Assembly (NCBI RefSeq): GCF_003269065.1
Contig: NZ_QLTA01000036.1
Span: forward strand, 1 to 54,949
Direction of reading: 5' to 3'
Source: Paracidovorax anthurii
GTDB taxonomy: Bacteria > Pseudomonadota > Gammaproteobacteria > Burkholderiales > Burkholderiaceae_C
Length of the DNA: 54,949 bases
Both the position numbers and the translations under genes were made by a program. Below, piece by piece: positions 1-54,949 of the stretch. Every line of letters starts with the position of its first letter. Position 1 is the stretch's first letter. Below the pieces are notes generated by a model that did not search any database, was not told the origin of the DNA, and worked only from the letters and a program-made list of their open reading frames with translations.

Positions 1-312
1 CAGGCGTTGCGCCCCTGTCTCTCGCGGGCCGCGCCAACCTGATTTTTTTAAAGCCTGCTCCAGCACGCTCACTCCGTGCTGGTCAGGCTCGCTCCACTTG
101 CGCCAGTACGCATAGACGTTGTGCCACTTGGGGAACTGCGGCGGCAGATAGCGCCACTGACAACCCGTGCGAAGCAGGTACAGCACTGCACAGAACACTT
201 CGTACAGATCCAGCTTGATCGGTTTGGTGCTGCGCCGAACGCTGCGCAGCAGCGGCTCGATCTCGGCAAACTTCTCTCTACTGATGTCGCTTGGGTATGG
301 CTTTCTTTTCAC
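1..312 (-). CDS. IS5-family transposase, N-terminal part, cut by window edge
   Basis: An open frame reads from a GTG at 312 to the first base of the window without a stop, giving 104 residues. The protein starts KRKPYPSDISREKFAEI and contains YLLRTGCQWRYLPPQFPKW and VYAYWRKWSEP, the helix-rich N-terminal segment seen in many IS5-family (IS1031/IS427-like) transposases. The catalytic DDE residues would lie outside the window, so intactness cannot be judged. The minus-strand sequence GAGCGTGTTTACGATC ending near 346 looks like an IS terminal repeat, which would put the element's left end about 33 bases from the stop of the neighbouring stress protein. No start codon with a strong ribosome site is visible; GTG is chosen because it opens the conserved segment. 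Family call is fairly sure, subgroup is not. Confidence 0.75.
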   Translation of the reverse strand, partial: MKRKPYPSDISREKFAEIEPLLRSVRRSTKPIKLDLYEVFCAVLYLLRTGCQWRYLPPQFPKWHNVYAYWRKWSEPDQHGVSVLEQALKKSGWRGPRETGAQRL

Positions 313-330
313 CCCAGGATTGTCGGGGGA

Positions 331-347
331 GATCGTAAACACGCTCT
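331..347 (-). mobile_element. Probable terminal inverted repeat of the IS5-like element
   Basis: Read on the minus strand this is AGAGCGTGTTTACGATC, placed about 20-35 bases upstream of the transposase start, which is where IS5-family elements carry their left inverted repeat. The matching right end lies outside the window, so the exact boundary and target duplication cannot be confirmed. Confidence 0.4.
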
Positions 348-378
348 TACCGTCCCTTCCGGCGCGTTCCGCGCCGCG

Positions 379-2153
<1,775 letters not shown>

Positions 2154-2212
2154 CGCGGGGGGCGGGGCACCGCCCCATGGCCTGCGGCGCGCGCACGCCC
2201 TACCATGCGCGC

Positions 2213-2902
2213 ATGCTGACCGTTCACCACCTCGAAACCTCCCGCTCGCAGCGCGTGCTGTGGCTGCTCGAAGAACTGGGCGTGCCCTACGAGATCCGGC
2301 GCTACCAGCGCGATCCGCGCACGCGGCTGGCGCCGCCGGAACTCCAGCGCATCCACCCGCTGGGCAAGTCGCCCGTGATCGAGGACGGCGGCGAAGCCAT
2401 CGCCGAATCCGGCGCCATCATCGAGTACCTGGCGGAGCGCCACGGCGCGCGGGCCCCGGGCGAACTGGCGGGGCTGGTGCCCGCGCCGGGCACGCCCGAG
2501 CACCGGCAGTGCCGCTTCTGGATGCACTACGCCGAGGGCTCGCTGATGAACTGGCTGGTGATGAAGCTGGTCTTCAAGACGCTGCCCACGCAGCCCATGC
2601 CCTTCTTCGTGCGCCCCGTCGCGCGGGCCCTCTGCGGCAAGGCGCAGCGCAGGCTGGTGGACCCGAACCTCGCCACGGCCCTGGCCTTCATGGACGACCA
2701 CCTCGCGCGCCACGCGTGGTTTGCCGGCGACGCCCTCAGCATCGCCGACTTCCAGATGAGCTTCGCGGTCGAGGCCGCTCTATCGCGGGCCGACGGCGCG
2801 GATGCGCACCGCCACGTGCGCGCCTATCGTGACCGCATCAACGCCCGGCCGGCCTACCAGCGCGCGATCGCCCAGGGCGGGCCGGTGGTGATGAACGCCT
2901 GA
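2213..2902 (+). CDS. Glutathione S-transferase family protein
   Basis: A 229-residue cytosolic GST with the usual two domains. The N-terminal thioredoxin-like half shows SRSQRVLWLLEELGVPYE, the cis-proline segment HPLGKSPVIEDGG and the glutathione-contacting ESGAIIEYLAER; the helical C-terminal half includes WFAGDALSIADFQMSF. The Ser after LET (residue 9-10 region) is the likely catalytic hydroxyl, as in beta/theta-like classes, but the substrate cannot be deduced. The ATG at 2213 is chosen because the fold begins there; an in-frame ATG at 2177 would add 12 unlikely residues. It follows tgt by 59 bases and may be read through from it, although the functions are unrelated. Confidence 0.9.
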   Translation: MLTVHHLETSRSQRVLWLLEELGVPYEIRRYQRDPRTRLAPPELQRIHPLGKSPVIEDGGEAIAESGAIIEYLAERHGARAPGELAGLVPAPGTPEHRQCRFWMHYAEGSLMNWLVMKLVFKTLPTQPMPFFVRPVARALCGKAQRRLVDPNLATALAFMDDHLARHAWFAGDALSIADFQMSFAVEAALSRADGADAHRHVRAYRDRINARPAYQRAIAQGGPVVMNA

Positions 2903-2950
2903 AACAACAACCCCCTGTGGCGCTTCGCGCCTCGGTGCCGCCGCCAGAGG

Positions 2951-3047
2951 CGGCAGCGAGAGAACAACACAAGGCGCGAAGCTGCAGACAGTGCAGCCGC
3001 ACGGCACGGCGAAGCAACGCCGTGATCTTTCTGATGGCGAAGCCGTA
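2951..3047 (-). repeat. 3'-UTR-type intergenic repeat, copy A
   Basis: Read on the minus strand this begins TACGGCTTCGCCATCAGAAA 13 bases after the stop of the zinc-ribbon gene and continues through CTGTCTGCAG to TTCTCTCGCTGCC. It matches copy B at 9920-10006 in about four of five positions by eye, and both copies lie directly behind a stop codon in the same direction as the preceding gene. It contains small palindromes such as CTGCAGACAGTGCAG. Function unknown. Confidence 0.8.
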
Positions 3048-3060
3048 TGAGCCCCGCCCC

Positions 3061-4137
3061 TCACGCTGCGGCTTGCGGCGGCTGGCCGGCCCCCGCATTC
3101 CCCGACGCGGCCGGGGTCCCGCAGGCATGGCAGAACCGGGCGAAGGCGCTCTTGCGGGTGCGGCAGGGATCGCAGCGGTTGAAGAGGCCGATGCCGCAGT
3201 GCGGGCAGAAGTCGATCGCCTCGTTCTTCAGGTCCACGGGGCGCTCGCAGCCCGGGCACACGCCCTTGGCGAGCCGCGCCAGGGCCACGTCGTAGCTCAG
3301 CTCCTCGCGGCGCCGCGCGTCGGGCAGGGCCTCGGCCTGCTTCTGGCGCTCCAGGTAGCGCTGCAGCGCCAGGATGGCATAGCGCCCCACCAGCACCGTG
3401 ACCGCGATGCCCACGATGTAGCGCACGTAGCCGCCGTAGCTCGGCAGGTAGGGCACGAGCTCGACGAAGAAGGCGAACAGCGCGAAGAAGATGAAGCCCC
3501 AGACGAAGGGCCACCAAGTGCCCTGGCGCTTCTTCGCGAAGAGCCAGCCGGCCACGGCGAGCAGCGGCAGCGTGAGCGCGAGGCGGTAGAGGAACACGCG
3601 CAGCTCCACCTTGCGCTGCGCCGCCCGCATCGCTTCGTAGCCGGCGGCTTCGAGCCGGCCCAGGCGCTGGTGCGCGGCCGCCGCCGACTGCCGGGCATCG
3701 AGCAAGGCCTGCTGCTGCGCCTCCACGGCCTGCTGCGTCTGGCGCTCGCGCACCTTGAGCGCATCGAGCGCCTGGGTGCGCTGCACCACCTCGGGGTTGT
3801 GCTCGGACTGCTGCGTGGCGCCGCGCGTGGCGATCCAGTTGTTGAAGGTCTCGCGCGCGGCCAGGCTTTCGCTGCGCGCCTTGCCGCGCTGCAGCTCGGC
3901 CTGCTCCAGCGCGGTCTGCGCCCGGGCCTCGGCCTCGCCGGCGGCGCGCACCTCGGCGCGCAGGGCCTCGGCCGCGCGGCGGTCGAGGAAGTCGTCGAGC
4001 TGCAGCGGGGCCTCCACGCGCGGCAGGTCGCCCACCAGCGTGCCGCCCAGCCCGATCAGGAAGCTCGCGAACACCAGCGACACCAGCCACAGCCCCCGGC
4101 GAAACCACTTCTCCGACAGGCGCAGGGATTTGCTCAT
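3061..4137 (-). CDS. Coiled-coil membrane protein with C-terminal zinc ribbons
   Basis: A 358-residue predicted inner-membrane protein of unknown function. From N to C it has a transmembrane segment at about residues 14-35, a long Ala/Glu/Gln-rich coiled coil at about 55-175, two or three further hydrophobic segments at about 182-260 (VFLYRLALTLPLLAVAGWLF, FVWGFIFFALFAFFVELVPY), and a cytoplasmic tail with four CxxC pairs (CPGC, CPHC, CDPC, CHAC) that can form two treble-clef or ribbon zinc sites. The ATG at 4137 is preceded by AAGGAG on the minus strand (AACAAGGAGTCTGTC). It is the last gene of a minus-strand run with the DUF2145 protein and a secreted hypothetical, but a 101-base spacer carrying a GCTA...TAGC element separates it from them. 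No catalytic motif is seen. Confidence 0.75.
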   Translation of the reverse strand: MSKSLRLSEKWFRRGLWLVSLVFASFLIGLGGTLVGDLPRVEAPLQLDDFLDRRAAEALRAEVRAAGEAEARAQTALEQAELQRGKARSESLAARETFNNWIATRGATQQSEHNPEVVQRTQALDALKVRERQTQQAVEAQQQALLDARQSAAAAHQRLGRLEAAGYEAMRAAQRKVELRVFLYRLALTLPLLAVAGWLFAKKRQGTWWPFVWGFIFFALFAFFVELVPYLPSYGGYVRYIVGIAVTVLVGRYAILALQRYLERQKQAEALPDARRREELSYDVALARLAKGVCPGCERPVDLKNEAIDFCPHCGIGLFNRCDPCRTRKSAFARFCHACGTPAASGNAGAGQPPQAAA

Positions 4138-4157
4138 GACAGACTCCTTGTTCAGAT

Positions 4158-4202
4158 GCTACGTTTTTAATAGCTACTCATGCAGCAGATACGGCGACAT
4201 GG
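4158..4202 (+). repeat. GCTA-N9-TAGC dispersed element, copy 1
   Basis: GCTACGTTTTTAATAGC, then exactly 18 bases, then GGCGACATGG. One of five copies with the same geometry in the window (others at 8105, 28046, 29448, 40058). It lies between the DUF2145 gene and the zinc-ribbon gene, antisense to their transcription. Confidence 0.8.
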
Positions 4203-4238
4203 AGCTTGTTTGACCTCGAAAACCGGATCATGGGCCGT

Positions 4239-5063
4239 TCAACGACCCCCGTCCAGCACCAGCGAGGCCGGCGCCGCGCCCAGGCCGGCGCGCGGCATCC
4301 AGGCCAGGGCGGAATCCACGGTGACGGTGGCGATGCGGTCGGCGAACCGTTCGCGGCCCGGGTGGTCGTCGAAGGCCACGTTGGCCGCCGTGACGCGCCC
4401 GCCCAGCCGCGTGAGCGGCCCGATGCGCAGCACCGTGGGCTCGTAGCCCTTGAAGCGCAGCCACGCCTGGGCCTGGCTGCGCGTGCGGATGGTGGCCGGC
4501 TCCATGGCGGCGGCCAGCGTCTCCAGCGCCCACTGGTTCGATTGCTGGTAGCGCGTGCCCCAGGCGTAGCTCACCATGCTGTAGGGACTCTGGTGCAGGG
4601 CCGTGGTGCGGGCGCGGTCGGCGAGCACCTCGGCCAGCCGGGCCTGCACCTCGGGCGTGGGCACCAGCCACACGGCCTCGTAGCGCCAGAGGTCGTCGAG
4701 GAAGAACTCGCCCAGGCCCTGGCGGTACACCGCGGCCACGGCCGTGCCGCATTCATTGAGCTTGTGCGCCACGCGCCAGGGGCCCTCGGGCGTGCGGTAG
4801 GCCCAGCCCAGGTGCGAATAGCGCAGCCCGTATTTCGACAGGTCCTGCCCGGCGCGCGCGAGCAGCACGACGCGCGCGCCGGAGCGCTGGTGCTCGGCAT
4901 CGAGCGCGCGGGCCGTGCGCTCGGCCAGTTGCATGCCGCGCTCGATGGTCTGCGCGGTGGGCCTGCGGGCCTCGCACGAGCGCCCCGCGTGGGCCGTGCC
5001 CGCCGCCATCAGCGCCACCGCTGCCATGGCGAGCACGGCGCGCCGTGCCTTCCGGGTTGGCAT
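4239..5063 (-). CDS. DUF2145 family exported protein
   Basis: A 274-residue protein with a Sec signal peptide (MPTRKARRAVLAMAAVALMA, cleavage expected after AHA at residue 26), so probably periplasmic. The mature part contains ARAGQDLSKYGLRYSHLGWA, LNECGTAVAAVYRQGLGEFF and DDLWRYEAVWLVP, which I recognise as the DUF2145 pattern. The fold is thought to be related to NlpC/P60-like or YiiX-like peptidase families because of the conserved His (YSHLGWA) and Cys (LNECGTA), but that is inference. It starts 12 bases after the stop of the preceding secreted protein, so the two are almost certainly co-transcribed. No substrate can be named. Confidence 0.8.
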   Translation of the reverse strand: MPTRKARRAVLAMAAVALMAAGTAHAGRSCEARRPTAQTIERGMQLAERTARALDAEHQRSGARVVLLARAGQDLSKYGLRYSHLGWAYRTPEGPWRVAHKLNECGTAVAAVYRQGLGEFFLDDLWRYEAVWLVPTPEVQARLAEVLADRARTTALHQSPYSMVSYAWGTRYQQSNQWALETLAAAMEPATIRTRSQAQAWLRFKGYEPTVLRIGPLTRLGGRVTAANVAFDDHPGRERFADRIATVTVDSALAWMPRAGLGAAPASLVLDGGR

Positions 5064-5074
5064 GGCAGGCCTCC

Positions 5075-5590
5075 TCACAGCCGCTCGTTGTGGAGCAGCG
5101 CGCGGCCCAGCGCGTTCGGCACGAAGGCCAGCACCTCGCCGGCCGCCGAGAGGATCACGCCCGTGCCGATCACGCTGCAGGTGACCACCGCGCCCACGCC
5201 CCAGGCCACGCCCGAGGCGGCGGAGCCCGCCACCTCCACGCTCGCCCGGGCGCCGTCGGAGGCGCGCTCCAGCACATAGACGGTGCCGCGCGCCGACGCC
5301 TCCACGGCCCGGATGGTCAGCACCGCGCCGGCCGCCGACAGCGCCACGGGCAGGGCCACCACGGCGCCGGCCGCCGTGGACGCGACGGACGCCGTGCCCA
5401 CCACCGAGGCCACCGGCAGCATCGAGAGCGCGACCGAGGCCTCGCTCTGCGCATGCGCGGGCAGGACGGCCACCGCCGCGGCGGCGGCCAAAGCCAGGCC
5501 CGCCAGGCCTGCCGGCCATCGACGCACCCCCTCCCGGGGTCGGGAGGTTGTAAGCGAACACACGGGGAAACGGGGTCGGGGCAGCGACAT
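5075..5590 (-). CDS. Small secreted or envelope hypothetical protein
   Basis: A 171-residue protein with an extended N-terminus and a signal peptide at about residues 24-48 (WPAGLAGLALAAAAAVAVLP, cleavage after AHA). The mature protein is rich in Ala, Val, Ser and Gly with alternating small and hydrophobic residues and no charge clusters, compatible with a beta-rich or membrane-associated envelope protein. The ATG at 5590 has GCAGGAG 12 bases upstream. It is the first gene of the minus-strand unit with DUF2145. I do not recognise a domain; proteins of this type sit beside DUF2145 genes and may form one functional unit, which is inference from adjacency only. Confidence 0.65.
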   Translation of the reverse strand: MSLPRPRFPVCSLTTSRPREGVRRWPAGLAGLALAAAAAVAVLPAHAQSEASVALSMLPVASVVGTASVASTAAGAVVALPVALSAAGAVLTIRAVEASARGTVYVLERASDGARASVEVAGSAASGVAWGVGAVVTCSVIGTGVILSAAGEVLAFVPNALGRALLHNERL

Positions 5591-5666
5591 CACGGGGGTC
5601 TCCTGCAGGGGATGGATCGGGGCAGCGCGCGGCATGCGGCGTCGCCGGGGAACACGAGACGCGGGC

Positions 5667-6215
5667 TTATCCCGCAAAGGGGTCCGGTCGCGCAGCGGTG
5701 GCCTCCGGAGTGGCGGCGGCGGCCGCAGCGCTGGCCTGCATCGCATCCCGGCGGCCCTGCAGGCGGGCTTCGGCCAGGTCGGCCTCGTGGCGGTCGCGCA
5801 GCATCTTGGCCAGCGTGAACGCGGTGGTGATCAGATAGAGCCAGCTCACCCCCAGGAAGGCCTTGTAGGAGGGCGAGATCTCCATGTCCAGCAGGCCCCA
5901 GCCGGTGAGCCCCACGGCCACGCCGAAGCCGCCCCAGACCACGAGCTTGAAGAGCGGCGTGTCGCCCGCGCCGCGCCGCGCGGCGGCCTGGTTGTCGCGC
6001 ACGAACTTGGCGAGCATGAACACGGCGGAGAGGCAGAACACGTAGCCCATCACCATGAAGATCTGCTCCAGCCGCTCTCCCGGCAGCCAGGCCAGCCCCA
6101 CCGCGCAGCAGAAGGCGGCGATGCCGAACGACACCCAGACCTGCAGGCGCCAGGCAGCGGTGTCGCGCTGGATCAGGGGGACGGAAGAGGATGTGGAAGC
6201 GGAGTGGCGTGACAT
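5667..6215 (-). CDS. YiaA/YiaB-type inner membrane protein
   Basis: Four predicted transmembrane helices arranged as two repeats of a two-helix unit: VSFGIAAFCCAVGLAWLPG plus FMVMGYVFCLSAVFMLAKFV, and LVVWGGFGVAVGLTGWGLLD plus WLYLITTAFTLAKMLRDR. This repeated helix pair with a charged cap (KFVRDN, KMLRDR) is the hallmark of the YiaA/B two-helix family, of unknown function. The C-terminal tail is Ala rich and disordered. The start is uncertain: ATG at 6215 gives 182 residues, and in-frame ATGs at 6248 and 6260 would add 11 to 15 residues with no good ribosome site for any of them. It is divergent from the first surface protein gene. Confidence 0.75.
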   Translation of the reverse strand: MSRHSASTSSSVPLIQRDTAAWRLQVWVSFGIAAFCCAVGLAWLPGERLEQIFMVMGYVFCLSAVFMLAKFVRDNQAAARRGAGDTPLFKLVVWGGFGVAVGLTGWGLLDMEISPSYKAFLGVSWLYLITTAFTLAKMLRDRHEADLAEARLQGRRDAMQASAAAAAATPEATAARPDPFAG

Positions 6216-6385
6216 GGAGGTGGAGGCTTGCGGCCCGTGGTGGAACATGGGCGGCATCATGGACAGCGCCCCGGCCGGCCGCGCCCGCGGAGCGGCGCAG
6301 TGGCGGCGGCTCGGACAACCGGTATCGCAGGACGATACTTTTTGTGACGAACTCGGCGCAGAGCGCTCTGCGCGGCACTGCCCCG

Positions 6386-6399
6386 TCGATTAGCCTGCG
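6386..6399 (+). promoter_or_regulatory. Conserved upstream motif of the surface-protein pair, copy 1
   Basis: TCGATTAGCCTGCG lies 48 bases before the start of the first surface protein. Nearly the same sequence, TCGGTTAGTCTGCG, lies 50 bases before the start of the second. Shared position and sequence suggest a promoter element that was duplicated with the genes. Confidence 0.45.
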
Positions 6400-6433
6400 C
6401 GCTTCGTCTCGACCACCCCGGAGGAGCCTCGCC

Positions 6434-8068
6434 ATGTCCGCCCTGCCCACCCTGCCCCCTGCCCGCGCCACCGGTGCGCTGCTCTGCGGCTTCGCCGCAT
6501 CCGCCGCCCTGGCCGGGGTGATCCCCGGAACGGGCGCATCGCCTTCCAGCACCCAGCTGGGCGCCACGGATGCCGTGGCGATGCAGCGCGCGCCCGACCA
6601 GAAGGGCCACGTGCTGCTCGTGCCCTACTTCACCGCACAGCAGGGGCAGATGACCGTGCTGCATCTGGCGAACACGGACCGGAACAACGGCAAGGCGATC
6701 AAGCTGCGCATCCGCGGCGCCGCCAATGGCGACAGCCTGCTGACCCTGACCGTGCTGCTCTCGCCCGGCGACATGTGGACCGGCGCGGTGACCGCCGGGC
6801 CCGATGGCCGCGCGCAGATCGTCACTGGCGACGCGTCCTGCACCGCCCCCCGGCTCGCCGCCGGCGTCGCCCAGCCCTTCTCCACCGACCGGCTCAACCC
6901 CGCGCTGACGCAGGAAGAACGCGCCAGCCATACGCGCGAGGGCGCCATCGAGGCCATCGTGGCGGCCGACATCCCCTTCGCGCCCCTCTACGGCGCCACG
7001 GGCACGGCCTATTCGGAACTGCGCGCCGCGATCAGCCCCGCCCTCGTCCCGCCCCGTTGCTCCGCCCCCGCCGTGGACGCGGCCCTGCTGGAGGATGCCA
7101 GCGACGAAGCCACCGCCGCCGCCCGCGGCTTCGCCACGCCGTCCGGCGGCGTGGGCGGCACCTGGTACATCATCGACGTGCCCGGGGCCACCACGTTCTC
7201 TTCCGCCATGACGGCGCTGCAGGCCATCAATGCGGCCGGCAGGCCCGCCCGCGGAAACTACGTGCTGTTCCCCGCCACGGACCAGGCCATCGCCCAGCCG
7301 GAGCGCTACACGGCCGATCCGCTGCTGGTCTCCGCGGGCCTCGCATCGCGCCAGAAAAGCATCGACGGCGTGGCCTCCGAGCCAACCTCCTCCGCCGTGG
7401 TCCAGGCCCTGGCCCACGACCTGCCCGACCTCTCCACGCCCTACCGCCTGCCCGCCTCGGAAGCCAACGCGCGCCGCACGGCGGCCGAGGCCTCGCAGGC
7501 ACTCGCCGCGCACGAGGTGTCCAACCAGTTCTCCGTCGAATCGTCGATCTCCGCGCAGACCGACTGGGTGCTCGCCATGCCCACCCAGCGCTACAGCGTG
7601 GCCCTGGACTACGCGACGGGGCAGCGCACGTTCTCCGTGGTGCCGCCGGCCGGCGAGGGCCGGCAGTACTACCACACCGACAACACCCAGGCCCGCGCTG
7701 GCCGGGTGTGCCGCTTCAACGTCAACACGACCCTTCACGTCTCCTCCCGCGAGGACCTGCGCGACCGTGTCGGCACGGGGGCGCTGTTCCCCACCCCGCT
7801 GTCCCTGCAGCTGTGCGGCGCGGTGACCGTCGCGCCCGCGGCGCAGATCGCCAGCGCCAGCCCTTCGGTGCTGTCCGCCTCCGCCGCGCTGTCCTCGCCG
7901 CTGCAGACCCAATCCGCGGTCACGGGCTGGGCTGCGCTGGAATTCCTGGACCCCACGGGGCAGCCCGTGATCGGCGCCGCGTTCATGAAGCTCGTCAACC
8001 CCGGCGCCGCACCGGGTCTGGCCGGCCACTACGGCATCCTCTATCCGCACATGGTCACCCAGCCCTGA
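6434..8068 (+). CDS. Exported surface protein, tandem paralog 1
   Basis: A 544-residue protein with an N-terminal signal peptide (about residues 10-28, ending ASAALAG). The mature start is GVIPGTGASPSSTQLGATDA and the sequence is rich in Ala, Thr, Ser and Asp, without transmembrane segments or a cell-wall anchor. Six or so regions are strongly conserved with the paralog that follows, including GHVLLVPYFTAQQGQMTVLH, GGVGGTWYIIDVPGATTF and SAQTDWVLAMPTQRYSV. Four cysteines in the mature protein (CTAP, CSAP, CRFN, CGAV) are largely shared with the paralog and could form disulfides. Similar Comamonadaceae proteins are usually labelled only 'cell surface protein'. ATG 6434 has GAGGAG 8 bases upstream. 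Adhesin or binding role is inference. Confidence 0.7.
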   Translation: MSALPTLPPARATGALLCGFAASAALAGVIPGTGASPSSTQLGATDAVAMQRAPDQKGHVLLVPYFTAQQGQMTVLHLANTDRNNGKAIKLRIRGAANGDSLLTLTVLLSPGDMWTGAVTAGPDGRAQIVTGDASCTAPRLAAGVAQPFSTDRLNPALTQEERASHTREGAIEAIVAADIPFAPLYGATGTAYSELRAAISPALVPPRCSAPAVDAALLEDASDEATAAARGFATPSGGVGGTWYIIDVPGATTFSSAMTALQAINAAGRPARGNYVLFPATDQAIAQPERYTADPLLVSAGLASRQKSIDGVASEPTSSAVVQALAHDLPDLSTPYRLPASEANARRTAAEASQALAAHEVSNQFSVESSISAQTDWVLAMPTQRYSVALDYATGQRTFSVVPPAGEGRQYYHTDNTQARAGRVCRFNVNTTLHVSSREDLRDRVGTGALFPTPLSLQLCGAVTVAPAAQIASASPSVLSASAALSSPLQTQSAVTGWAALEFLDPTGQPVIGAAFMKLVNPGAAPGLAGHYGILYPHMVTQP

Positions 8069-8104
8069 CCGGCAGCGGTTCCATGGCGCCGGAATGGCGC
8101 ATTC

Positions 8105-8149
8105 GCTATATCTTCTATAGCAACATGATCGGCAAAACCGCCGGCATGA
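8105..8149 (+). repeat. GCTA-N9-TAGC dispersed element, copy 2
   Basis: GCTATATCTTCTATAGC, 18 bases, then GCCGGCATGA. The palindrome is the best of the five (GCTATA/TATAGC), while the distal block is the most divergent. It lies in the 240-base spacer between the two surface-protein genes. Confidence 0.7.
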
Positions 8150-8258
8150 AGCCTTTTTCTTGCCCAAAATGACCTGGAAGCGCCCTGGCGTGGCAAGAAC
8201 CCGGGGGCCGGCCGGCCCGGACGGGACAGGGGCGGCCTCCTGGGCAAGCGCCGCACCA

Positions 8259-8272
8259 TCGGTTAGTCTGCG
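8259..8272 (+). promoter_or_regulatory. Conserved upstream motif of the surface-protein pair, copy 2
   Basis: TCGGTTAGTCTGCG, the counterpart of the motif at 6386, at the same distance from the start codon. Its presence indicates that the second gene can be transcribed independently. Confidence 0.45.
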
Positions 8273-8308
8273 ATCCTTGATCGTTCTGAACACCACCGAG
8301 GACCCTCC

Positions 8309-9919
8309 ATGCCTTCCCTGGACATCGCCCGCGCCGCCGGCGCGCTACTGCTGTGTGGCTGCGGGCTCGCCGCGCCCACCCTGGCCGGCGTGATTCCCGG
8401 CACCGGCACCACGCCCTCGCGCACGCAGCTGGGCACCACCGACGCCGTGGCCCTGCAGATCGCGCCCGGCAACACCGGCCACGTGCTGCTGGTGCCCTAC
8501 TACACCGCGCAGCAGGGCCAGATGACGGTGCTGCACCTCGTCAACACCGACCTGAGCAACGGCAAGGCCGTCAAGCTGCGCTTTCGCGGCGCCGCCAACG
8601 GCGACAGCCTGCTGACCCTGACCGTGCTCCTGTCGGCCGGCGACGTGTGGACCGGCGCCGTGACCGCGGGCGCCGACGGCCGGGCGCAGCTCGTCACCGC
8701 CGACAACTCCTGCACCTCGCCCCGGCTCTCCCCCGGGGTGGCGCAGGCCTTCGTGACCGACCGCCTCAACCCGGCCTGGACGGCGCAGGAGCGCGCCAAC
8801 CACACGCGCGAAGGCGCCATCGAGGCCATCGTGGCGGCCGACATCCCCTCCAGCGCCGTGTACGGCGCCGCCGGGCAGGCGAACTCCGCGCTCTACACCG
8901 CCATCCGCCAGGTCAACGACGTGGCGCCCTGCACCCAGTCGGACATCGACGCGGCCCTGCTGCAGGACACCAGCGACGAGGCCACCGCCGCGGGCCGGGG
9001 CTTCGCCACGCCCTCGGGCGGCGTGGGCGGCACCTGGTACATCATGGACGTGCCCGCGGCCACCACCTTCACCTCGGCCATGACGACCCTGCAGGCCGTC
9101 ACCTCGGCCGGCCAGCCGGCGCGCGGCAACTACGTGCTGTTCCCGCCCACCGACGAGGCCATCGGCCAGCCCGAGCGCTACACCGCCGACCCGCTGCTCG
9201 TGTCGGCCGGGCTGGCGGCGCGCCAGAAGGACATCGACGGCACCACCGAGAGCCCCACCCTCGGCGCGGTGATCCAGGCACGGGCCTTCGACCTGCCCGA
9301 CCTCTCCACGCCCTACTACCTGCCGGCCTCGGAGTTCAACGCGCGCCGCACGGCGGGCCAGACTTCCGAGGTTCTCGCCGCGCGCGAGGTGCGCAACCAA
9401 TATTCGATGGAAACCTCCATCTCCGCGCAGACCGACTGGGTGCTCGCCACCCCCACCAAGCGCTACGGCGTGGCCATGGACTACGCCACCGGGCTGCGCA
9501 CGTTCTCCGTGGTGCCGCCCTCGGGCACGGGGGACCAGTATTACTACAGCGGCAACACCGTGGTGTCGGGCTCGCAGGTGTGCCACACGGGCACGGGCTG
9601 GCAGTTCCTGGTCGCGTCGCGCGACGCCACGATCTCGACCAGCGGCGCGGTCGTGCCCACGACGCTGCCGCTGGTGCCGCGCAGCTGCGGCGCGGTCTCG
9701 GTGGTGTCGTTCGGGGGCAGCTCGCCGCTGTCGGCCTCGGTGGCGCTGAGCCCCGTGCGCAACGGGTTCGCCTCGGGCTGGGCCACCCTGCAACTCAACG
9801 ACATCCCGGGCCTGCCCATGATCGGCGCGGCCTTCACCAAGCTGGTCAACCCCAGCGCCACGCCGGGCGTGGCCGGGCACTACGGGCTGCTCTACCCGCA
9901 CATGATCCGCCAGCCCTGA
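8309..9919 (+). CDS. Exported surface protein, tandem paralog 2
   Basis: A 536-residue paralog of the preceding gene, roughly 70 percent identical by eye over its length, including the signal peptide region (ending PTLAG) and the mature start GVIPGTG. The strongest divergence is between residues about 390 and 480, where paralog 1 has a basic loop (RAGRVCRFNVNTTLHVSSRE) and this copy has a Gly/Ser/Thr-rich one; the C-terminal SGWATLQ...GAAFTKLVNPSATPG is again conserved. ATG 8309 follows CCGAGGACCCTCC. The stop at 9917-9919 runs directly into the 3' repeat copy B. Tandem duplication with a diverging surface loop suggests variation in a binding face, but no ligand is known. Confidence 0.7.
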   Translation: MPSLDIARAAGALLLCGCGLAAPTLAGVIPGTGTTPSRTQLGTTDAVALQIAPGNTGHVLLVPYYTAQQGQMTVLHLVNTDLSNGKAVKLRFRGAANGDSLLTLTVLLSAGDVWTGAVTAGADGRAQLVTADNSCTSPRLSPGVAQAFVTDRLNPAWTAQERANHTREGAIEAIVAADIPSSAVYGAAGQANSALYTAIRQVNDVAPCTQSDIDAALLQDTSDEATAAGRGFATPSGGVGGTWYIMDVPAATTFTSAMTTLQAVTSAGQPARGNYVLFPPTDEAIGQPERYTADPLLVSAGLAARQKDIDGTTESPTLGAVIQARAFDLPDLSTPYYLPASEFNARRTAGQTSEVLAAREVRNQYSMETSISAQTDWVLATPTKRYGVAMDYATGLRTFSVVPPSGTGDQYYYSGNTVVSGSQVCHTGTGWQFLVASRDATISTSGAVVPTTLPLVPRSCGAVSVVSFGGSSPLSASVALSPVRNGFASGWATLQLNDIPGLPMIGAAFTKLVNPSATPGVAGHYGLLYPHMIRQP

Positions 9920-10006
9920 TACGGCTTCGCCATCAGAAAGACCACGGCGCTGCTTCGCTTTGCCGTGCTGCAGCACTGTCTGCAGTTGAGCGCCTGGTTC
10001 TCTCTT
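9920..10006 (+). repeat. 3'-UTR-type intergenic repeat, copy B
   Basis: Begins TACGGCTTCGCCATCAGAAA immediately after the stop of surface paralog 2 and runs to GGTTCTCTC. It aligns with the minus strand of 2951-3047. The remaining bases to 10048 (stop of the Lrp-type gene) show nothing else. Confidence 0.8.
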
Positions 10007-10048
10007 GGATGGCAACCCCGCATGGCGCCCTGCGCTGCGGGGCCTGCG

Positions 10049-10570
10049 TCAGATCGCGAGCGGCAGCTCGGTGGTGGACACCACGTTGCGCAGCGCCATG
10101 AACGAGCGCACCTGCCGCACGCCCGGCAGGTAGAGCAGCTGCTCCGCGTGCAAGCGGTTGAAGCTGTCGCTGTCGCGCGTGCGCACGAGCATGAAATAGT
10201 CGAACTCGCCCGTCACGAGGTGGCACTCCATGCAGCCGGAGATCTGCGCGGCGGCCTTCTCGAACGCGGCGAACGACTCGGGCGTGGAGCGGTCCAGCAC
10301 CACGCCGATCATCACCAGCATGCCCGCGCCCACCGCGCGCGGGTGCAGCAGCGCCACCGTGCGCTCGATGAGCCCCTGGCGCCTGAGGCGCTCCACCCGC
10401 CGCAGACAGGCCGGCGGGCTCAGGTGCACCTTGGCGGCCAGCGCCACGTTCGAGAGCGACGCATCGCGCTGCAGGGCGCGCAGGATGGCGCGGTCCGTGC
10501 GATCGACGTCGGCCTCGGGCACCGGGGCGGGCGCCGCGCCCGAGGGTTTTCGTAATTTTGTTGCGCACAT
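10049..10570 (-). CDS. Lrp/AsnC-family transcriptional regulator beside acdS
   Basis: A 173-residue regulator. Residues about 20-80 form the helix-turn-helix (DRTDRAILRALQRDASLSNV, LSPPACLRRVERLRRQGLIE) and the rest is the RAM ligand-binding domain (GMLVMIGVVLDRS, GEFDYFMLVRTRDSDSF, PGVRQVRSFMALR). It is divergent from the ACC deaminase gene, the arrangement seen for AcdR, the Lrp-type activator of acdS in other proteobacteria, so the same role is likely here. The start at 10570 (MCATKLRK) is preferred over the ATG at 10603 because the palindrome at 10594-10621 would otherwise overlap coding sequence and the family does not extend that far. Ligand (ACC, leucine) is unknown. Confidence 0.85.
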   Translation of the reverse strand: MCATKLRKPSGAAPAPVPEADVDRTDRAILRALQRDASLSNVALAAKVHLSPPACLRRVERLRRQGLIERTVALLHPRAVGAGMLVMIGVVLDRSTPESFAAFEKAAAQISGCMECHLVTGEFDYFMLVRTRDSDSFNRLHAEQLLYLPGVRQVRSFMALRNVVSTTELPLAI

Positions 10571-10593
10571 TTTGTTTTTCAGGAAATAAAGAT

Positions 10594-10621
10594 ATTCATC
10601 CATCGCGATCCAGCGATGAAT
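10594..10621. promoter_or_regulatory. Nested palindrome in the lrp-type/acdS intergenic region
   Basis: ATTCATC at 10594-10600 and GATGAAT at 10615-10621 form an inverted repeat that encloses CATCGC (10601-10606) and GCGATG (10613-10618). It sits between the divergent regulator and acdS, the expected location of an Lrp-family operator. The rest of the 208-base spacer is AT-richer than its surroundings but shows no strong sigma-70 hexamer pair. Confidence 0.5.
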
Positions 10622-10778
10622 GGAACGGAATGGACGGGATTTTCACAACCCTGTTTCTCGCCCATTTTCCTACCATGCAGACAACGGCACGCCCCCGACC
10701 GCCCGCCAGCGGGCACGCGAGCGCGCCGGAGTCCACAGGCCCCTGCGCCGCATCCCGATGTCCTTGCCAAAGCCTTCC

Positions 10779-11795
10779 ATGAACCTGCAGAAATTCCCCC
10801 GCCACGCCCTCACCTTCGGTCCCACGCCCATCCAGCCGCTCAAGCGCCTGTCCGCGCACCTGGGCGGCAAGGTGGAGCTGTATGCCAAGCGCGAGGACTG
10901 CAACTCGGGCCTCGCCTTCGGCGGCAACAAGACGCGCAAGCTCGAATACCTGATCCCCGAGGCGCTCGAAGGCGGCTACGACACGCTGGTGTCCATCGGC
11001 GGCATCCAGTCCAACCAGACGCGCCAGGTGGCCGCCGTGGCCGCGCACCTGGGCCTCAAGTGCGTGCTGGTGCAGGAGAACTGGGTCAACTACTCCGACG
11101 CGGTCTATGACCGCGTGGGCAACATCGAGATGTCGCGCATCATGGGCGCCGACGTGCGCCTGGACGCCGCGGGCTTCGACATCGGCATCCGCCCGAGCTG
11201 GGAGCAGGCCATGGAAGACGTGCGCCGCGCGGGCGGCAAGCCCTTCCCGATTCCCGCGGGTTGCTCCGAACACCCCAAGGGCGGGCTGGGCTTCGTCGCT
11301 TTCGCCGAAGAAGTCCGCCAGCAGGAGCAGGCGCTGGGCTTCCGCTTCGACTACATCGTGGTGTGCTCGGTCACGGGCAGCACCCAGGCCGGCATGGTGG
11401 TGGGCTTCGCCGCCGACGGCCGCGCCGACCGCGTGATCGGCATCGACGCCTCGGCCAAGCCGGAGCAGACGCGCGCGCAGATCCTGCGCATCGCGCAGAA
11501 CACCGCCCAGCTCGTGGAACTGGGCCGCGACATCACCGAGCGGGACATCGTGCTCGACACCCGCTACGGCGGCCCCGAATACGGCCTGCCCAACGAGGGC
11601 ACGCTGGAGGCCATCCGCCTGTGCGCGCGCCAGGAAGCCATGCTCACCGACCCGGTGTACGAGGGCAAATCCATGCACGGCATGATCGACATGGTGCGCA
11701 ACGGCGAATTCCCGGCGGGCTCGCGGGTGCTGTACGCCCACCTGGGCGGCGTGCCGGCCCTCAACGCCTACAGCTTCATCTTCCGCAACGGCTGA
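10779..11795 (+). CDS. acdS: 1-aminocyclopropane-1-carboxylate (ACC) deaminase
   Basis: PLP enzyme that opens the cyclopropane ring of ACC, the plant ethylene precursor, to 2-oxobutanoate and ammonia. The 338-residue length equals that of characterised AcdS. The PLP lysine is Lys51 in [11 protein letters not shown], Ser78 is in SIGGIQSNQ, Tyr268 and Tyr294 are present, and the residues used to tell true AcdS from D-cysteine desulfhydrase, Glu295 (YEGKS) and Leu322 (HLGGVPA), are both there. The ATG at 10779 ([15 protein letters not shown]) is the family start; in-frame ATGs upstream are not conserved. It is divergently paired with an Lrp-type regulator and monocistronic by layout. Presence implies association with plants. 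Confidence 0.96.
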
Positions 11796-12019
11796 CAGCC
11801 CCGCCCCCTCCCCCTAGCCCCCCGCCAGGGGGGATTGCCCCTCTGCCGCCGGTTTGGCGGTACTCACGGTGCACGCACGGTATCTCCTCGGCGGGAAGGA
11901 AACCCCGTGCATGCCGCCAACACCACGCCCATTCTGGCAAATATGATTTTTCCGGGAAATCCATTTAACGGAATACGAACCCCATCCAAACCACCGCTGC
12001 TTCCGTAATCATGTCGGCT

Positions 12020-12039
12020 CGGGGATCATTTCATCCCCG
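12020..12039. promoter_or_regulatory. Perfect 7-bp inverted repeat upstream of the chemoreceptor
   Basis: CGGGGAT, 6-base loop, ATCCCCG, 46 bases before the start codon. It could be an operator or a 5'-UTR hairpin. The adjacent GCCGAATC weakly resembles a sigma-28 -10 element but no TAAA -35 is found at the right distance. Confidence 0.4.
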
Positions 12040-12084
12040 TATTCGCCGAATCGAGCCCGCCACTTCAACAGGAAGCAACACGCC

Positions 12085-13854
12085 ATGCAAACCCTCCGCA
12101 ATATGAAGCTGGGCACGATGCTCGGCATCGGATTCACCACTTTGATCATCTTTGGTTTAGGCCTGGCCTTCATCGGCAGGGTGCAATTGGGCTCCATCAG
12201 CGACGACATCAACATCCTGACGGATGACCGAATCGCCAAGGTACTTCTGGTGCAGGAAATCAAAGACAACGTCAACATCGTCGCCCGCGGTGTGCGCAAC
12301 CTGGCACTGCTGGAGGACCCGCAGCAGATGGCGGTAGAAAAGCGGCGCATCGATGAAGTGACCGCACGCAACTCGGACAATCTCGAAAAATTGAGAACGT
12401 CGATCCAGTCGTCCGACGGCCGCTTGCTCATGGAGCAACTCAACCGGACGCGCGTGCCCTACGTGACAGCGGTGGAAAAGGCGGCCCAGCTCGGTTTGAA
12501 GAATGAGAACGATGCCGCCCGAGACATGCTTCTGAAAGAAGTGCGCCCTCTGCAGAACGCGTATTTCAAGGCACTGGACGATGTCAGCAAGTACCAGCAA
12601 AGCCAGATGGCCGACACAGGCAAGGCTGCGCAGGCACAAGCATCCAGCGCCAGCACCCAGATGGTGCTGCTGGCGGTCGTGTCGGCCTTCATCGGCGCGT
12701 TGCTGGCCTGGGCCATCACCCGCCACATCAAGGGCCAGCTCGGCGGCGAACCCGCCTACGCCGCCCACATCGCCCAGGAAGTCGCACGCGGCAACCTCGC
12801 CGTGCGCGTCGATCTGCGCACGGGCGATTCCTCCAGCGTCCTCGCCGCCATGGGCGCCATGCGCTCCAGCCTCGCCCAGGTCGTCTCGGAAGTCCGCCAC
12901 AGCAGCGAATCCATCGCCACCGGCGCATCCCAGATCGCCACCGGCAACGCCGACCTCAGCCAGCGCACCGAAGAGCAGGCCTCCAACCTCCAGCAGACCG
13001 CTGCCTCCATGGAGGAGATGAACTCCACCGTCAAGCAGAACGCCGACACCGTCCGCACCGCCTCCCAGCTCGCCTCCTCCGCTTCCGCCACCGCCGCACG
13101 CGGCGGCGAGGTCGTCGGCAACGTCGTGCGCACCATGGAGGACATCACCGCTTCCTCCCGCAAGATCGGCGACATCATCGGCGTCATCGACTCCATCGCC
13201 TTCCAGACCAACATCCTCGCCCTCAACGCGGCGGTGGAGGCCGCCCGCGCCGGCGAGCAGGGCCGCGGCTTCGCCGTCGTCGCCTCCGAAGTCCGCACCC
13301 TCGCCCAGCGCTCGGCCACCGCCGCCAAGGAGATCAAGTCCCTCATCGACGACTCCGTCACACAGGTCGAAGCCGGCTCGCAGCTCGTCGGCAAGGCCGG
13401 CGCCACCATGGGCGAGATCGTCGATCAGGCACGCCGCGTTGCCGACCTCATCGCCGAGATCGGCGCTGCCACCCACGAGCAGGAGCAAGGCATCTCCCAG
13501 GTCAGCGACGCCGTCAATCAGCTCGACCAGGTCACCCAGCAGAACGCCGCGCTCGTCGAGGAATCCGCCGCCGCCGCCGACAGCCTCAACTCCCAGGCCT
13601 CCCGCCTCGTCGAGCTCGTCAGCGTCTTCCAGGTCGATGCCTCCGCATCCCAGGCCGTCATCATTCAGGCTCAGAACCGCAGCCGTGATACCGCGCGCGC
13701 CACGCAGGCCGCGCTCTCCCAGGCCAGGGCTCCCGCTGCGGCCAAGGCAGCCGCCAAGCCCGCGCCACGCGCGCAAGCCTCCGCGAAACCGCCGGTCATC
13801 GCATCATCCGCCGCGCCCACGGGGAAGGCCCAGGACGACTGGGAAACCTTCTGA
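12085..13854 (+). CDS. Methyl-accepting chemotaxis protein
   Basis: A 589-residue transmembrane chemoreceptor. TM1 is at about residues 11-30, the periplasmic four-helix-bundle sensor at about 31-190, TM2 at about 192-212 ([20 protein letters not shown]), then HAMP (about 213-265) and the cytoplasmic signalling domain with the conserved hairpin tip ([40 protein letters not shown]). The protein ends DDWETF, which matches the E. coli Tar/Tsr NWETF tail that tethers CheR and CheB. AGGAAG precedes ATG 12085 by 12 bases. Base use changes sharply after about 12735: the sensor half is near 57 percent GC with mixed codons, the signalling half is very GC rich with CTC, GTC and TCC favoured. Ligand unknown. 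Confidence 0.95.
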
Positions 13855-13874
13855 CGCCGTGCCCTCAAGGGCGC

Positions 13875-14387
13875 TCAGGCGCGCAGCCAGGCCCGCATGT
13901 GGGGATAGGGCTCCACGCCCAGCGCCTCGGCCTGCGCGGGCTGTAGCGTGAGGCCGGCCGCAACCAACCCCGCCGAGCCCAGGTAGACCCCCATCTCAAA
14001 GGTGAACCGCAGGCTCTCCGCCTGCCCGTGGTAGCCCCCGTCGTGGAACAGCACGGCGGCGTCCAGCCCGAGGTGGCGCATCGCCGCCCAGGCCCAGGCC
14101 GTGGCCTCGGTCTCTCCGCCGTGCTCCACGGCGGGCAGCTCCTGCAGCGCGCCGTCCACCTGGGGGCGCAGCGCGGAGGGGATCACCGCCAGGTGCCCCG
14201 CCTCGTGCAGCAGATCGCCCGGCCAGCGCAGCCGCGCCACGTCCACGCACAGGCCCCCATGCTCGACCCGCACGCCGGGCAGGAAGCAGCCGTCCGGCAG
14301 CTCGGCCTCGCGCACCGCCAGGCCGATGCCCCGCAGAAAATCCATGATGCGGCGGGCCTGCGCCACGTCCCCGGCGTTGTCTTCCAT
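13875..14387 (-). CDS. Hypothetical protein with HExxH motif
   Basis: A 170-residue soluble protein with LLHEAGHLAVIP: His61, Glu62 and His65 form a zincin-type HExxH motif, and Glu92 or Glu94 in HGGETEATAWAW could be the third metal ligand. The rest has no recognised domain. The ATG at 14387 has GAGGGAG 8 bases upstream. It is the third gene of a minus-strand run, 26 bases after the acyltransferase fusion, so it is probably translated from the same mRNA. A small metalloprotease or metal-dependent hydrolase is possible, but a structural HExxH cannot be excluded. Confidence 0.6.
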   Translation of the reverse strand: MEDNAGDVAQARRIMDFLRGIGLAVREAELPDGCFLPGVRVEHGGLCVDVARLRWPGDLLHEAGHLAVIPSALRPQVDGALQELPAVEHGGETEATAWAWAAMRHLGLDAAVLFHDGGYHGQAESLRFTFEMGVYLGSAGLVAAGLTLQPAQAEALGVEPYPHMRAWLRA

Positions 14388-14413
14388 ACGGCTCCCTCTT
14401 CGTCTTTCTTCTT

Positions 14414-16363
14414 TCAGCGTTGCAGCAATTGCGCCACCTGCTCGCGCAGCACCTCGGGCTGCACGGCCTGGGCCGGCAGCGGCACGCCCACATGCAGACC
14501 CACGCGGTTGAGCACCCCGCGGCGGAACGGGCGGGCCATGGCCGCGCCGTCCACGCGGCTGAAGAACGATCCCCACAGGTTGGTGAGCGCCATGGGCACC
14601 ACCGGAGGCTCGATGCCCTCGGCGCGCGCGCGCTCCAGGATCTTCATGATGCCGCCCTTGAAGGGCTGCAGCGTTCCATCGCGCGTGATGCCGCCCTCGG
14701 GGAAGATGGCGAGCAGGTCGCCCTCCCGCAGCACCTGCGCGGCGCGCTCGAAGGCGGCCTCGTAGACGGCGGGGTCGTCCTTCTGCGACGCGATGGGAAT
14801 CGCCTTGGCGAGACGGAACAGCCAGCCCAGCACGGGCACGCGGAAGATGCGGTGGTCCATCACGAAATAGATGGGCCGCGGGCTCGCGGCCATGAGCAGC
14901 ACGGCATCGACGAAGCTCACGTGGTTGCAGGCCAGGATGGCGGCGCCCTGCGTGGGGATGTGCCGGTCGTCTTCCACCTTGAAGCGGTAGACCAGCCGCG
15001 AAAGCACCCAGGCCACGAAGCGCAGCAGGTACTCGGGCACGATGAGGAAGATGTAGCCCGCCACGACGGCATTGGCGATGCCCGTGAAGAGGAACACCTG
15101 CGGAATGGTGAAATGCGCCGCCAGCAGCGCGCCCGCGATGACCGAGCTGGCGATCATGAAGAGCGCGTTCAGGATGTTGTTGGCCGCGATGATGCGCGCG
15201 CGGTGCGTGGGCTGGCTGCGCATCTGGATCAGTGCGTACATGGGCACGCTGTAGAGCCCGGCGAACAGCGACAGCAGCAGCAGGTCCGCCATCACGCGCC
15301 AGTGCGCGGGCTGCGCCAGGAAGGCGGCGATGCCCATGGCGGGCGCGGGCGGCAGGCCGCGCGACGCGAAATACAGGTCGATGGCGAACACGCTCATGCC
15401 GATGGCGCCCAGCGGCACGAGGCCGATCTCCACCTGCCGGCGCGACAGCACCTCGCACAGCAGCGAGCCGATGCCGATGCCCACCGAGAACACTACCAGC
15501 AGCAGCGAGGCCACGCGCTCGTCGCCGTGCAGCACCTCCTTGGCGAAGCTCGGGAACTGCGACAGGAACACCGCGCCGAAGAACCACATCCAGCTGATGC
15601 CCAGCAGCGAGCGGAACACCACCACGTTGCCGTGCGCGAGCTTCAGGTTGCGCCACGTCTCGCTGAACGGGTTCCAGTTGATGGTGAGGCCCGGATCGGT
15701 GGCCGGCGCGCTCGGGATGAACTGCGCGACCGCCCGGCCCGCGAGCGCGATGGCGACGCAGGCCGCCGCCACCCAGGCGTGGCCCACGCCGGGCAGCGCC
15801 ACCAGCAGGCCGCCGGCCACCTGGCCGAGCAGGATGGCCACGAAGGTGCCCATCTCCACCATGCCGTTGCCGCCCGTCAGCTCGCGCTCGGAGAGCACCT
15901 GGGGCAGGTAGGCGAACTTCACCGGCCCGAACAGCGTGGAATGCAGGCCCATGAGGAAGGTGCAGGCCAGCAGCACCACGGGGCTGGCCGCCATGAAGCC
16001 CCAGGCCGCCACCAGCATGATGGCCACCTCCAGGTTCTTCACGAAGCGGATCATCCGCGTCTTGTCGATCTTGTCGGTGAGCTGCCCCGAAGTGGCCGAG
16101 AACAGCAGGAACGGCAGGATGAACAGCGCCCCGATCACGAGGCCCGCCATCGCCGGCGGCATCCACGACACGCTGAGCTGGTAGGTCACCATCACCGTGA
16201 AGGCGAACTTGAACAGGTTGTCGTTCGCCGCGCCGGCAAACTGCGTCCAGAAGAACGGCGCGAACCGCCGCTGGCGCAGCAGCGCGAACTGGTTGGGATG
16301 CCCGCCATGCCCGCCCTGAGGGGGGACATCTGCGGTCGCCGTGCGAATCTGCTCCTGGCCCAT
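14414..16363 (-). CDS. MFS transporter fused to 1-acylglycerol-3-phosphate acyltransferase (LplT-PlsC type)
   Basis: A 649-residue inner-membrane protein. Residues about 25-430 are a 12-helix major-facilitator domain resembling the lysophospholipid flippase LplT (DNLFKFAFTVMVTYQLSV, SGQLTDKIDKTRMIRFVKNL). Residues about 445-649 are a PlsC-type acyltransferase with the catalytic NHVSFVD (His481, Asp486) and FPEGGITRDG (554-563). The architecture suggests that lysophospholipid is flipped inward and re-acylated by one polypeptide; unlike E. coli Aas/LplT it lacks the acyl-ACP synthetase domain. ATG 16363 has AGGAG 7 bases upstream. It follows the CREST-type membrane hydrolase by 26 bases, so a lipid remodelling operon is likely. 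Confidence 0.9.
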   Translation of the reverse strand: MGQEQIRTATADVPPQGGHGGHPNQFALLRQRRFAPFFWTQFAGAANDNLFKFAFTVMVTYQLSVSWMPPAMAGLVIGALFILPFLLFSATSGQLTDKIDKTRMIRFVKNLEVAIMLVAAWGFMAASPVVLLACTFLMGLHSTLFGPVKFAYLPQVLSERELTGGNGMVEMGTFVAILLGQVAGGLLVALPGVGHAWVAAACVAIALAGRAVAQFIPSAPATDPGLTINWNPFSETWRNLKLAHGNVVVFRSLLGISWMWFFGAVFLSQFPSFAKEVLHGDERVASLLLVVFSVGIGIGSLLCEVLSRRQVEIGLVPLGAIGMSVFAIDLYFASRGLPPAPAMGIAAFLAQPAHWRVMADLLLLSLFAGLYSVPMYALIQMRSQPTHRARIIAANNILNALFMIASSVIAGALLAAHFTIPQVFLFTGIANAVVAGYIFLIVPEYLLRFVAWVLSRLVYRFKVEDDRHIPTQGAAILACNHVSFVDAVLLMAASPRPIYFVMDHRIFRVPVLGWLFRLAKAIPIASQKDDPAVYEAAFERAAQVLREGDLLAIFPEGGITRDGTLQPFKGGIMKILERARAEGIEPPVVPMALTNLWGSFFSRVDGAAMARPFRRGVLNRVGLHVGVPLPAQAVQPEVLREQVAQLLQR

Positions 16364-16389
16364 GCGTGGCTCCTGGGGGGTGTCGTGGA

Positions 16390-17277
16390 TCATCGCGCCT
16401 TTGCGCTGGCCGGGATTGTGCCCTCGCGGCGGCCCCGCCAGGGCGTGCCGCGCTCGCAGCGCGCGAAGTAGCGCCCGGGCCCGAGCGCCGAGAGCAGCGG
16501 CCACGCGGCCAGCGCTGCGGCCACGTGCTTGAGGCTGTGCCCCGACACGAGGTGCGCCGTGGCCGCGAACACGGCCGCATCGGCCGCCTCCAGCACCTTC
16601 GCGAGCGCATACCAGCCGATCACCGCGGCCAGCGAGAAACCCAGGCGCCCCGGCAGCGGCGCGTGGCCCGCGCGGCGCTCCCGCGCCGCATCGGCAGCCA
16701 GCGCCAGCAGGAGCAGCATGCCGCCGCCCTGCAACACGCCCCAGGGCCACAGGTTCCCGGTGATGCCCCAGGTGCGCAGCGCCGCCCCTCCGCCGGCCAG
16801 CACCACCAGGGCCGTGAGGGCGGCGGCCCGGGCGCCGATGCGCTCGTCCACCGCGAGCGCCAGCATGCCGGCGAAGGCCACGAGCATGCCCGCGCGGTCG
16901 GCCAGCAGCGTGGCGCCGTGGGGCTGCCAGTGGTAGAGCGCCGAACCCGCGGCCGTGAGCACCAACCCCGCGAAGAACACCCCCACCGCGCCGGCCGTGG
17001 CCGCGCGCAGCGCTCCCTCGCGCAGGCGTGCAACGAGGCGCGCCAGGCCCGCGATGCCCAGCACCGCGAACGGGAGGTTGGTGAGCACGTCCATGGCGTG
17101 GGGCAGGCCCCAGAGCGTGCGCTGGTCCGCGTAGGCATGCGCCTGCGGTCCAGGAGCGATGAACGGCCCGGCCAGGGCGATGGCCAGGCAGGCCAACAAC
17201 GCGGCGCAGAGCGCGCCTTCCCGGCGCGAAAGCAGCCCTTGCGGCGCGGTGGATGGAGAAGCGGGAAAGCGGTGCAT
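16390..17277 (-). CDS. CREST-superfamily (ceramidase-like) membrane hydrolase
   Basis: A 295-residue protein with about seven predicted membrane helices. The residues expected of the CREST superfamily (alkaline ceramidase, PAQR, Per1 and relatives) are visible: Ser112 and His116 in GSALYHWQPH, Asp127 in LLADRAG, and His247 and His251 in SGHSLKHVAAAL. In that superfamily these bind zinc and hydrolyse amide or ester bonds in lipids. The start at 17277 has AGGA upstream and gives the family layout; an in-frame ATG at 17391 would add 38 non-hydrophobic residues. First gene of the lipid operon and divergent from the XRE regulator, with 125 bases between starts. Substrate is inferred to be a membrane lipid. 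Confidence 0.75.
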   Translation of the reverse strand: MHRFPASPSTAPQGLLSRREGALCAALLACLAIALAGPFIAPGPQAHAYADQRTLWGLPHAMDVLTNLPFAVLGIAGLARLVARLREGALRAATAGAVGVFFAGLVLTAAGSALYHWQPHGATLLADRAGMLVAFAGMLALAVDERIGARAAALTALVVLAGGGAALRTWGITGNLWPWGVLQGGGMLLLLALAADAARERRAGHAPLPGRLGFSLAAVIGWYALAKVLEAADAAVFAATAHLVSGHSLKHVAAALAAWPLLSALGPGRYFARCERGTPWRGRREGTIPASAKAR

Positions 17278-17383
17278 GGAAATCCTGGGCGACAAGCCGT
17301 GGTGGCGACAGGCCGGCAGTCTCACGAGCCAGAGGCGGCAAAGCATCGCCCATCGGCACCTGCACACCCAGTCGATTCCCCAA

Positions 17384-17400
17384 GTATCCATAATCGATAC
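17384..17400 (+). promoter_or_regulatory. Palindrome and -10-like CATAAT directly before the XRE gene
   Basis: GTATC, 7 bases, GATAC, ending two bases before ATG 17403 and enclosing CATAAT at 17389-17394. If CATAAT is the -10 element, transcription would start at or within a base or two of the start codon, giving a leaderless message, and the palindrome would be an autorepression site. Confidence 0.4.
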
Positions 17401-17402
17401 CC

Positions 17403-18134
17403 ATGAGCACCACCGCCGACCTCGTCGCCGCCCTCAAGAAGGAACTCAAGGCCGCCCGCATGACCTATGCCGACCTGGCCCAGGCCCTGGGCATGGCCGA
17501 GTCCAGCGTCAAGCGCATGCTGGCCAAGGGCGACATGCCGCTGTCGCGCATCGATGCCATCTGCCGCGCACTGCGGCTGGACTTCGCGGACCTCGCGCGG
17601 CGCGTGGCCGACAGCCAGCCCCTGCTGGACCAGCTCACGCTGGAGCAGGAGCGCGCCGTGGTGGCCGACAAGAAGATGCTGCTCATGGCCATCTGCGTGC
17701 TGAGCCAGTGGACGCTGGAGCAGATCCTGGGCACCTACCGGCTCTCGGAGGCCGAGGGCATCAAATACCTCGCGCAACTCGACCGCATCGGCATCATCGA
17801 GCTGCGGCCCCTGAACCGCTACCGGCTCAAGCTCGCCAAGACCTTCCGCTGGCGCCCCCATGGCCCGGTGATGCACTACTTCCGCGACCATGCCCTGCTC
17901 GATTACTTCAGCGGCAGCTTCGGCGGGCCGGGCGAGGGCGTGCTGATGGTGCACGGCGCCATCAGCCGCAGCTTGGCGCCGGCCTTCCAGGAGCGCATCC
18001 AGCGCGTGGCCCATGATTTCGCGCAGCAGCATCTGTCCGACCAGCGCCTGCCCGAGGCGGAGCGCGAGGGCTACACCGTGCTGCTGGCCATGCGCCGCTG
18101 GGAGTTCGAGGTATTTACCGCGATGCGGCGCTGA
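17403..18134 (+). CDS. XRE-family helix-turn-helix regulator
   Basis: A 243-residue regulator. Residues about 5-65 are a Cro/CI-type helix-turn-helix (ARMTYADLAQALGMAESSVK, LSRIDAICRALRLDFADLAR). The remaining 175 residues form an all-helical domain with LSQWTLEQILGTYRLSEAEG and a winged-helix-like stretch (IKYLAQLDRIGIIELRPLNR), of unknown ligand. No ribosome site is visible upstream of ATG 17403; the -10-like CATAAT ends 8 bases before it, so the mRNA may be leaderless. It is divergent from the lipid operon (CREST, LplT-PlsC, HExxH) and is the obvious candidate for its regulator, which is inferred from position alone. Confidence 0.8.
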   Translation: MSTTADLVAALKKELKAARMTYADLAQALGMAESSVKRMLAKGDMPLSRIDAICRALRLDFADLARRVADSQPLLDQLTLEQERAVVADKKMLLMAICVLSQWTLEQILGTYRLSEAEGIKYLAQLDRIGIIELRPLNRYRLKLAKTFRWRPHGPVMHYFRDHALLDYFSGSFGGPGEGVLMVHGAISRSLAPAFQERIQRVAHDFAQQHLSDQRLPEAEREGYTVLLAMRRWEFEVFTAMRR

Positions 18135-18182
18135 AAAGGTGTTCACGAACTGAGCCCGCAGGCGCCAGAAGCGAAGCCCCCG

Positions 18183-18938
18183 TCAGCGCAGGAATCTCTG
18201 GCGCAGGGCGCTGCAGATGCAGGTGGCCAGCTCTTCCTGCTGGTCGATGCCGAACTGGATGGCGCGATCGAAATTGCGCGCCCAGGTGATGCGCCGCAGC
18301 GAGGGGTCCACCAGTCGGATCGACGCACGGATGCGCTGGGCATCGATGCGGACGCTGCTCTCGATACAGTGGTGCGCGCCCAGGCGGCGCGGCGGCGTAG
18401 CCCTGCCGCCAGCCACTTCCGGCGGCGCCCCCGGCGCCATGAAGACCGTGCCGAACGACTTGAACAGCTGCTCCAGCAGCTCCTCATAGAGGCCGTGTGC
18501 GAAGGCCTGCCCGTCCCCCCGCTCCGCGATGTAGTGGATGGGCTGGACCATCAGCAGGCGGGACTGCTCCGGGTCGTCCTTCGCGATGCTCCAGCGCCGG
18601 ATGGCGGGCATGTAGGTGCCGACGGGAACGCGTATCTCGATGCCGTCCGGGGGCTCGTGCGCCGCGTAATACACCTCCAGCCGCTGCCGCAGGCGCCCCA
18701 CCTGCACGCGCACGATCGGGTCCTCGGCCGGAACGAAGCGCGCGGGCTCCCGGTCGAACACCTCGATCCCGATCGCGTATTCGTTGGTGTTGCGGCTCTC
18801 GCCCGTGATCGCCTGCTCCACGAGGAAGCGCAACAGGCGCTGCATGCGGTGCGCCTTCATGAACGCATCGCTGGCCAGGATCGCGTTGCACGCGGTCCGG
18901 ATCTCGTCGTCTTTGATTCCCTCGATACCCTGTTTCAC
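18183..18938 (-). CDS. Regulator-like protein with cyclase-associated N-terminal domain and TolB-like C-terminus
   Basis: A 251-residue protein. The N-terminal half (MQRLLRFLVEQAITGE, NEYAIGIEVFDREP, DPIVRVQVGRLRQRLEVYYA) matches the small DNA-binding-like domain found at the start of many adenylate-cyclase/TPR regulators. The C-terminal half (FAHGLYEELLEQLFKSFGTV, IESSVRIDAQRIRASIRLVD, WARNFDR) resembles the TolB/FlgO-like fold that follows such domains in CadC-like regulators. There is no transmembrane segment. The start is a GTG at 18938 with GAGGGA 9 bases upstream; upstream in-frame ATGs are not preceded by ribosome sites. It is divergent from the RebB-like cluster, so it is the natural candidate for its control. 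Confidence 0.65.
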   Translation of the reverse strand: MKQGIEGIKDDEIRTACNAILASDAFMKAHRMQRLLRFLVEQAITGESRNTNEYAIGIEVFDREPARFVPAEDPIVRVQVGRLRQRLEVYYAAHEPPDGIEIRVPVGTYMPAIRRWSIAKDDPEQSRLLMVQPIHYIAERGDGQAFAHGLYEELLEQLFKSFGTVFMAPGAPPEVAGGRATPPRRLGAHHCIESSVRIDAQRIRASIRLVDPSLRRITWARNFDRAIQFGIDQQEELATCICSALRQRFLR

Positions 18939-19291
18939 AGTGTGTCCCTCATCAATTGCACTACTTGGTCTTTTGTGAGGCAGCCCCGCGCCACACCCCT
19001 CCCGCACGGCGCGGTCCGGCATGGAACCGGAAAAGGCTCCCGCAAAAGCTTCGCACGAATCGGGAAGTAACAAACGGGGAAACAGGGGTATCGGCCGGCC
19101 CGATACGCAGGCCTGCGAAGCACGGAAATCCAGGTATCGCGCAGAGGGAGCGCGGCCCCCCGGGCCTTGTTACGGTAACGGGCCCGGGCGGTTAACCGTA
19201 ACGATACTTTTCCGTGCGGGAAGCCGGAAATAAGATGCCTTCCGGCTCGAAAGATCGCCGCGACAAAACATCAAATTCATTGGAGGGTTCC
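18939..19291. other. 353-base divergent control region of the RebB-like cluster
   Basis: No gene is supported here. It holds the start region of the regulator, a run of small inverted repeats, and the 34-base palindrome at 19169-19202. Composition drops locally in GC near 18940-18990 and 19195-19245, where promoters of the two divergent units are most likely; I cannot assign hexamers with confidence. Confidence 0.5.
19169..19202. promoter_or_regulatory. Large palindrome upstream of the RebB-like cluster
   Basis: GTTACGGT at 19169-19176 and ACCGTAAC at 19195-19202 are perfect inverted arms; allowing one bulged T extends them to GTTACGG(T)TAAC. The centre contains GGGCCCGGGC. It lies 90 bases upstream of the first RebB-like start, fitting an operator for a dimeric regulator or a strong transcript-leader hairpin. 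Confidence 0.55.
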
Positions 19292-19609
19292 ATGCCAGAT
19301 TCGCTTCCGGCCGAGGTCATCCAGGCCATCGCGATATCGAACGCGAAATCCATCGGAGAGCAGCCGGCCATCCTGGCGAACCTCGCGCTGGCGCAGCAGA
19401 TCTTCAACCAGAACATGCAGCAGCAGATCGCGCTGAGCCAGCAGCAGGCCATGAACCAGGTGCAGATGGCCGCCACGGCCAAGAGCATCGCCATGATCGA
19501 CAACTGCAAGAACCAGGGCGCCATCGACCAGATGGTCAAGGACGTCGAGAAGCTGATCCGCGACATGGATCTGCTGCAGATGCAGAACAAGCCCGCCGGC
19601 AAAGGCTGA
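19292..19609 (+). CDS. RebB-like small protein, paralog 1
   Basis: A 105-residue protein very rich in Gln, Ala, Asn and Met. It shares with the next three genes the core AIAISNAKSIGEQPAILANLA, here followed by a Gln-rich helix (NQNMQQQIALSQQQAMNQVQ). The pattern [IV]-x3-[AI]-[IV]-A-x2-N-x-K-x3-E-x-P-A followed by QN/QQ repeats resembles the RebB 'killing trait' family, whose members assemble into R-bodies (coiled protein ribbons). The C-terminal 35 residues differ from the other paralogs (DNCKNQGAIDQMVKDVEKLI). ATG 19292 has GGAGGG 6 bases upstream. It is first in the cluster. The Reb match is by eye; another self-assembling helical family is possible. Confidence 0.6.
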   Translation: MPDSLPAEVIQAIAISNAKSIGEQPAILANLALAQQIFNQNMQQQIALSQQQAMNQVQMAATAKSIAMIDNCKNQGAIDQMVKDVEKLIRDMDLLQMQNKPAGKG

Positions 19610-19681
19610 CGCCCGGGCCTGCCGACTTCACCGAATGCGCTTCGCCCCGTCCGCCCGGACGGGAGCGGAAAACATCCTCCC

Positions 19682-19711
19682 CATCCCGGGGCGGCGGTAG
19701 GTTAGCCGCCA
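19682..19711 (+). promoter_or_regulatory. Hairpin in spacer between RebB-like genes 1 and 2
   Basis: The 139-base spacer contains CCCGTCC/GGACGGG near 19649-19666 and GGCGG...CCGCC near 19691-19710, a stable double hairpin just before the strong ribosome site of gene 2. It could be a processing or attenuation site that sets different levels of the two proteins. No T run follows, so it is not a standard terminator. Confidence 0.35.
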
Positions 19712-19748
19712 TTTCACACACCAATCTGATCAACGAGGAGAAAACACC

Positions 19749-20060
19749 ATGGCTTTGAACGAAGAAGTAGTGAGCGCAGTCGCCATCGGCAACCTGAAGG
19801 CGATTTCGGAACAGCCCGCGATGCTGTCCAACCTGGCCTACTCGAACACGGTGGCCAACACCAACCTGTCGCAGCAGAACGCGGTCGCCAACCAGCAGGC
19901 CATGAACGAGCTGGGCATCTCCATCGTCGCCAAGGCCTCCAACACGGTGAGCAACCTCGGCCCGCTGGAAGCCCGCTCCGCCGTGGACATCCTGACCAAC
20001 AACGAGCTGGCGCAGACCATCGCCGACATGAAGGCCACGCTGCAGGCCTTCAAGGGTTGA
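19749..20060 (+). CDS. RebB-like small protein, paralog 2
   Basis: A 103-residue protein with core VVSAVAIGNLKAISEQPAML and NLAYSNTVANTNLSQQNAVA, then NQQAMNELGISIVAKASNTV and a C-terminal helix (SAVDILTNNELAQTIADMKA). No signal peptide or membrane segment, few charges, many small residues: compatible with a structural protein that packs into fibres or ribbons. ATG 19749 has GAGGAGA 9 bases upstream, the best ribosome site in the cluster, so this may be the most abundant product. The first 75 residues are about four fifths identical to paralog 3. Family call RebB-like is by motif only. Confidence 0.62.
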   Translation: MALNEEVVSAVAIGNLKAISEQPAMLSNLAYSNTVANTNLSQQNAVANQQAMNELGISIVAKASNTVSNLGPLEARSAVDILTNNELAQTIADMKATLQAFKG

Positions 20061-20099
20061 TAAACAGGGTCTCATCGGGCCTGAAACGGAGGGCAGAAC

Positions 20100-20606
20100 A
20101 TGCTTGACGAACAAGTGGTGAGTGCGGTCGCGATCGGCAATCTGAAAGCGATTTCGGAGCAGCCGGCGATGTTGTCCAACCTCGCGTACTCCAACGTGGT
20201 GACCACCAACAACCTGGGGCAGCAGAACGCCGTGTCGAACCAGCGGGCGGTCGGCGAACTGGGGCTGCCGCTGGTGGCCAAGGCCACCAACACGATCAGC
20301 AACATCGGCCCCCTGGAGGCCCGCTCCGCGGTGGATGTGCTGACGAACGACGAGCTCGCGCAGACCATCGCCGATCTCAAGGCCGTGGTGGACGCGTTCG
20401 CCGGCGCGGGCGGCAAGGTGCCCGGGGGGCTTCTGAAGCGGCTCAGGGGACTGATCGACGTGGGCCTGCGGCTGGAAGGCGACATGGTCGTCGTGCCACC
20501 GGAGCTCACGCCGATCCTGATCCCTGGCAGCATCGCCAAGGAAGATATCCAGATCGTTATCGAGAACCGGGGCGTGATCATCAAGGTCAAGCCCACCGGC
20601 CGGTAA
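20100..20606 (+). CDS. RebB-like protein with extra C-terminal domain, paralog 3
   Basis: A 168-residue protein. Residues 1-95 repeat paralog 2 closely (VVSAVAIGNLKAISEQPAML, NELAQTIADLKA replaced by NDELAQTIADLKAVVDAF). Residues about 100-168 are unique in the cluster: a glycine hinge (AGAGGKVPGG), a basic helix (LLKRLRGLIDVGLRLEGDM) and a beta-rich end (VVVPPELTPILIPGSIAKED, IQIVIENRGVIIKVKPTG). The tail could cap, anchor or regulate assembly of the shorter paralogs. ATG 20100 has GGAGGG 9 bases upstream and follows paralog 2 by 39 bases. A terminator-like hairpin follows its stop. Confidence 0.6.
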   Translation: MLDEQVVSAVAIGNLKAISEQPAMLSNLAYSNVVTTNNLGQQNAVSNQRAVGELGLPLVAKATNTISNIGPLEARSAVDVLTNDELAQTIADLKAVVDAFAGAGGKVPGGLLKRLRGLIDVGLRLEGDMVVVPPELTPILIPGSIAKEDIQIVIENRGVIIKVKPTGR

Positions 20607-20621
20607 ACGTCCAAGGGTGAC

Positions 20622-20653
20622 AGCGGGGCGGCCCACAGGCTGCCCCGCTTCTT
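20622..20653 (+). terminator. Terminator-like hairpin between RebB-like genes 3 and 4
   Basis: AGCGGGGC (20622-20629) pairs with GCCCCGCT (20642-20649) and is followed by TCTTT. It sits 16 bases before the start-proximal ribosome site of paralog 4. Probably a partial terminator that lowers expression of the downstream genes. Confidence 0.55.
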
Positions 20654-20668
20654 TGCGAGGGAGCAAAC

Positions 20669-21016
20669 ATGGGAAGCATTGAAATCAAGGTGGCCAACCA
20701 GCCGCAGGGCCTGCCCGGCGAGGTGACCGAGGCCGTCGCGCTGACCGGCGTGGCCACGGCACAGCAGCCCGCGAACCTGTCGAACCTGGCCTACGCCAAT
20801 CAGGTCACCAGCAACAACCTGAGCGCGCAGAACCAGGTCGCCCGCCAGGACGCCATGAACCGGCTGCACTACTCGATCCTGGCGCAGGCCGTGAACCAGG
20901 TGCAAGACCTGCAGCCCGTCACGGCGCGGTCCAGCGTGGCGGCGTTCACCGACAACGAAACGGCCCAGGCGCTCGCGGACCTGAGGGCGGTCATCGGGTC
21001 GTTCTCCGGCCGCTGA
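20669..21016 (+). CDS. RebB-like small protein, paralog 4
   Basis: A 115-residue, more divergent member of the family. It begins MGSIEIKVANQPQGLPGEVT and keeps EAVALTGVATAQQPANLSNL and NQVTSNNLSAQNQVARQDAM, then ends with the shared helix FTDNETAQALADLRAVIGSF. The usual N-K pair in the core is replaced by G-V-A, so its packing surface may differ. ATG 20669 has GAGGGAG 6 bases upstream. Placed after an internal terminator-like hairpin, it may be made at lower level than paralogs 2 and 3. Confidence 0.6.
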   Translation: MGSIEIKVANQPQGLPGEVTEAVALTGVATAQQPANLSNLAYANQVTSNNLSAQNQVARQDAMNRLHYSILAQAVNQVQDLQPVTARSSVAAFTDNETAQALADLRAVIGSFSGR

Positions 21017-21044
21017 GCGCGGGGGCCAGCAGGAGCACAACGGC

Positions 21045-21392
21045 ATGCAACACACCACCCAACCCATGGCGCCCATGGAGCAGCACAACCGCCTGCTCAT
21101 GGCCCAGATCGAAGGCCGGCTGCGCAGCGGCTTCGACGCGGCGCTGAGCAGCGGCGACTACTACGTGATCCGCAACAAGGGCACGGGCGTCCTCTCGGTG
21201 CTGGCATCGACCACCATCCAGGACGACCACGACTGCGTGCTCGGCCCCAAGCCGTTCGCGCAGTGCATCGAGTTCGTCAACTCCTCCGTGGTCACGCGGA
21301 TGGCTGAATCCGACGGCTGGACGCCGGCGGCCAGCGCCCTGCCGCCATCGCCCGCCACGCAGGAACACGCCACCGAGGGAGCCGCCCCATGA
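21045..21392 (+). CDS. Unrecognised 115-residue protein of the RebB-like cluster
   Basis: A soluble protein with an N-terminal helix (PMEQHNRLLMAQIEGRLRSG), a central segment with likely beta strands (DYYVIRNKGTGVLSVLAS, IEFVNSSVVTRMAE) and a Pro/Ala-rich tail. Two cysteines are present (HDCVLG, AQCIEF). No known domain is recognised. ATG 21045 has AGGAG 9 bases upstream, 28 bases after paralog 4. Its stop overlaps the start of the next gene (ATGA), so the two are translationally coupled and probably needed in similar amounts. Confidence 0.6.
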   Translation: MQHTTQPMAPMEQHNRLLMAQIEGRLRSGFDAALSSGDYYVIRNKGTGVLSVLASTTIQDDHDCVLGPKPFAQCIEFVNSSVVTRMAESDGWTPAASALPPSPATQEHATEGAAP

Positions 21393-21592
21393 GCCAGCCG
21401 GAATCCATCGAGGAACTGGGCAAGGCCGTCGAGGACATCGCCATATCGATGACCAAGGTGGCCACGAACATCGCCCTGCTGGGCGTGGAAGGCAATGCCG
21501 ACGAGCAGATGCGCATCATCACCGAAGAGAACAACAAGGTGCTGGACTACATCCGCAAGCTCTACAACCTGCCTCCCGCGCCAGGGGGCTGA
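21389..21592 (+). CDS. Small helical protein, coupled to its neighbour
   Basis: A 67-residue acidic protein predicted to be almost entirely helical (SIEELGKAVEDIAISMTKVA, NADEQMRIITEENNKVLDYI) and ending in a proline tail. Heptad-like spacing of Ile, Val and Leu suggests a coiled coil or a helical hairpin. It starts in the ATGA overlap with the preceding gene and its stop is one base before the next start, a tight coupling typical of subunits of one assembly. No family recognised. Confidence 0.6.
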   Translation: MSQPESIEELGKAVEDIAISMTKVATNIALLGVEGNADEQMRIITEENNKVLDYIRKLYNLPPAPGG

Positions 21593-21593
21593 C

Positions 21594-21818
21594 ATGGCGG
21601 CCACCGGCTCGATCGTCGATGCGCCGCTCGCCGCGGCGGGCGCGCTGAACGCCGTGGCGCTTCCGCGCGCCGAGGCGTCCTACACGCTGATGGTGCAGGT
21701 GCTGCAGAGCGAGCAGCCCTCCCCGCTGATCTTCGGGTCGCTGGCCCTGAGCGCCAGCGCGATCACCCAGAGCCTGGCGCTGTACGAGACGACCATGGCC
21801 CGGGGCCATGCCGGCTGA
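21594..21818 (+). CDS. Small Ala/Ser-rich hydrophobic protein
   Basis: A 74-residue protein, rich in Ala, Leu and Ser, with two moderately hydrophobic stretches (AAAGALNAVALPRAEASYTL, LIFGSLALSASAITQSLALY). Its composition and the Q-P-S-P-L turn loosely echo the Reb-like core (EQPA-L), so it could be a remote member, but identity is too low to claim this. ATG 21594 is one base after the preceding stop. The next gene probably overlaps its end by 11 bases. Confidence 0.5.
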   Translation: MAATGSIVDAPLAAAGALNAVALPRAEASYTLMVQVLQSEQPSPLIFGSLALSASAITQSLALYETTMARGHAG

Positions 21819-22530
21819 CGCGCGCAGCGGAACCCCCATGCCGCGCCCCGATCCCCTATGGCGCCCGCTGCCGGAGCAGGTGGTGGTCGTGGCCTTTCCC
21901 ACCGCCTGCACGCAGGCCGCCTGGCCCGGCGCCGCGGGCGCGCCCGCGAGCTTCTTCATCGTGCAGGCCCCCACCGAGGACATCACGCTGCCGCAAAGCG
22001 ACCTGGGCTGGCTGCGGCTGTCGCAGCCCGAGCCCATCGCGCCAGGCTGGAGCCGGGTGGCCTACCAAGCCGACGACAACACCCTGGACGCGCGCAGCGT
22101 GCCGGTGCCCGTGGTCGTGCGGCAACACCGCTATGCGGTGGAGTTCCTGCAGCAGGCCGGGCTGCTGGTGCAGACGGAGATGGTGCGCGTGCTGAATTCG
22201 CCGCTGAACATCGACTGCCTGATGGCGGTGATGTTCATCGCCAGCCTCATCAAGAAGATTCCGGTGCCGCCCATCAAGGTGATCGTCACGGTGCTCGCGG
22301 TGCTCGCGCTCATCGCGCTGGGCATGGCCGTCTCGCTGCTGCGGCACAGCTTCGCGGGCGTGCCCGAGCCCCGGCCCCTGTCCACCGACACGAATGGCGT
22401 GCCCATCACCGTGGTGCCCGGCGTCTCCGTCTCGCAGGGCCTGCCGCTGGCGCAGGTGCCGGCCGAGGACCAGACCATCGCGCTGCAGACCCTCAAGGAA
22501 ATCTACTGGCTGCTCAAGCAGGTCGCGTGA
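21808..22530 (+). CDS. Membrane protein of the RebB-like cluster
   Basis: A 240-residue protein. Residues about 20-130 form a soluble domain (EQVVVVAFPTACTQAAWP, LGWLRLSQPEPIAPGWSRVA) with no recognised fold. One or two membrane helices follow at about 137-148 and 157-178 (PIKVIVTVLAVLALIALGMA) and the last 60 residues are soluble, ending with an amphipathic helix (LQTLKEIYWLLKQVA). It may attach the assembly to the inner membrane. The ATG at 21808 overlaps the previous gene; an alternative ATG at 21838 (MPRPDPLW) has AGCGGAA 7 bases upstream and is equally possible. Confidence 0.6.
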   Translation: MPADARSGTPMPRPDPLWRPLPEQVVVVAFPTACTQAAWPGAAGAPASFFIVQAPTEDITLPQSDLGWLRLSQPEPIAPGWSRVAYQADDNTLDARSVPVPVVVRQHRYAVEFLQQAGLLVQTEMVRVLNSPLNIDCLMAVMFIASLIKKIPVPPIKVIVTVLAVLALIALGMAVSLLRHSFAGVPEPRPLSTDTNGVPITVVPGVSVSQGLPLAQVPAEDQTIALQTLKEIYWLLKQVA

Positions 22531-22579
22531 TGCCCGCGCCCCGTTTCCCCCATCCCCCAAGAGAGAAAGAGAGGTCTCC

Positions 22580-23677
22580 GTGCCCATCACCATCGAAGAA
22601 ATCCTGCAGAACACCGCCGCCTACACCGCGATCCTGCCGCTGAGCTACATGGTTCCCACCTTCTACCCCACGCCGCCCGGCAAAGTGGAACCCTCCAGCG
22701 GCGCGCCCCGCATCCGCCTGGACGACCCCGACCTGCAGGCGCGCGCCCAGCGCCTGGTCAACGTGCTCTTCTGGACCGCCACCACCTACCAGAACCTGGA
22801 CGGCATGACGGACGGCAGGACACTGAAGGTCTTCATCGCACCGGAGTTCTACTTCCGCAAGGCATCCCGGCAAGAGACCGACAACGTCCAGTTCCTGCGC
22901 GACACGAGTTTCGGCTCATATCCCGAGGATGCCCGCTACGTGCTGGCCGAGGCGCTGTACGGCGCGATCCTGGGCTCGTCGCTGTTCCGGGACTGGCTCA
23001 TCGTCGCGGGCACGGTCTGCTCTGTGCTGCCCATGCAGGACGCCCACCGCCTGAACCTGCTCAACACCGCGATCATGCTGCGCGGCCAGCGCGCCCGCCA
23101 GGATGCCAGCGTGCCCTACGTCCTGATGGAGAAGCACTACATCTCGCATATCGACGGTCCGCCGCAGGACTGGCACGCCAACCTCGACCCGTCCACCACT
23201 TACAGCTTCCAGCTCAACCCCGACCAGAACCTGGACAACCTGATCTACTGGGACCAGATGACGGTGGGGCTGGAGGTGTGCCTGGACCACGCCAAGCAGG
23301 TCGCGGCGAACGCCATGAACACCCTGAGCCAGACACTGGGGCCGCAGGCGAAGGCCCTGGACCTGCAACTGGTCACGTCCTGCGGCATGACCATCGTCCA
23401 GCAAGCCGTGGCGGTGGCCGACGGCGCCCTCATCCTGCTCACGGACGGCATGTCCCACCTCCAGCACCTGCAGGAGCCGGTCTTCGAGATCGGCCGCTAC
23501 GATGCGGCCGCGAACACCACGAAACTGATCGACCGCAGCAGCTTCCAGTTCACCGAACTACCGCTGCACGAGGACTACCAGGTGGACTACCTCCAGGGCC
23601 TCTACAGCAAGAAGGGCCTGCGCCAGGGCGTGTGGGCCGCCAAGGCGGCACTGCCCCTGCGCACGACCACCCCCTGA
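22580..23677 (+). CDS. Nitrilase-superfamily (carbon-nitrogen hydrolase-like) protein
   Basis: A 365-residue soluble protein. Three segments fit the Glu-Lys-Cys catalytic triad of the C-N hydrolase fold: Glu89 in KVFIAPEFYFRK, Lys185 in VLMEKHYISH and Cys234 in MTVGLEVCLDHAKQ, with spacing (96 and 49 residues) in the superfamily range. Further fold-like strands are WLIVAGTVCSVL and LQLVTSCGMTI. Sequence outside these motifs is unlike classical nitrilases or amidases, so the substrate cannot be guessed. The start is a GTG at 22580 with AGAGAGG 7 bases upstream. It is the last gene of the cluster and may modify or trigger the assembly, or be the effector; this is inference from linkage. Confidence 0.65.
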   Translation: MPITIEEILQNTAAYTAILPLSYMVPTFYPTPPGKVEPSSGAPRIRLDDPDLQARAQRLVNVLFWTATTYQNLDGMTDGRTLKVFIAPEFYFRKASRQETDNVQFLRDTSFGSYPEDARYVLAEALYGAILGSSLFRDWLIVAGTVCSVLPMQDAHRLNLLNTAIMLRGQRARQDASVPYVLMEKHYISHIDGPPQDWHANLDPSTTYSFQLNPDQNLDNLIYWDQMTVGLEVCLDHAKQVAANAMNTLSQTLGPQAKALDLQLVTSCGMTIVQQAVAVADGALILLTDGMSHLQHLQEPVFEIGRYDAAANTTKLIDRSSFQFTELPLHEDYQVDYLQGLYSKKGLRQGVWAAKAALPLRTTTP

Positions 23678-23686
23678 CGGCAGGGG
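23671..23686. terminator. Hairpin between convergent hydrolase and repressor genes
   Basis: CCCCTG, ACGG, CAGGGG forms a short GC-rich hairpin that overlaps the stop of the hydrolase. There is no T run in either direction, so termination efficiency is doubtful. It lies in the 23-base gap between converging genes. Confidence 0.3.
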
Positions 23687-23700
23687 CGCGGGCCCGGCGC

Positions 23701-24423
23701 TCACAGCGTCTCGCTGTGCACGTGCACCACGCGGCCGATGAGCCGCGCGGCGGGCTCGGTCAGTTGCTTGCGCGGAAAGCGCAGCGCGTTCTCCGCCGCG
23801 AGCCACCAGGCGCCGCTGTCGCGCACGACGCGGCGCACCAGGCACGCGCCTTCGTAGTCCACCACGAACACCCGCCCATCGGCCGGCGCGGGCTCGCGCG
23901 TGTCCACCGTCACCACGTCGCCGGCATGCAGCGAGGGCTGCATGCTGTCGTCGCCGATCGCCACGGCGATCAGGTCCCGCGCGCGCAGGCCCCGGCGCTC
24001 CAGCCAGTCGTGGGTGAGCGCGACGGACGGGATGTCCCCGCCCCCGGCATGGCGGCCCGAGGCCGTGGCCCGTTCCGCGTCGCCACGCCAACGCAGCACG
24101 GCCTGCGGCTGCACGGGCAGCAGCAGGACGGCATCGGCCACGGCGGAGGCATTCATCGGGTTCGCGTACGGATGGGCCGGCTCGCCGGCGTGCACCGGCG
24201 CGGACGCGGCGGGATGGAACCAGCCCCGCATGCCGCGCAGGGCCTCGATGGCCCGCACGGTCTTGTCCGACACGGCGCGCGAACCGGACAGCATCTGGCG
24301 CACGAAAGCGCCATCGCGGTAGCCCAGCATGCGCCCGAGCGCGGTCACGTTGCCGCCCGTCAGGTGGGCCACGGCCTGCTCAAGCCGCTGCCGCCGATAG
24401 AGTTGCAACGCGGTTTCGTCCAT
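23701..24423 (-). CDS. CI-like repressor with S24 (LexA-type) C-terminal domain
   Basis: A 240-residue protein. Residues about 10-65 are a helix-turn-helix (LTGGNVTALGRMLGYRDGAF, RQMLSGSRAVSDKTVRAIEA) and residues about 130-240 the S24 peptidase-like domain. The catalytic serine is Ser160 in GDDSMQPSLHAGD. The position of the catalytic lysine, 37 residues later in LexA, is occupied by Arg197 (ACLVRRV), so self-cleavage may be lost or weak. The start at 24423 leaves the operator region free. It is divergent from a small Cro/YdaS-like gene and convergent with the RebB-like cluster. No phage genes are nearby, so it is either a remnant immunity module or a host regulator. Confidence 0.85.
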   Translation of the reverse strand: MDETALQLYRRQRLEQAVAHLTGGNVTALGRMLGYRDGAFVRQMLSGSRAVSDKTVRAIEALRGMRGWFHPAASAPVHAGEPAHPYANPMNASAVADAVLLLPVQPQAVLRWRGDAERATASGRHAGGGDIPSVALTHDWLERRGLRARDLIAVAIGDDSMQPSLHAGDVVTVDTREPAPADGRVFVVDYEGACLVRRVVRDSGAWWLAAENALRFPRKQLTEPAARLIGRVVHVHSETL

Positions 24424-24429
24424 GGGCTC

Positions 24430-24500
24430 GAAAAGTAGCACGCGCTACAGTTGCGCATGCTACTTTCCAAAAATAGAATCCAGAGCAATTGCTACTTTCC
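24430..24500. promoter_or_regulatory. Operator cluster between the CI-like and Cro-like genes
   Basis: Three copies of GCTACTTT(T/C)C: inverted at 24430-24439, direct at 24459-24468 and 24491-24500. The first is also half of the palindrome GTAGC-N4-GCTAC (24435-24448). One copy lies in the promoter spacer and one just after the expected transcription start, the arrangement of a repressor-controlled switch. Confidence 0.7.
24451..24479 (+). promoter_or_regulatory. Sigma-70 promoter of the Cro-like gene
   Basis: TTGCGC at 24451-24456, a 17-base spacer and TAGAAT at 24474-24479. The start codon is 36 bases downstream of the -10. The spacer contains one GCTACTTTCC operator copy, so binding there would block RNA polymerase. 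Confidence 0.65.
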
Positions 24501-24514
24501 ATGCTGCGGACACC

Positions 24515-24769
24515 ATGACGCTGCACGAATACCTCCAGCTGCACGATGCCCTGAGCGTGCGCGAACTGCGGTTCCGAATGGCGCAGTATGGCTCTCCCAT
24601 CAAGAGCGATGCGCAGATCCGGCAATGGCAGCACGGCTATGCCCGGCGGATGCCGTCGCCCCCGAACTGCGTGGCCATCGAACACGCCACGGACGGCCGC
24701 GTCACGCGCCAGGACCTGCGCCCGCACGACTGGGCATCGATCTGGCCCGAGCTGGCCAAGGCGGGCTGA
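24515..24769 (+). CDS. Small Cro/YdaS-like DNA-binding protein
   Basis: An 84-residue protein with a helix-turn-helix that resembles YdaS-type phage Cro proteins: MTLHEYLQLHDALSVRELRF, KSDAQIRQWQHGY, PSPPNCVAIEHATDGRVTRQ, DLRPHDWASIWPEL. The segment VAIEHATDGRVTRQDLRP is typical of Cro proteins that sit opposite an S24 repressor. ATG 24515 is placed 36 bases after the -10 box of a good promoter, although no strong ribosome site is seen. It is expected to repress or antagonise the CI-like gene. Family call is fairly sure; the regulon is unknown. Confidence 0.75.
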   Translation: MTLHEYLQLHDALSVRELRFRMAQYGSPIKSDAQIRQWQHGYARRMPSPPNCVAIEHATDGRVTRQDLRPHDWASIWPELAKAG

Positions 24770-24904
24770 CGCGGCCCCGAAACACCTGCTCACACTGCTT
24801 CGCGCAGTGGCGACACGGGCTTGACGAAGCGCCCGGAAGATGGCGACATGGCGAGCGGATGCCACGCACCGCCCGCCATCCCTTCGCTTCACAAGGAGAC
24901 CTCC

Positions 24905-25330
24905 ATGACCACCCGCAAGGCCCTCTCCCTCACCGCCGCCTCCATCGCCCTGGCCTCGGTCCTGGGCACCGTGACCACCGCGGCCCGCGCGGCCACCAGC
25001 GCCACGGTGATCGTGCAGTCCGGCCCGCAATACGTGCCCGCCGCGCCCATGGTGGTGCAATATCCGGCGCCGCCGGCCCCGCGCTATGAGCGCGTGCCGC
25101 CGCCCCGGCGCGGCATGGTCTGGGAACAGGGCCACTGGGAATGGCGCGGCCATCGCCACGTGTGGGTGCCGGGCCACTGGCTGCGCGCACGGCCGGGCTA
25201 TGCCTACCGCCAGCCGGCCTGGGTGCAGAACGACGGACGCTGGGAAATGCGCCGCGGCGGCTGGGACCGCGACGGCGACGGCGTTCCCAACCGCTACGAC
25301 CGCCGGCCCGACAACCCCTACCGCCGCTGA
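24905..25330 (+). CDS. Exported WxxGxW-repeat protein
   Basis: A 141-residue protein with a signal peptide (about residues 1-29, ending ARAA). The mature part is Pro/Arg/Trp/Tyr rich and contains the repeat pair MVWEQGHWEWRGHRHVWVPG and HWLRARPGYAYRQPAWVQND, the YXWGXW/BcpO-type repeat found in betaproteobacterial periplasmic proteins. It ends DRDGDGVPNRYDRRPDNPY, a thrombospondin-3-like calcium-binding loop. ATG 24905 has AAGGAGA 8 bases upstream. Function unknown; envelope or calcium-dependent structural role is inference. It is monocistronic, with 143 bases before the next gene. Confidence 0.8.
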   Translation: MTTRKALSLTAASIALASVLGTVTTAARAATSATVIVQSGPQYVPAAPMVVQYPAPPAPRYERVPPPRRGMVWEQGHWEWRGHRHVWVPGHWLRARPGYAYRQPAWVQNDGRWEMRRGGWDRDGDGVPNRYDRRPDNPYRR

Positions 25331-25473
25331 GCCGGCCCAGCCGGGGCCATATCGATATAGGGGCACGGCATGAAGCCTTGCCCACAATGGCGCATCCATG
25401 GCCCGGGCAACGGGGGGCCGCCCCGGCGGCGGCATCCCCGGGCCCGCAGCCGTCCTCCCCCAAGGATCTCCCG

Positions 25474-26490
25474 ATGCGCCGATACCTCTCCTCTTCCTGG
25501 CCCGCCGCCGCCACGCTCGCTGTCGCGGCCTGGGCCGCCGGCCTTGCGGCCACGGCCCATACGGCCGACGCCGCCACCGGCTGGCCGCGCCAGCCCATCA
25601 CCCTGGTCATGGGATTTCCCGCCGGCTCCGGGATCGACGTGGTGGCGCGCGCCGTGCAGGAGCCGCTGGGCCAGAAGCTCGGCCAGCCGGTCATCATCGA
25701 CTACAAGTCCGGCGCGGCCGGCAACATCGCCAGCGAAGCCGTGGCGCGCGCGAAGCCGGACGGCTACACCCTCGTCTTCGGCACGGCGGCCACGCACGGC
25801 AGCAACGCCGCGCTCTACAAGAAGCTGCCCTTCGACGTGGAGACCGATTTCGCCCCCGTGGGCACGCTCATCGACGTGTCGAACGTGCTCACCATCAACC
25901 CCGACGTGATCGGCGCGAAGACCCTGCAGGAATTCGTCGAAACCGTGAAGGCCCACCCCGGCCGGTACAACTACGCCTCCACCGGCAACGGCGCGGGCAC
26001 GCACATGGCGTTCGCCGAGTTCAACGCGCGGCTGGGCCTCGACATGGTCCACGTGCCCTACAAGGGCGGCCCCGAGGCCATCGCCTCGGTGGTGCGCGGC
26101 GAGACCTGCTGCATCATGAACCAGGTGCAGACCGTGCTGCCGCACTACCAGGCCGGCAAAGTGCGCCTGCTGGGCGTGACCACGGCCCGGCCGGTGGCGG
26201 CCGTGAAGGAGGTGCCCACGATCGCGTCGAGCGGCCTGCCCGGCACGAAGGGCTTCGACAGCTCGATCTGGTTCGGCATCTTCGCGCCCCGGGGCACCGA
26301 CGACGCCGTGGTGCGCAGGCTCAACGCCGCGCTGCGCGAGGTGCTGGAGCAGCCCGAGATCCGCCAGCGCTTCGAATCGCAGGGCAACACGGTGCGCATC
26401 GAGACGCCCGGGCAGTTCGCCCGGACCGTGCACCAGGACCGCGCCAAATGGGCGCAGGTGGTGAAAGACGCCCGGATCAGCATCGACTGA
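25474..26490 (+). CDS. Bug-family periplasmic solute-binding protein (TctC-like)
   Basis: A 338-residue periplasmic binding protein of the Bordetella-uptake-gene family that serves tripartite tricarboxylate transporters or senses carboxylates. The signal peptide ends near TADAA (residue 34). Family motifs are visible: WPRQPITLVMGFPAGSGIDV, PLGQKLGQPVIIDYKSGAAG, AKPDGYTLVFGT, PYKGGPEAIASVVRGE and AGKVRLLGVTTA. ATG 25474 has AAGGAT 8 bases upstream. No tctA/tctB membrane genes are adjacent, which is common because Bug genes are greatly amplified in Comamonadaceae. Ligand cannot be deduced. Confidence 0.93.
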   Translation: MRRYLSSSWPAAATLAVAAWAAGLAATAHTADAATGWPRQPITLVMGFPAGSGIDVVARAVQEPLGQKLGQPVIIDYKSGAAGNIASEAVARAKPDGYTLVFGTAATHGSNAALYKKLPFDVETDFAPVGTLIDVSNVLTINPDVIGAKTLQEFVETVKAHPGRYNYASTGNGAGTHMAFAEFNARLGLDMVHVPYKGGPEAIASVVRGETCCIMNQVQTVLPHYQAGKVRLLGVTTARPVAAVKEVPTIASSGLPGTKGFDSSIWFGIFAPRGTDDAVVRRLNAALREVLEQPEIRQRFESQGNTVRIETPGQFARTVHQDRAKWAQVVKDARISID

Positions 26491-26535
26491 TCGCCGCGCA
26501 AGGTGCGCCCCGGCGGCCCGTTGCGCGGGCGCCCG

Positions 26536-27114
26536 CTACGCCGCGAACATCGCAGCCACCTGGTCCAGCCAGGCCTGGCGCCTGGCATCCGTGGCATGGC
26601 TGACCGGCGACAGGGCCACCCACTCCACCTTGCGCACGCCGCACTTGCGCAGCGTGCCGCGCACCAGGGCACGCTGCACGGCGTCTCCGTACAGCCAGCG
26701 GTAGGCCCATTTGGGCGTGTTCATCGTGGTCACGACGACGGCGCGCTCGATGTGGGTCAGGTGCCCCTTCATGCCGAACCGGGCAGGCTCATACGCCCAG
26801 CCCTTGGTGAACACCTTGTCGATGAAGCCCTTGAGCAGCGCCGGCATGACCTCCCACCAGATGGGGAAGATGAAAACCAGTTGCCGGGCCGCGTCGATGC
26901 GCTCCTGGTAGCGGGAAACGGCCGGATCGGCGCTCTGGCCCCGGGCATACACGGCCAGATCCGCGCCCCGCATGGCGGGATCGAAGTTCTCCTCGTCCAG
27001 GTGCAGGCGGTCCACGGTGTGGCCGGCTTTTTCGAGCTGCTGCACGACGCGCCGGTACAGCGCGTGGCAATAGCTCTTGGAATACGGGTGGGCCAGGATG
27101 ACCAGGGTATGCAT
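26536..27114 (-). CDS. NAD(P)H quinone oxidoreductase-like flavoprotein
   Basis: A 192-residue flavodoxin-fold protein of the NQO/MdaB/KefF group. The FMN or FAD phosphate loop is VILAHPYSKSYCHAL and the second conserved stretch is FPIWWEVMPALLKGFIDKVF, followed by KGWAYE. It probably reduces quinones or other electrophiles by two electrons with NAD(P)H. ATG 27114 has GGAG 6 bases upstream. It lies 71 bases downstream of a Crp/Fnr-type regulator gene in the same direction, so they may be one transcription unit and the regulator may control it. Confidence 0.88.
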   Translation of the reverse strand: MHTLVILAHPYSKSYCHALYRRVVQQLEKAGHTVDRLHLDEENFDPAMRGADLAVYARGQSADPAVSRYQERIDAARQLVFIFPIWWEVMPALLKGFIDKVFTKGWAYEPARFGMKGHLTHIERAVVVTTMNTPKWAYRWLYGDAVQRALVRGTLRKCGVRKVEWVALSPVSHATDARRQAWLDQVAAMFAA

Positions 27115-27185
27115 GTGCGCTCCATCGGCAGTGGTGTGATGCAGCGATGGTGAAAGGTGCGCGGCACGCCGTCATTAACAAAGGT

Positions 27186-27740
27186 TCAGGGGCCAGGCGC
27201 TGGCGGGGATTCCCTCAATTTGCGACGGATCCGGCTGAGGTGCACGGCGCTGACGCCCAGGTAGGCGGCCAGGATGTGCAGGGGAATGCGATCGAGCCGC
27301 TGGTGGTGCGTTGCCTGCAGCGCGCGGTAACGCTCGGTCGGCGAGTCGGCAATGGCGCTCGCGTAGAGGTTGACGTAATGGATGAGCCGCTGCTGCATCA
27401 GGGCCTGCAGATCGGCCTGCAGCGTGGCGTCCGCCGCGGCGAGCGCCTTGATGGCCGCCCCGTCCACCACGCGCAGGCGGCAGGGCTCGATGGTGGCCAG
27501 GAACAGGGCGCTCGGGCGGCCGGTCAGGAAACTCTCCAGCGAACAGACCACCTCGCCCTCGAAGAAGAACTGGGTGCTGGTCTCCCGCCCCTGGGCATCG
27601 ATCAGATAGAGCCGCGCGCACCCCTGCTCGATCAGGTAGAGGCGCTGCGCCACGTCCCCTGCGTGCAGCAGCACGTGGCGCGCATCGGCATGGTGGCGGG
27701 CACCGGATTCCAGGAAATAGTCGCGGAGGGCTTCTTGCAT
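27186..27740 (-). CDS. Crp/Fnr-family cyclic-nucleotide-binding-like regulator
   Basis: A 184-residue protein. Residues about 10-110 form the cupin-like sensor (LLHAGDVAQRLYLIEQGCAR, GEVVCSLESFLTGRPSALFL) and the C-terminal part holds a helix-turn-helix (IPLHILAAYLGVSAVHLSRI RRKLRE). No Fnr-type cysteine cluster is present, so it is not an iron-sulfur oxygen sensor; the cAMP-contacting arginine pattern is not clear either. The start at 27740 begins the sensor fold; in-frame ATGs at 27755 and 27815 are possible but have no ribosome site. It precedes the flavoprotein gene and is divergent from the glycine riboswitch. Confidence 0.8.
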   Translation of the reverse strand: MQEALRDYFLESGARHHADARHVLLHAGDVAQRLYLIEQGCARLYLIDAQGRETSTQFFFEGEVVCSLESFLTGRPSALFLATIEPCRLRVVDGAAIKALAAADATLQADLQALMQQRLIHYVNLYASAIADSPTERYRALQATHHQRLDRIPLHILAAYLGVSAVHLSRIRRKLRESPPAPGP

Positions 27741-27819
27741 GGGGGCGCAGGGCATTGTGCATGAGGGGGCCTGATGCCCGGCACCGCCCGCGGGGTAGGA
27801 AGAACGCCGGAACACGCCC

Positions 27820-27825
27820 TAGAAT
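27820..27825 (+). promoter_or_regulatory. -10 element of the riboswitch transcript
   Basis: TAGAAT about 7 bases before the first conserved riboswitch base. The same context, CCCTAGAAT, occurs upstream of the HU gene at 32020-32028. No good -35 hexamer is seen at 16-18 bases. Confidence 0.45.
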
Positions 27826-27828
27826 GAG

Positions 27829-28012
27829 CGCCGCAGGAGAGCGAACGGGCCCACCCGTTCCACCGAAGGCGCAAACTCCCATGCACGCTCAGGTCCCGTA
27901 CTGCACACCATCACGGCCGTCTGGAGAGCCGCCACGCCACGTGGCGCACCGAAGGAGCAAGCCCCGCGCAGGTCGCGCGGGGTGAATCTCTCAGGTACCA
28001 AGGACAGGGGGA
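27829..28012 (+). ncRNA. Tandem glycine riboswitch
   Basis: Two successive aptamers of the gcvT-type glycine riboswitch. Aptamer 1 (about 27831-27913) has CAGGAGAGCG, CCACCGAAGGCGCAAACTCC and CGCTCAGGTCCCGTACTGC. Aptamer 2 (about 27912-28011) has TCTGGAGAGC, GCACCGAAGGAGCAAGCCCC, AATCTCTCAGGTACCAAGGA and CAGGGGG. The short linker between them is normal for cooperative tandem glycine switches. It lies upstream of a DadA-type flavoprotein gene, so glycine is expected to turn expression on. Between it and the gene are 100 bases that include a GCTA...TAGC element. Confidence 0.93.
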
Positions 28013-28045
28013 GCGGCAGCCAGGCTTCGCGGCCGCCGGCTGTTT

Positions 28046-28090
28046 GCTATTGAATTCATAGCAGCCAGCGCACGCTTTGCCTCGACATCC
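28046..28090 (+). repeat. GCTA-N9-TAGC dispersed element, copy 3
   Basis: GCTATTGAATTCATAGC, 18 bases, then CTCGACATCC. It sits in the transcribed leader between the glycine riboswitch and the dadA-like start codon, where its hairpin could affect the expression platform. Confidence 0.75.
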
Positions 28091-28112
28091 CTTGAAAAAG
28101 GCTTGTGACACC

Positions 28113-29414
28113 ATGCGCGTGACCGTTCTCGGTGCCGGTTTGCTCGGCACCACCTCCGCCTACTTCCTCCAGCAACTCGGCCACGAAGTGACCGTCATCG
28201 ACCGCCAGGCCGCGCCCGGCGCCGAGACCAGCTTCGCCAACGGCGGCCAGATCTCGGTGAGCCACGCCGAGCCCTGGGCCAATCCCGGCGCCCCGCTCAA
28301 GGTCCTGAAATGGCTCGGCCGCGAGGATGCCCCCCTGCTCCTGCGGCTGCGCGCCGACCCGGGCCTGTGGCGCTGGGGCCTCGCGTTCCTGCGCGAATGC
28401 ACGCCCGCGCGCACGCGCCACAACATCGGGCAGATCGTGCGCCTGGGCACCTACAGCCGCGAGACGCTGCAGCAGCTGCGCCGCGACCTGGGGCTCGACT
28501 ACGCGCAGCGCACCCAGGGCATCCTGCACTTCTACACCGATGCCCGGGAGTTCGACGCGGCCCTCGCCCCGGCCGAGCAGATGCGCCAGCTCGGCTGCGA
28601 GCGCCGCGTGGTGAGCGCCGACGAGGCCGTGCGCATCGAGCCCGCCCTGGCGCACATCCGCCCCCGGCTGGCCGGCGCCACCTACACGGCGGCCGACGAG
28701 TCGGGCGATGCCCATGCCTTCACGCGCGAGCTGGCGCTGCGGGCCGGGCAGGCGGGCGTGCACTTTCGCTTCGGCTGCCACGCCACCGCGCTGCGCGCGG
28801 CCGGCGGCCGCATCGACCACGTGGAGATCACGGACGCCGAGGGCCGCTTCGAGCGCGTGGAAGCCGACGCCTACGTGCTGGCCATGGGCTCGTTCAGCCC
28901 CCTGCTGGCCGCCCCGCTGGGCCTGCGCCTGCCCATCTACCCCGCCAAGGGCTACTCGGTGACCCTGCCCGTGCGCGACCCGATGGCGGCCTACGAGGTG
29001 AGCCTGACGGACGACGAGCACAAGCTGGTGTTCTCCCGCTACACCGGCGCGCAGGGCGACCGCATGCGCATCGCCGGCACGGCCGAGCTGGGCGGCTACG
29101 GGCGCGACCTGAACCGCGTGCGCTGCGAGGCGATCATGCGGCGCGTGGAGCAGCTCTTTCCCGGCGCGGGCGACATGGACCAGGCGCAGTTCTGGACCGG
29201 CCTGCGCCCGGCCACGCCCGGCAACGTGCCCCTCATCGGCAGGACGAAGCTGCCCAACCTGTTCCTCAACACCGGCCACGGCACGCTGGGCTGGACGCAC
29301 GCCTGCGGCTCGGGCCGCTCCATCGCGCGCATCGTCAGCGGGCTCGCGCCCGAGGTGGACTTCGCCTTCACCGGCCTGGAGCGCGGCGGGCGGGCCGCAC
29401 TGGCGGCGGCGTGA
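28113..29414 (+). CDS. dadA: D-amino-acid dehydrogenase (DadA-type), glycine-riboswitch controlled
   Basis: A 433-residue FAD enzyme. The dinucleotide-binding motif is VTVLGAGLLGTTSAYFL at the N-terminus, followed by FANGGQISVSHAEPWANPGA, the classical DadA signature, and the C-terminal FAD segment LFLNTGHGTLGWTHACGSGR. It oxidises D-amino acids to 2-oxo acids and passes electrons to the respiratory chain. Control by glycine suggests that glycine is a substrate or that it acts with glycine catabolism; a glycine-oxidase-like role is inference. ATG 28113 follows AAAAGG; an in-frame ATG at 28077 overlaps the repeat and is less likely. Named dadA by similarity; paralogs in the genome are likely. 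Confidence 0.9.
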   Translation: MRVTVLGAGLLGTTSAYFLQQLGHEVTVIDRQAAPGAETSFANGGQISVSHAEPWANPGAPLKVLKWLGREDAPLLLRLRADPGLWRWGLAFLRECTPARTRHNIGQIVRLGTYSRETLQQLRRDLGLDYAQRTQGILHFYTDAREFDAALAPAEQMRQLGCERRVVSADEAVRIEPALAHIRPRLAGATYTAADESGDAHAFTRELALRAGQAGVHFRFGCHATALRAAGGRIDHVEITDAEGRFERVEADAYVLAMGSFSPLLAAPLGLRLPIYPAKGYSVTLPVRDPMAAYEVSLTDDEHKLVFSRYTGAQGDRMRIAGTAELGGYGRDLNRVRCEAIMRRVEQLFPGAGDMDQAQFWTGLRPATPGNVPLIGRTKLPNLFLNTGHGTLGWTHACGSGRSIARIVSGLAPEVDFAFTGLERGGRAALAAA

Positions 29415-29447
29415 CGCACGGCCCCGGCGGGAAGCGCCACCGCATCC

Positions 29448-29492
29448 GCTACATTTTCAATAGCAAACTATTGAGTATTTACGGCGACATGA
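29448..29492 (+). repeat. GCTA-N9-TAGC dispersed element, copy 4
   Basis: GCTACATTTTCAATAGC, 18 bases, then GGCGACATGA. It lies between the converging dadA and FIST genes, 34 bases after the dadA stop, and with copy 3 brackets the dadA gene. Confidence 0.8.
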
Positions 29493-29531
29493 CGCCTGAA
29501 ACACCTGAAGCCGCAGCCTGCGGCACGGTTT

Positions 29532-30845
29532 TCAGTCGCGCCAGCCCTCGCAGGTGAACACCGTGAGCACGCCCGTGTAGCCGTAGAGCCGATGGTGGGC
29601 GATCTCTCCGCCCGCGAAGAAGCCCGCCAGCGGCACGTCGCCCAGCGCGTGGCGCACGATCTGCAGCTCCGCGCTGGGCCCGCCGAAATGCGGACCGCCC
29701 CGGCCCGAGCAGCTCACGTAGATCGCCCCGAGGATCGTGCGCTCGGGCATGCCGTCGGTGGCATGCGCCAGGGCCTGCATCAGCGCCGCGCGCTCGCCGC
29801 CCGCCGGGGGCGGCGGGGCGGCGGGCTCCTGCGCCTCGGGCGCAAGCTCCTCGCGGATCTCGGCGCAGATGCGCATCAGGTCGGCCCGCGCGGCTGCCAC
29901 GTTGCGCTGGCAGAACGCGAGCCGCATGCCCTCCTCCACCCGCTCGGCCAGCGCCACGCCCTGGCGCAGCGGATCGAGCCCCACGAGGTGGCGCACCCGC
30001 ACGTCGGTGCCGAAATGCCCCGTGCGCCCCGTGGGCTGCACGCCCGCGTCCACCAGGCCCGCCAGCGTGGCGCGCAGGGCCCGCAGCGCGGGCTGCGGAT
30101 CGCCGTCGAGCGTGATGCCCAGCGTGCCCAGCAGCACGTCGAGCGCGGGCTGGCCGTCCAACTCCAGCACCACGTTGTCCTGCGCGCGCGTGATCTCCGC
30201 GAACGGGCCCACCGGCTGGCAACCCTGCGTGACGCGCGAGAGCAGCCCCACGCCGGGCCCGAACGCCACGCCCGAGAGCCCGCCGCCGAACACGCCGCGC
30301 GCCGCGCCCTGGCCCGCGATGTTGCCGTTGCCCCCCACCGCGAACTGCACGCTGCGCGAGCGGCTCGCCGCGACGCCGCCGAAGAGGTAGCCCGAGGCCG
30401 TTCGGTCCGACATCTCGGCCACCAGCTCCGCGAGGTCCGGCGTCTCGCCGTCGGCATGCACCAGCGCGGTGTGCGGCACGAAGCCCCCGCCCGCCGCGCC
30501 GCTGCGCGCGAGCGGCGCCACGCCCGAGAACACGCGGTACTGGTCCGCCGGCAGGTCCAGCAGCATCACCGAGAGCGCCGGCTCGTCGAAGTATTCGGCA
30601 TTGTTGGCCGCCACGCCCACGCCCACCGTGCCGCTCCAGTCGGTCACCTCGGGCAGCTCGGCGGAGAGGAAATCGAGCAGCGCCTCGGCCTCGTCCGCGT
30701 AGTGGTCGGTGATGTAGAGCAGGCCCAGCGTGGGCGCGCTGGCGTAGTGCGGCAGGGCCATCTGCGCGCGCAGCTGGGCCAGCACCAGCGATGCGCCCAT
30801 GCGCCACTGCGGATGGGTGGCATGGCCGTTGGGGAAGAGCTTCAT
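29532..30845 (-). CDS. FIST-domain sensory protein
   Basis: A 437-residue soluble protein. Residues about 30-230 are a FIST N domain (LGLLYITDHYADEAEALLDF, WSGTVGVGVAANNAEYFDEP, GGVAASRSRSVQFAVGG) and residues about 230-437 the FIST C domain (GPFAEITRAQDNVVLELDGQ, ALDVLLGTLGI, AIYVSCSGRGGPHFGGPSAE, GFFAGGEIAHHRLYGYTGVL). FIST domains are thought to bind small ligands such as amino acids and usually occur with kinases, cyclases or chemoreceptors; this one stands alone. ATG 30845 is 15 bases after the stop of the PhaM-like gene, so the two are co-transcribed. Confidence 0.88.
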   Translation of the reverse strand: MKLFPNGHATHPQWRMGASLVLAQLRAQMALPHYASAPTLGLLYITDHYADEAEALLDFLSAELPEVTDWSGTVGVGVAANNAEYFDEPALSVMLLDLPADQYRVFSGVAPLARSGAAGGGFVPHTALVHADGETPDLAELVAEMSDRTASGYLFGGVAASRSRSVQFAVGGNGNIAGQGAARGVFGGGLSGVAFGPGVGLLSRVTQGCQPVGPFAEITRAQDNVVLELDGQPALDVLLGTLGITLDGDPQPALRALRATLAGLVDAGVQPTGRTGHFGTDVRVRHLVGLDPLRQGVALAERVEEGMRLAFCQRNVAAARADLMRICAEIREELAPEAQEPAAPPPPAGGERAALMQALAHATDGMPERTILGAIYVSCSGRGGPHFGGPSAELQIVRHALGDVPLAGFFAGGEIAHHRLYGYTGVLTVFTCEGWRD

Positions 30846-30860
30846 GGCCGGCCCCACCCG

Positions 30861-31748
30861 TCAGCCGCGCGGCGCGCGGCGCGCCTGGGGCTTGGGCGCC
30901 GCGGCGGGGGCCGGCGCCGTCGCGGCCCGGCCCTTCGCGCGCGGCGCCTTCTGCGGCGCGGCGGACGCACCGGCCGCCGCGCCGCCCTTCGCGGGCTTCG
31001 CCGGCCGCGCGGACCTGGCCGGGCGCGCGGGGGATGGTGACGACGGGGGCGCGCCGGCCGAAGCCTTGCGCGCGGCATCCTGCATGCCTTGCATGCCCTG
31101 CGCGGCGAACTGCGTGGCCATGTCCGTCGCGGTCTTCAGGGCCCCGGCCGCCATGTCGCGCGTCGCATCCATGGAGGGAAGGCTGGACATGTCGCTCATG
31201 GCGTTCGCCGCGATCTGCTGGAACTGGCCCGTGAGCGCAGACCACCACTGCAAGGGGTCCACCACGCCGGGCCGGGCCTCCTGCTCGCCGGCCGGGTCCG
31301 CTGCGCCGGACGGGGGCGGCCCGGATGGGGGCGCGGCCTCTTCGGCGGCCGGTGCCGGCGCGGCGGCAGGGCGCGCGAACGGGTCAGGCCGCTCGGGGAC
31401 CGGCGCCTCGGGGGCCGCGCGCGATGTGAAGGCGTTCGCGAGATCGCCCATCGCCACGTTCATGCCCTGCAGCGTGGACAGCGTCATCTTCTGCACTTCC
31501 AGCGCCTGCACCGTGGCGGTCAGCGCGCGGGAGTTCTGCTCCAGCCAGAACTGCACGGCCTTCAACTCCTGGATGCGTTTGTCCAGCTCCTCCACGCTGA
31601 TCGTGGGTGCCACCCAGCCCGAGAGCGGAGGCATCTGCGGCATGCCCGCGGCCGCGCCCTTGGCGAGGTTCTGCAGGAAATCGAAGCCCGGCACGAAACG
31701 GCCGAAGCCGAACGGGGAGGTGTCATGGGGGGGGTTGCTGCTGCTCAT
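30861..31748 (-). CDS. phaM: PhaM-like polyhydroxyalkanoate granule protein
   Basis: A 295-residue protein. The N-terminal block FVPGFDFLQNLAKGAAAG, WVAPTISVEELDKRIQELKA, VQFWLEQNSRALTATVQALE and VQKMTLSTLQGMNVAM is the conserved PhaM region that activates PHA synthase and sits on granules. The middle is Ala/Pro rich with a second amphipathic part (PLQWWSALTGQFQQIAANAM). The C-terminal 70 residues are Lys/Arg/Ala/Pro rich, like the DNA-binding tail of Cupriavidus PhaM that links granules to the nucleoid. ATG 31748 has AAGGAAG 9 bases upstream. It leads an operon with the FIST gene and is divergent from the HU gene. Confidence 0.82.
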   Translation of the reverse strand: MSSSNPPHDTSPFGFGRFVPGFDFLQNLAKGAAAGMPQMPPLSGWVAPTISVEELDKRIQELKAVQFWLEQNSRALTATVQALEVQKMTLSTLQGMNVAMGDLANAFTSRAAPEAPVPERPDPFARPAAAPAPAAEEAAPPSGPPPSGAADPAGEQEARPGVVDPLQWWSALTGQFQQIAANAMSDMSSLPSMDATRDMAAGALKTATDMATQFAAQGMQGMQDAARKASAGAPPSSPSPARPARSARPAKPAKGGAAAGASAAPQKAPRAKGRAATAPAPAAAPKPQARRAPRG

Positions 31749-32086
31749 GGCCGATTCTTCCTTCGGTGCGGTGCACCAGGGTGCACGCGGTTGCGCCCGT
31801 CGCCTCCGAGTCTCCACGGGGTCTGCCACGGCGCGGACGGTGGATGCAGCTTAACGCGATTGCCAGGGCACACCAACGCGGCCGCCCCAGTGCCCGCGCG
31901 GCCTGTGGGCACATGGCCCGGCAAGGCACGGCGCACGCGCATCGCGGGCTCCGGCGCCAGCATTCATGCCCTTTGCAGCGGTGTATGCGCCTGCAACCCG
32001 CACCACGGGCCGGCAAACCCCCTAGAATCCGCCGACCAGCCTCTGTCTGGAACCTTCATCACTTCATACACGAGAAAACCGACACC
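31749..32086. other. 338-base divergent promoter region between phaM-like and HU genes
   Basis: No gene is supported. A TAGAAT -10-like box at 32023-32028 in the context CCCTAGAATCCGCC is the likely HU promoter, with about 58 bases of leader to the start codon. The part near the phaM side has no clear promoter hexamers. No repeat of the kinds described elsewhere is present. Confidence 0.5.
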
Positions 32087-32557
32087 ATGGCAACTGCAAA
32101 GAAAACCGCCGCCGCTCCGGCCAAGAAAGCCGCCGCCCCCGCGGTGAAGAAGGCCGCCGCGCCGGCCAAGAAGGCCGCTCCCGCGAAAAAGGCGGCGCCC
32201 GCCAAGAAGGCCGCAGCCCCCAAGGCCGCTCCCGCCGCGCTCAAGCCCCTGAAGGCCACGTTCACCAAGACCTCCCTGATCGCCCACCTGGCCGAGCAGT
32301 CGGGCGTGGAGCCCAAGGCCGCCAAGGCCGTGCTGGCCGCGCTGGAAGCCACGATCCTGGGCGCGGTGCACAAGAAGGGCGCCGGCGAATTCACGCTGCC
32401 CGGCCTGATGAAGATCGGCCTGCAGCAAGTGCCCGCCAAGAAGAAGCGCTTCGGCAAGGACCCCTTCACGGGCACCGAGCGCTGGTTCCCCGCCAAGCCC
32501 GCATCGGTCAAGATCAAGACCCGCGCGCTGAAGAAGCTCAAGGACGCGACCCTCTGA
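32087..32557 (+). CDS. HU-family DNA-binding protein with Ala/Lys/Pro tail
   Basis: A 156-residue nucleoid protein. Residues 1-55 are a histone-H1-like tail of PAKKA-type repeats (KKTAAAPAKKAAAPAVKKAA and more). Residues about 56-156 are the HU/IHF fold (KTSLIAHLAEQSGVEPKAAK, GEFTLPGLMKIGLQQVPAKK, DPFTGTERWFPAKPASVKIK). In the DNA-inserting arm the usual RNP motif is replaced by GTERWFPAKPA, as in the bacterial histone-like subgroup of Burkholderiales. ATG 32087 opens the tail. A strong terminator lies 32 bases after the stop. It probably binds DNA without sequence specificity. Confidence 0.92.
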   Translation: MATAKKTAAAPAKKAAAPAVKKAAAPAKKAAPAKKAAPAKKAAAPKAAPAALKPLKATFTKTSLIAHLAEQSGVEPKAAKAVLAALEATILGAVHKKGAGEFTLPGLMKIGLQQVPAKKKRFGKDPFTGTERWFPAKPASVKIKTRALKKLKDATL

Positions 32558-32588
32558 GGTCCATCCGGAGCGCGGTGCGCTGAACACG

Positions 32589-32616
32589 AAAGCCGGTGCG
32601 ATGCACCGGCTTTTTT
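32589..32616 (+). terminator. Intrinsic terminator of the HU gene
   Basis: AGCCGGTGC (32591-32599) pairs with GCACCGGCT (32603-32611), followed by TTTTTT. A textbook terminator 34 bases after the HU stop. Confidence 0.92.
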
Positions 32617-32647
32617 CATCGCCGGGCCGCCCCAAGATGAAAAACAC

Positions 32648-32700
32648 CCCCTCGGGGGGCAGCGACCCCGCGAAGCGGGAGAGCGTGGGGACATTTTTCA
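32648..32700. repeat. Paired GC hairpins between HU and phosphatase genes
   Basis: CCCCCTCGGGGGG followed by CCCGCGAAGCGGG, flanked by AAAAACA and ACATTTTTCA. On the minus strand the second part precedes the end of the phosphatase transcript and could terminate it. A similar GC-rich CCCCCCGCCAGGGGGG occurs at about 11819-11834 after acdS. Confidence 0.45.
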
Positions 32701-32741
32701 TGCCCGTGCGCGCGGCCCGCGGCTCCGCTGCACGGCTCCCT

Positions 32742-33497
32742 TCAAGCCCGGGGCAGCAGATAGAGCTGCATGAGCCTCTCGCGCTCCACCGGCCCCACGC
32801 CCAGGCTGCGCTCCAGATAGCGCTCCACGCCGCCATGGTCCGCATCCACCGCATCCAGCGCCGCATCGAGGAAATCCTCCTGCACGCGCCACAGCACGTT
32901 GAGCACCTCGTCGGGCGCCGAGCCCAGCAACTGCGCCGGCCGGCGATACAGGCCGTTGGTGAGCAGGTAGTCCTGCATCACCACATCGCGCGGCACACCC
33001 AGCGCCAGCAAAATCATCGCGGCCGCGAAGCCCGTGCGGTCCTTGCCCGCCGTGCAATGGAACACGAGCGGCGCATCGCTCTCCAGCAGATGCGTGAACA
33101 GCGCGGCGAACTCCGGCGCGTTGCTCGCGACGAAGGCACGGTAGGTGTCGCGCATCAGCTCGGTCGCGACCGCGGGCGTCATCTCGTGGCCCGACAGCGC
33201 CATCTCCTTCATGCGCTGCAGCACGATGGGCTCGATCGACAGCGCGTGGTAGGCCACGTCGGGCAAGGCATAGGGCAGCGTGGCCCGCTCGTGCGTCCCC
33301 CGGAAATCCACCGCACGCCGCAGCCCCAGCGCGGCAACCGCGCGCGCATCCTCGGGCGTGAGCCCGGCCAGGTGGTCGGAGCGGAAGATGCGCCGCCACC
33401 GCACGCGCCGCCCGTCCCGGCCCGCATAGCCGCCCAGATCGCGGAAATTGGTGGCACCGGCAAGATTCAGGGATCGGGTATAGGTGGCATCGTCCAT
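32742..33497 (-). CDS. Tyrosine-protein phosphatase, DSP/SIW14-like (lipid or protein phosphatase)
   Basis: A 251-residue protein of the bacterial tyrosine phosphatase family (Y_phosphatase3 type). The P-loop is HCTAGKDRTG with Cys148 and Arg154, and the N-terminal family motif is ATNFRDLGGYAG with RIFRSDHLAGLT. The general-acid region is near AVDFRGTHER. Members act on phosphotyrosine, phosphoserine or phosphoinositides, so the substrate is open. ATG 33497 (MDDATYTRSLNLAG) starts the conserved region; the ATG at 33548 is less likely. It stands alone, divergent from the aldolase gene. Confidence 0.88.
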   Translation of the reverse strand: MDDATYTRSLNLAGATNFRDLGGYAGRDGRRVRWRRIFRSDHLAGLTPEDARAVAALGLRRAVDFRGTHERATLPYALPDVAYHALSIEPIVLQRMKEMALSGHEMTPAVATELMRDTYRAFVASNAPEFAALFTHLLESDAPLVFHCTAGKDRTGFAAAMILLALGVPRDVVMQDYLLTNGLYRRPAQLLGSAPDEVLNVLWRVQEDFLDAALDAVDADHGGVERYLERSLGVGPVERERLMQLYLLPRA

Positions 33498-33660
33498 GCC
33501 AGCCACTGTATGCCAGACACACGCGCCGCACGGTAACGCGAAGCACAATGGACCGGCGCGGCCGGCGCCCTGGATCCCGTGTCATCTGCTGGACACGCCG
33601 CGCGCCGCCGCCGGCCTACAGTGCGCGGCACCGCCGCTTGTCGTGAAAGAGGAGAGACCC

Positions 33661-34431
33661 ATGCCCACAGCACCCGCCGATGCCGGATTGCAGCGCTCCG
33701 TATCGCCCGAGGAATGGCAGTTGCGCGTCGATCTCGCCGCGTGCTACCGGCTGGTCGCGCTGCACGGCTGGAGCGACCTCGTCTTCACGCACATCAGCGC
33801 GCGCATCCCCGGCCCCGAGCACCACTTCCTCATCAATCCCTATGGCTGGATGTTCGACGAAATCACCGCGTCCAGCCTGGTCAAGGTGGACATGGAATGC
33901 CGCAAGGTGATCGACTCGCCCCACCCCGTGAACCCGGCGGGCTTCGTCATCCACAGCGCCATCCATGCCGTGCGCCAGGACGTGCAGTGCGTGCTCCACA
34001 CCCATACCCGCGCGGGCGTGGCCGTGAGCGCGCAGCGCGGGGGCGTGCTGCCCATCAGCCAGCAATCCACCTTCGTGCTGGCCTCGCTCGCGTACCACGA
34101 CTACGAAGGCGTGGCGATCCGCGACGACGAGAAAGCCCGGCTGCAGGCCGACCTGGGCCGCGCCAACTTCCTCATGCTGCGCAACCACGGCCTGCTCACC
34201 TGCGGCAAAACGGTGGCCGACGCCTTCCTGGCGATGTACACCTTCGAGAGCGCCTGCCAGATCCAGATCGCGGCCCAGGCCGGCGGCAATGATCTCGTGC
34301 CCGTGGACCCGGCCATCATCGAGGGCGTGGGGCATGCGATGAAAGTACAGACAGGCGGGATGGGCGGCGGCTTCGCATGGCCCGCGCTGATCCGCAGGCT
34401 GGACCGCATCGACCCGGGGTACCGGCACTGA
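33661..34431 (+). CDS. Class II aldolase/adducin-domain protein
   Basis: A 256-residue cytosolic protein with the aldolase II fold. Metal ligands are the HTHTRAG histidines (VLHTHTRAGVAV) and a later histidine in LRNHGLLTCG; the N-terminal part shows WSDLVFTHISARIPGPEH and FLINPYGWMFDEITAS. The proton-donor glutamate is expected in the DEITASSL segment. Relatives include fuculose-phosphate and ribulose-phosphate aldolases, but this subgroup (long ISQQST-FVLASLAYHDYEG) is usually of unknown substrate. ATG 33661 has GAGGAG 10 bases upstream. Monocistronic. Confidence 0.88.
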   Translation: MPTAPADAGLQRSVSPEEWQLRVDLAACYRLVALHGWSDLVFTHISARIPGPEHHFLINPYGWMFDEITASSLVKVDMECRKVIDSPHPVNPAGFVIHSAIHAVRQDVQCVLHTHTRAGVAVSAQRGGVLPISQQSTFVLASLAYHDYEGVAIRDDEKARLQADLGRANFLMLRNHGLLTCGKTVADAFLAMYTFESACQIQIAAQAGGNDLVPVDPAIIEGVGHAMKVQTGGMGGGFAWPALIRRLDRIDPGYRH

Positions 34432-34560
34432 CGGCTTCAGGGCCCATTTGCGATTTGCGGCGAGGCACGCCCTTCCGGCGCCCCGCACAGATTTGCGTTT
34501 GCGATCAGGACGAAAAACACGGCGAAGCCGCGCAGCCCTCTCCTGGATTGCGAAACCGCA

Positions 34561-34893
34561 TCAATCCACGATGAACAACCTGGCGCCCACCTGGGTCGAT
34601 GAACGATGCGCCGCATCGCCGAAATCTGAAACCTGGTAGCTCATCCCTGCCGTGAGCGTGAACCGCCGGCCATCCTTCAATTCCGTTTCCAGTTCGCCTT
34701 CAAGCACCAGCAGGACATGCCCCCGGTCGCACCAGTGGTCTGCCAGGTAGCCGGCGGAATACTCCACGCAACGGATGCGCACATCCCCCACGGTCTGGGT
34801 GCGCCAGAGCGCCATGCCGCTTTCTCCCGGGTGCTCGGTCGCGGGCACGGCGGACCAATCGGTCACGGTAAACGGCAGGGTCGGAATCTTCAT
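34561..34893 (-). CDS. DHCW-motif cupin protein
   Basis: A 110-residue single-domain cupin. The motif LADHWCDRGHVLLVLEGELE gives the subgroup its name and supplies the likely metal-binding histidines; RRFTLTAGMSYQVSDFGDAA is the second cupin motif. ATG 34893 (MKIPTLPFTVTDWSAVP) starts the conserved domain; an upstream ATG at 35025 would add 44 non-conserved residues. Function of the family is unknown. The 129-base gap to the aldolase gene (convergent) contains no terminator I can identify. Confidence 0.85.
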   Translation of the reverse strand: MKIPTLPFTVTDWSAVPATEHPGESGMALWRTQTVGDVRIRCVEYSAGYLADHWCDRGHVLLVLEGELETELKDGRRFTLTAGMSYQVSDFGDAAHRSSTQVGARLFIVD

Positions 34894-35301
34894 GGTCGGA
34901 TGCTTGGTCGTTGGCAGAAAAAATCGGGCCGCCTCGTCCGTGCGCAAAGGGCTGAGGAGCCCGGTCAGGCCGGCATGGTGGCCTGACGGGCGAGCACCGA
35001 TGGTAGTGCGCCTGCGCGCCTGCAAACGGGGAAATCCCCCCTCCGTCCCCCGCCCTCACATATGTGCAGCACGGGCGCCATGCGCTCCCGATCGCAGGCA
35101 GCCATGCCGCCGCAGCTGCGGGGATGCCCATCACGACCGTGCGCACAGGCATGCGCGTGGAGTCCCGTCAGATGCGCGAAAACTGCCGCCCCGCTCCTGA
35201 AAAAACCCCATGGCCAATTTCTACACAAGGCGGCCCCGGTATCTTCTCCTGCCCGGCAAGCCCCATCGAAGCCGTGGCGCTGAGGCGGAAAGACTCCCGG
35301 C

Positions 35302-35327
35302 AAAAAACAGGCTCGGCTCTCAGCCTG
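35302..35327 (-). terminator. Second minus-strand intrinsic terminator downstream of tRNA-Phe
   Basis: On the minus strand CAGGCT, 8 bases, AGCCTG is followed by TTTTTT. It is 120 bases past the tRNA-Phe 3' end, with the first terminator in between, so it may end a read-through transcript or a small RNA. Confidence 0.6.
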
Positions 35328-35404
35328 TGTATGGCTCAACGGTTGCGCGCGGTCTTCAAAGCCCCGCACAAGCCCCCATCCCCGGGCTACACACCGGCCT
35401 CGGA

Positions 35405-35437
35405 AACAAAAAAGCCCATCACGATGGATGGGCTTTT
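35405..35437 (-). terminator. Intrinsic terminator of tRNA-Phe
   Basis: On the minus strand AAAAGCCCATC pairs with GATGGGCTTTT and the run continues TTTT. It begins 10 bases after the tRNA 3' end. Confidence 0.88.
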
Positions 35438-35446
35438 GAGAATGTT

Positions 35447-35522
35447 TGGTGGCCTGGGACGGAATCGAACCATCGACACGCGGATTTTCAATCCGCTGCT
35501 CTACCAACTGAGCTACCGGGCC
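35447..35522 (-). tRNA. tRNA-Phe (GAA)
   Basis: A 76-base tRNA with encoded CCA. The acceptor stem is GGCCCGG/CCAGGCC-like with one mismatch, the D loop is AGCTCAGTTGGTAGAGC, the anticodon loop TTGAAAA gives GAA for phenylalanine, and the T loop is GGTTCGATTCC. All arms are intact. It has its own TATAAT promoter and terminator. Confidence 0.96.
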
Positions 35523-35532
35523 TAAGCCTTGA

Positions 35533-35538
35533 ATTATA
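35533..35538 (-). promoter_or_regulatory. -10 box of tRNA-Phe
   Basis: Perfect TATAAT on the minus strand, 11 bases before the tRNA 5' end. A weak TTGGCC lies about 20 bases upstream of it. The short GC-poor discriminator is not of the stringent type. Confidence 0.6.
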
Positions 35539-35568
35539 GCCAGAAAAACAGCGCCTCTGGCCAAAGCC

Positions 35569-35587
35569 GCGATTTTTTTGAAATCGC
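35569..35587 (-). terminator. Hairpin after the response-regulator gene
   Basis: GCGATTT/AAATCGC immediately after the stop of the response regulator on the minus strand. No T run follows the 3' arm, so termination may be weak, with possible read-through to tRNA-Phe. Confidence 0.4.
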
Positions 35588-36295
35588 CTACTGGTTGCGC
35601 TTGTTGCGCCCCAAATCCACGCCCAGCTGGCGCAGCTTGCGGTAGAGATGGGTGCGCTCCAGGCCCGTCTTTTCCGCAACGCGCGTCATGGAGCCGCCCT
35701 CGCGGGCCAGGTGGAACTCGAAATAGGCCTTCTCGAAGCCGTCGCGTGCCTCGCGCAGGGGACGGTCCAGATCGAAGCCCTGGTGGGAATTGGGGCCGCT
35801 GTTCGCCACGGCCTGGACCATGGCGGCCGCGACCGAAGGCATGTGCACCACATCCAGCGAGGAGAGCGGCAGGGCCGCCGCAGGAACGGACGCCGTTGCG
35901 GCCGCCACGGGGGCATTGGCGGGTGGCGCGGCGGTGCGGGCCAGCCCCTGCTCCACGGCCTTGAGCAGCTTTTGCAGGGTGATGGGCTTTTCCAGGAACG
36001 AGAAGGCGCCGATGCGCGTGGCCTCGACGGCGGTATCGATGGTGGCGTGGCCGCTCATCATGATCACCGGCATGGTCAGGCTGCCCGCCGTGGCCCATTC
36101 CTTGAGAAGGGATACGCCATCCGTGTCGGGCATCCAGATGTCGAGCAGCACGAGATCGTAGGCATTGGTGGCGCGGGCGACCCGGGCCTGGGTGGCGTTT
36201 TCCGCCAGATCCACGCTGTGGCCTTCATCGTTCAGGATTTCGGACAGCAGGTCGCGGATGCCGAGTTCGTCGTCGACCACCAATATGTTTGCCAT
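35588..36295 (-). CDS. NtrX-like response regulator lacking the AAA+ domain
   Basis: A 235-residue regulator. Residues 1-120 are a receiver domain (MANILVVDDELGIRDLLSEI) with phospho-acceptor Asp52 (LVLLDIWMPDTDG), Thr/Ser and Lys (FSFLEKPI) in place. An Ala/Pro linker follows, then a C-terminal Fis-type helix-turn-helix (MTRVAEKTGLERTHLYRKLR). The receiver and tail resemble NtrX, but the central sigma-54-activating ATPase is missing, so it cannot activate sigma-54 promoters. It follows the NtrY-like kinase by 38 bases and is its expected partner. Last gene of the lemA-like/rsmB/DUF4390/ntrY unit. Confidence 0.9.
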   Translation of the reverse strand: MANILVVDDELGIRDLLSEILNDEGHSVDLAENATQARVARATNAYDLVLLDIWMPDTDGVSLLKEWATAGSLTMPVIMMSGHATIDTAVEATRIGAFSFLEKPITLQKLLKAVEQGLARTAAPPANAPVAAATASVPAAALPLSSLDVVHMPSVAAAMVQAVANSGPNSHQGFDLDRPLREARDGFEKAYFEFHLAREGGSMTRVAEKTGLERTHLYRKLRQLGVDLGRNKRNQ

Positions 36296-36333
36296 GTGTT
36301 CGTATGCTGCGTCTTGCTGCGTGTAACTTGTTG

Positions 36334-38664
36334 TTAATGCACCACGGAGGTTTCAGGGGCGAATGATAGCGACACTTGCGCGCCCCGGACCACACCATCG
36401 TCCACACGATTGGAAAGATCGATCCGCGCCCCGTGTTCATCAGCGATTTTCTTCACCACGGCCAGCCCCAGGCCGGTTCCCCGCGGTTTGGTGGTGACAT
36501 ACGGCTCGAAGGCCCGTTGGAGGATGTTGGCCGGGAACCCGGTGCCGGCATCGCTCACCGTGAGCCGCACGCGCCGCGAGGTTTCGCTCCAGCGGGTGGC
36601 GATGCGCACGGGGGCCGCGGGCACACCCTGCTCACGCGCCCTCTGCTCGCTCGCGTCCTGGGCGTTCTGCAGCAGGTTGTGGATGACCTGGCGCAGTTGC
36701 TGCGCGTCCCCGGCGATCCGGGGGCACCGCGGGTCCAGCTCGGATTCGACGGGCACGGTGGCGTTCTCCGCCCCATAGAGATGGAGGACATCGGCCACGA
36801 GCGCATTCAGGTCCAGCCGCTGCAGTTCCGCCGCCGGCAGGCGCGCGTAGTCGCGGAACTCGTTGACCAGGCGCTTCATCGCGTCCACCTGCTCGACGAT
36901 GGTCTTGACCGATTTGGCAAGCACCGCCTCTTCCGCCGCGCCCAGCTTGCCGGCGAGCTTCATCTCCAGCCGCTCGGCCGAGAGCTGGATGGGCGTGAGC
37001 GGGTTCTTGATTTCGTGGGCCAGGCGCCGGGCCACCTCGCCCCAGGCCTGCGCGCGCTGGGCCGAGACGATCTCGGAGATGTCGTCGAACACCAACAGCC
37101 GCAGGGCATCGGGCAGCTCCGCCCCCCGGGCGACCAGGCTGGTGCCATGGCCGGGATGGCCACCGTGCCCCGAATCCGCCGCGCCAGCGGCGGTGGCGGG
37201 GTGCAGGTCGAATGGATGCTGCCAGTGGTCCAGGCCATGCTGCTCCCGGTCGCCCAGGAAAGCGTCGAAATGCGCCTGCACGGCGGCCGCGAAGGACGCC
37301 AGCCCGGGCACCTCCGCCAGCGGCCGGCCTTCGAAGGCGGCCATGGGAGCGCGCAGGATCCGCGTAGCGCCGGGGTTGGTGGACCGGATGCGGCCCTGGG
37401 CATCCAGCACGATCACGCCGGCCGTGAGGTTGTCCAGGATGGTCTGCAGGCGCGCCCGCGCCGAATCGACCTCGACCATGCTGCGCTCCACGGCCGTGCG
37501 CGCATCGGCCAGTTGCTGCGTCATGACCGCGAAGGAGCGCGTGAGCCCGCCCAGCTCGTCGCTGGTCTGCAGCACGGCCTTGGGACTCAGGTTACCCGAG
37601 GCGACCTCGCGCACGCCCTCGGCCAGCACGAGCAGGGGCCGCGCGAGCTGCCGGCCCAGCAGCACGGCCAGCAGCACCGCGCCGAACACGGCCAGGAACA
37701 GGCTGAGCGTGAGGGTGCCGATGTACATGCGCCGCAGGCCGCCCCGCGCCAGCGCGCGCTCCTGGTACTCGCGGTTCGCCTCCTGAACGGCCACGGCATT
37801 GGCCACCACCACCTGCGGCAGGCGCAGGGTGGCCTGCAGATAGCGCGGCTCGGCCAGCAGGCCGACGCTGGCCGATCCGACCGCCACCAGGGTCTTCACG
37901 CGGGCGTTCTGCACGGCGTTGGGGTCGGAAACGTCGTCCAGGCCCTCGATCTGGAAAGCCGAGCGCTGCTGGCGCGCGTTGCGCAGCAAGGGCGCGGCCG
38001 GGCGCTCGGGGTTGAGCTCGAAGCGCGATTGCCCGGCGCTCGCGATGGGCTGCCCGGCGGCACTGAAGAGCACGACGTCCGTGGCGCCGAGCTGGTCCCG
38101 GATGCGCTCCAGCACGAGGCCCGCCGCCGCATCCGGCACCTGGGCCAGCTGGACGCTGGCCGCGCGCGTCTGCGCGGCCATGTCGCTCGCCAGGGTGTCG
38201 AGCGTGGCGCGGGCCAGGCTCACGCCCGCAGTGAGCGCCCCCTCCACCTTCACGTCGAACCAGCTCTCGATGGAGCGGGAGACGAACTGGTAGGACACCA
38301 CGTAGATCAGCAGCCCGGGCACCAGCCCCACGAACGCGAAGATGCCGGCGAGCTTGACCAGCAGCCGGCTGCCGAAGCGCCCGCGCCGCAGGCGCACCGC
38401 CAGCCGCACGGCCACCCACACCAGCACGGCGAAGAGCAGCAGCGCCACGAGCACGTTCAGGCCGAAGAGCCATGCGTAGTTGCGTTCGTAGAGCGCCCGG
38501 TGGTTGGTCGACACCGTGAGCAGGAACAGCAGCACGAGGCCGATGGCGCCCATGATGGCCACGCCCACACCCAGCCCCCAGCGGGCGGCGCGCGTCTGGC
38601 GGGTGCTGCGGGCCGCCGCGGCCTCGGTTCCGGACACGGGTCCGGGCGGGGGAGTCGTGGGCAT
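36334..38664 (-). CDS. NtrY-like membrane sensor histidine kinase
   Basis: A 776-residue kinase. Three membrane helices lie at about residues 28-52, 64-92 and 103-127, an extracytoplasmic sensor at about 128-308, a fourth helix at about 311-336, HAMP at about 337-395, a PAS-like domain (ILDNLTAGVIVLDAQGRIRS) and the kinase core with His550 (ARRLAHEIKNPLTPIQLSAE). The ATPase domain has HNLLQNAQDAS and GTGLGLAVVKKIADEHG. The layout is that of NtrY, which senses redox or nitrogen status in other bacteria. A His/Gly-rich loop (SGHGGHPGHG, about 498-507) lies between PAS and kinase core and might bind metal. GGAG precedes ATG 38664, two bases after the DUF4390 stop. Confidence 0.92.
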   Translation of the reverse strand: MPTTPPPGPVSGTEAAAARSTRQTRAARWGLGVGVAIMGAIGLVLLFLLTVSTNHRALYERNYAWLFGLNVLVALLLFAVLVWVAVRLAVRLRRGRFGSRLLVKLAGIFAFVGLVPGLLIYVVSYQFVSRSIESWFDVKVEGALTAGVSLARATLDTLASDMAAQTRAASVQLAQVPDAAAGLVLERIRDQLGATDVVLFSAAGQPIASAGQSRFELNPERPAAPLLRNARQQRSAFQIEGLDDVSDPNAVQNARVKTLVAVGSASVGLLAEPRYLQATLRLPQVVVANAVAVQEANREYQERALARGGLRRMYIGTLTLSLFLAVFGAVLLAVLLGRQLARPLLVLAEGVREVASGNLSPKAVLQTSDELGGLTRSFAVMTQQLADARTAVERSMVEVDSARARLQTILDNLTAGVIVLDAQGRIRSTNPGATRILRAPMAAFEGRPLAEVPGLASFAAAVQAHFDAFLGDREQHGLDHWQHPFDLHPATAAGAADSGHGGHPGHGTSLVARGAELPDALRLLVFDDISEIVSAQRAQAWGEVARRLAHEIKNPLTPIQLSAERLEMKLAGKLGAAEEAVLAKSVKTIVEQVDAMKRLVNEFRDYARLPAAELQRLDLNALVADVLHLYGAENATVPVESELDPRCPRIAGDAQQLRQVIHNLLQNAQDASEQRAREQGVPAAPVRIATRWSETSRRVRLTVSDAGTGFPANILQRAFEPYVTTKPRGTGLGLAVVKKIADEHGARIDLSNRVDDGVVRGAQVSLSFAPETSVVH

Positions 38665-38666
38665 GG

Positions 38667-39356
38667 CTATGGCTCCGCAGACAGGCGCTCGGTGCGCGAG
38701 AGGGTCAGATCCCAGCCGTTGCGGCCCATGGCGCCGATCTGGAACGGCCGGGGCAGTTGCGACATGTCGAGCCGGAAGCGGAAATGCACGACGTGCGCCG
38801 CCTGCCGGTCGATCTCATCGGCATCGGCGATCTTCCAGCGGGAGATGCGCTGCATTGCGGCCATCGCGTCTCCGAGTTCATCGTAGCTCTGGCCCAGCAC
38901 CACGCCCAGGCCGCTGTGGGCGAACGGCACGGACGACTGGTTGAGGCGCCATCGGCGCGTGAGCGGCTGGTAGCTCAGCCGCAGATAGCGCACGGCACTG
39001 GCGACGGTCTTGTCCGACCAGTACCAGCGCTCCCGCAGCACGTCGGCCTCCGCGATGAAATAGACCGAGATGCCCTTGAAGAGCGCGTCCTCCGCCAGAT
39101 CGGGCAACTCGAAACGCGTGACGGCGGAGAGGTACAGGCCGCTGTCGGAGGCATCCAGCCGCAACTCGGGCACGTCGCCCCCGGTCTGCGCGGTCGCCGG
39201 CATCGCCGCCCCGAGCCAGAGCGCCACGCACACCGCGAACGCATGCAGCCAGCCCACCCGGCCGGAGAGCGGGGCCCGCCCGCGCCGTCGCCCGCCGCGC
39301 CCGGCGCGGAGGTCATCCAGGACGCTTGCCCAGAAGTGCGTAAAAGAATCCGTCAT
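38667..39356 (-). CDS. DUF4390 family exported protein
   Basis: A 229-residue protein with a delayed signal peptide (VGWLHAFAVCVALWLGAAMP, cleaved after ATA). The mature part (LYLSAVTRFELPDLAEDALF, KGISVYFIAEADVLRERWYW, AVRYLRLSYQPLTRRWRLNQ) is the DUF4390 pattern, a periplasmic protein regularly found between rsmB and the ntrY-like kinase in betaproteobacteria. It may present the signal to that kinase. The ATG at 39356 overlaps the end of rsmB by 44 bases; a GTG at 39257 (VGWLHAF) would remove the overlap and place the signal peptide at the very N-terminus, so the start is uncertain. Confidence 0.82.
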   Translation of the reverse strand: MTDSFTHFWASVLDDLRAGRGGRRRGRAPLSGRVGWLHAFAVCVALWLGAAMPATAQTGGDVPELRLDASDSGLYLSAVTRFELPDLAEDALFKGISVYFIAEADVLRERWYWSDKTVASAVRYLRLSYQPLTRRWRLNQSSVPFAHSGLGVVLGQSYDELGDAMAAMQRISRWKIADADEIDRQAAHVVHFRFRLDMSQLPRPFQIGAMGRNGWDLTLSRTERLSAEP

Positions 39357-40692
39357 GCTCACCAGAACGATTCTCCGGGACGTCGCCGCCGTTGCCGGGC
39401 TCTGCGGGCAGCAAATGTCCGGGCGAGGGCAGCAAATCGGCATCAGTGTTGTTCGCAAGAAACGCCTGCACCTGGTCCTCGCCCTCGGCGCGGAAGACGG
39501 AGCAGGTGCAGTACAGCAGCCGGCCGCCCGGCCTGAGCAGCGGCCAGAGCGTGGCCAGCAGCCGGGCCTGCTGCCCCGCGAGCTGCGCGATGTCCGACGG
39601 CCGGCGCAGCCAGCGCACGTCCGGATGCCGGCGCACGATGCCCGAGGCGGTGCAGGGCGCATCCAGCAAGATGGCATCGAACGGCTCGCCGCCCGAGGCA
39701 TCCTGCCACCAGTCCTGCGGACGCCCGGCATCGGCCACCAGCACCTGGGCCCGCAGGCCGAGGCGCTGCAAGGTCTCGTCGATGCGGGTGCTGCGCACGG
39801 GATCGATCTCCAGCGCGGTCACACGCACCGGGGATGCCGCGCCGGCGTATTCGAGCAGATGCGCGGTCTTGCCGCCGGGCGCGGCGCAGGCATCGAGCAC
39901 CCGCAGCGGCCGGGCCAGGTCCAGCCCCGCCAGCAGCAGGGGCGCCGCCTGCTGCGCGGCCAGATCCTGCACCGACACCCAGCCCTCGGCGAAGCCGGGC
40001 AGGCGCTGGACCGGCTGGGGTGTCTGCAGGACGACGCCGGCATCGCCCACTCCATTTGCTACCAAATCAATAGCAGACAATGCAGCCAAATAGGCGACGT
40101 GGTCCACTTTTTGCCGATTGATCCGCAGCGCCATGGGCGCGTGGCCGTTGTTGGCGTGCAGGATCTGCTGCCAGTGCCCGGGATGGTCCTGGCGCAATCG
40201 ATCGATCCACCATGCCGGGTGGTTCCAGCGCGCGACCGGATCGGCATCGGTCGCGGCCACCAGGGCATCGCGCTCGCGCAGAAAGCGCCGCAGGCAGGCA
40301 TTCACGAACGCCGCCTGGCCCCGCGTGGCGGGATGGCGCTTGGCGGCCTCCACGGCCTGGTTGACGAGGGTGAACGGTTCATAGGGCGCCAGCTCGGGCG
40401 CCCACCCCAGCGCCAGGGCCGTGCACAGCAGTGCATCCACCCGGGGCTTGGGCCGGCGCGGCGCGAGCAACGCCCGCAGGGCCTCGGCGCGGCCCAACTG
40501 CCGCAAGGCCTGGAACAGCAAGGCCTGGACGCCGGCACGCAGCGCGGGGTCCACCGCGGCCATCGCGGCAGTGCCCGACTGCCCACCCCGCACGGCCAGC
40601 AGCGCATCGGCAACGGCATCGAGCTGCCGCCACAGGGCGACGGGTTCCATGGAGGGGCGGGGGCGCGAAGCGCGCGGATCGGACGGTGGCAT
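39313..40692 (-). CDS. rsmB: 16S rRNA (cytosine(967)-C(5))-methyltransferase
   Basis: A 459-residue enzyme that methylates C967 of 16S rRNA. The N-terminal NusB-like domain is at about residues 20-150. The Rossmann methyltransferase core has the SAM-binding VLDACAAPGGKTAHLLEYAG, DAILLDAPCTASGIVRRHPD (catalytic Cys in PCTASG) and the second cysteine in LLYCTCSVFRAEGEDQV. The start at 40692 has an ATG without strong ribosome site; ATG 40650 is an alternative. A GCTA...TAGC repeat lies inside the coding sequence at 40058-40102 and is translated as part of a linker (SAIDLVANG). It lies downstream of the LemA-like gene and overlaps DUF4390. Confidence 0.95.
   Translation of the reverse strand: MPPSDPRASRPRPSMEPVALWRQLDAVADALLAVRGGQSGTAAMAAVDPALRAGVQALLFQALRQLGRAEALRALLAPRRPKPRVDALLCTALALGWAPELAPYEPFTLVNQAVEAAKRHPATRGQAAFVNACLRRFLRERDALVAATDADPVARWNHPAWWIDRLRQDHPGHWQQILHANNGHAPMALRINRQKVDHVAYLAALSAIDLVANGVGDAGVVLQTPQPVQRLPGFAEGWVSVQDLAAQQAAPLLLAGLDLARPLRVLDACAAPGGKTAHLLEYAGAASPVRVTALEIDPVRSTRIDETLQRLGLRAQVLVADAGRPQDWWQDASGGEPFDAILLDAPCTASGIVRRHPDVRWLRRPSDIAQLAGQQARLLATLWPLLRPGGRLLYCTCSVFRAEGEDQVQAFLANNTDADLLPSPGHLLPAEPGNGGDVPENRSGEHDGFFYALLGKRPG
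40058..40102 (+). repeat. GCTA-N9-TAGC dispersed element, copy 5, inside rsmB
   Basis: GCTACCAAATCAATAGC, 18 bases, then GGCGACGTGG, on the strand opposite to rsmB. The element is in frame and encodes part of the linker before the methyltransferase core. It shows that the element can be tolerated within a gene. Confidence 0.8.
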
Positions 40693-40766
40693 GGGCAAAG
40701 GCCCGGGCGGGCCGCGATGGATGGGAAAAAGAGAGGGGGAGCGGGCGAACGGAAGGCGCGCGCCGA

Positions 40767-41345
40767 TCACAAAGGCCGCGCGGCATGGAAGCCGAACAGC
40801 CACGCGAGCAGCCGCGCTGGAAACTGGCCGATCGCGCGGTTGTACACGGCCACGGCATCATTGAACTGCCCCATGGCCTGGGCATTCTGCGCGGACAGCT
40901 CCTGCCAGCGCTGCTCCCACAGCGCCAGCGCATCGCCTTGCGGCACGGGGGGCGCATCCTGCGCGGCAGGGCCCTGCGCATCGGCCGGCACGTCCCGTGG
41001 TTCGCGGGCAACGCGCACCATGGCCGCCCAGGCGTTCTGCAGCACCTCCCGCCCCGCCGCCAGCGCGGCTGCGGCTCCGGCGTCGAGCGGCCGGGCCCGC
41101 GCCACGGCCAGGCAGGCCCCGAACTGCGTGGCGGCGGCCCACAGCGCGGTGCGCGACTCGGCCTGCCCCTCGGGGGCGGGGCTCATCGCGGCCTCGTACT
41201 CGCCGAGCATGCTCGTCATGCGCACGAGGTGCACGTCCAGCCCGCCGAACGCTTGGATCGCCGCGGAGCGGAGCCGGACGAGCCGGTTGTAGGCCCCCAC
41301 CGCCCAGAACAGCAGCACGGCCAGAAGAATCCAGGTAGTCAGCAT
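40767..41345 (-). CDS. LemA-family membrane protein
   Basis: A 192-residue protein with one N-terminal membrane helix (TTWILLAVLLFWAVGAYN) and a helical domain. The LemA hallmarks are present: AYNRLVRLRSAAIQAFGGLD at the start and VAVYNRAIGQFPARLLAWLF GF at the end. The family is widespread and of unknown function. It is followed by rsmB after 74 bases and may be the first gene of that operon. The rpoC terminator separates it from the upstream superoperon. No strong ribosome site before ATG 41345. Confidence 0.85.
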   Translation of the reverse strand: MLTTWILLAVLLFWAVGAYNRLVRLRSAAIQAFGGLDVHLVRMTSMLGEYEAAMSPAPEGQAESRTALWAAATQFGACLAVARARPLDAGAAAALAAGREVLQNAWAAMVRVAREPRDVPADAQGPAAQDAPPVPQGDALALWEQRWQELSAQNAQAMGQFNDAVAVYNRAIGQFPARLLAWLFGFHAARPL

Positions 41346-41436
41346 CGCAACGATCTTGCCCGGTGGCGGAACACGCGCACGTGCGCGTTGCCCGCCTGGC
41401 CCGGCGAAGGAGAGAGAAAGAAACCGGCCCGCCTGG

Positions 41437-41477
41437 AAAAACGCTCCCGGCCTGCCGTAGCGACAGAGCGGGAGCGT
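41437..41477 (-). terminator. Intrinsic terminator of the rpoBC operon
   Basis: ACGCTCCCG (minus strand, 41477-41469) pairs with CGGGAGCGT (41449-41441), followed by TTTT. A 9-base-pair stem with a 19-base loop, 38 bases after the rpoC stop. Confidence 0.85.
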
Positions 41478-41514
41478 GACAGCAGGCCGGAAGGCGCTTG
41501 CCGAAAGCGGGCGG

Positions 41515-45747
<4,233 letters not shown>

Positions 45748-45770
45748 GTGACTCTTTCCTTTTCAAATAC

Positions 45771-49895
<4,125 letters not shown>

Positions 49896-50125
49896 GAGAT
49901 CTCCGGGCAAAGACATGGAATGGGGTCTTCGACGAGTGCCCCACAAGGAGCGGGCCTTGCGGGCTTGGCGGTTGGCCACTACCAACCATGGCGGACGGCG
50001 ACGCATTGCACATCGCCCGGACCAAGGCATCTTCTGTTGTCGGGTTGTCAGAAGACACTAGAAAGCGAATCTCAGAGATATCGCTTTCTGGTGCACTCTA
50101 CACATGCACGCTTCATAAGCGCCAA

Positions 50126-50155
50126 AGGCTGGGAGCCCCCTGGAGGGATCCCAGC
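50126..50155 (-). terminator. Attenuator-like hairpin between rplL and rpoB
   Basis: GGCTGGGA/TCCCAGCC with further pairing inside (minus strand), followed by TTTGG. It starts 17 bases after the rplL stop. The position matches the partial terminator that keeps RNA polymerase synthesis below ribosomal protein synthesis in E. coli. Confidence 0.65.
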
Positions 50156-50172
50156 CTTGCCATTGAACCGAA

Positions 50173-50553
<381 letters not shown>

Positions 50554-50593
50554 TTTGATTTCCTAACAATTTTGTTGGTTGACTGCCGAGCGC

Positions 50594-51118
50594 TCAGGCC
50601 GCGGCTGCTTCGGCGGCCGGTGCGGCTGCGCCATCGCCCTTCTTTGCCGCCAAAGCGCCCAGCACCACGGCCGTACGCGAAATGGGGGACATCAACAAGC
50701 CACACAGCTGAGCCAGCAAAACTTCCTTGGTAGGAATGTTGGCCAACTGCTTCACGCCGTTCACATCCAGGGCCTTGCCTGCGAAAGCGCCGCCACGAAT
50801 CACCAGCTTGTCGTTGGTTTTCGCGAAATCGGCCACCACCTTTGCGGCGGCCACAGCGTCTTCGGAGAAGCCATAGATCAGAGGACCGGTCATCTGGTCG
50901 GCCACCACATCAAACTGACCGCCAGCCACAGCACGGCGCGCCAGGGTGTTCTTCAGAACACTCAGGCTCACACCCTTGCTGCGTGCTTCCACGCGCAGTT
51001 TGGTCATGTCGGCCACCGTGATGCCACGGTACTCCGCGATCACGAGCGTTTGAGCTTTTGCGGCGAGGCTGGTCACTTCATTGATGACCGCTTCTTTCTC
51101 ACTGCGATTAAGACTCAA
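50594..51118 (-). CDS. rplJ: 50S ribosomal protein L10
   Basis: A 174-residue protein that anchors L7/L12 to 23S rRNA. It opens [20 protein letters not shown] and contains [20 protein letters not shown] and the C-terminal Ala/Gly-rich helix that holds L12 dimers. In E. coli L10-L12 represses its own message by binding the leader, and the 237-base leader here is long enough for the same. Confidence 0.98.
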
Positions 51119-51355
51119 GGTCTACTCCTTCATATGCGCACTGAGGGGAAATCCCCTTTGCACGCGCTCTTGTTGCAGCGACCAACTGTTTCGGAATTTC
51201 TATTCCATCTGCAGCGGGATCGCCATCTGCGTTGGCTACCAAGATTTAAGTTCAGGCGATAGCCTGTACACCAACGGTCTTGGATGGCCCGCCTCCGCAA
51301 AGGGAGACAGCCCACCACATTGAACCTTCTGGTGAAGGTTCAAAGATTCCTGCAA
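51119..51355 (-). promoter_or_regulatory. rplJ leader with hairpin (probable L10 leader)
   Basis: 237 bases between rplA and rplJ. Directly after the rplA stop is TTGAACCTTC/GAAGGTTCAA (51320-51343), a 10-base-pair stem with a 4-base loop. The length and location match the L10(L12)4 autoregulatory leader of other proteobacteria; the kink-turn itself was not verified. Confidence 0.6.
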
Positions 51356-52051
51356 TTACGCCGAGATGGATTGCGTATCCACACGCACGCCGACACCCAT
51401 CGTGGACGAGACGGCAACCTTGCGAAGATACAGACCCTTGCTCGATGCCGGCTTTGCCTTGTTCAAGGCTTCGATCAGCGCAGCCAGGTTACCCTGGAGC
51501 TTCTCGTTGCCAAAGGAACGACGGCCAATGGTGCTGTGCACGATACCGGCCTTGTCCACGCGAAACTGCACCTGACCCGCCTTCGCGTTCTTCACCGCAG
51601 TGGCCACATCCGGCGTCACCGTACCCACCTTGGGGTTAGGCATCAGGCCACGCGGGCCCAGAATCTGGCCCAGCGTACCCACCACGCGCATAGCATCCGG
51701 CGCAGCGATGACCACGTCGAACGGCATATCGCCAGCCTTCACCTGGGCAGCCAGATCATCCATTCCGACGATGTCGGCACCAGCAGCCTTGGCTTCTTCC
51801 GCCTTGGCACCCTGTGCAAACACAGCAACGCGGGTGGTCTTGCCCGTGCCATGAGGCAGCACGACGGCGCCACGCACAACCTGGTCGGACTTTTTCGCAT
51901 CGATGCCAAGCTGAACTGCGACATCGATGGATTCATCGAACTTCGCCGTGGCAGCCTCTTTCACCAGCACCACTGCATCCGCAAATGCATACAACTTGGT
52001 GCTATCAATCTTGCCCTGCAGGGCCTTTTGCTTTTTGGTCAACTTTGCCAT
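51356..52051 (-). CDS. rplA: 50S ribosomal protein L1
   Basis: A 231-residue protein of the L1 stalk, also a translational repressor of the rplKA message. Signature segments are [40 protein letters not shown] and [18 protein letters not shown]. The ATG at 52051 directly follows the rplK stop with no spacer, so the two are translationally coupled. Confidence 0.98.
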
Positions 52052-52483
52052 TTACAGCCCCTCCACCGTCACACCCATGGAGCGTGCGGAACCAGCCAAA
52101 GTACGAACGGCTGCATCCACATTCGCCGCATTCATGTCTTTCAACTTGGTCTTCGCAATCTCTTCCAACTGAGCACGAGTAATCTTGCCCACCTTGGTGC
52201 TCAATGCGTTGGAGGAACCCTTCTCCAGCTTGATCGCCTTCTTGATCAAGGTCGTGGCAGGCGGCGTCTTGATGATGAAGGTGAAGCTCTTGTCCGCAAA
52301 CGCCGTGATCACCACGGGAAGCGGCAGGCCGGGTTCAACACCTTGGGTCTGTGCGTTGAACGCCTTGCAGAACTCCATGATATTGAGACCACGTTGACCC
52401 AACGCAGGGCCAATCGGAGGGGAAGGATTGGCCTTACCTGCTGGCACTTGCAGCTTGACAAAGCCGACGATTTTTTTCGCCAT
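52052..52483 (-). CDS. rplK: 50S ribosomal protein L11
   Basis: A 143-residue protein of the GTPase-associated centre. The N-terminal domain shows [20 protein letters not shown] and [18 protein letters not shown] with the proline pair that contacts thiostrepton, and the C-terminal RNA-binding domain ends [16 protein letters not shown] 52483 has AAGGAGT 9 bases upstream; an upstream ATG at 52579 is not conserved. 114 bases separate it from nusG. Confidence 0.98.
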
Positions 52484-52597
52484 AGCGACTCCTTGCGGGT
52501 AATAACGCCTCTGTTTTTCAACAAAGGCTCCCCGGGGTTGATGACTCTTTTTATAGGGCGCCGAGTCAAGAAAGCGCAATCATCTCGATTCGACAGG

Positions 52598-53191
52598 TCA
52601 GGTTTTCTCTACCTGCCCGAATTCCAATTCCACTGGGGTTGAACGACCAAAGATCATCACGGAAACACGCACCCGGCTCTTTTCGTAATTGACTTCTTCG
52701 ACAGAGCCATTGAAATCCGCAAAAGGCCCTTCTTTCACCCGAATCAACTCGCCCACAATGAACTCAATCTTATGGCGAGGCTTGTCGGTACCTTCTTGTA
52801 TCTGATTGACGATCTTTTGCACCTCGTCCTCAGAAATAGGAGCAGGACGATTCTTTGCTCCACCGACAAAACCCGTCACCTTGCTCGTGTGTTTCACCAA
52901 ATGCCAAGTGTCATCTTCCATGACCATCTCGACAAACACATATCCAGGAAACAGCCGACGCTCTGTCGTCTTGCGCTGCCCATTCTTCATTTCCACGACT
53001 TCTTCGGTGGGCACCAGGATTCGACCGAATTTATCCTGCATGCCAGCGCGCGCAATTCTCTCCGCAATATTGCGCTCTACGGCCTTCTCCATGCCAGAGT
53101 AGGCATGCACAATATACCAACGCAAATCCGGATTTACAGGAGCAGAAGCCGATGCGACCGGAGAATCATTGAGGCCCATAGCATCACTCAT
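52598..53191 (-). CDS. nusG: Transcription termination/antitermination factor NusG
   Basis: A 197-residue factor that binds RNA polymerase and couples it to Rho and the ribosome. The NGN domain starts [20 protein letters not shown] and the KOW domain is [20 protein letters not shown]. There is an N-terminal extension of about 20 residues rich in Ala, Ser and Pro compared with E. coli. ATG 53191 lies one base after the secE stop, a coupled pair. Confidence 0.98.
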
Positions 53192-53192
53192 A

Positions 53193-53579
53193 TTATTTTC
53201 TCCACCCCAGAATGAGGTTGTAAAGCACCCATTCCAGAGTCTTATCAGTCAGCCACAAGAAAAGAGCCATCACCACAACGAACGCAAATACATAAGCAGT
53301 CATCTGCAGAGTCTCTTTGCGCGTGGGCCAAACGACCTTCTTCACCTCTTTCCAGGCATCTCTGGCAAATCCGGCAAAACGTCGTCCTGGTTCTGAAAAT
53401 AAGAAAACCATGGCCGCGGCAAGCATGCCGATAGCCAAAACACCCCACTGAATGAATACGCCCTGCTTACTGAGGAGATAAAAACCGGCAATACCAGCAA
53501 CCAGCAGGACAGCAACCAGCCCCAGCTTAGCCCTATCGGCTCCTGTATTTACGGTTTCGATTTGCTGTGATGCTGCCAT
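53193..53579 (-). CDS. secE: Preprotein translocase subunit SecE
   Basis: A 128-residue subunit with three membrane helices ([45 protein letters not shown]-type region replaced by [20 protein letters not shown]). The conserved amphipathic stretch before the last helix is [20 protein letters not shown]. Three helices are as in E. coli SecE. It stabilises SecY in the SecYEG channel. Confidence 0.96.
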
Positions 53580-53624
53580 TCTCTACATTCCCGCCTGCGA
53601 CTTTGCACTCTCACAAGACACTGA

Positions 53625-53649
53625 AGCCCGCCAGAATAACTGGCGGGCT
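53625..53649 (-). terminator. Hairpin between tRNA-Trp and secE
   Basis: AGCCCGCCAG/CTGGCGGGCT, a perfect 10-base-pair stem with a 5-base loop, 20 bases after the tRNA 3' end. No T run follows, so it may be a processing or pausing site that sets secE-nusG levels. Confidence 0.5.
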
Positions 53650-53668
53650 CACATTCATGCCAAATTAT

Positions 53669-53744
53669 TGGCAGGGGCAGTAGGAATCGAACCTACAACC
53701 TTCGGTTTTGGAGACCGACGCTCTGCCAATTGAGCTATACCCCT
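53669..53744 (-). tRNA. tRNA-Trp (CCA)
   Basis: A 76-base tRNA with encoded 3' CCA. The acceptor stem AGGGGTA/TGCCCCT, D arm AGCTCAATTGGCAGAGC, anticodon loop CTCCAAA (CCA, tryptophan) and T loop GGTTCGATTCC are intact. It lies 11 bases after the tuf stop and is co-transcribed with tuf and secE, as in most betaproteobacteria. Confidence 0.97.
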
Positions 53745-53755
53745 AAAACTCCCAA

Positions 53756-54946
<1,191 letters not shown>

Positions 54947-54949
54947 TTC

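Follow-up and report, generated by a model that had tools for sequence, protein, structure and literature searches.

A block of ten genes in the plant-associated bacterium Paracidovorax anthurii is probably a divergent R-body (Reb) operon, encoding a variant of the R-body. The block lies at positions 18183 to 23677 of the stretch of DNA that was analyzed in full (54,949 nucleotides, here called the window), where an earlier reading made from the sequence alone had placed nine plus-strand genes and a divergent minus-strand regulator, and all ten were found at the coordinates given. The regulator gene, reg (18183..18938, minus strand), encodes 251 aa from a GTG start at 18938. The plus-strand genes are reb1 (19292..19609, 105 aa), reb2 (19749..20060, 103 aa), reb3 (20100..20606, 168 aa including a C-terminal extension), reb4 (20669..21016, 115 aa), three genes for small proteins, orf5 (21045..21392, 115 aa), orf6 (21389..21592, 67 aa), and orf7 (21594..21818, 74 aa), then orf8 (21838..22530), encoding a membrane protein of 230 aa that most likely starts with the ATG at 21838 (another possible start is at 21808), and nit (22580..23677), encoding a 365-aa protein of the nitrilase superfamily fold from a GTG at 22580. 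The overlapping starts noted earlier are present as well, since orf5 and orf6 share the ATGA at 21389 to 21392 (a 4-base overlap), and the gap between orf6 and orf7 is a single base.

The four paralogues with a common core are the adjacent genes reb1 to reb4, and each of the window's paralogues matches the other three in the loci of relatives by tblastn (E of about 1e-5 to 1e-50). Several adjacent paralogues, a feature of Reb genes, are likewise seen in 15 of 28 loci surveyed. When the window's own proteins were searched with the RebB profile PF11747, reb2 and reb3 gave E-values of 0.02 and 0.17 (15.4 and 12.5 bits, against a cut-off of 24), and reb1 and reb4 gave no match. At the family level, PF11747 matched 26 of 27 reb2-type proteins, among them that of the window, at E ≤ 1 (best, 2e-6), and five selected ones from outside the genus all exceeded the 24-bit cut-off when rescanned (24.4 to 28.2 bits). 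Orthologues of reb1 exist in Verrucomicrobiota and Anabaena loci, and the one from Anabaena matched the profile at 3.7e-4 (21 bits, under the cut-off). In the reverse direction, profile A1, made from the genus paralogues, was run against nine genomes whose PF11747 hits exceed the cut-off; in six of them it returned a total of nine matches at E ≤ 10 (6.2e-6 to 0.37, five of them ≤0.012), all nine on PF11747-positive genes, with nothing in the remaining three genomes and most reb genes of the other six missed. Profile-profile comparison with canonical Rebs gave an hhalign value of 82.7% (E 9.4e-6), and window-type profiles matched the Rebs of Caedibacter (1.6e-5) and Azospirillum (2.2e-6). In a shuffle control, 20 of 26 canonical Rebs outscored each of 200 shuffled versions of themselves, two were reached once, and four failed. 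Sequence searches of the PDB for Reb relatives gave nothing below E 0.3.

The motifs of Reb proteins are largely kept in the reb2 type, namely K..[GSA][DE] (25/27), N[AS][VLTM] (26/27), QQ (27/27), and the absence of Cys (27/27); QQQ was found in none of the 27. The QITD signature of primary Rebs (PMC13430693), sought as [QR]I[TV][DE], occurs in 0 of 27 reb2-type proteins versus 23 of 26 canonical ones, and its absence places the window's type on a divergent branch rather than in canonical RebB. The profile and motif tests covered the sequences of A1, A4, and A7, which are not every reb gene found, and seven Rebs of Caedibacter and Azospirillum were added to the motif and shuffle set. As judged from these comparisons, reb1 to reb4 are remote but real Reb homologues. 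The RebB identity proposed in the sequence-only reading is supported at the family level, with the window's own members under the cut-off and the QITD signature absent. Two further candidates were rejected. For orf7, considered as a possible fifth Reb, the hhalign probability was 0.2%. An extra Reb gene in the congener G308 (PF11747, 18 bits) was taken as a chance match, since a long reading frame resembling a transporter gene overlaps it on the opposite strand. The window's Reb members are not named by Pfam and NCBIfam models, so surveys built on these models may undercount such systems. If they behave like known R-body proteins, Reb1 to Reb4 would most likely assemble by cytoplasmic copolymerization into a ribbon that is coiled and insoluble, and the almost invariant Reb2 (99 to 100% identical across six congeners, with dN/dS of 0 to 0.04) may be its main building block. 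When the cell lyses or is taken up by a predator or a host cell, this ribbon would be expected to extend and to rupture a membrane.

Six other genomes of the genus carry all ten genes in the same order, and in six further ones the whole block is missing from the same site, with the flanks drawn together in all six examined. The ten-gene arrangement is therefore more than chance, recurring in order and being present or absent as a unit within the genus. A scan for distant relatives yielded 28 loci, a lower bound because it relied on short peptide patterns, and reb1-4, orf5-8, and reg occur together in 15 of them (the full-set loci). Ten of the 15 lie outside the genus, including loci in Dyella, Lysobacter, Luteibacter, Rhodanobacter, and Xanthomonas, and the reb1 and reb2 types also occur in Verrucomicrobiota metagenome-assembled genomes and Anabaena. 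E-values in this survey, and in the comparisons with canonical, Azospirillum, and Caedibacter loci, refer to the fetched loci only and not to each genome. The survey of unit conservation proposed with the sequence-only reading thus extends the synteny beyond close relatives, and the two tests that were jointly to speak against that reading, the RebB profile and the synteny, left it standing. Carriage of the locus by a phage or plasmid was rejected, as reb2 had no match in plasmids or phages; the Anabaena reb2 had none in plasmids, and nit had no phage match and no relative in viral contigs, with five matches in plasmids, all distant.

The canonical reb clusters carrying PF11747 (Caedibacter taeniospiralis pKAP298, Pseudomonas aeruginosa PA14, Azorhizobium, Azospirillum, and Vibrio) resemble the window's locus in having several small paralogues side by side that carry KXXXD/E, NA[V], and QQ motifs, in a regulator nearby, and in a patchy distribution across distant taxa. 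They differ in having the QITD signature and in regulation, since the window's type has its own reg and GTTACSGTAAC boxes rather than the Crp-Fnr (RebR) or sigma-factor/RcgA types described in the accessible text of the published work (PMC3583457, PMC13430693). Relatives of orf5-8, nit, and reg were absent at E < 0.3 from seven canonical loci, and none scored below 0.2 in the locus of Azospirillum or in a 6-kb part of the Caedibacter plasmid. As to the Group 1 synteny (HP1.1 to HP1.4, as given in the available part of PMC3583457), orf5-8 had no significant BLAST match to the assigned Azospirillum genes, and no HP1.1 homologue was found beside the window's reb genes. Two candidate links to such loci were rejected: orf5 as a relative of a gene in the canonical locus L058 (tblastn E 0.033), which was not seen with a profile, and nit as a homologue of HP1.1 of the Group 1 loci, an idea prompted by the equal length of HP1.1 (about 360 aa) (hhalign probability 0.3%, E 0.22, against the Azospirillum gene that we assigned as HP1.1 by place and size).

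One congener genome (G299), presumably that of Acidovorax avenae ATCC 19860, carries the locus with four rebs and has no further PF11747 match at E ≤ 1. For this strain, a member of the window's genus (then named differently) that equals the window in its number of Rebs, four "very divergent" Rebs are reported in the accessible text of Raymann et al. 2013 (PMC3583457), and these are very probably orthologues of the window's. A microscopy report of R-bodies in Pseudomonas (now Paracidovorax) avenae from 1983 is cited in the parts available of PMC3583457 and PMC13430693, and Raymann et al. connect these R-bodies with the four Rebs of that species. They are most likely the product of the orthologous locus. 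The sequence-only reading had spoken of accessory parts not described for R-bodies; Rebs of this type had already been published for A. avenae, and the available text of PMC3583457 mentions neither the regulator of this branch and its operator, nor the BACON-like membrane protein, the nitrilase-fold gene, or an occurrence across phyla. As far as the accessible text of both papers goes, the R-body role and the partner genes needed in free-living bacteria are still open (PMC3583457, PMC13430693). The locus supplies a compact, conserved set of partners with defined boundaries and a candidate regulator and operator, and a single genus offers natural presence/absence pairs as well as natural enzyme-less versions, which makes the roles of these genes testable by deletion.

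The small proteins encoded by orf5, orf6, and orf7 are present in all 15 full-set loci and are likely assembly factors or minor parts. No credible family match was found for orf5 and orf6 in Pfam or NCBIfam, and orf7 has weak relatives in Verrucomicrobiota and Anabaena loci. The membrane protein expected in the locus is orf8, predicted to consist of an Ig-like or BACON-like N-terminal domain, hydrophobic helices (identified by eye), and a C-terminal helix (AlphaFold2 model, mean pLDDT 83.2). The likeness to the BACON domain (PF13004) is seen at the N terminus of some orf8 homologues, where the domain is joined to hydrophobic helices: 4 of 19 aligned orf8 proteins matched the profile (best, 1.3e-5; one over the cut-off), and the window's own gave no match. 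Foldseek returned ciliary central-pair proteins on top (1.8e-4) and a Bacteroides protein at rank 3, with TM-scores by query of ≤0.32 among the matches listed, and on this modeled structure the matches were read only as an Ig-like sandwich. This protein could tie the ribbon to a membrane.

The nitrilase-fold hydrolase guessed from the sequence was borne out by the predicted fold of nit (AlphaFold2, mean pLDDT 73, pTM 0.81; Foldseek and VIA-align), with Foldseek TM-scores to the nitrilase superfamily of only 0.31 to 0.41 at about 10% identity. Glu89, Lys185, and Cys234 are invariant in 11 of 11 members, and we take them to be the nitrilase Glu-Lys-Cys triad by motif context, not by residue superposition. 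None of the 11 members had a CN-hydrolase Pfam match, and a sequence search of the PDB with nit gave nothing. Its reb context sets nit apart from C-N hydrolases such as formamidase AmiF and aliphatic amidase. In the R-body reading, nit, found in most versions of the locus, would be a C-N hydrolase acting either as cargo or as a modifying enzyme.

It could also be that nit is the point of the locus, with a Reb-like filament or compartment organizing the hydrolase for a metabolic or signaling reaction. Of the 10 full-set loci with nit, 9 have it after orf8; this position, the invariant residues, and a dN/dS of 0.24 to 0.33 within the genus suit this idea, but we regard it as quite improbable: the gene is not essential, since 5 of the 15 full-set loci, and 3 of the 10 genomes of the genus that carry the block, lack it but keep reb1-4 and orf5-8, it lies upstream in L069, and it has no match in the Verrucomicrobiota and Anabaena loci. 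Somewhat less improbable, though still unlikely, is a polymer of the Reb superfamily that is no extending, membrane-breaking R-body at all, such as a static scaffold or a membrane-tethered filament bearing the small proteins and the enzyme. The loss of QITD, the conserved membrane protein, the lack of a relative here of the gene that occupies the position of HP1.1, a published partner, in Azospirillum, and the occurrence of the reb1 and reb2 types in Verrucomicrobiota and Anabaena are all compatible with such a structure, whereas the avenae R-bodies linked to four Rebs (in the part available of PMC3583457) argue against it.

Convergence is very improbable. In that case, the Reb likeness would reflect Ala/Gln/Asn-rich helical proteins, and the locus would be something else, for instance derived from phage tail or virion proteins, as hinted at by PHROG, where reb2 matches a tail protein (0.022) and reb4 an internal virion protein (0.0031), and by a distant Reb-like ORF on three IMG/VR viral contigs. 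However, all PHROG matches obtained with the ten proteins are weak, none being better than 0.003, 20 of 26 order-specific matches hold up against shuffling, and the forward and reverse profile searches agree. Going beyond the R-body reading, we entertain as a tentative possibility that the locus represents a second, cross-phylum class of R-bodies, with an enzyme-armed, membrane-linked ribbon in which nit and orf8 act together with the Reb polymer, controlled by the regulator and operator and by the stoichiometry-setting hairpin that accompany this class.

The regulator is present in all 15 full-set loci (alignment A6) and had no credible match in Pfam or NCBIfam; we assume that its N-terminal half is winged-helix-like and its C-terminal half TolB-like. 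The paired operator GTTACGGTAAC-N12-TTAACCGTAAC (19169..19202) lies 90 to 123 bases 5′ of reb1, occurs at one place in the 5.47-Mb genome, and is intact in seven aligned genomes except for one base in one of them. Palindromic GTTACSGTAAC boxes were found in 15 of 15 reg-bearing loci versus 0 of 5 reg-less loci examined (out of 13 without the full set), and this co-occurrence suggests that the boxes are putative operators of reg, through which the dedicated regulator would set expression.

Between reb1 and reb2, an intergenic element (19672..19714, plus strand) is kept in 10 of 10 genus loci aligned, and a loose pattern of it occurs in 8 of 17 other loci examined. A two-hairpin structure was rejected for this element, as covariation in alignment A11 (15 of the 18 matching loci) was not above slid controls, leaving sequence conservation only. 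The hairpin between reb3 and reb4, just 5′ of reb4 (20623..20648, plus strand), was predicted on the genus alignment. Across 14 loci, 87.4% of cells were paired and 24 cells had changed on both sides, versus 7.5 in shuffles (0/500) and at most 6 in slid versions, a count that leans towards pairing because the stretches were cut around the hairpin seen in single folds. Two of five measures fell within the shuffles (pairs changed on both sides, 36/500; further pair types, 76/500). Fifteen loci were folded (L015, L017 to L019, L052, and L071 were left out), and 14 make up alignment A12, with L073 excluded (z −0.6). These data showed that the pairing is supported by covariation, and the hairpin probably raises the abundance of reb1-3 over the genes behind it. 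The Rfam search gave one match (E 0.56, under its gathering score), a scan for sigma-70 promoters found none (0.3 expected), and four terminator-like sites were found versus 3.2 expected.

The block at 18183..23677, in a genome of 5.47 Mb, consists of a regulator gene, reg, on the minus strand (from the 5′ end of the block at 18183 to a GTG start at 18938) and nine genes diverging from it on the plus strand, which run up to 23677 in the order reb1, reb2, reb3, reb4 (Reb-like paralogues), orf5, orf6, orf7 (small proteins), orf8 (a membrane protein with a possible BACON-like domain) and nit. The sequence-only reading had described nine such genes with a divergent regulator, and this layout was confirmed; the core that it quoted is common to all four reb paralogues, with a C-terminal extension in reb3, and its guess of a nitrilase fold for nit agreed with the predicted fold. 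The gene directly downstream (23701-24441, minus strand), which we take to be LexA/phage-repressor-like, is probably not part of the block, since two of the blockless sites align again from this gene onwards.

Judged by the family matches of the window proteins alone, Reb identity would be weak. In the Pfam search of these proteins, reb2 matched RebB (PF11747) with E 0.02 (15.4 bits, cut-off 24) and reb3 with E 0.17, no match was obtained for reb1 or reb4, and an NCBIfam search of the window proteins did not find RebB. Once relatives were added, the identity became firm at the sequence level: PF11747 was matched at E ≤ 1 by 26 of the 27 reb2-type proteins from the window and the loci of relatives (best, 2e-6), and all five selected reb2-type proteins, from Verrucomicrobiota, Chlorobiota and Anabaena loci, passed the cut-off, with margins of 0.4 to 4.2 bits. 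The RebB profile check proposed in the sequence-only reading was therefore below the cut-off for the window proteins but positive for the reb2-type proteins of relatives, some of them above it. In the reverse direction, a profile of 19 genus paralogues was searched against nine genomes with PF11747 matches above cut-off. At E ≤ 10 it gave nine matches, spread over six of the genomes and with E-values from 6.2e-6 to 0.37, and every one coincided with a PF11747 gene; the other three genomes gave nothing, and many further reb genes escaped the search. Profile-profile comparison against 19 canonical Rebs gave a probability of 82.7% and an E of 9.4e-6 over 68 columns. The abundance of Ala, Gln and Asn in Reb-like proteins called for a composition control, for which each of 26 canonical Rebs, three Caedibacter and four Azospirillum proteins among them, was shuffled 200 times: 20 scored above every one of their shuffles, two were reached once, and four did not rise above their shuffles. 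With motif definitions from the main text of PMC13430693, the reb2-type proteins carried K..[GSA][DE] (25/27), N[AS][VLTM] (26/27) and QQ (27/27), and none of the 27 had a QITD-like signature, which marks primary Rebs. On these profile matches, with the K, N and QQ motifs present and the QITD-like signature absent, the Reb1-Reb4 family is judged to be homologous but divergent Rebs, which would co-polymerize into a ribbon whose extension could rupture membranes, possibly with membrane tethering. Reb-like ORFs were also seen on three IMG/VR viral contigs, L101 (8001-8360), L102 and L103 (31-34% to reb2), and that of L101 adjoins a 2558-aa ORF and a recombinase-like ORF.

Paracidovorax konjaci, oryzae, cattleyae and valerianellae, congeners of the host, are plant-associated or plant-pathogenic. 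Among 17 genomes of the genus, seven carry nit; the six besides that of the window have all ten genes in the same order, while three further genomes have reb1-4, orf5-8 and reg without nit. In one nit-less congener (G306, L050 10917-12026), reg is broken by an ORF, presumably transposase-like, and the reb genes are intact. The flanking gene at 17403-18134 was found in 16 of the 17 genomes, and the six blockless genomes that have it showed no match to any of 18136-23700; in two of them the alignment restarts at 23701 and in the other four at 24772-25039, after 10 to ~640 bases, and in one the two flanks lie only 10 bases apart. The block is thus inherited as a unit.

Distant relatives were sought by scanning 84,980 species genomes, which yielded 28 loci. 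Fifteen contain reb1-4, orf5-8 and reg, and 10 of these have nit too. Five of the full sets are in congeners (Paracidovorax konjaci, oryzae, cattleyae and valerianellae and Acidovorax sp. SUPP3334), and ten lie outside the genus, seven with nit: in Dyella mobilis, Lysobacter penaei, Luteibacter anthropi, a Luteibacter MAG, Rhodanobacter, Xanthomonas populi, Pseudomonas boreopolis and three other MAGs. The conservation as a unit that was to be surveyed thus held within the genus and recurred in ten loci outside it. The reb1 and reb2 types are kept in loci of Verrucomicrobiota, Anabaena, Aliikangiella and others, several of which have weak orf7 or orf8 relatives. The system is rare: it was found in 1 of 369 genomes sampled from the class, the window's own, and nit was matched in 2 of 299 sampled from the family, the window's and a distant one at 28% identity. 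In Xanthomonas populi, reb2 (L072, upstream of 5380) has a stop codon soon after its apparent start, and may be inactive or start later.

Comparison of the window with the six full-block congeners, using a simple counting method, revealed selection on the genes, with dN/dS of 0 to 0.04 for reb2 and 0.10 to 0.59 for reb1, reb3, reb4, orf5-8, nit and reg. Reb2 is 99-100% identical across these congeners; in Dyella mobilis and Lysobacter penaei the identity of the part that matches is 95-96%. This constraint is consistent with a tightly packed polymer subunit and falls short of proof.

The gap between reg and reb1 is variable except for GTTACGGTAAC and TTAACCGTAAC at 19169-19202, kept in seven genomes with one base different in one of them. 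Within 400 bases upstream of reb1, at least one palindrome GTTACSGTAAC (≤1 mismatch) was present in 15/15 reg-bearing loci examined and in 0/5 reg-less loci; 13 of the 15 have two, the second with ≤2 mismatches, starting 21-23 bases apart. The exact palindrome occurs at a single place in the 5.47-Mb genome, this locus, and the reversed pattern, as a control, at three places per strand. The simple reading is that reg and these boxes are a dedicated regulator-operator pair, in which the regulator would bind the boxes.

A hairpin between reb3 and reb4 was seen in 14 of 15 loci folded, and also on the genus alignment, where two pairs are altered on both sides. Over the 14 loci, 87.4% of cells pair and 24 cells are altered on both sides versus 7.5 expected (0/500 shuffles reach this, and slid versions of the alignment give at most 6), a count biased towards pairing by cutting the stretches around the hairpin; two weaker measures over these loci were not clear of shuffles. 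Attenuation may occur at this hairpin. A 43-base element in the reb1-reb2 gap (19672-19714) is conserved in sequence across genera with an AGG-containing loop in common; its covariation was not clear, and an Rfam search gave no credible match.

The genome G299, which we take to be Acidovorax avenae ATCC 19860, holds this locus with four rebs, and no PF11747 match at E ≤ 1 was found in it elsewhere. We take the four Rebs in the main text of Raymann et al. (PMC3583457) as orthologues of reb1-4. The main text of Dorr et al. 2026 (PMC13430693) lists Acidovorax among reb carriers and states that non-Reb neighbours were left out of account. The portions compared of the PA14 (PMC8322103) and Azorhizobium (PMC5527310) papers describe R-body partners and regulators of other kinds than those here. 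The word nitrilase is absent from the main texts of both surveys (PMC3583457 and PMC13430693), and from the 12 papers listed, out of 13, in a search of the non-subscription literature for a nitrilase next to R-bodies or a reb gene. The core belongs to a known kind, the R-body, as a divergent branch that is partly in print already, and the partner set, operator and hairpin, undescribed in the compared parts of these four papers, may be new. The sequence-only reading was right, with stronger support than sequence alone could give.

The nit enzyme is optional, being absent in 5 of the 15 full sets, so its role is more likely in tuning or arming the ribbon than in building it, and it could be cargo or a modifier. 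A plasmid of Vibrio sp. THAF191d (L097 16387-18249) encodes a distant nit-like protein of 620 aa (profile E 1.1e-10), on the opposite strand to a canonical reb cluster ~8.5 kb away, and this may be a second instance of R-body genes with a nitrilase-like gene close by; paired matches also occur in two sister plasmids. Distant nit-like genes with no reb cluster in the surrounding stretch examined were seen at L099 8044-9891 (Azospirillum plasmid p1) and L090 8071-9420 (G028, same family), the latter adjoining two ORFs of 205 and 211 aa, alike in appearance, and a further ORF that is presumably phage-tail-collar-like.
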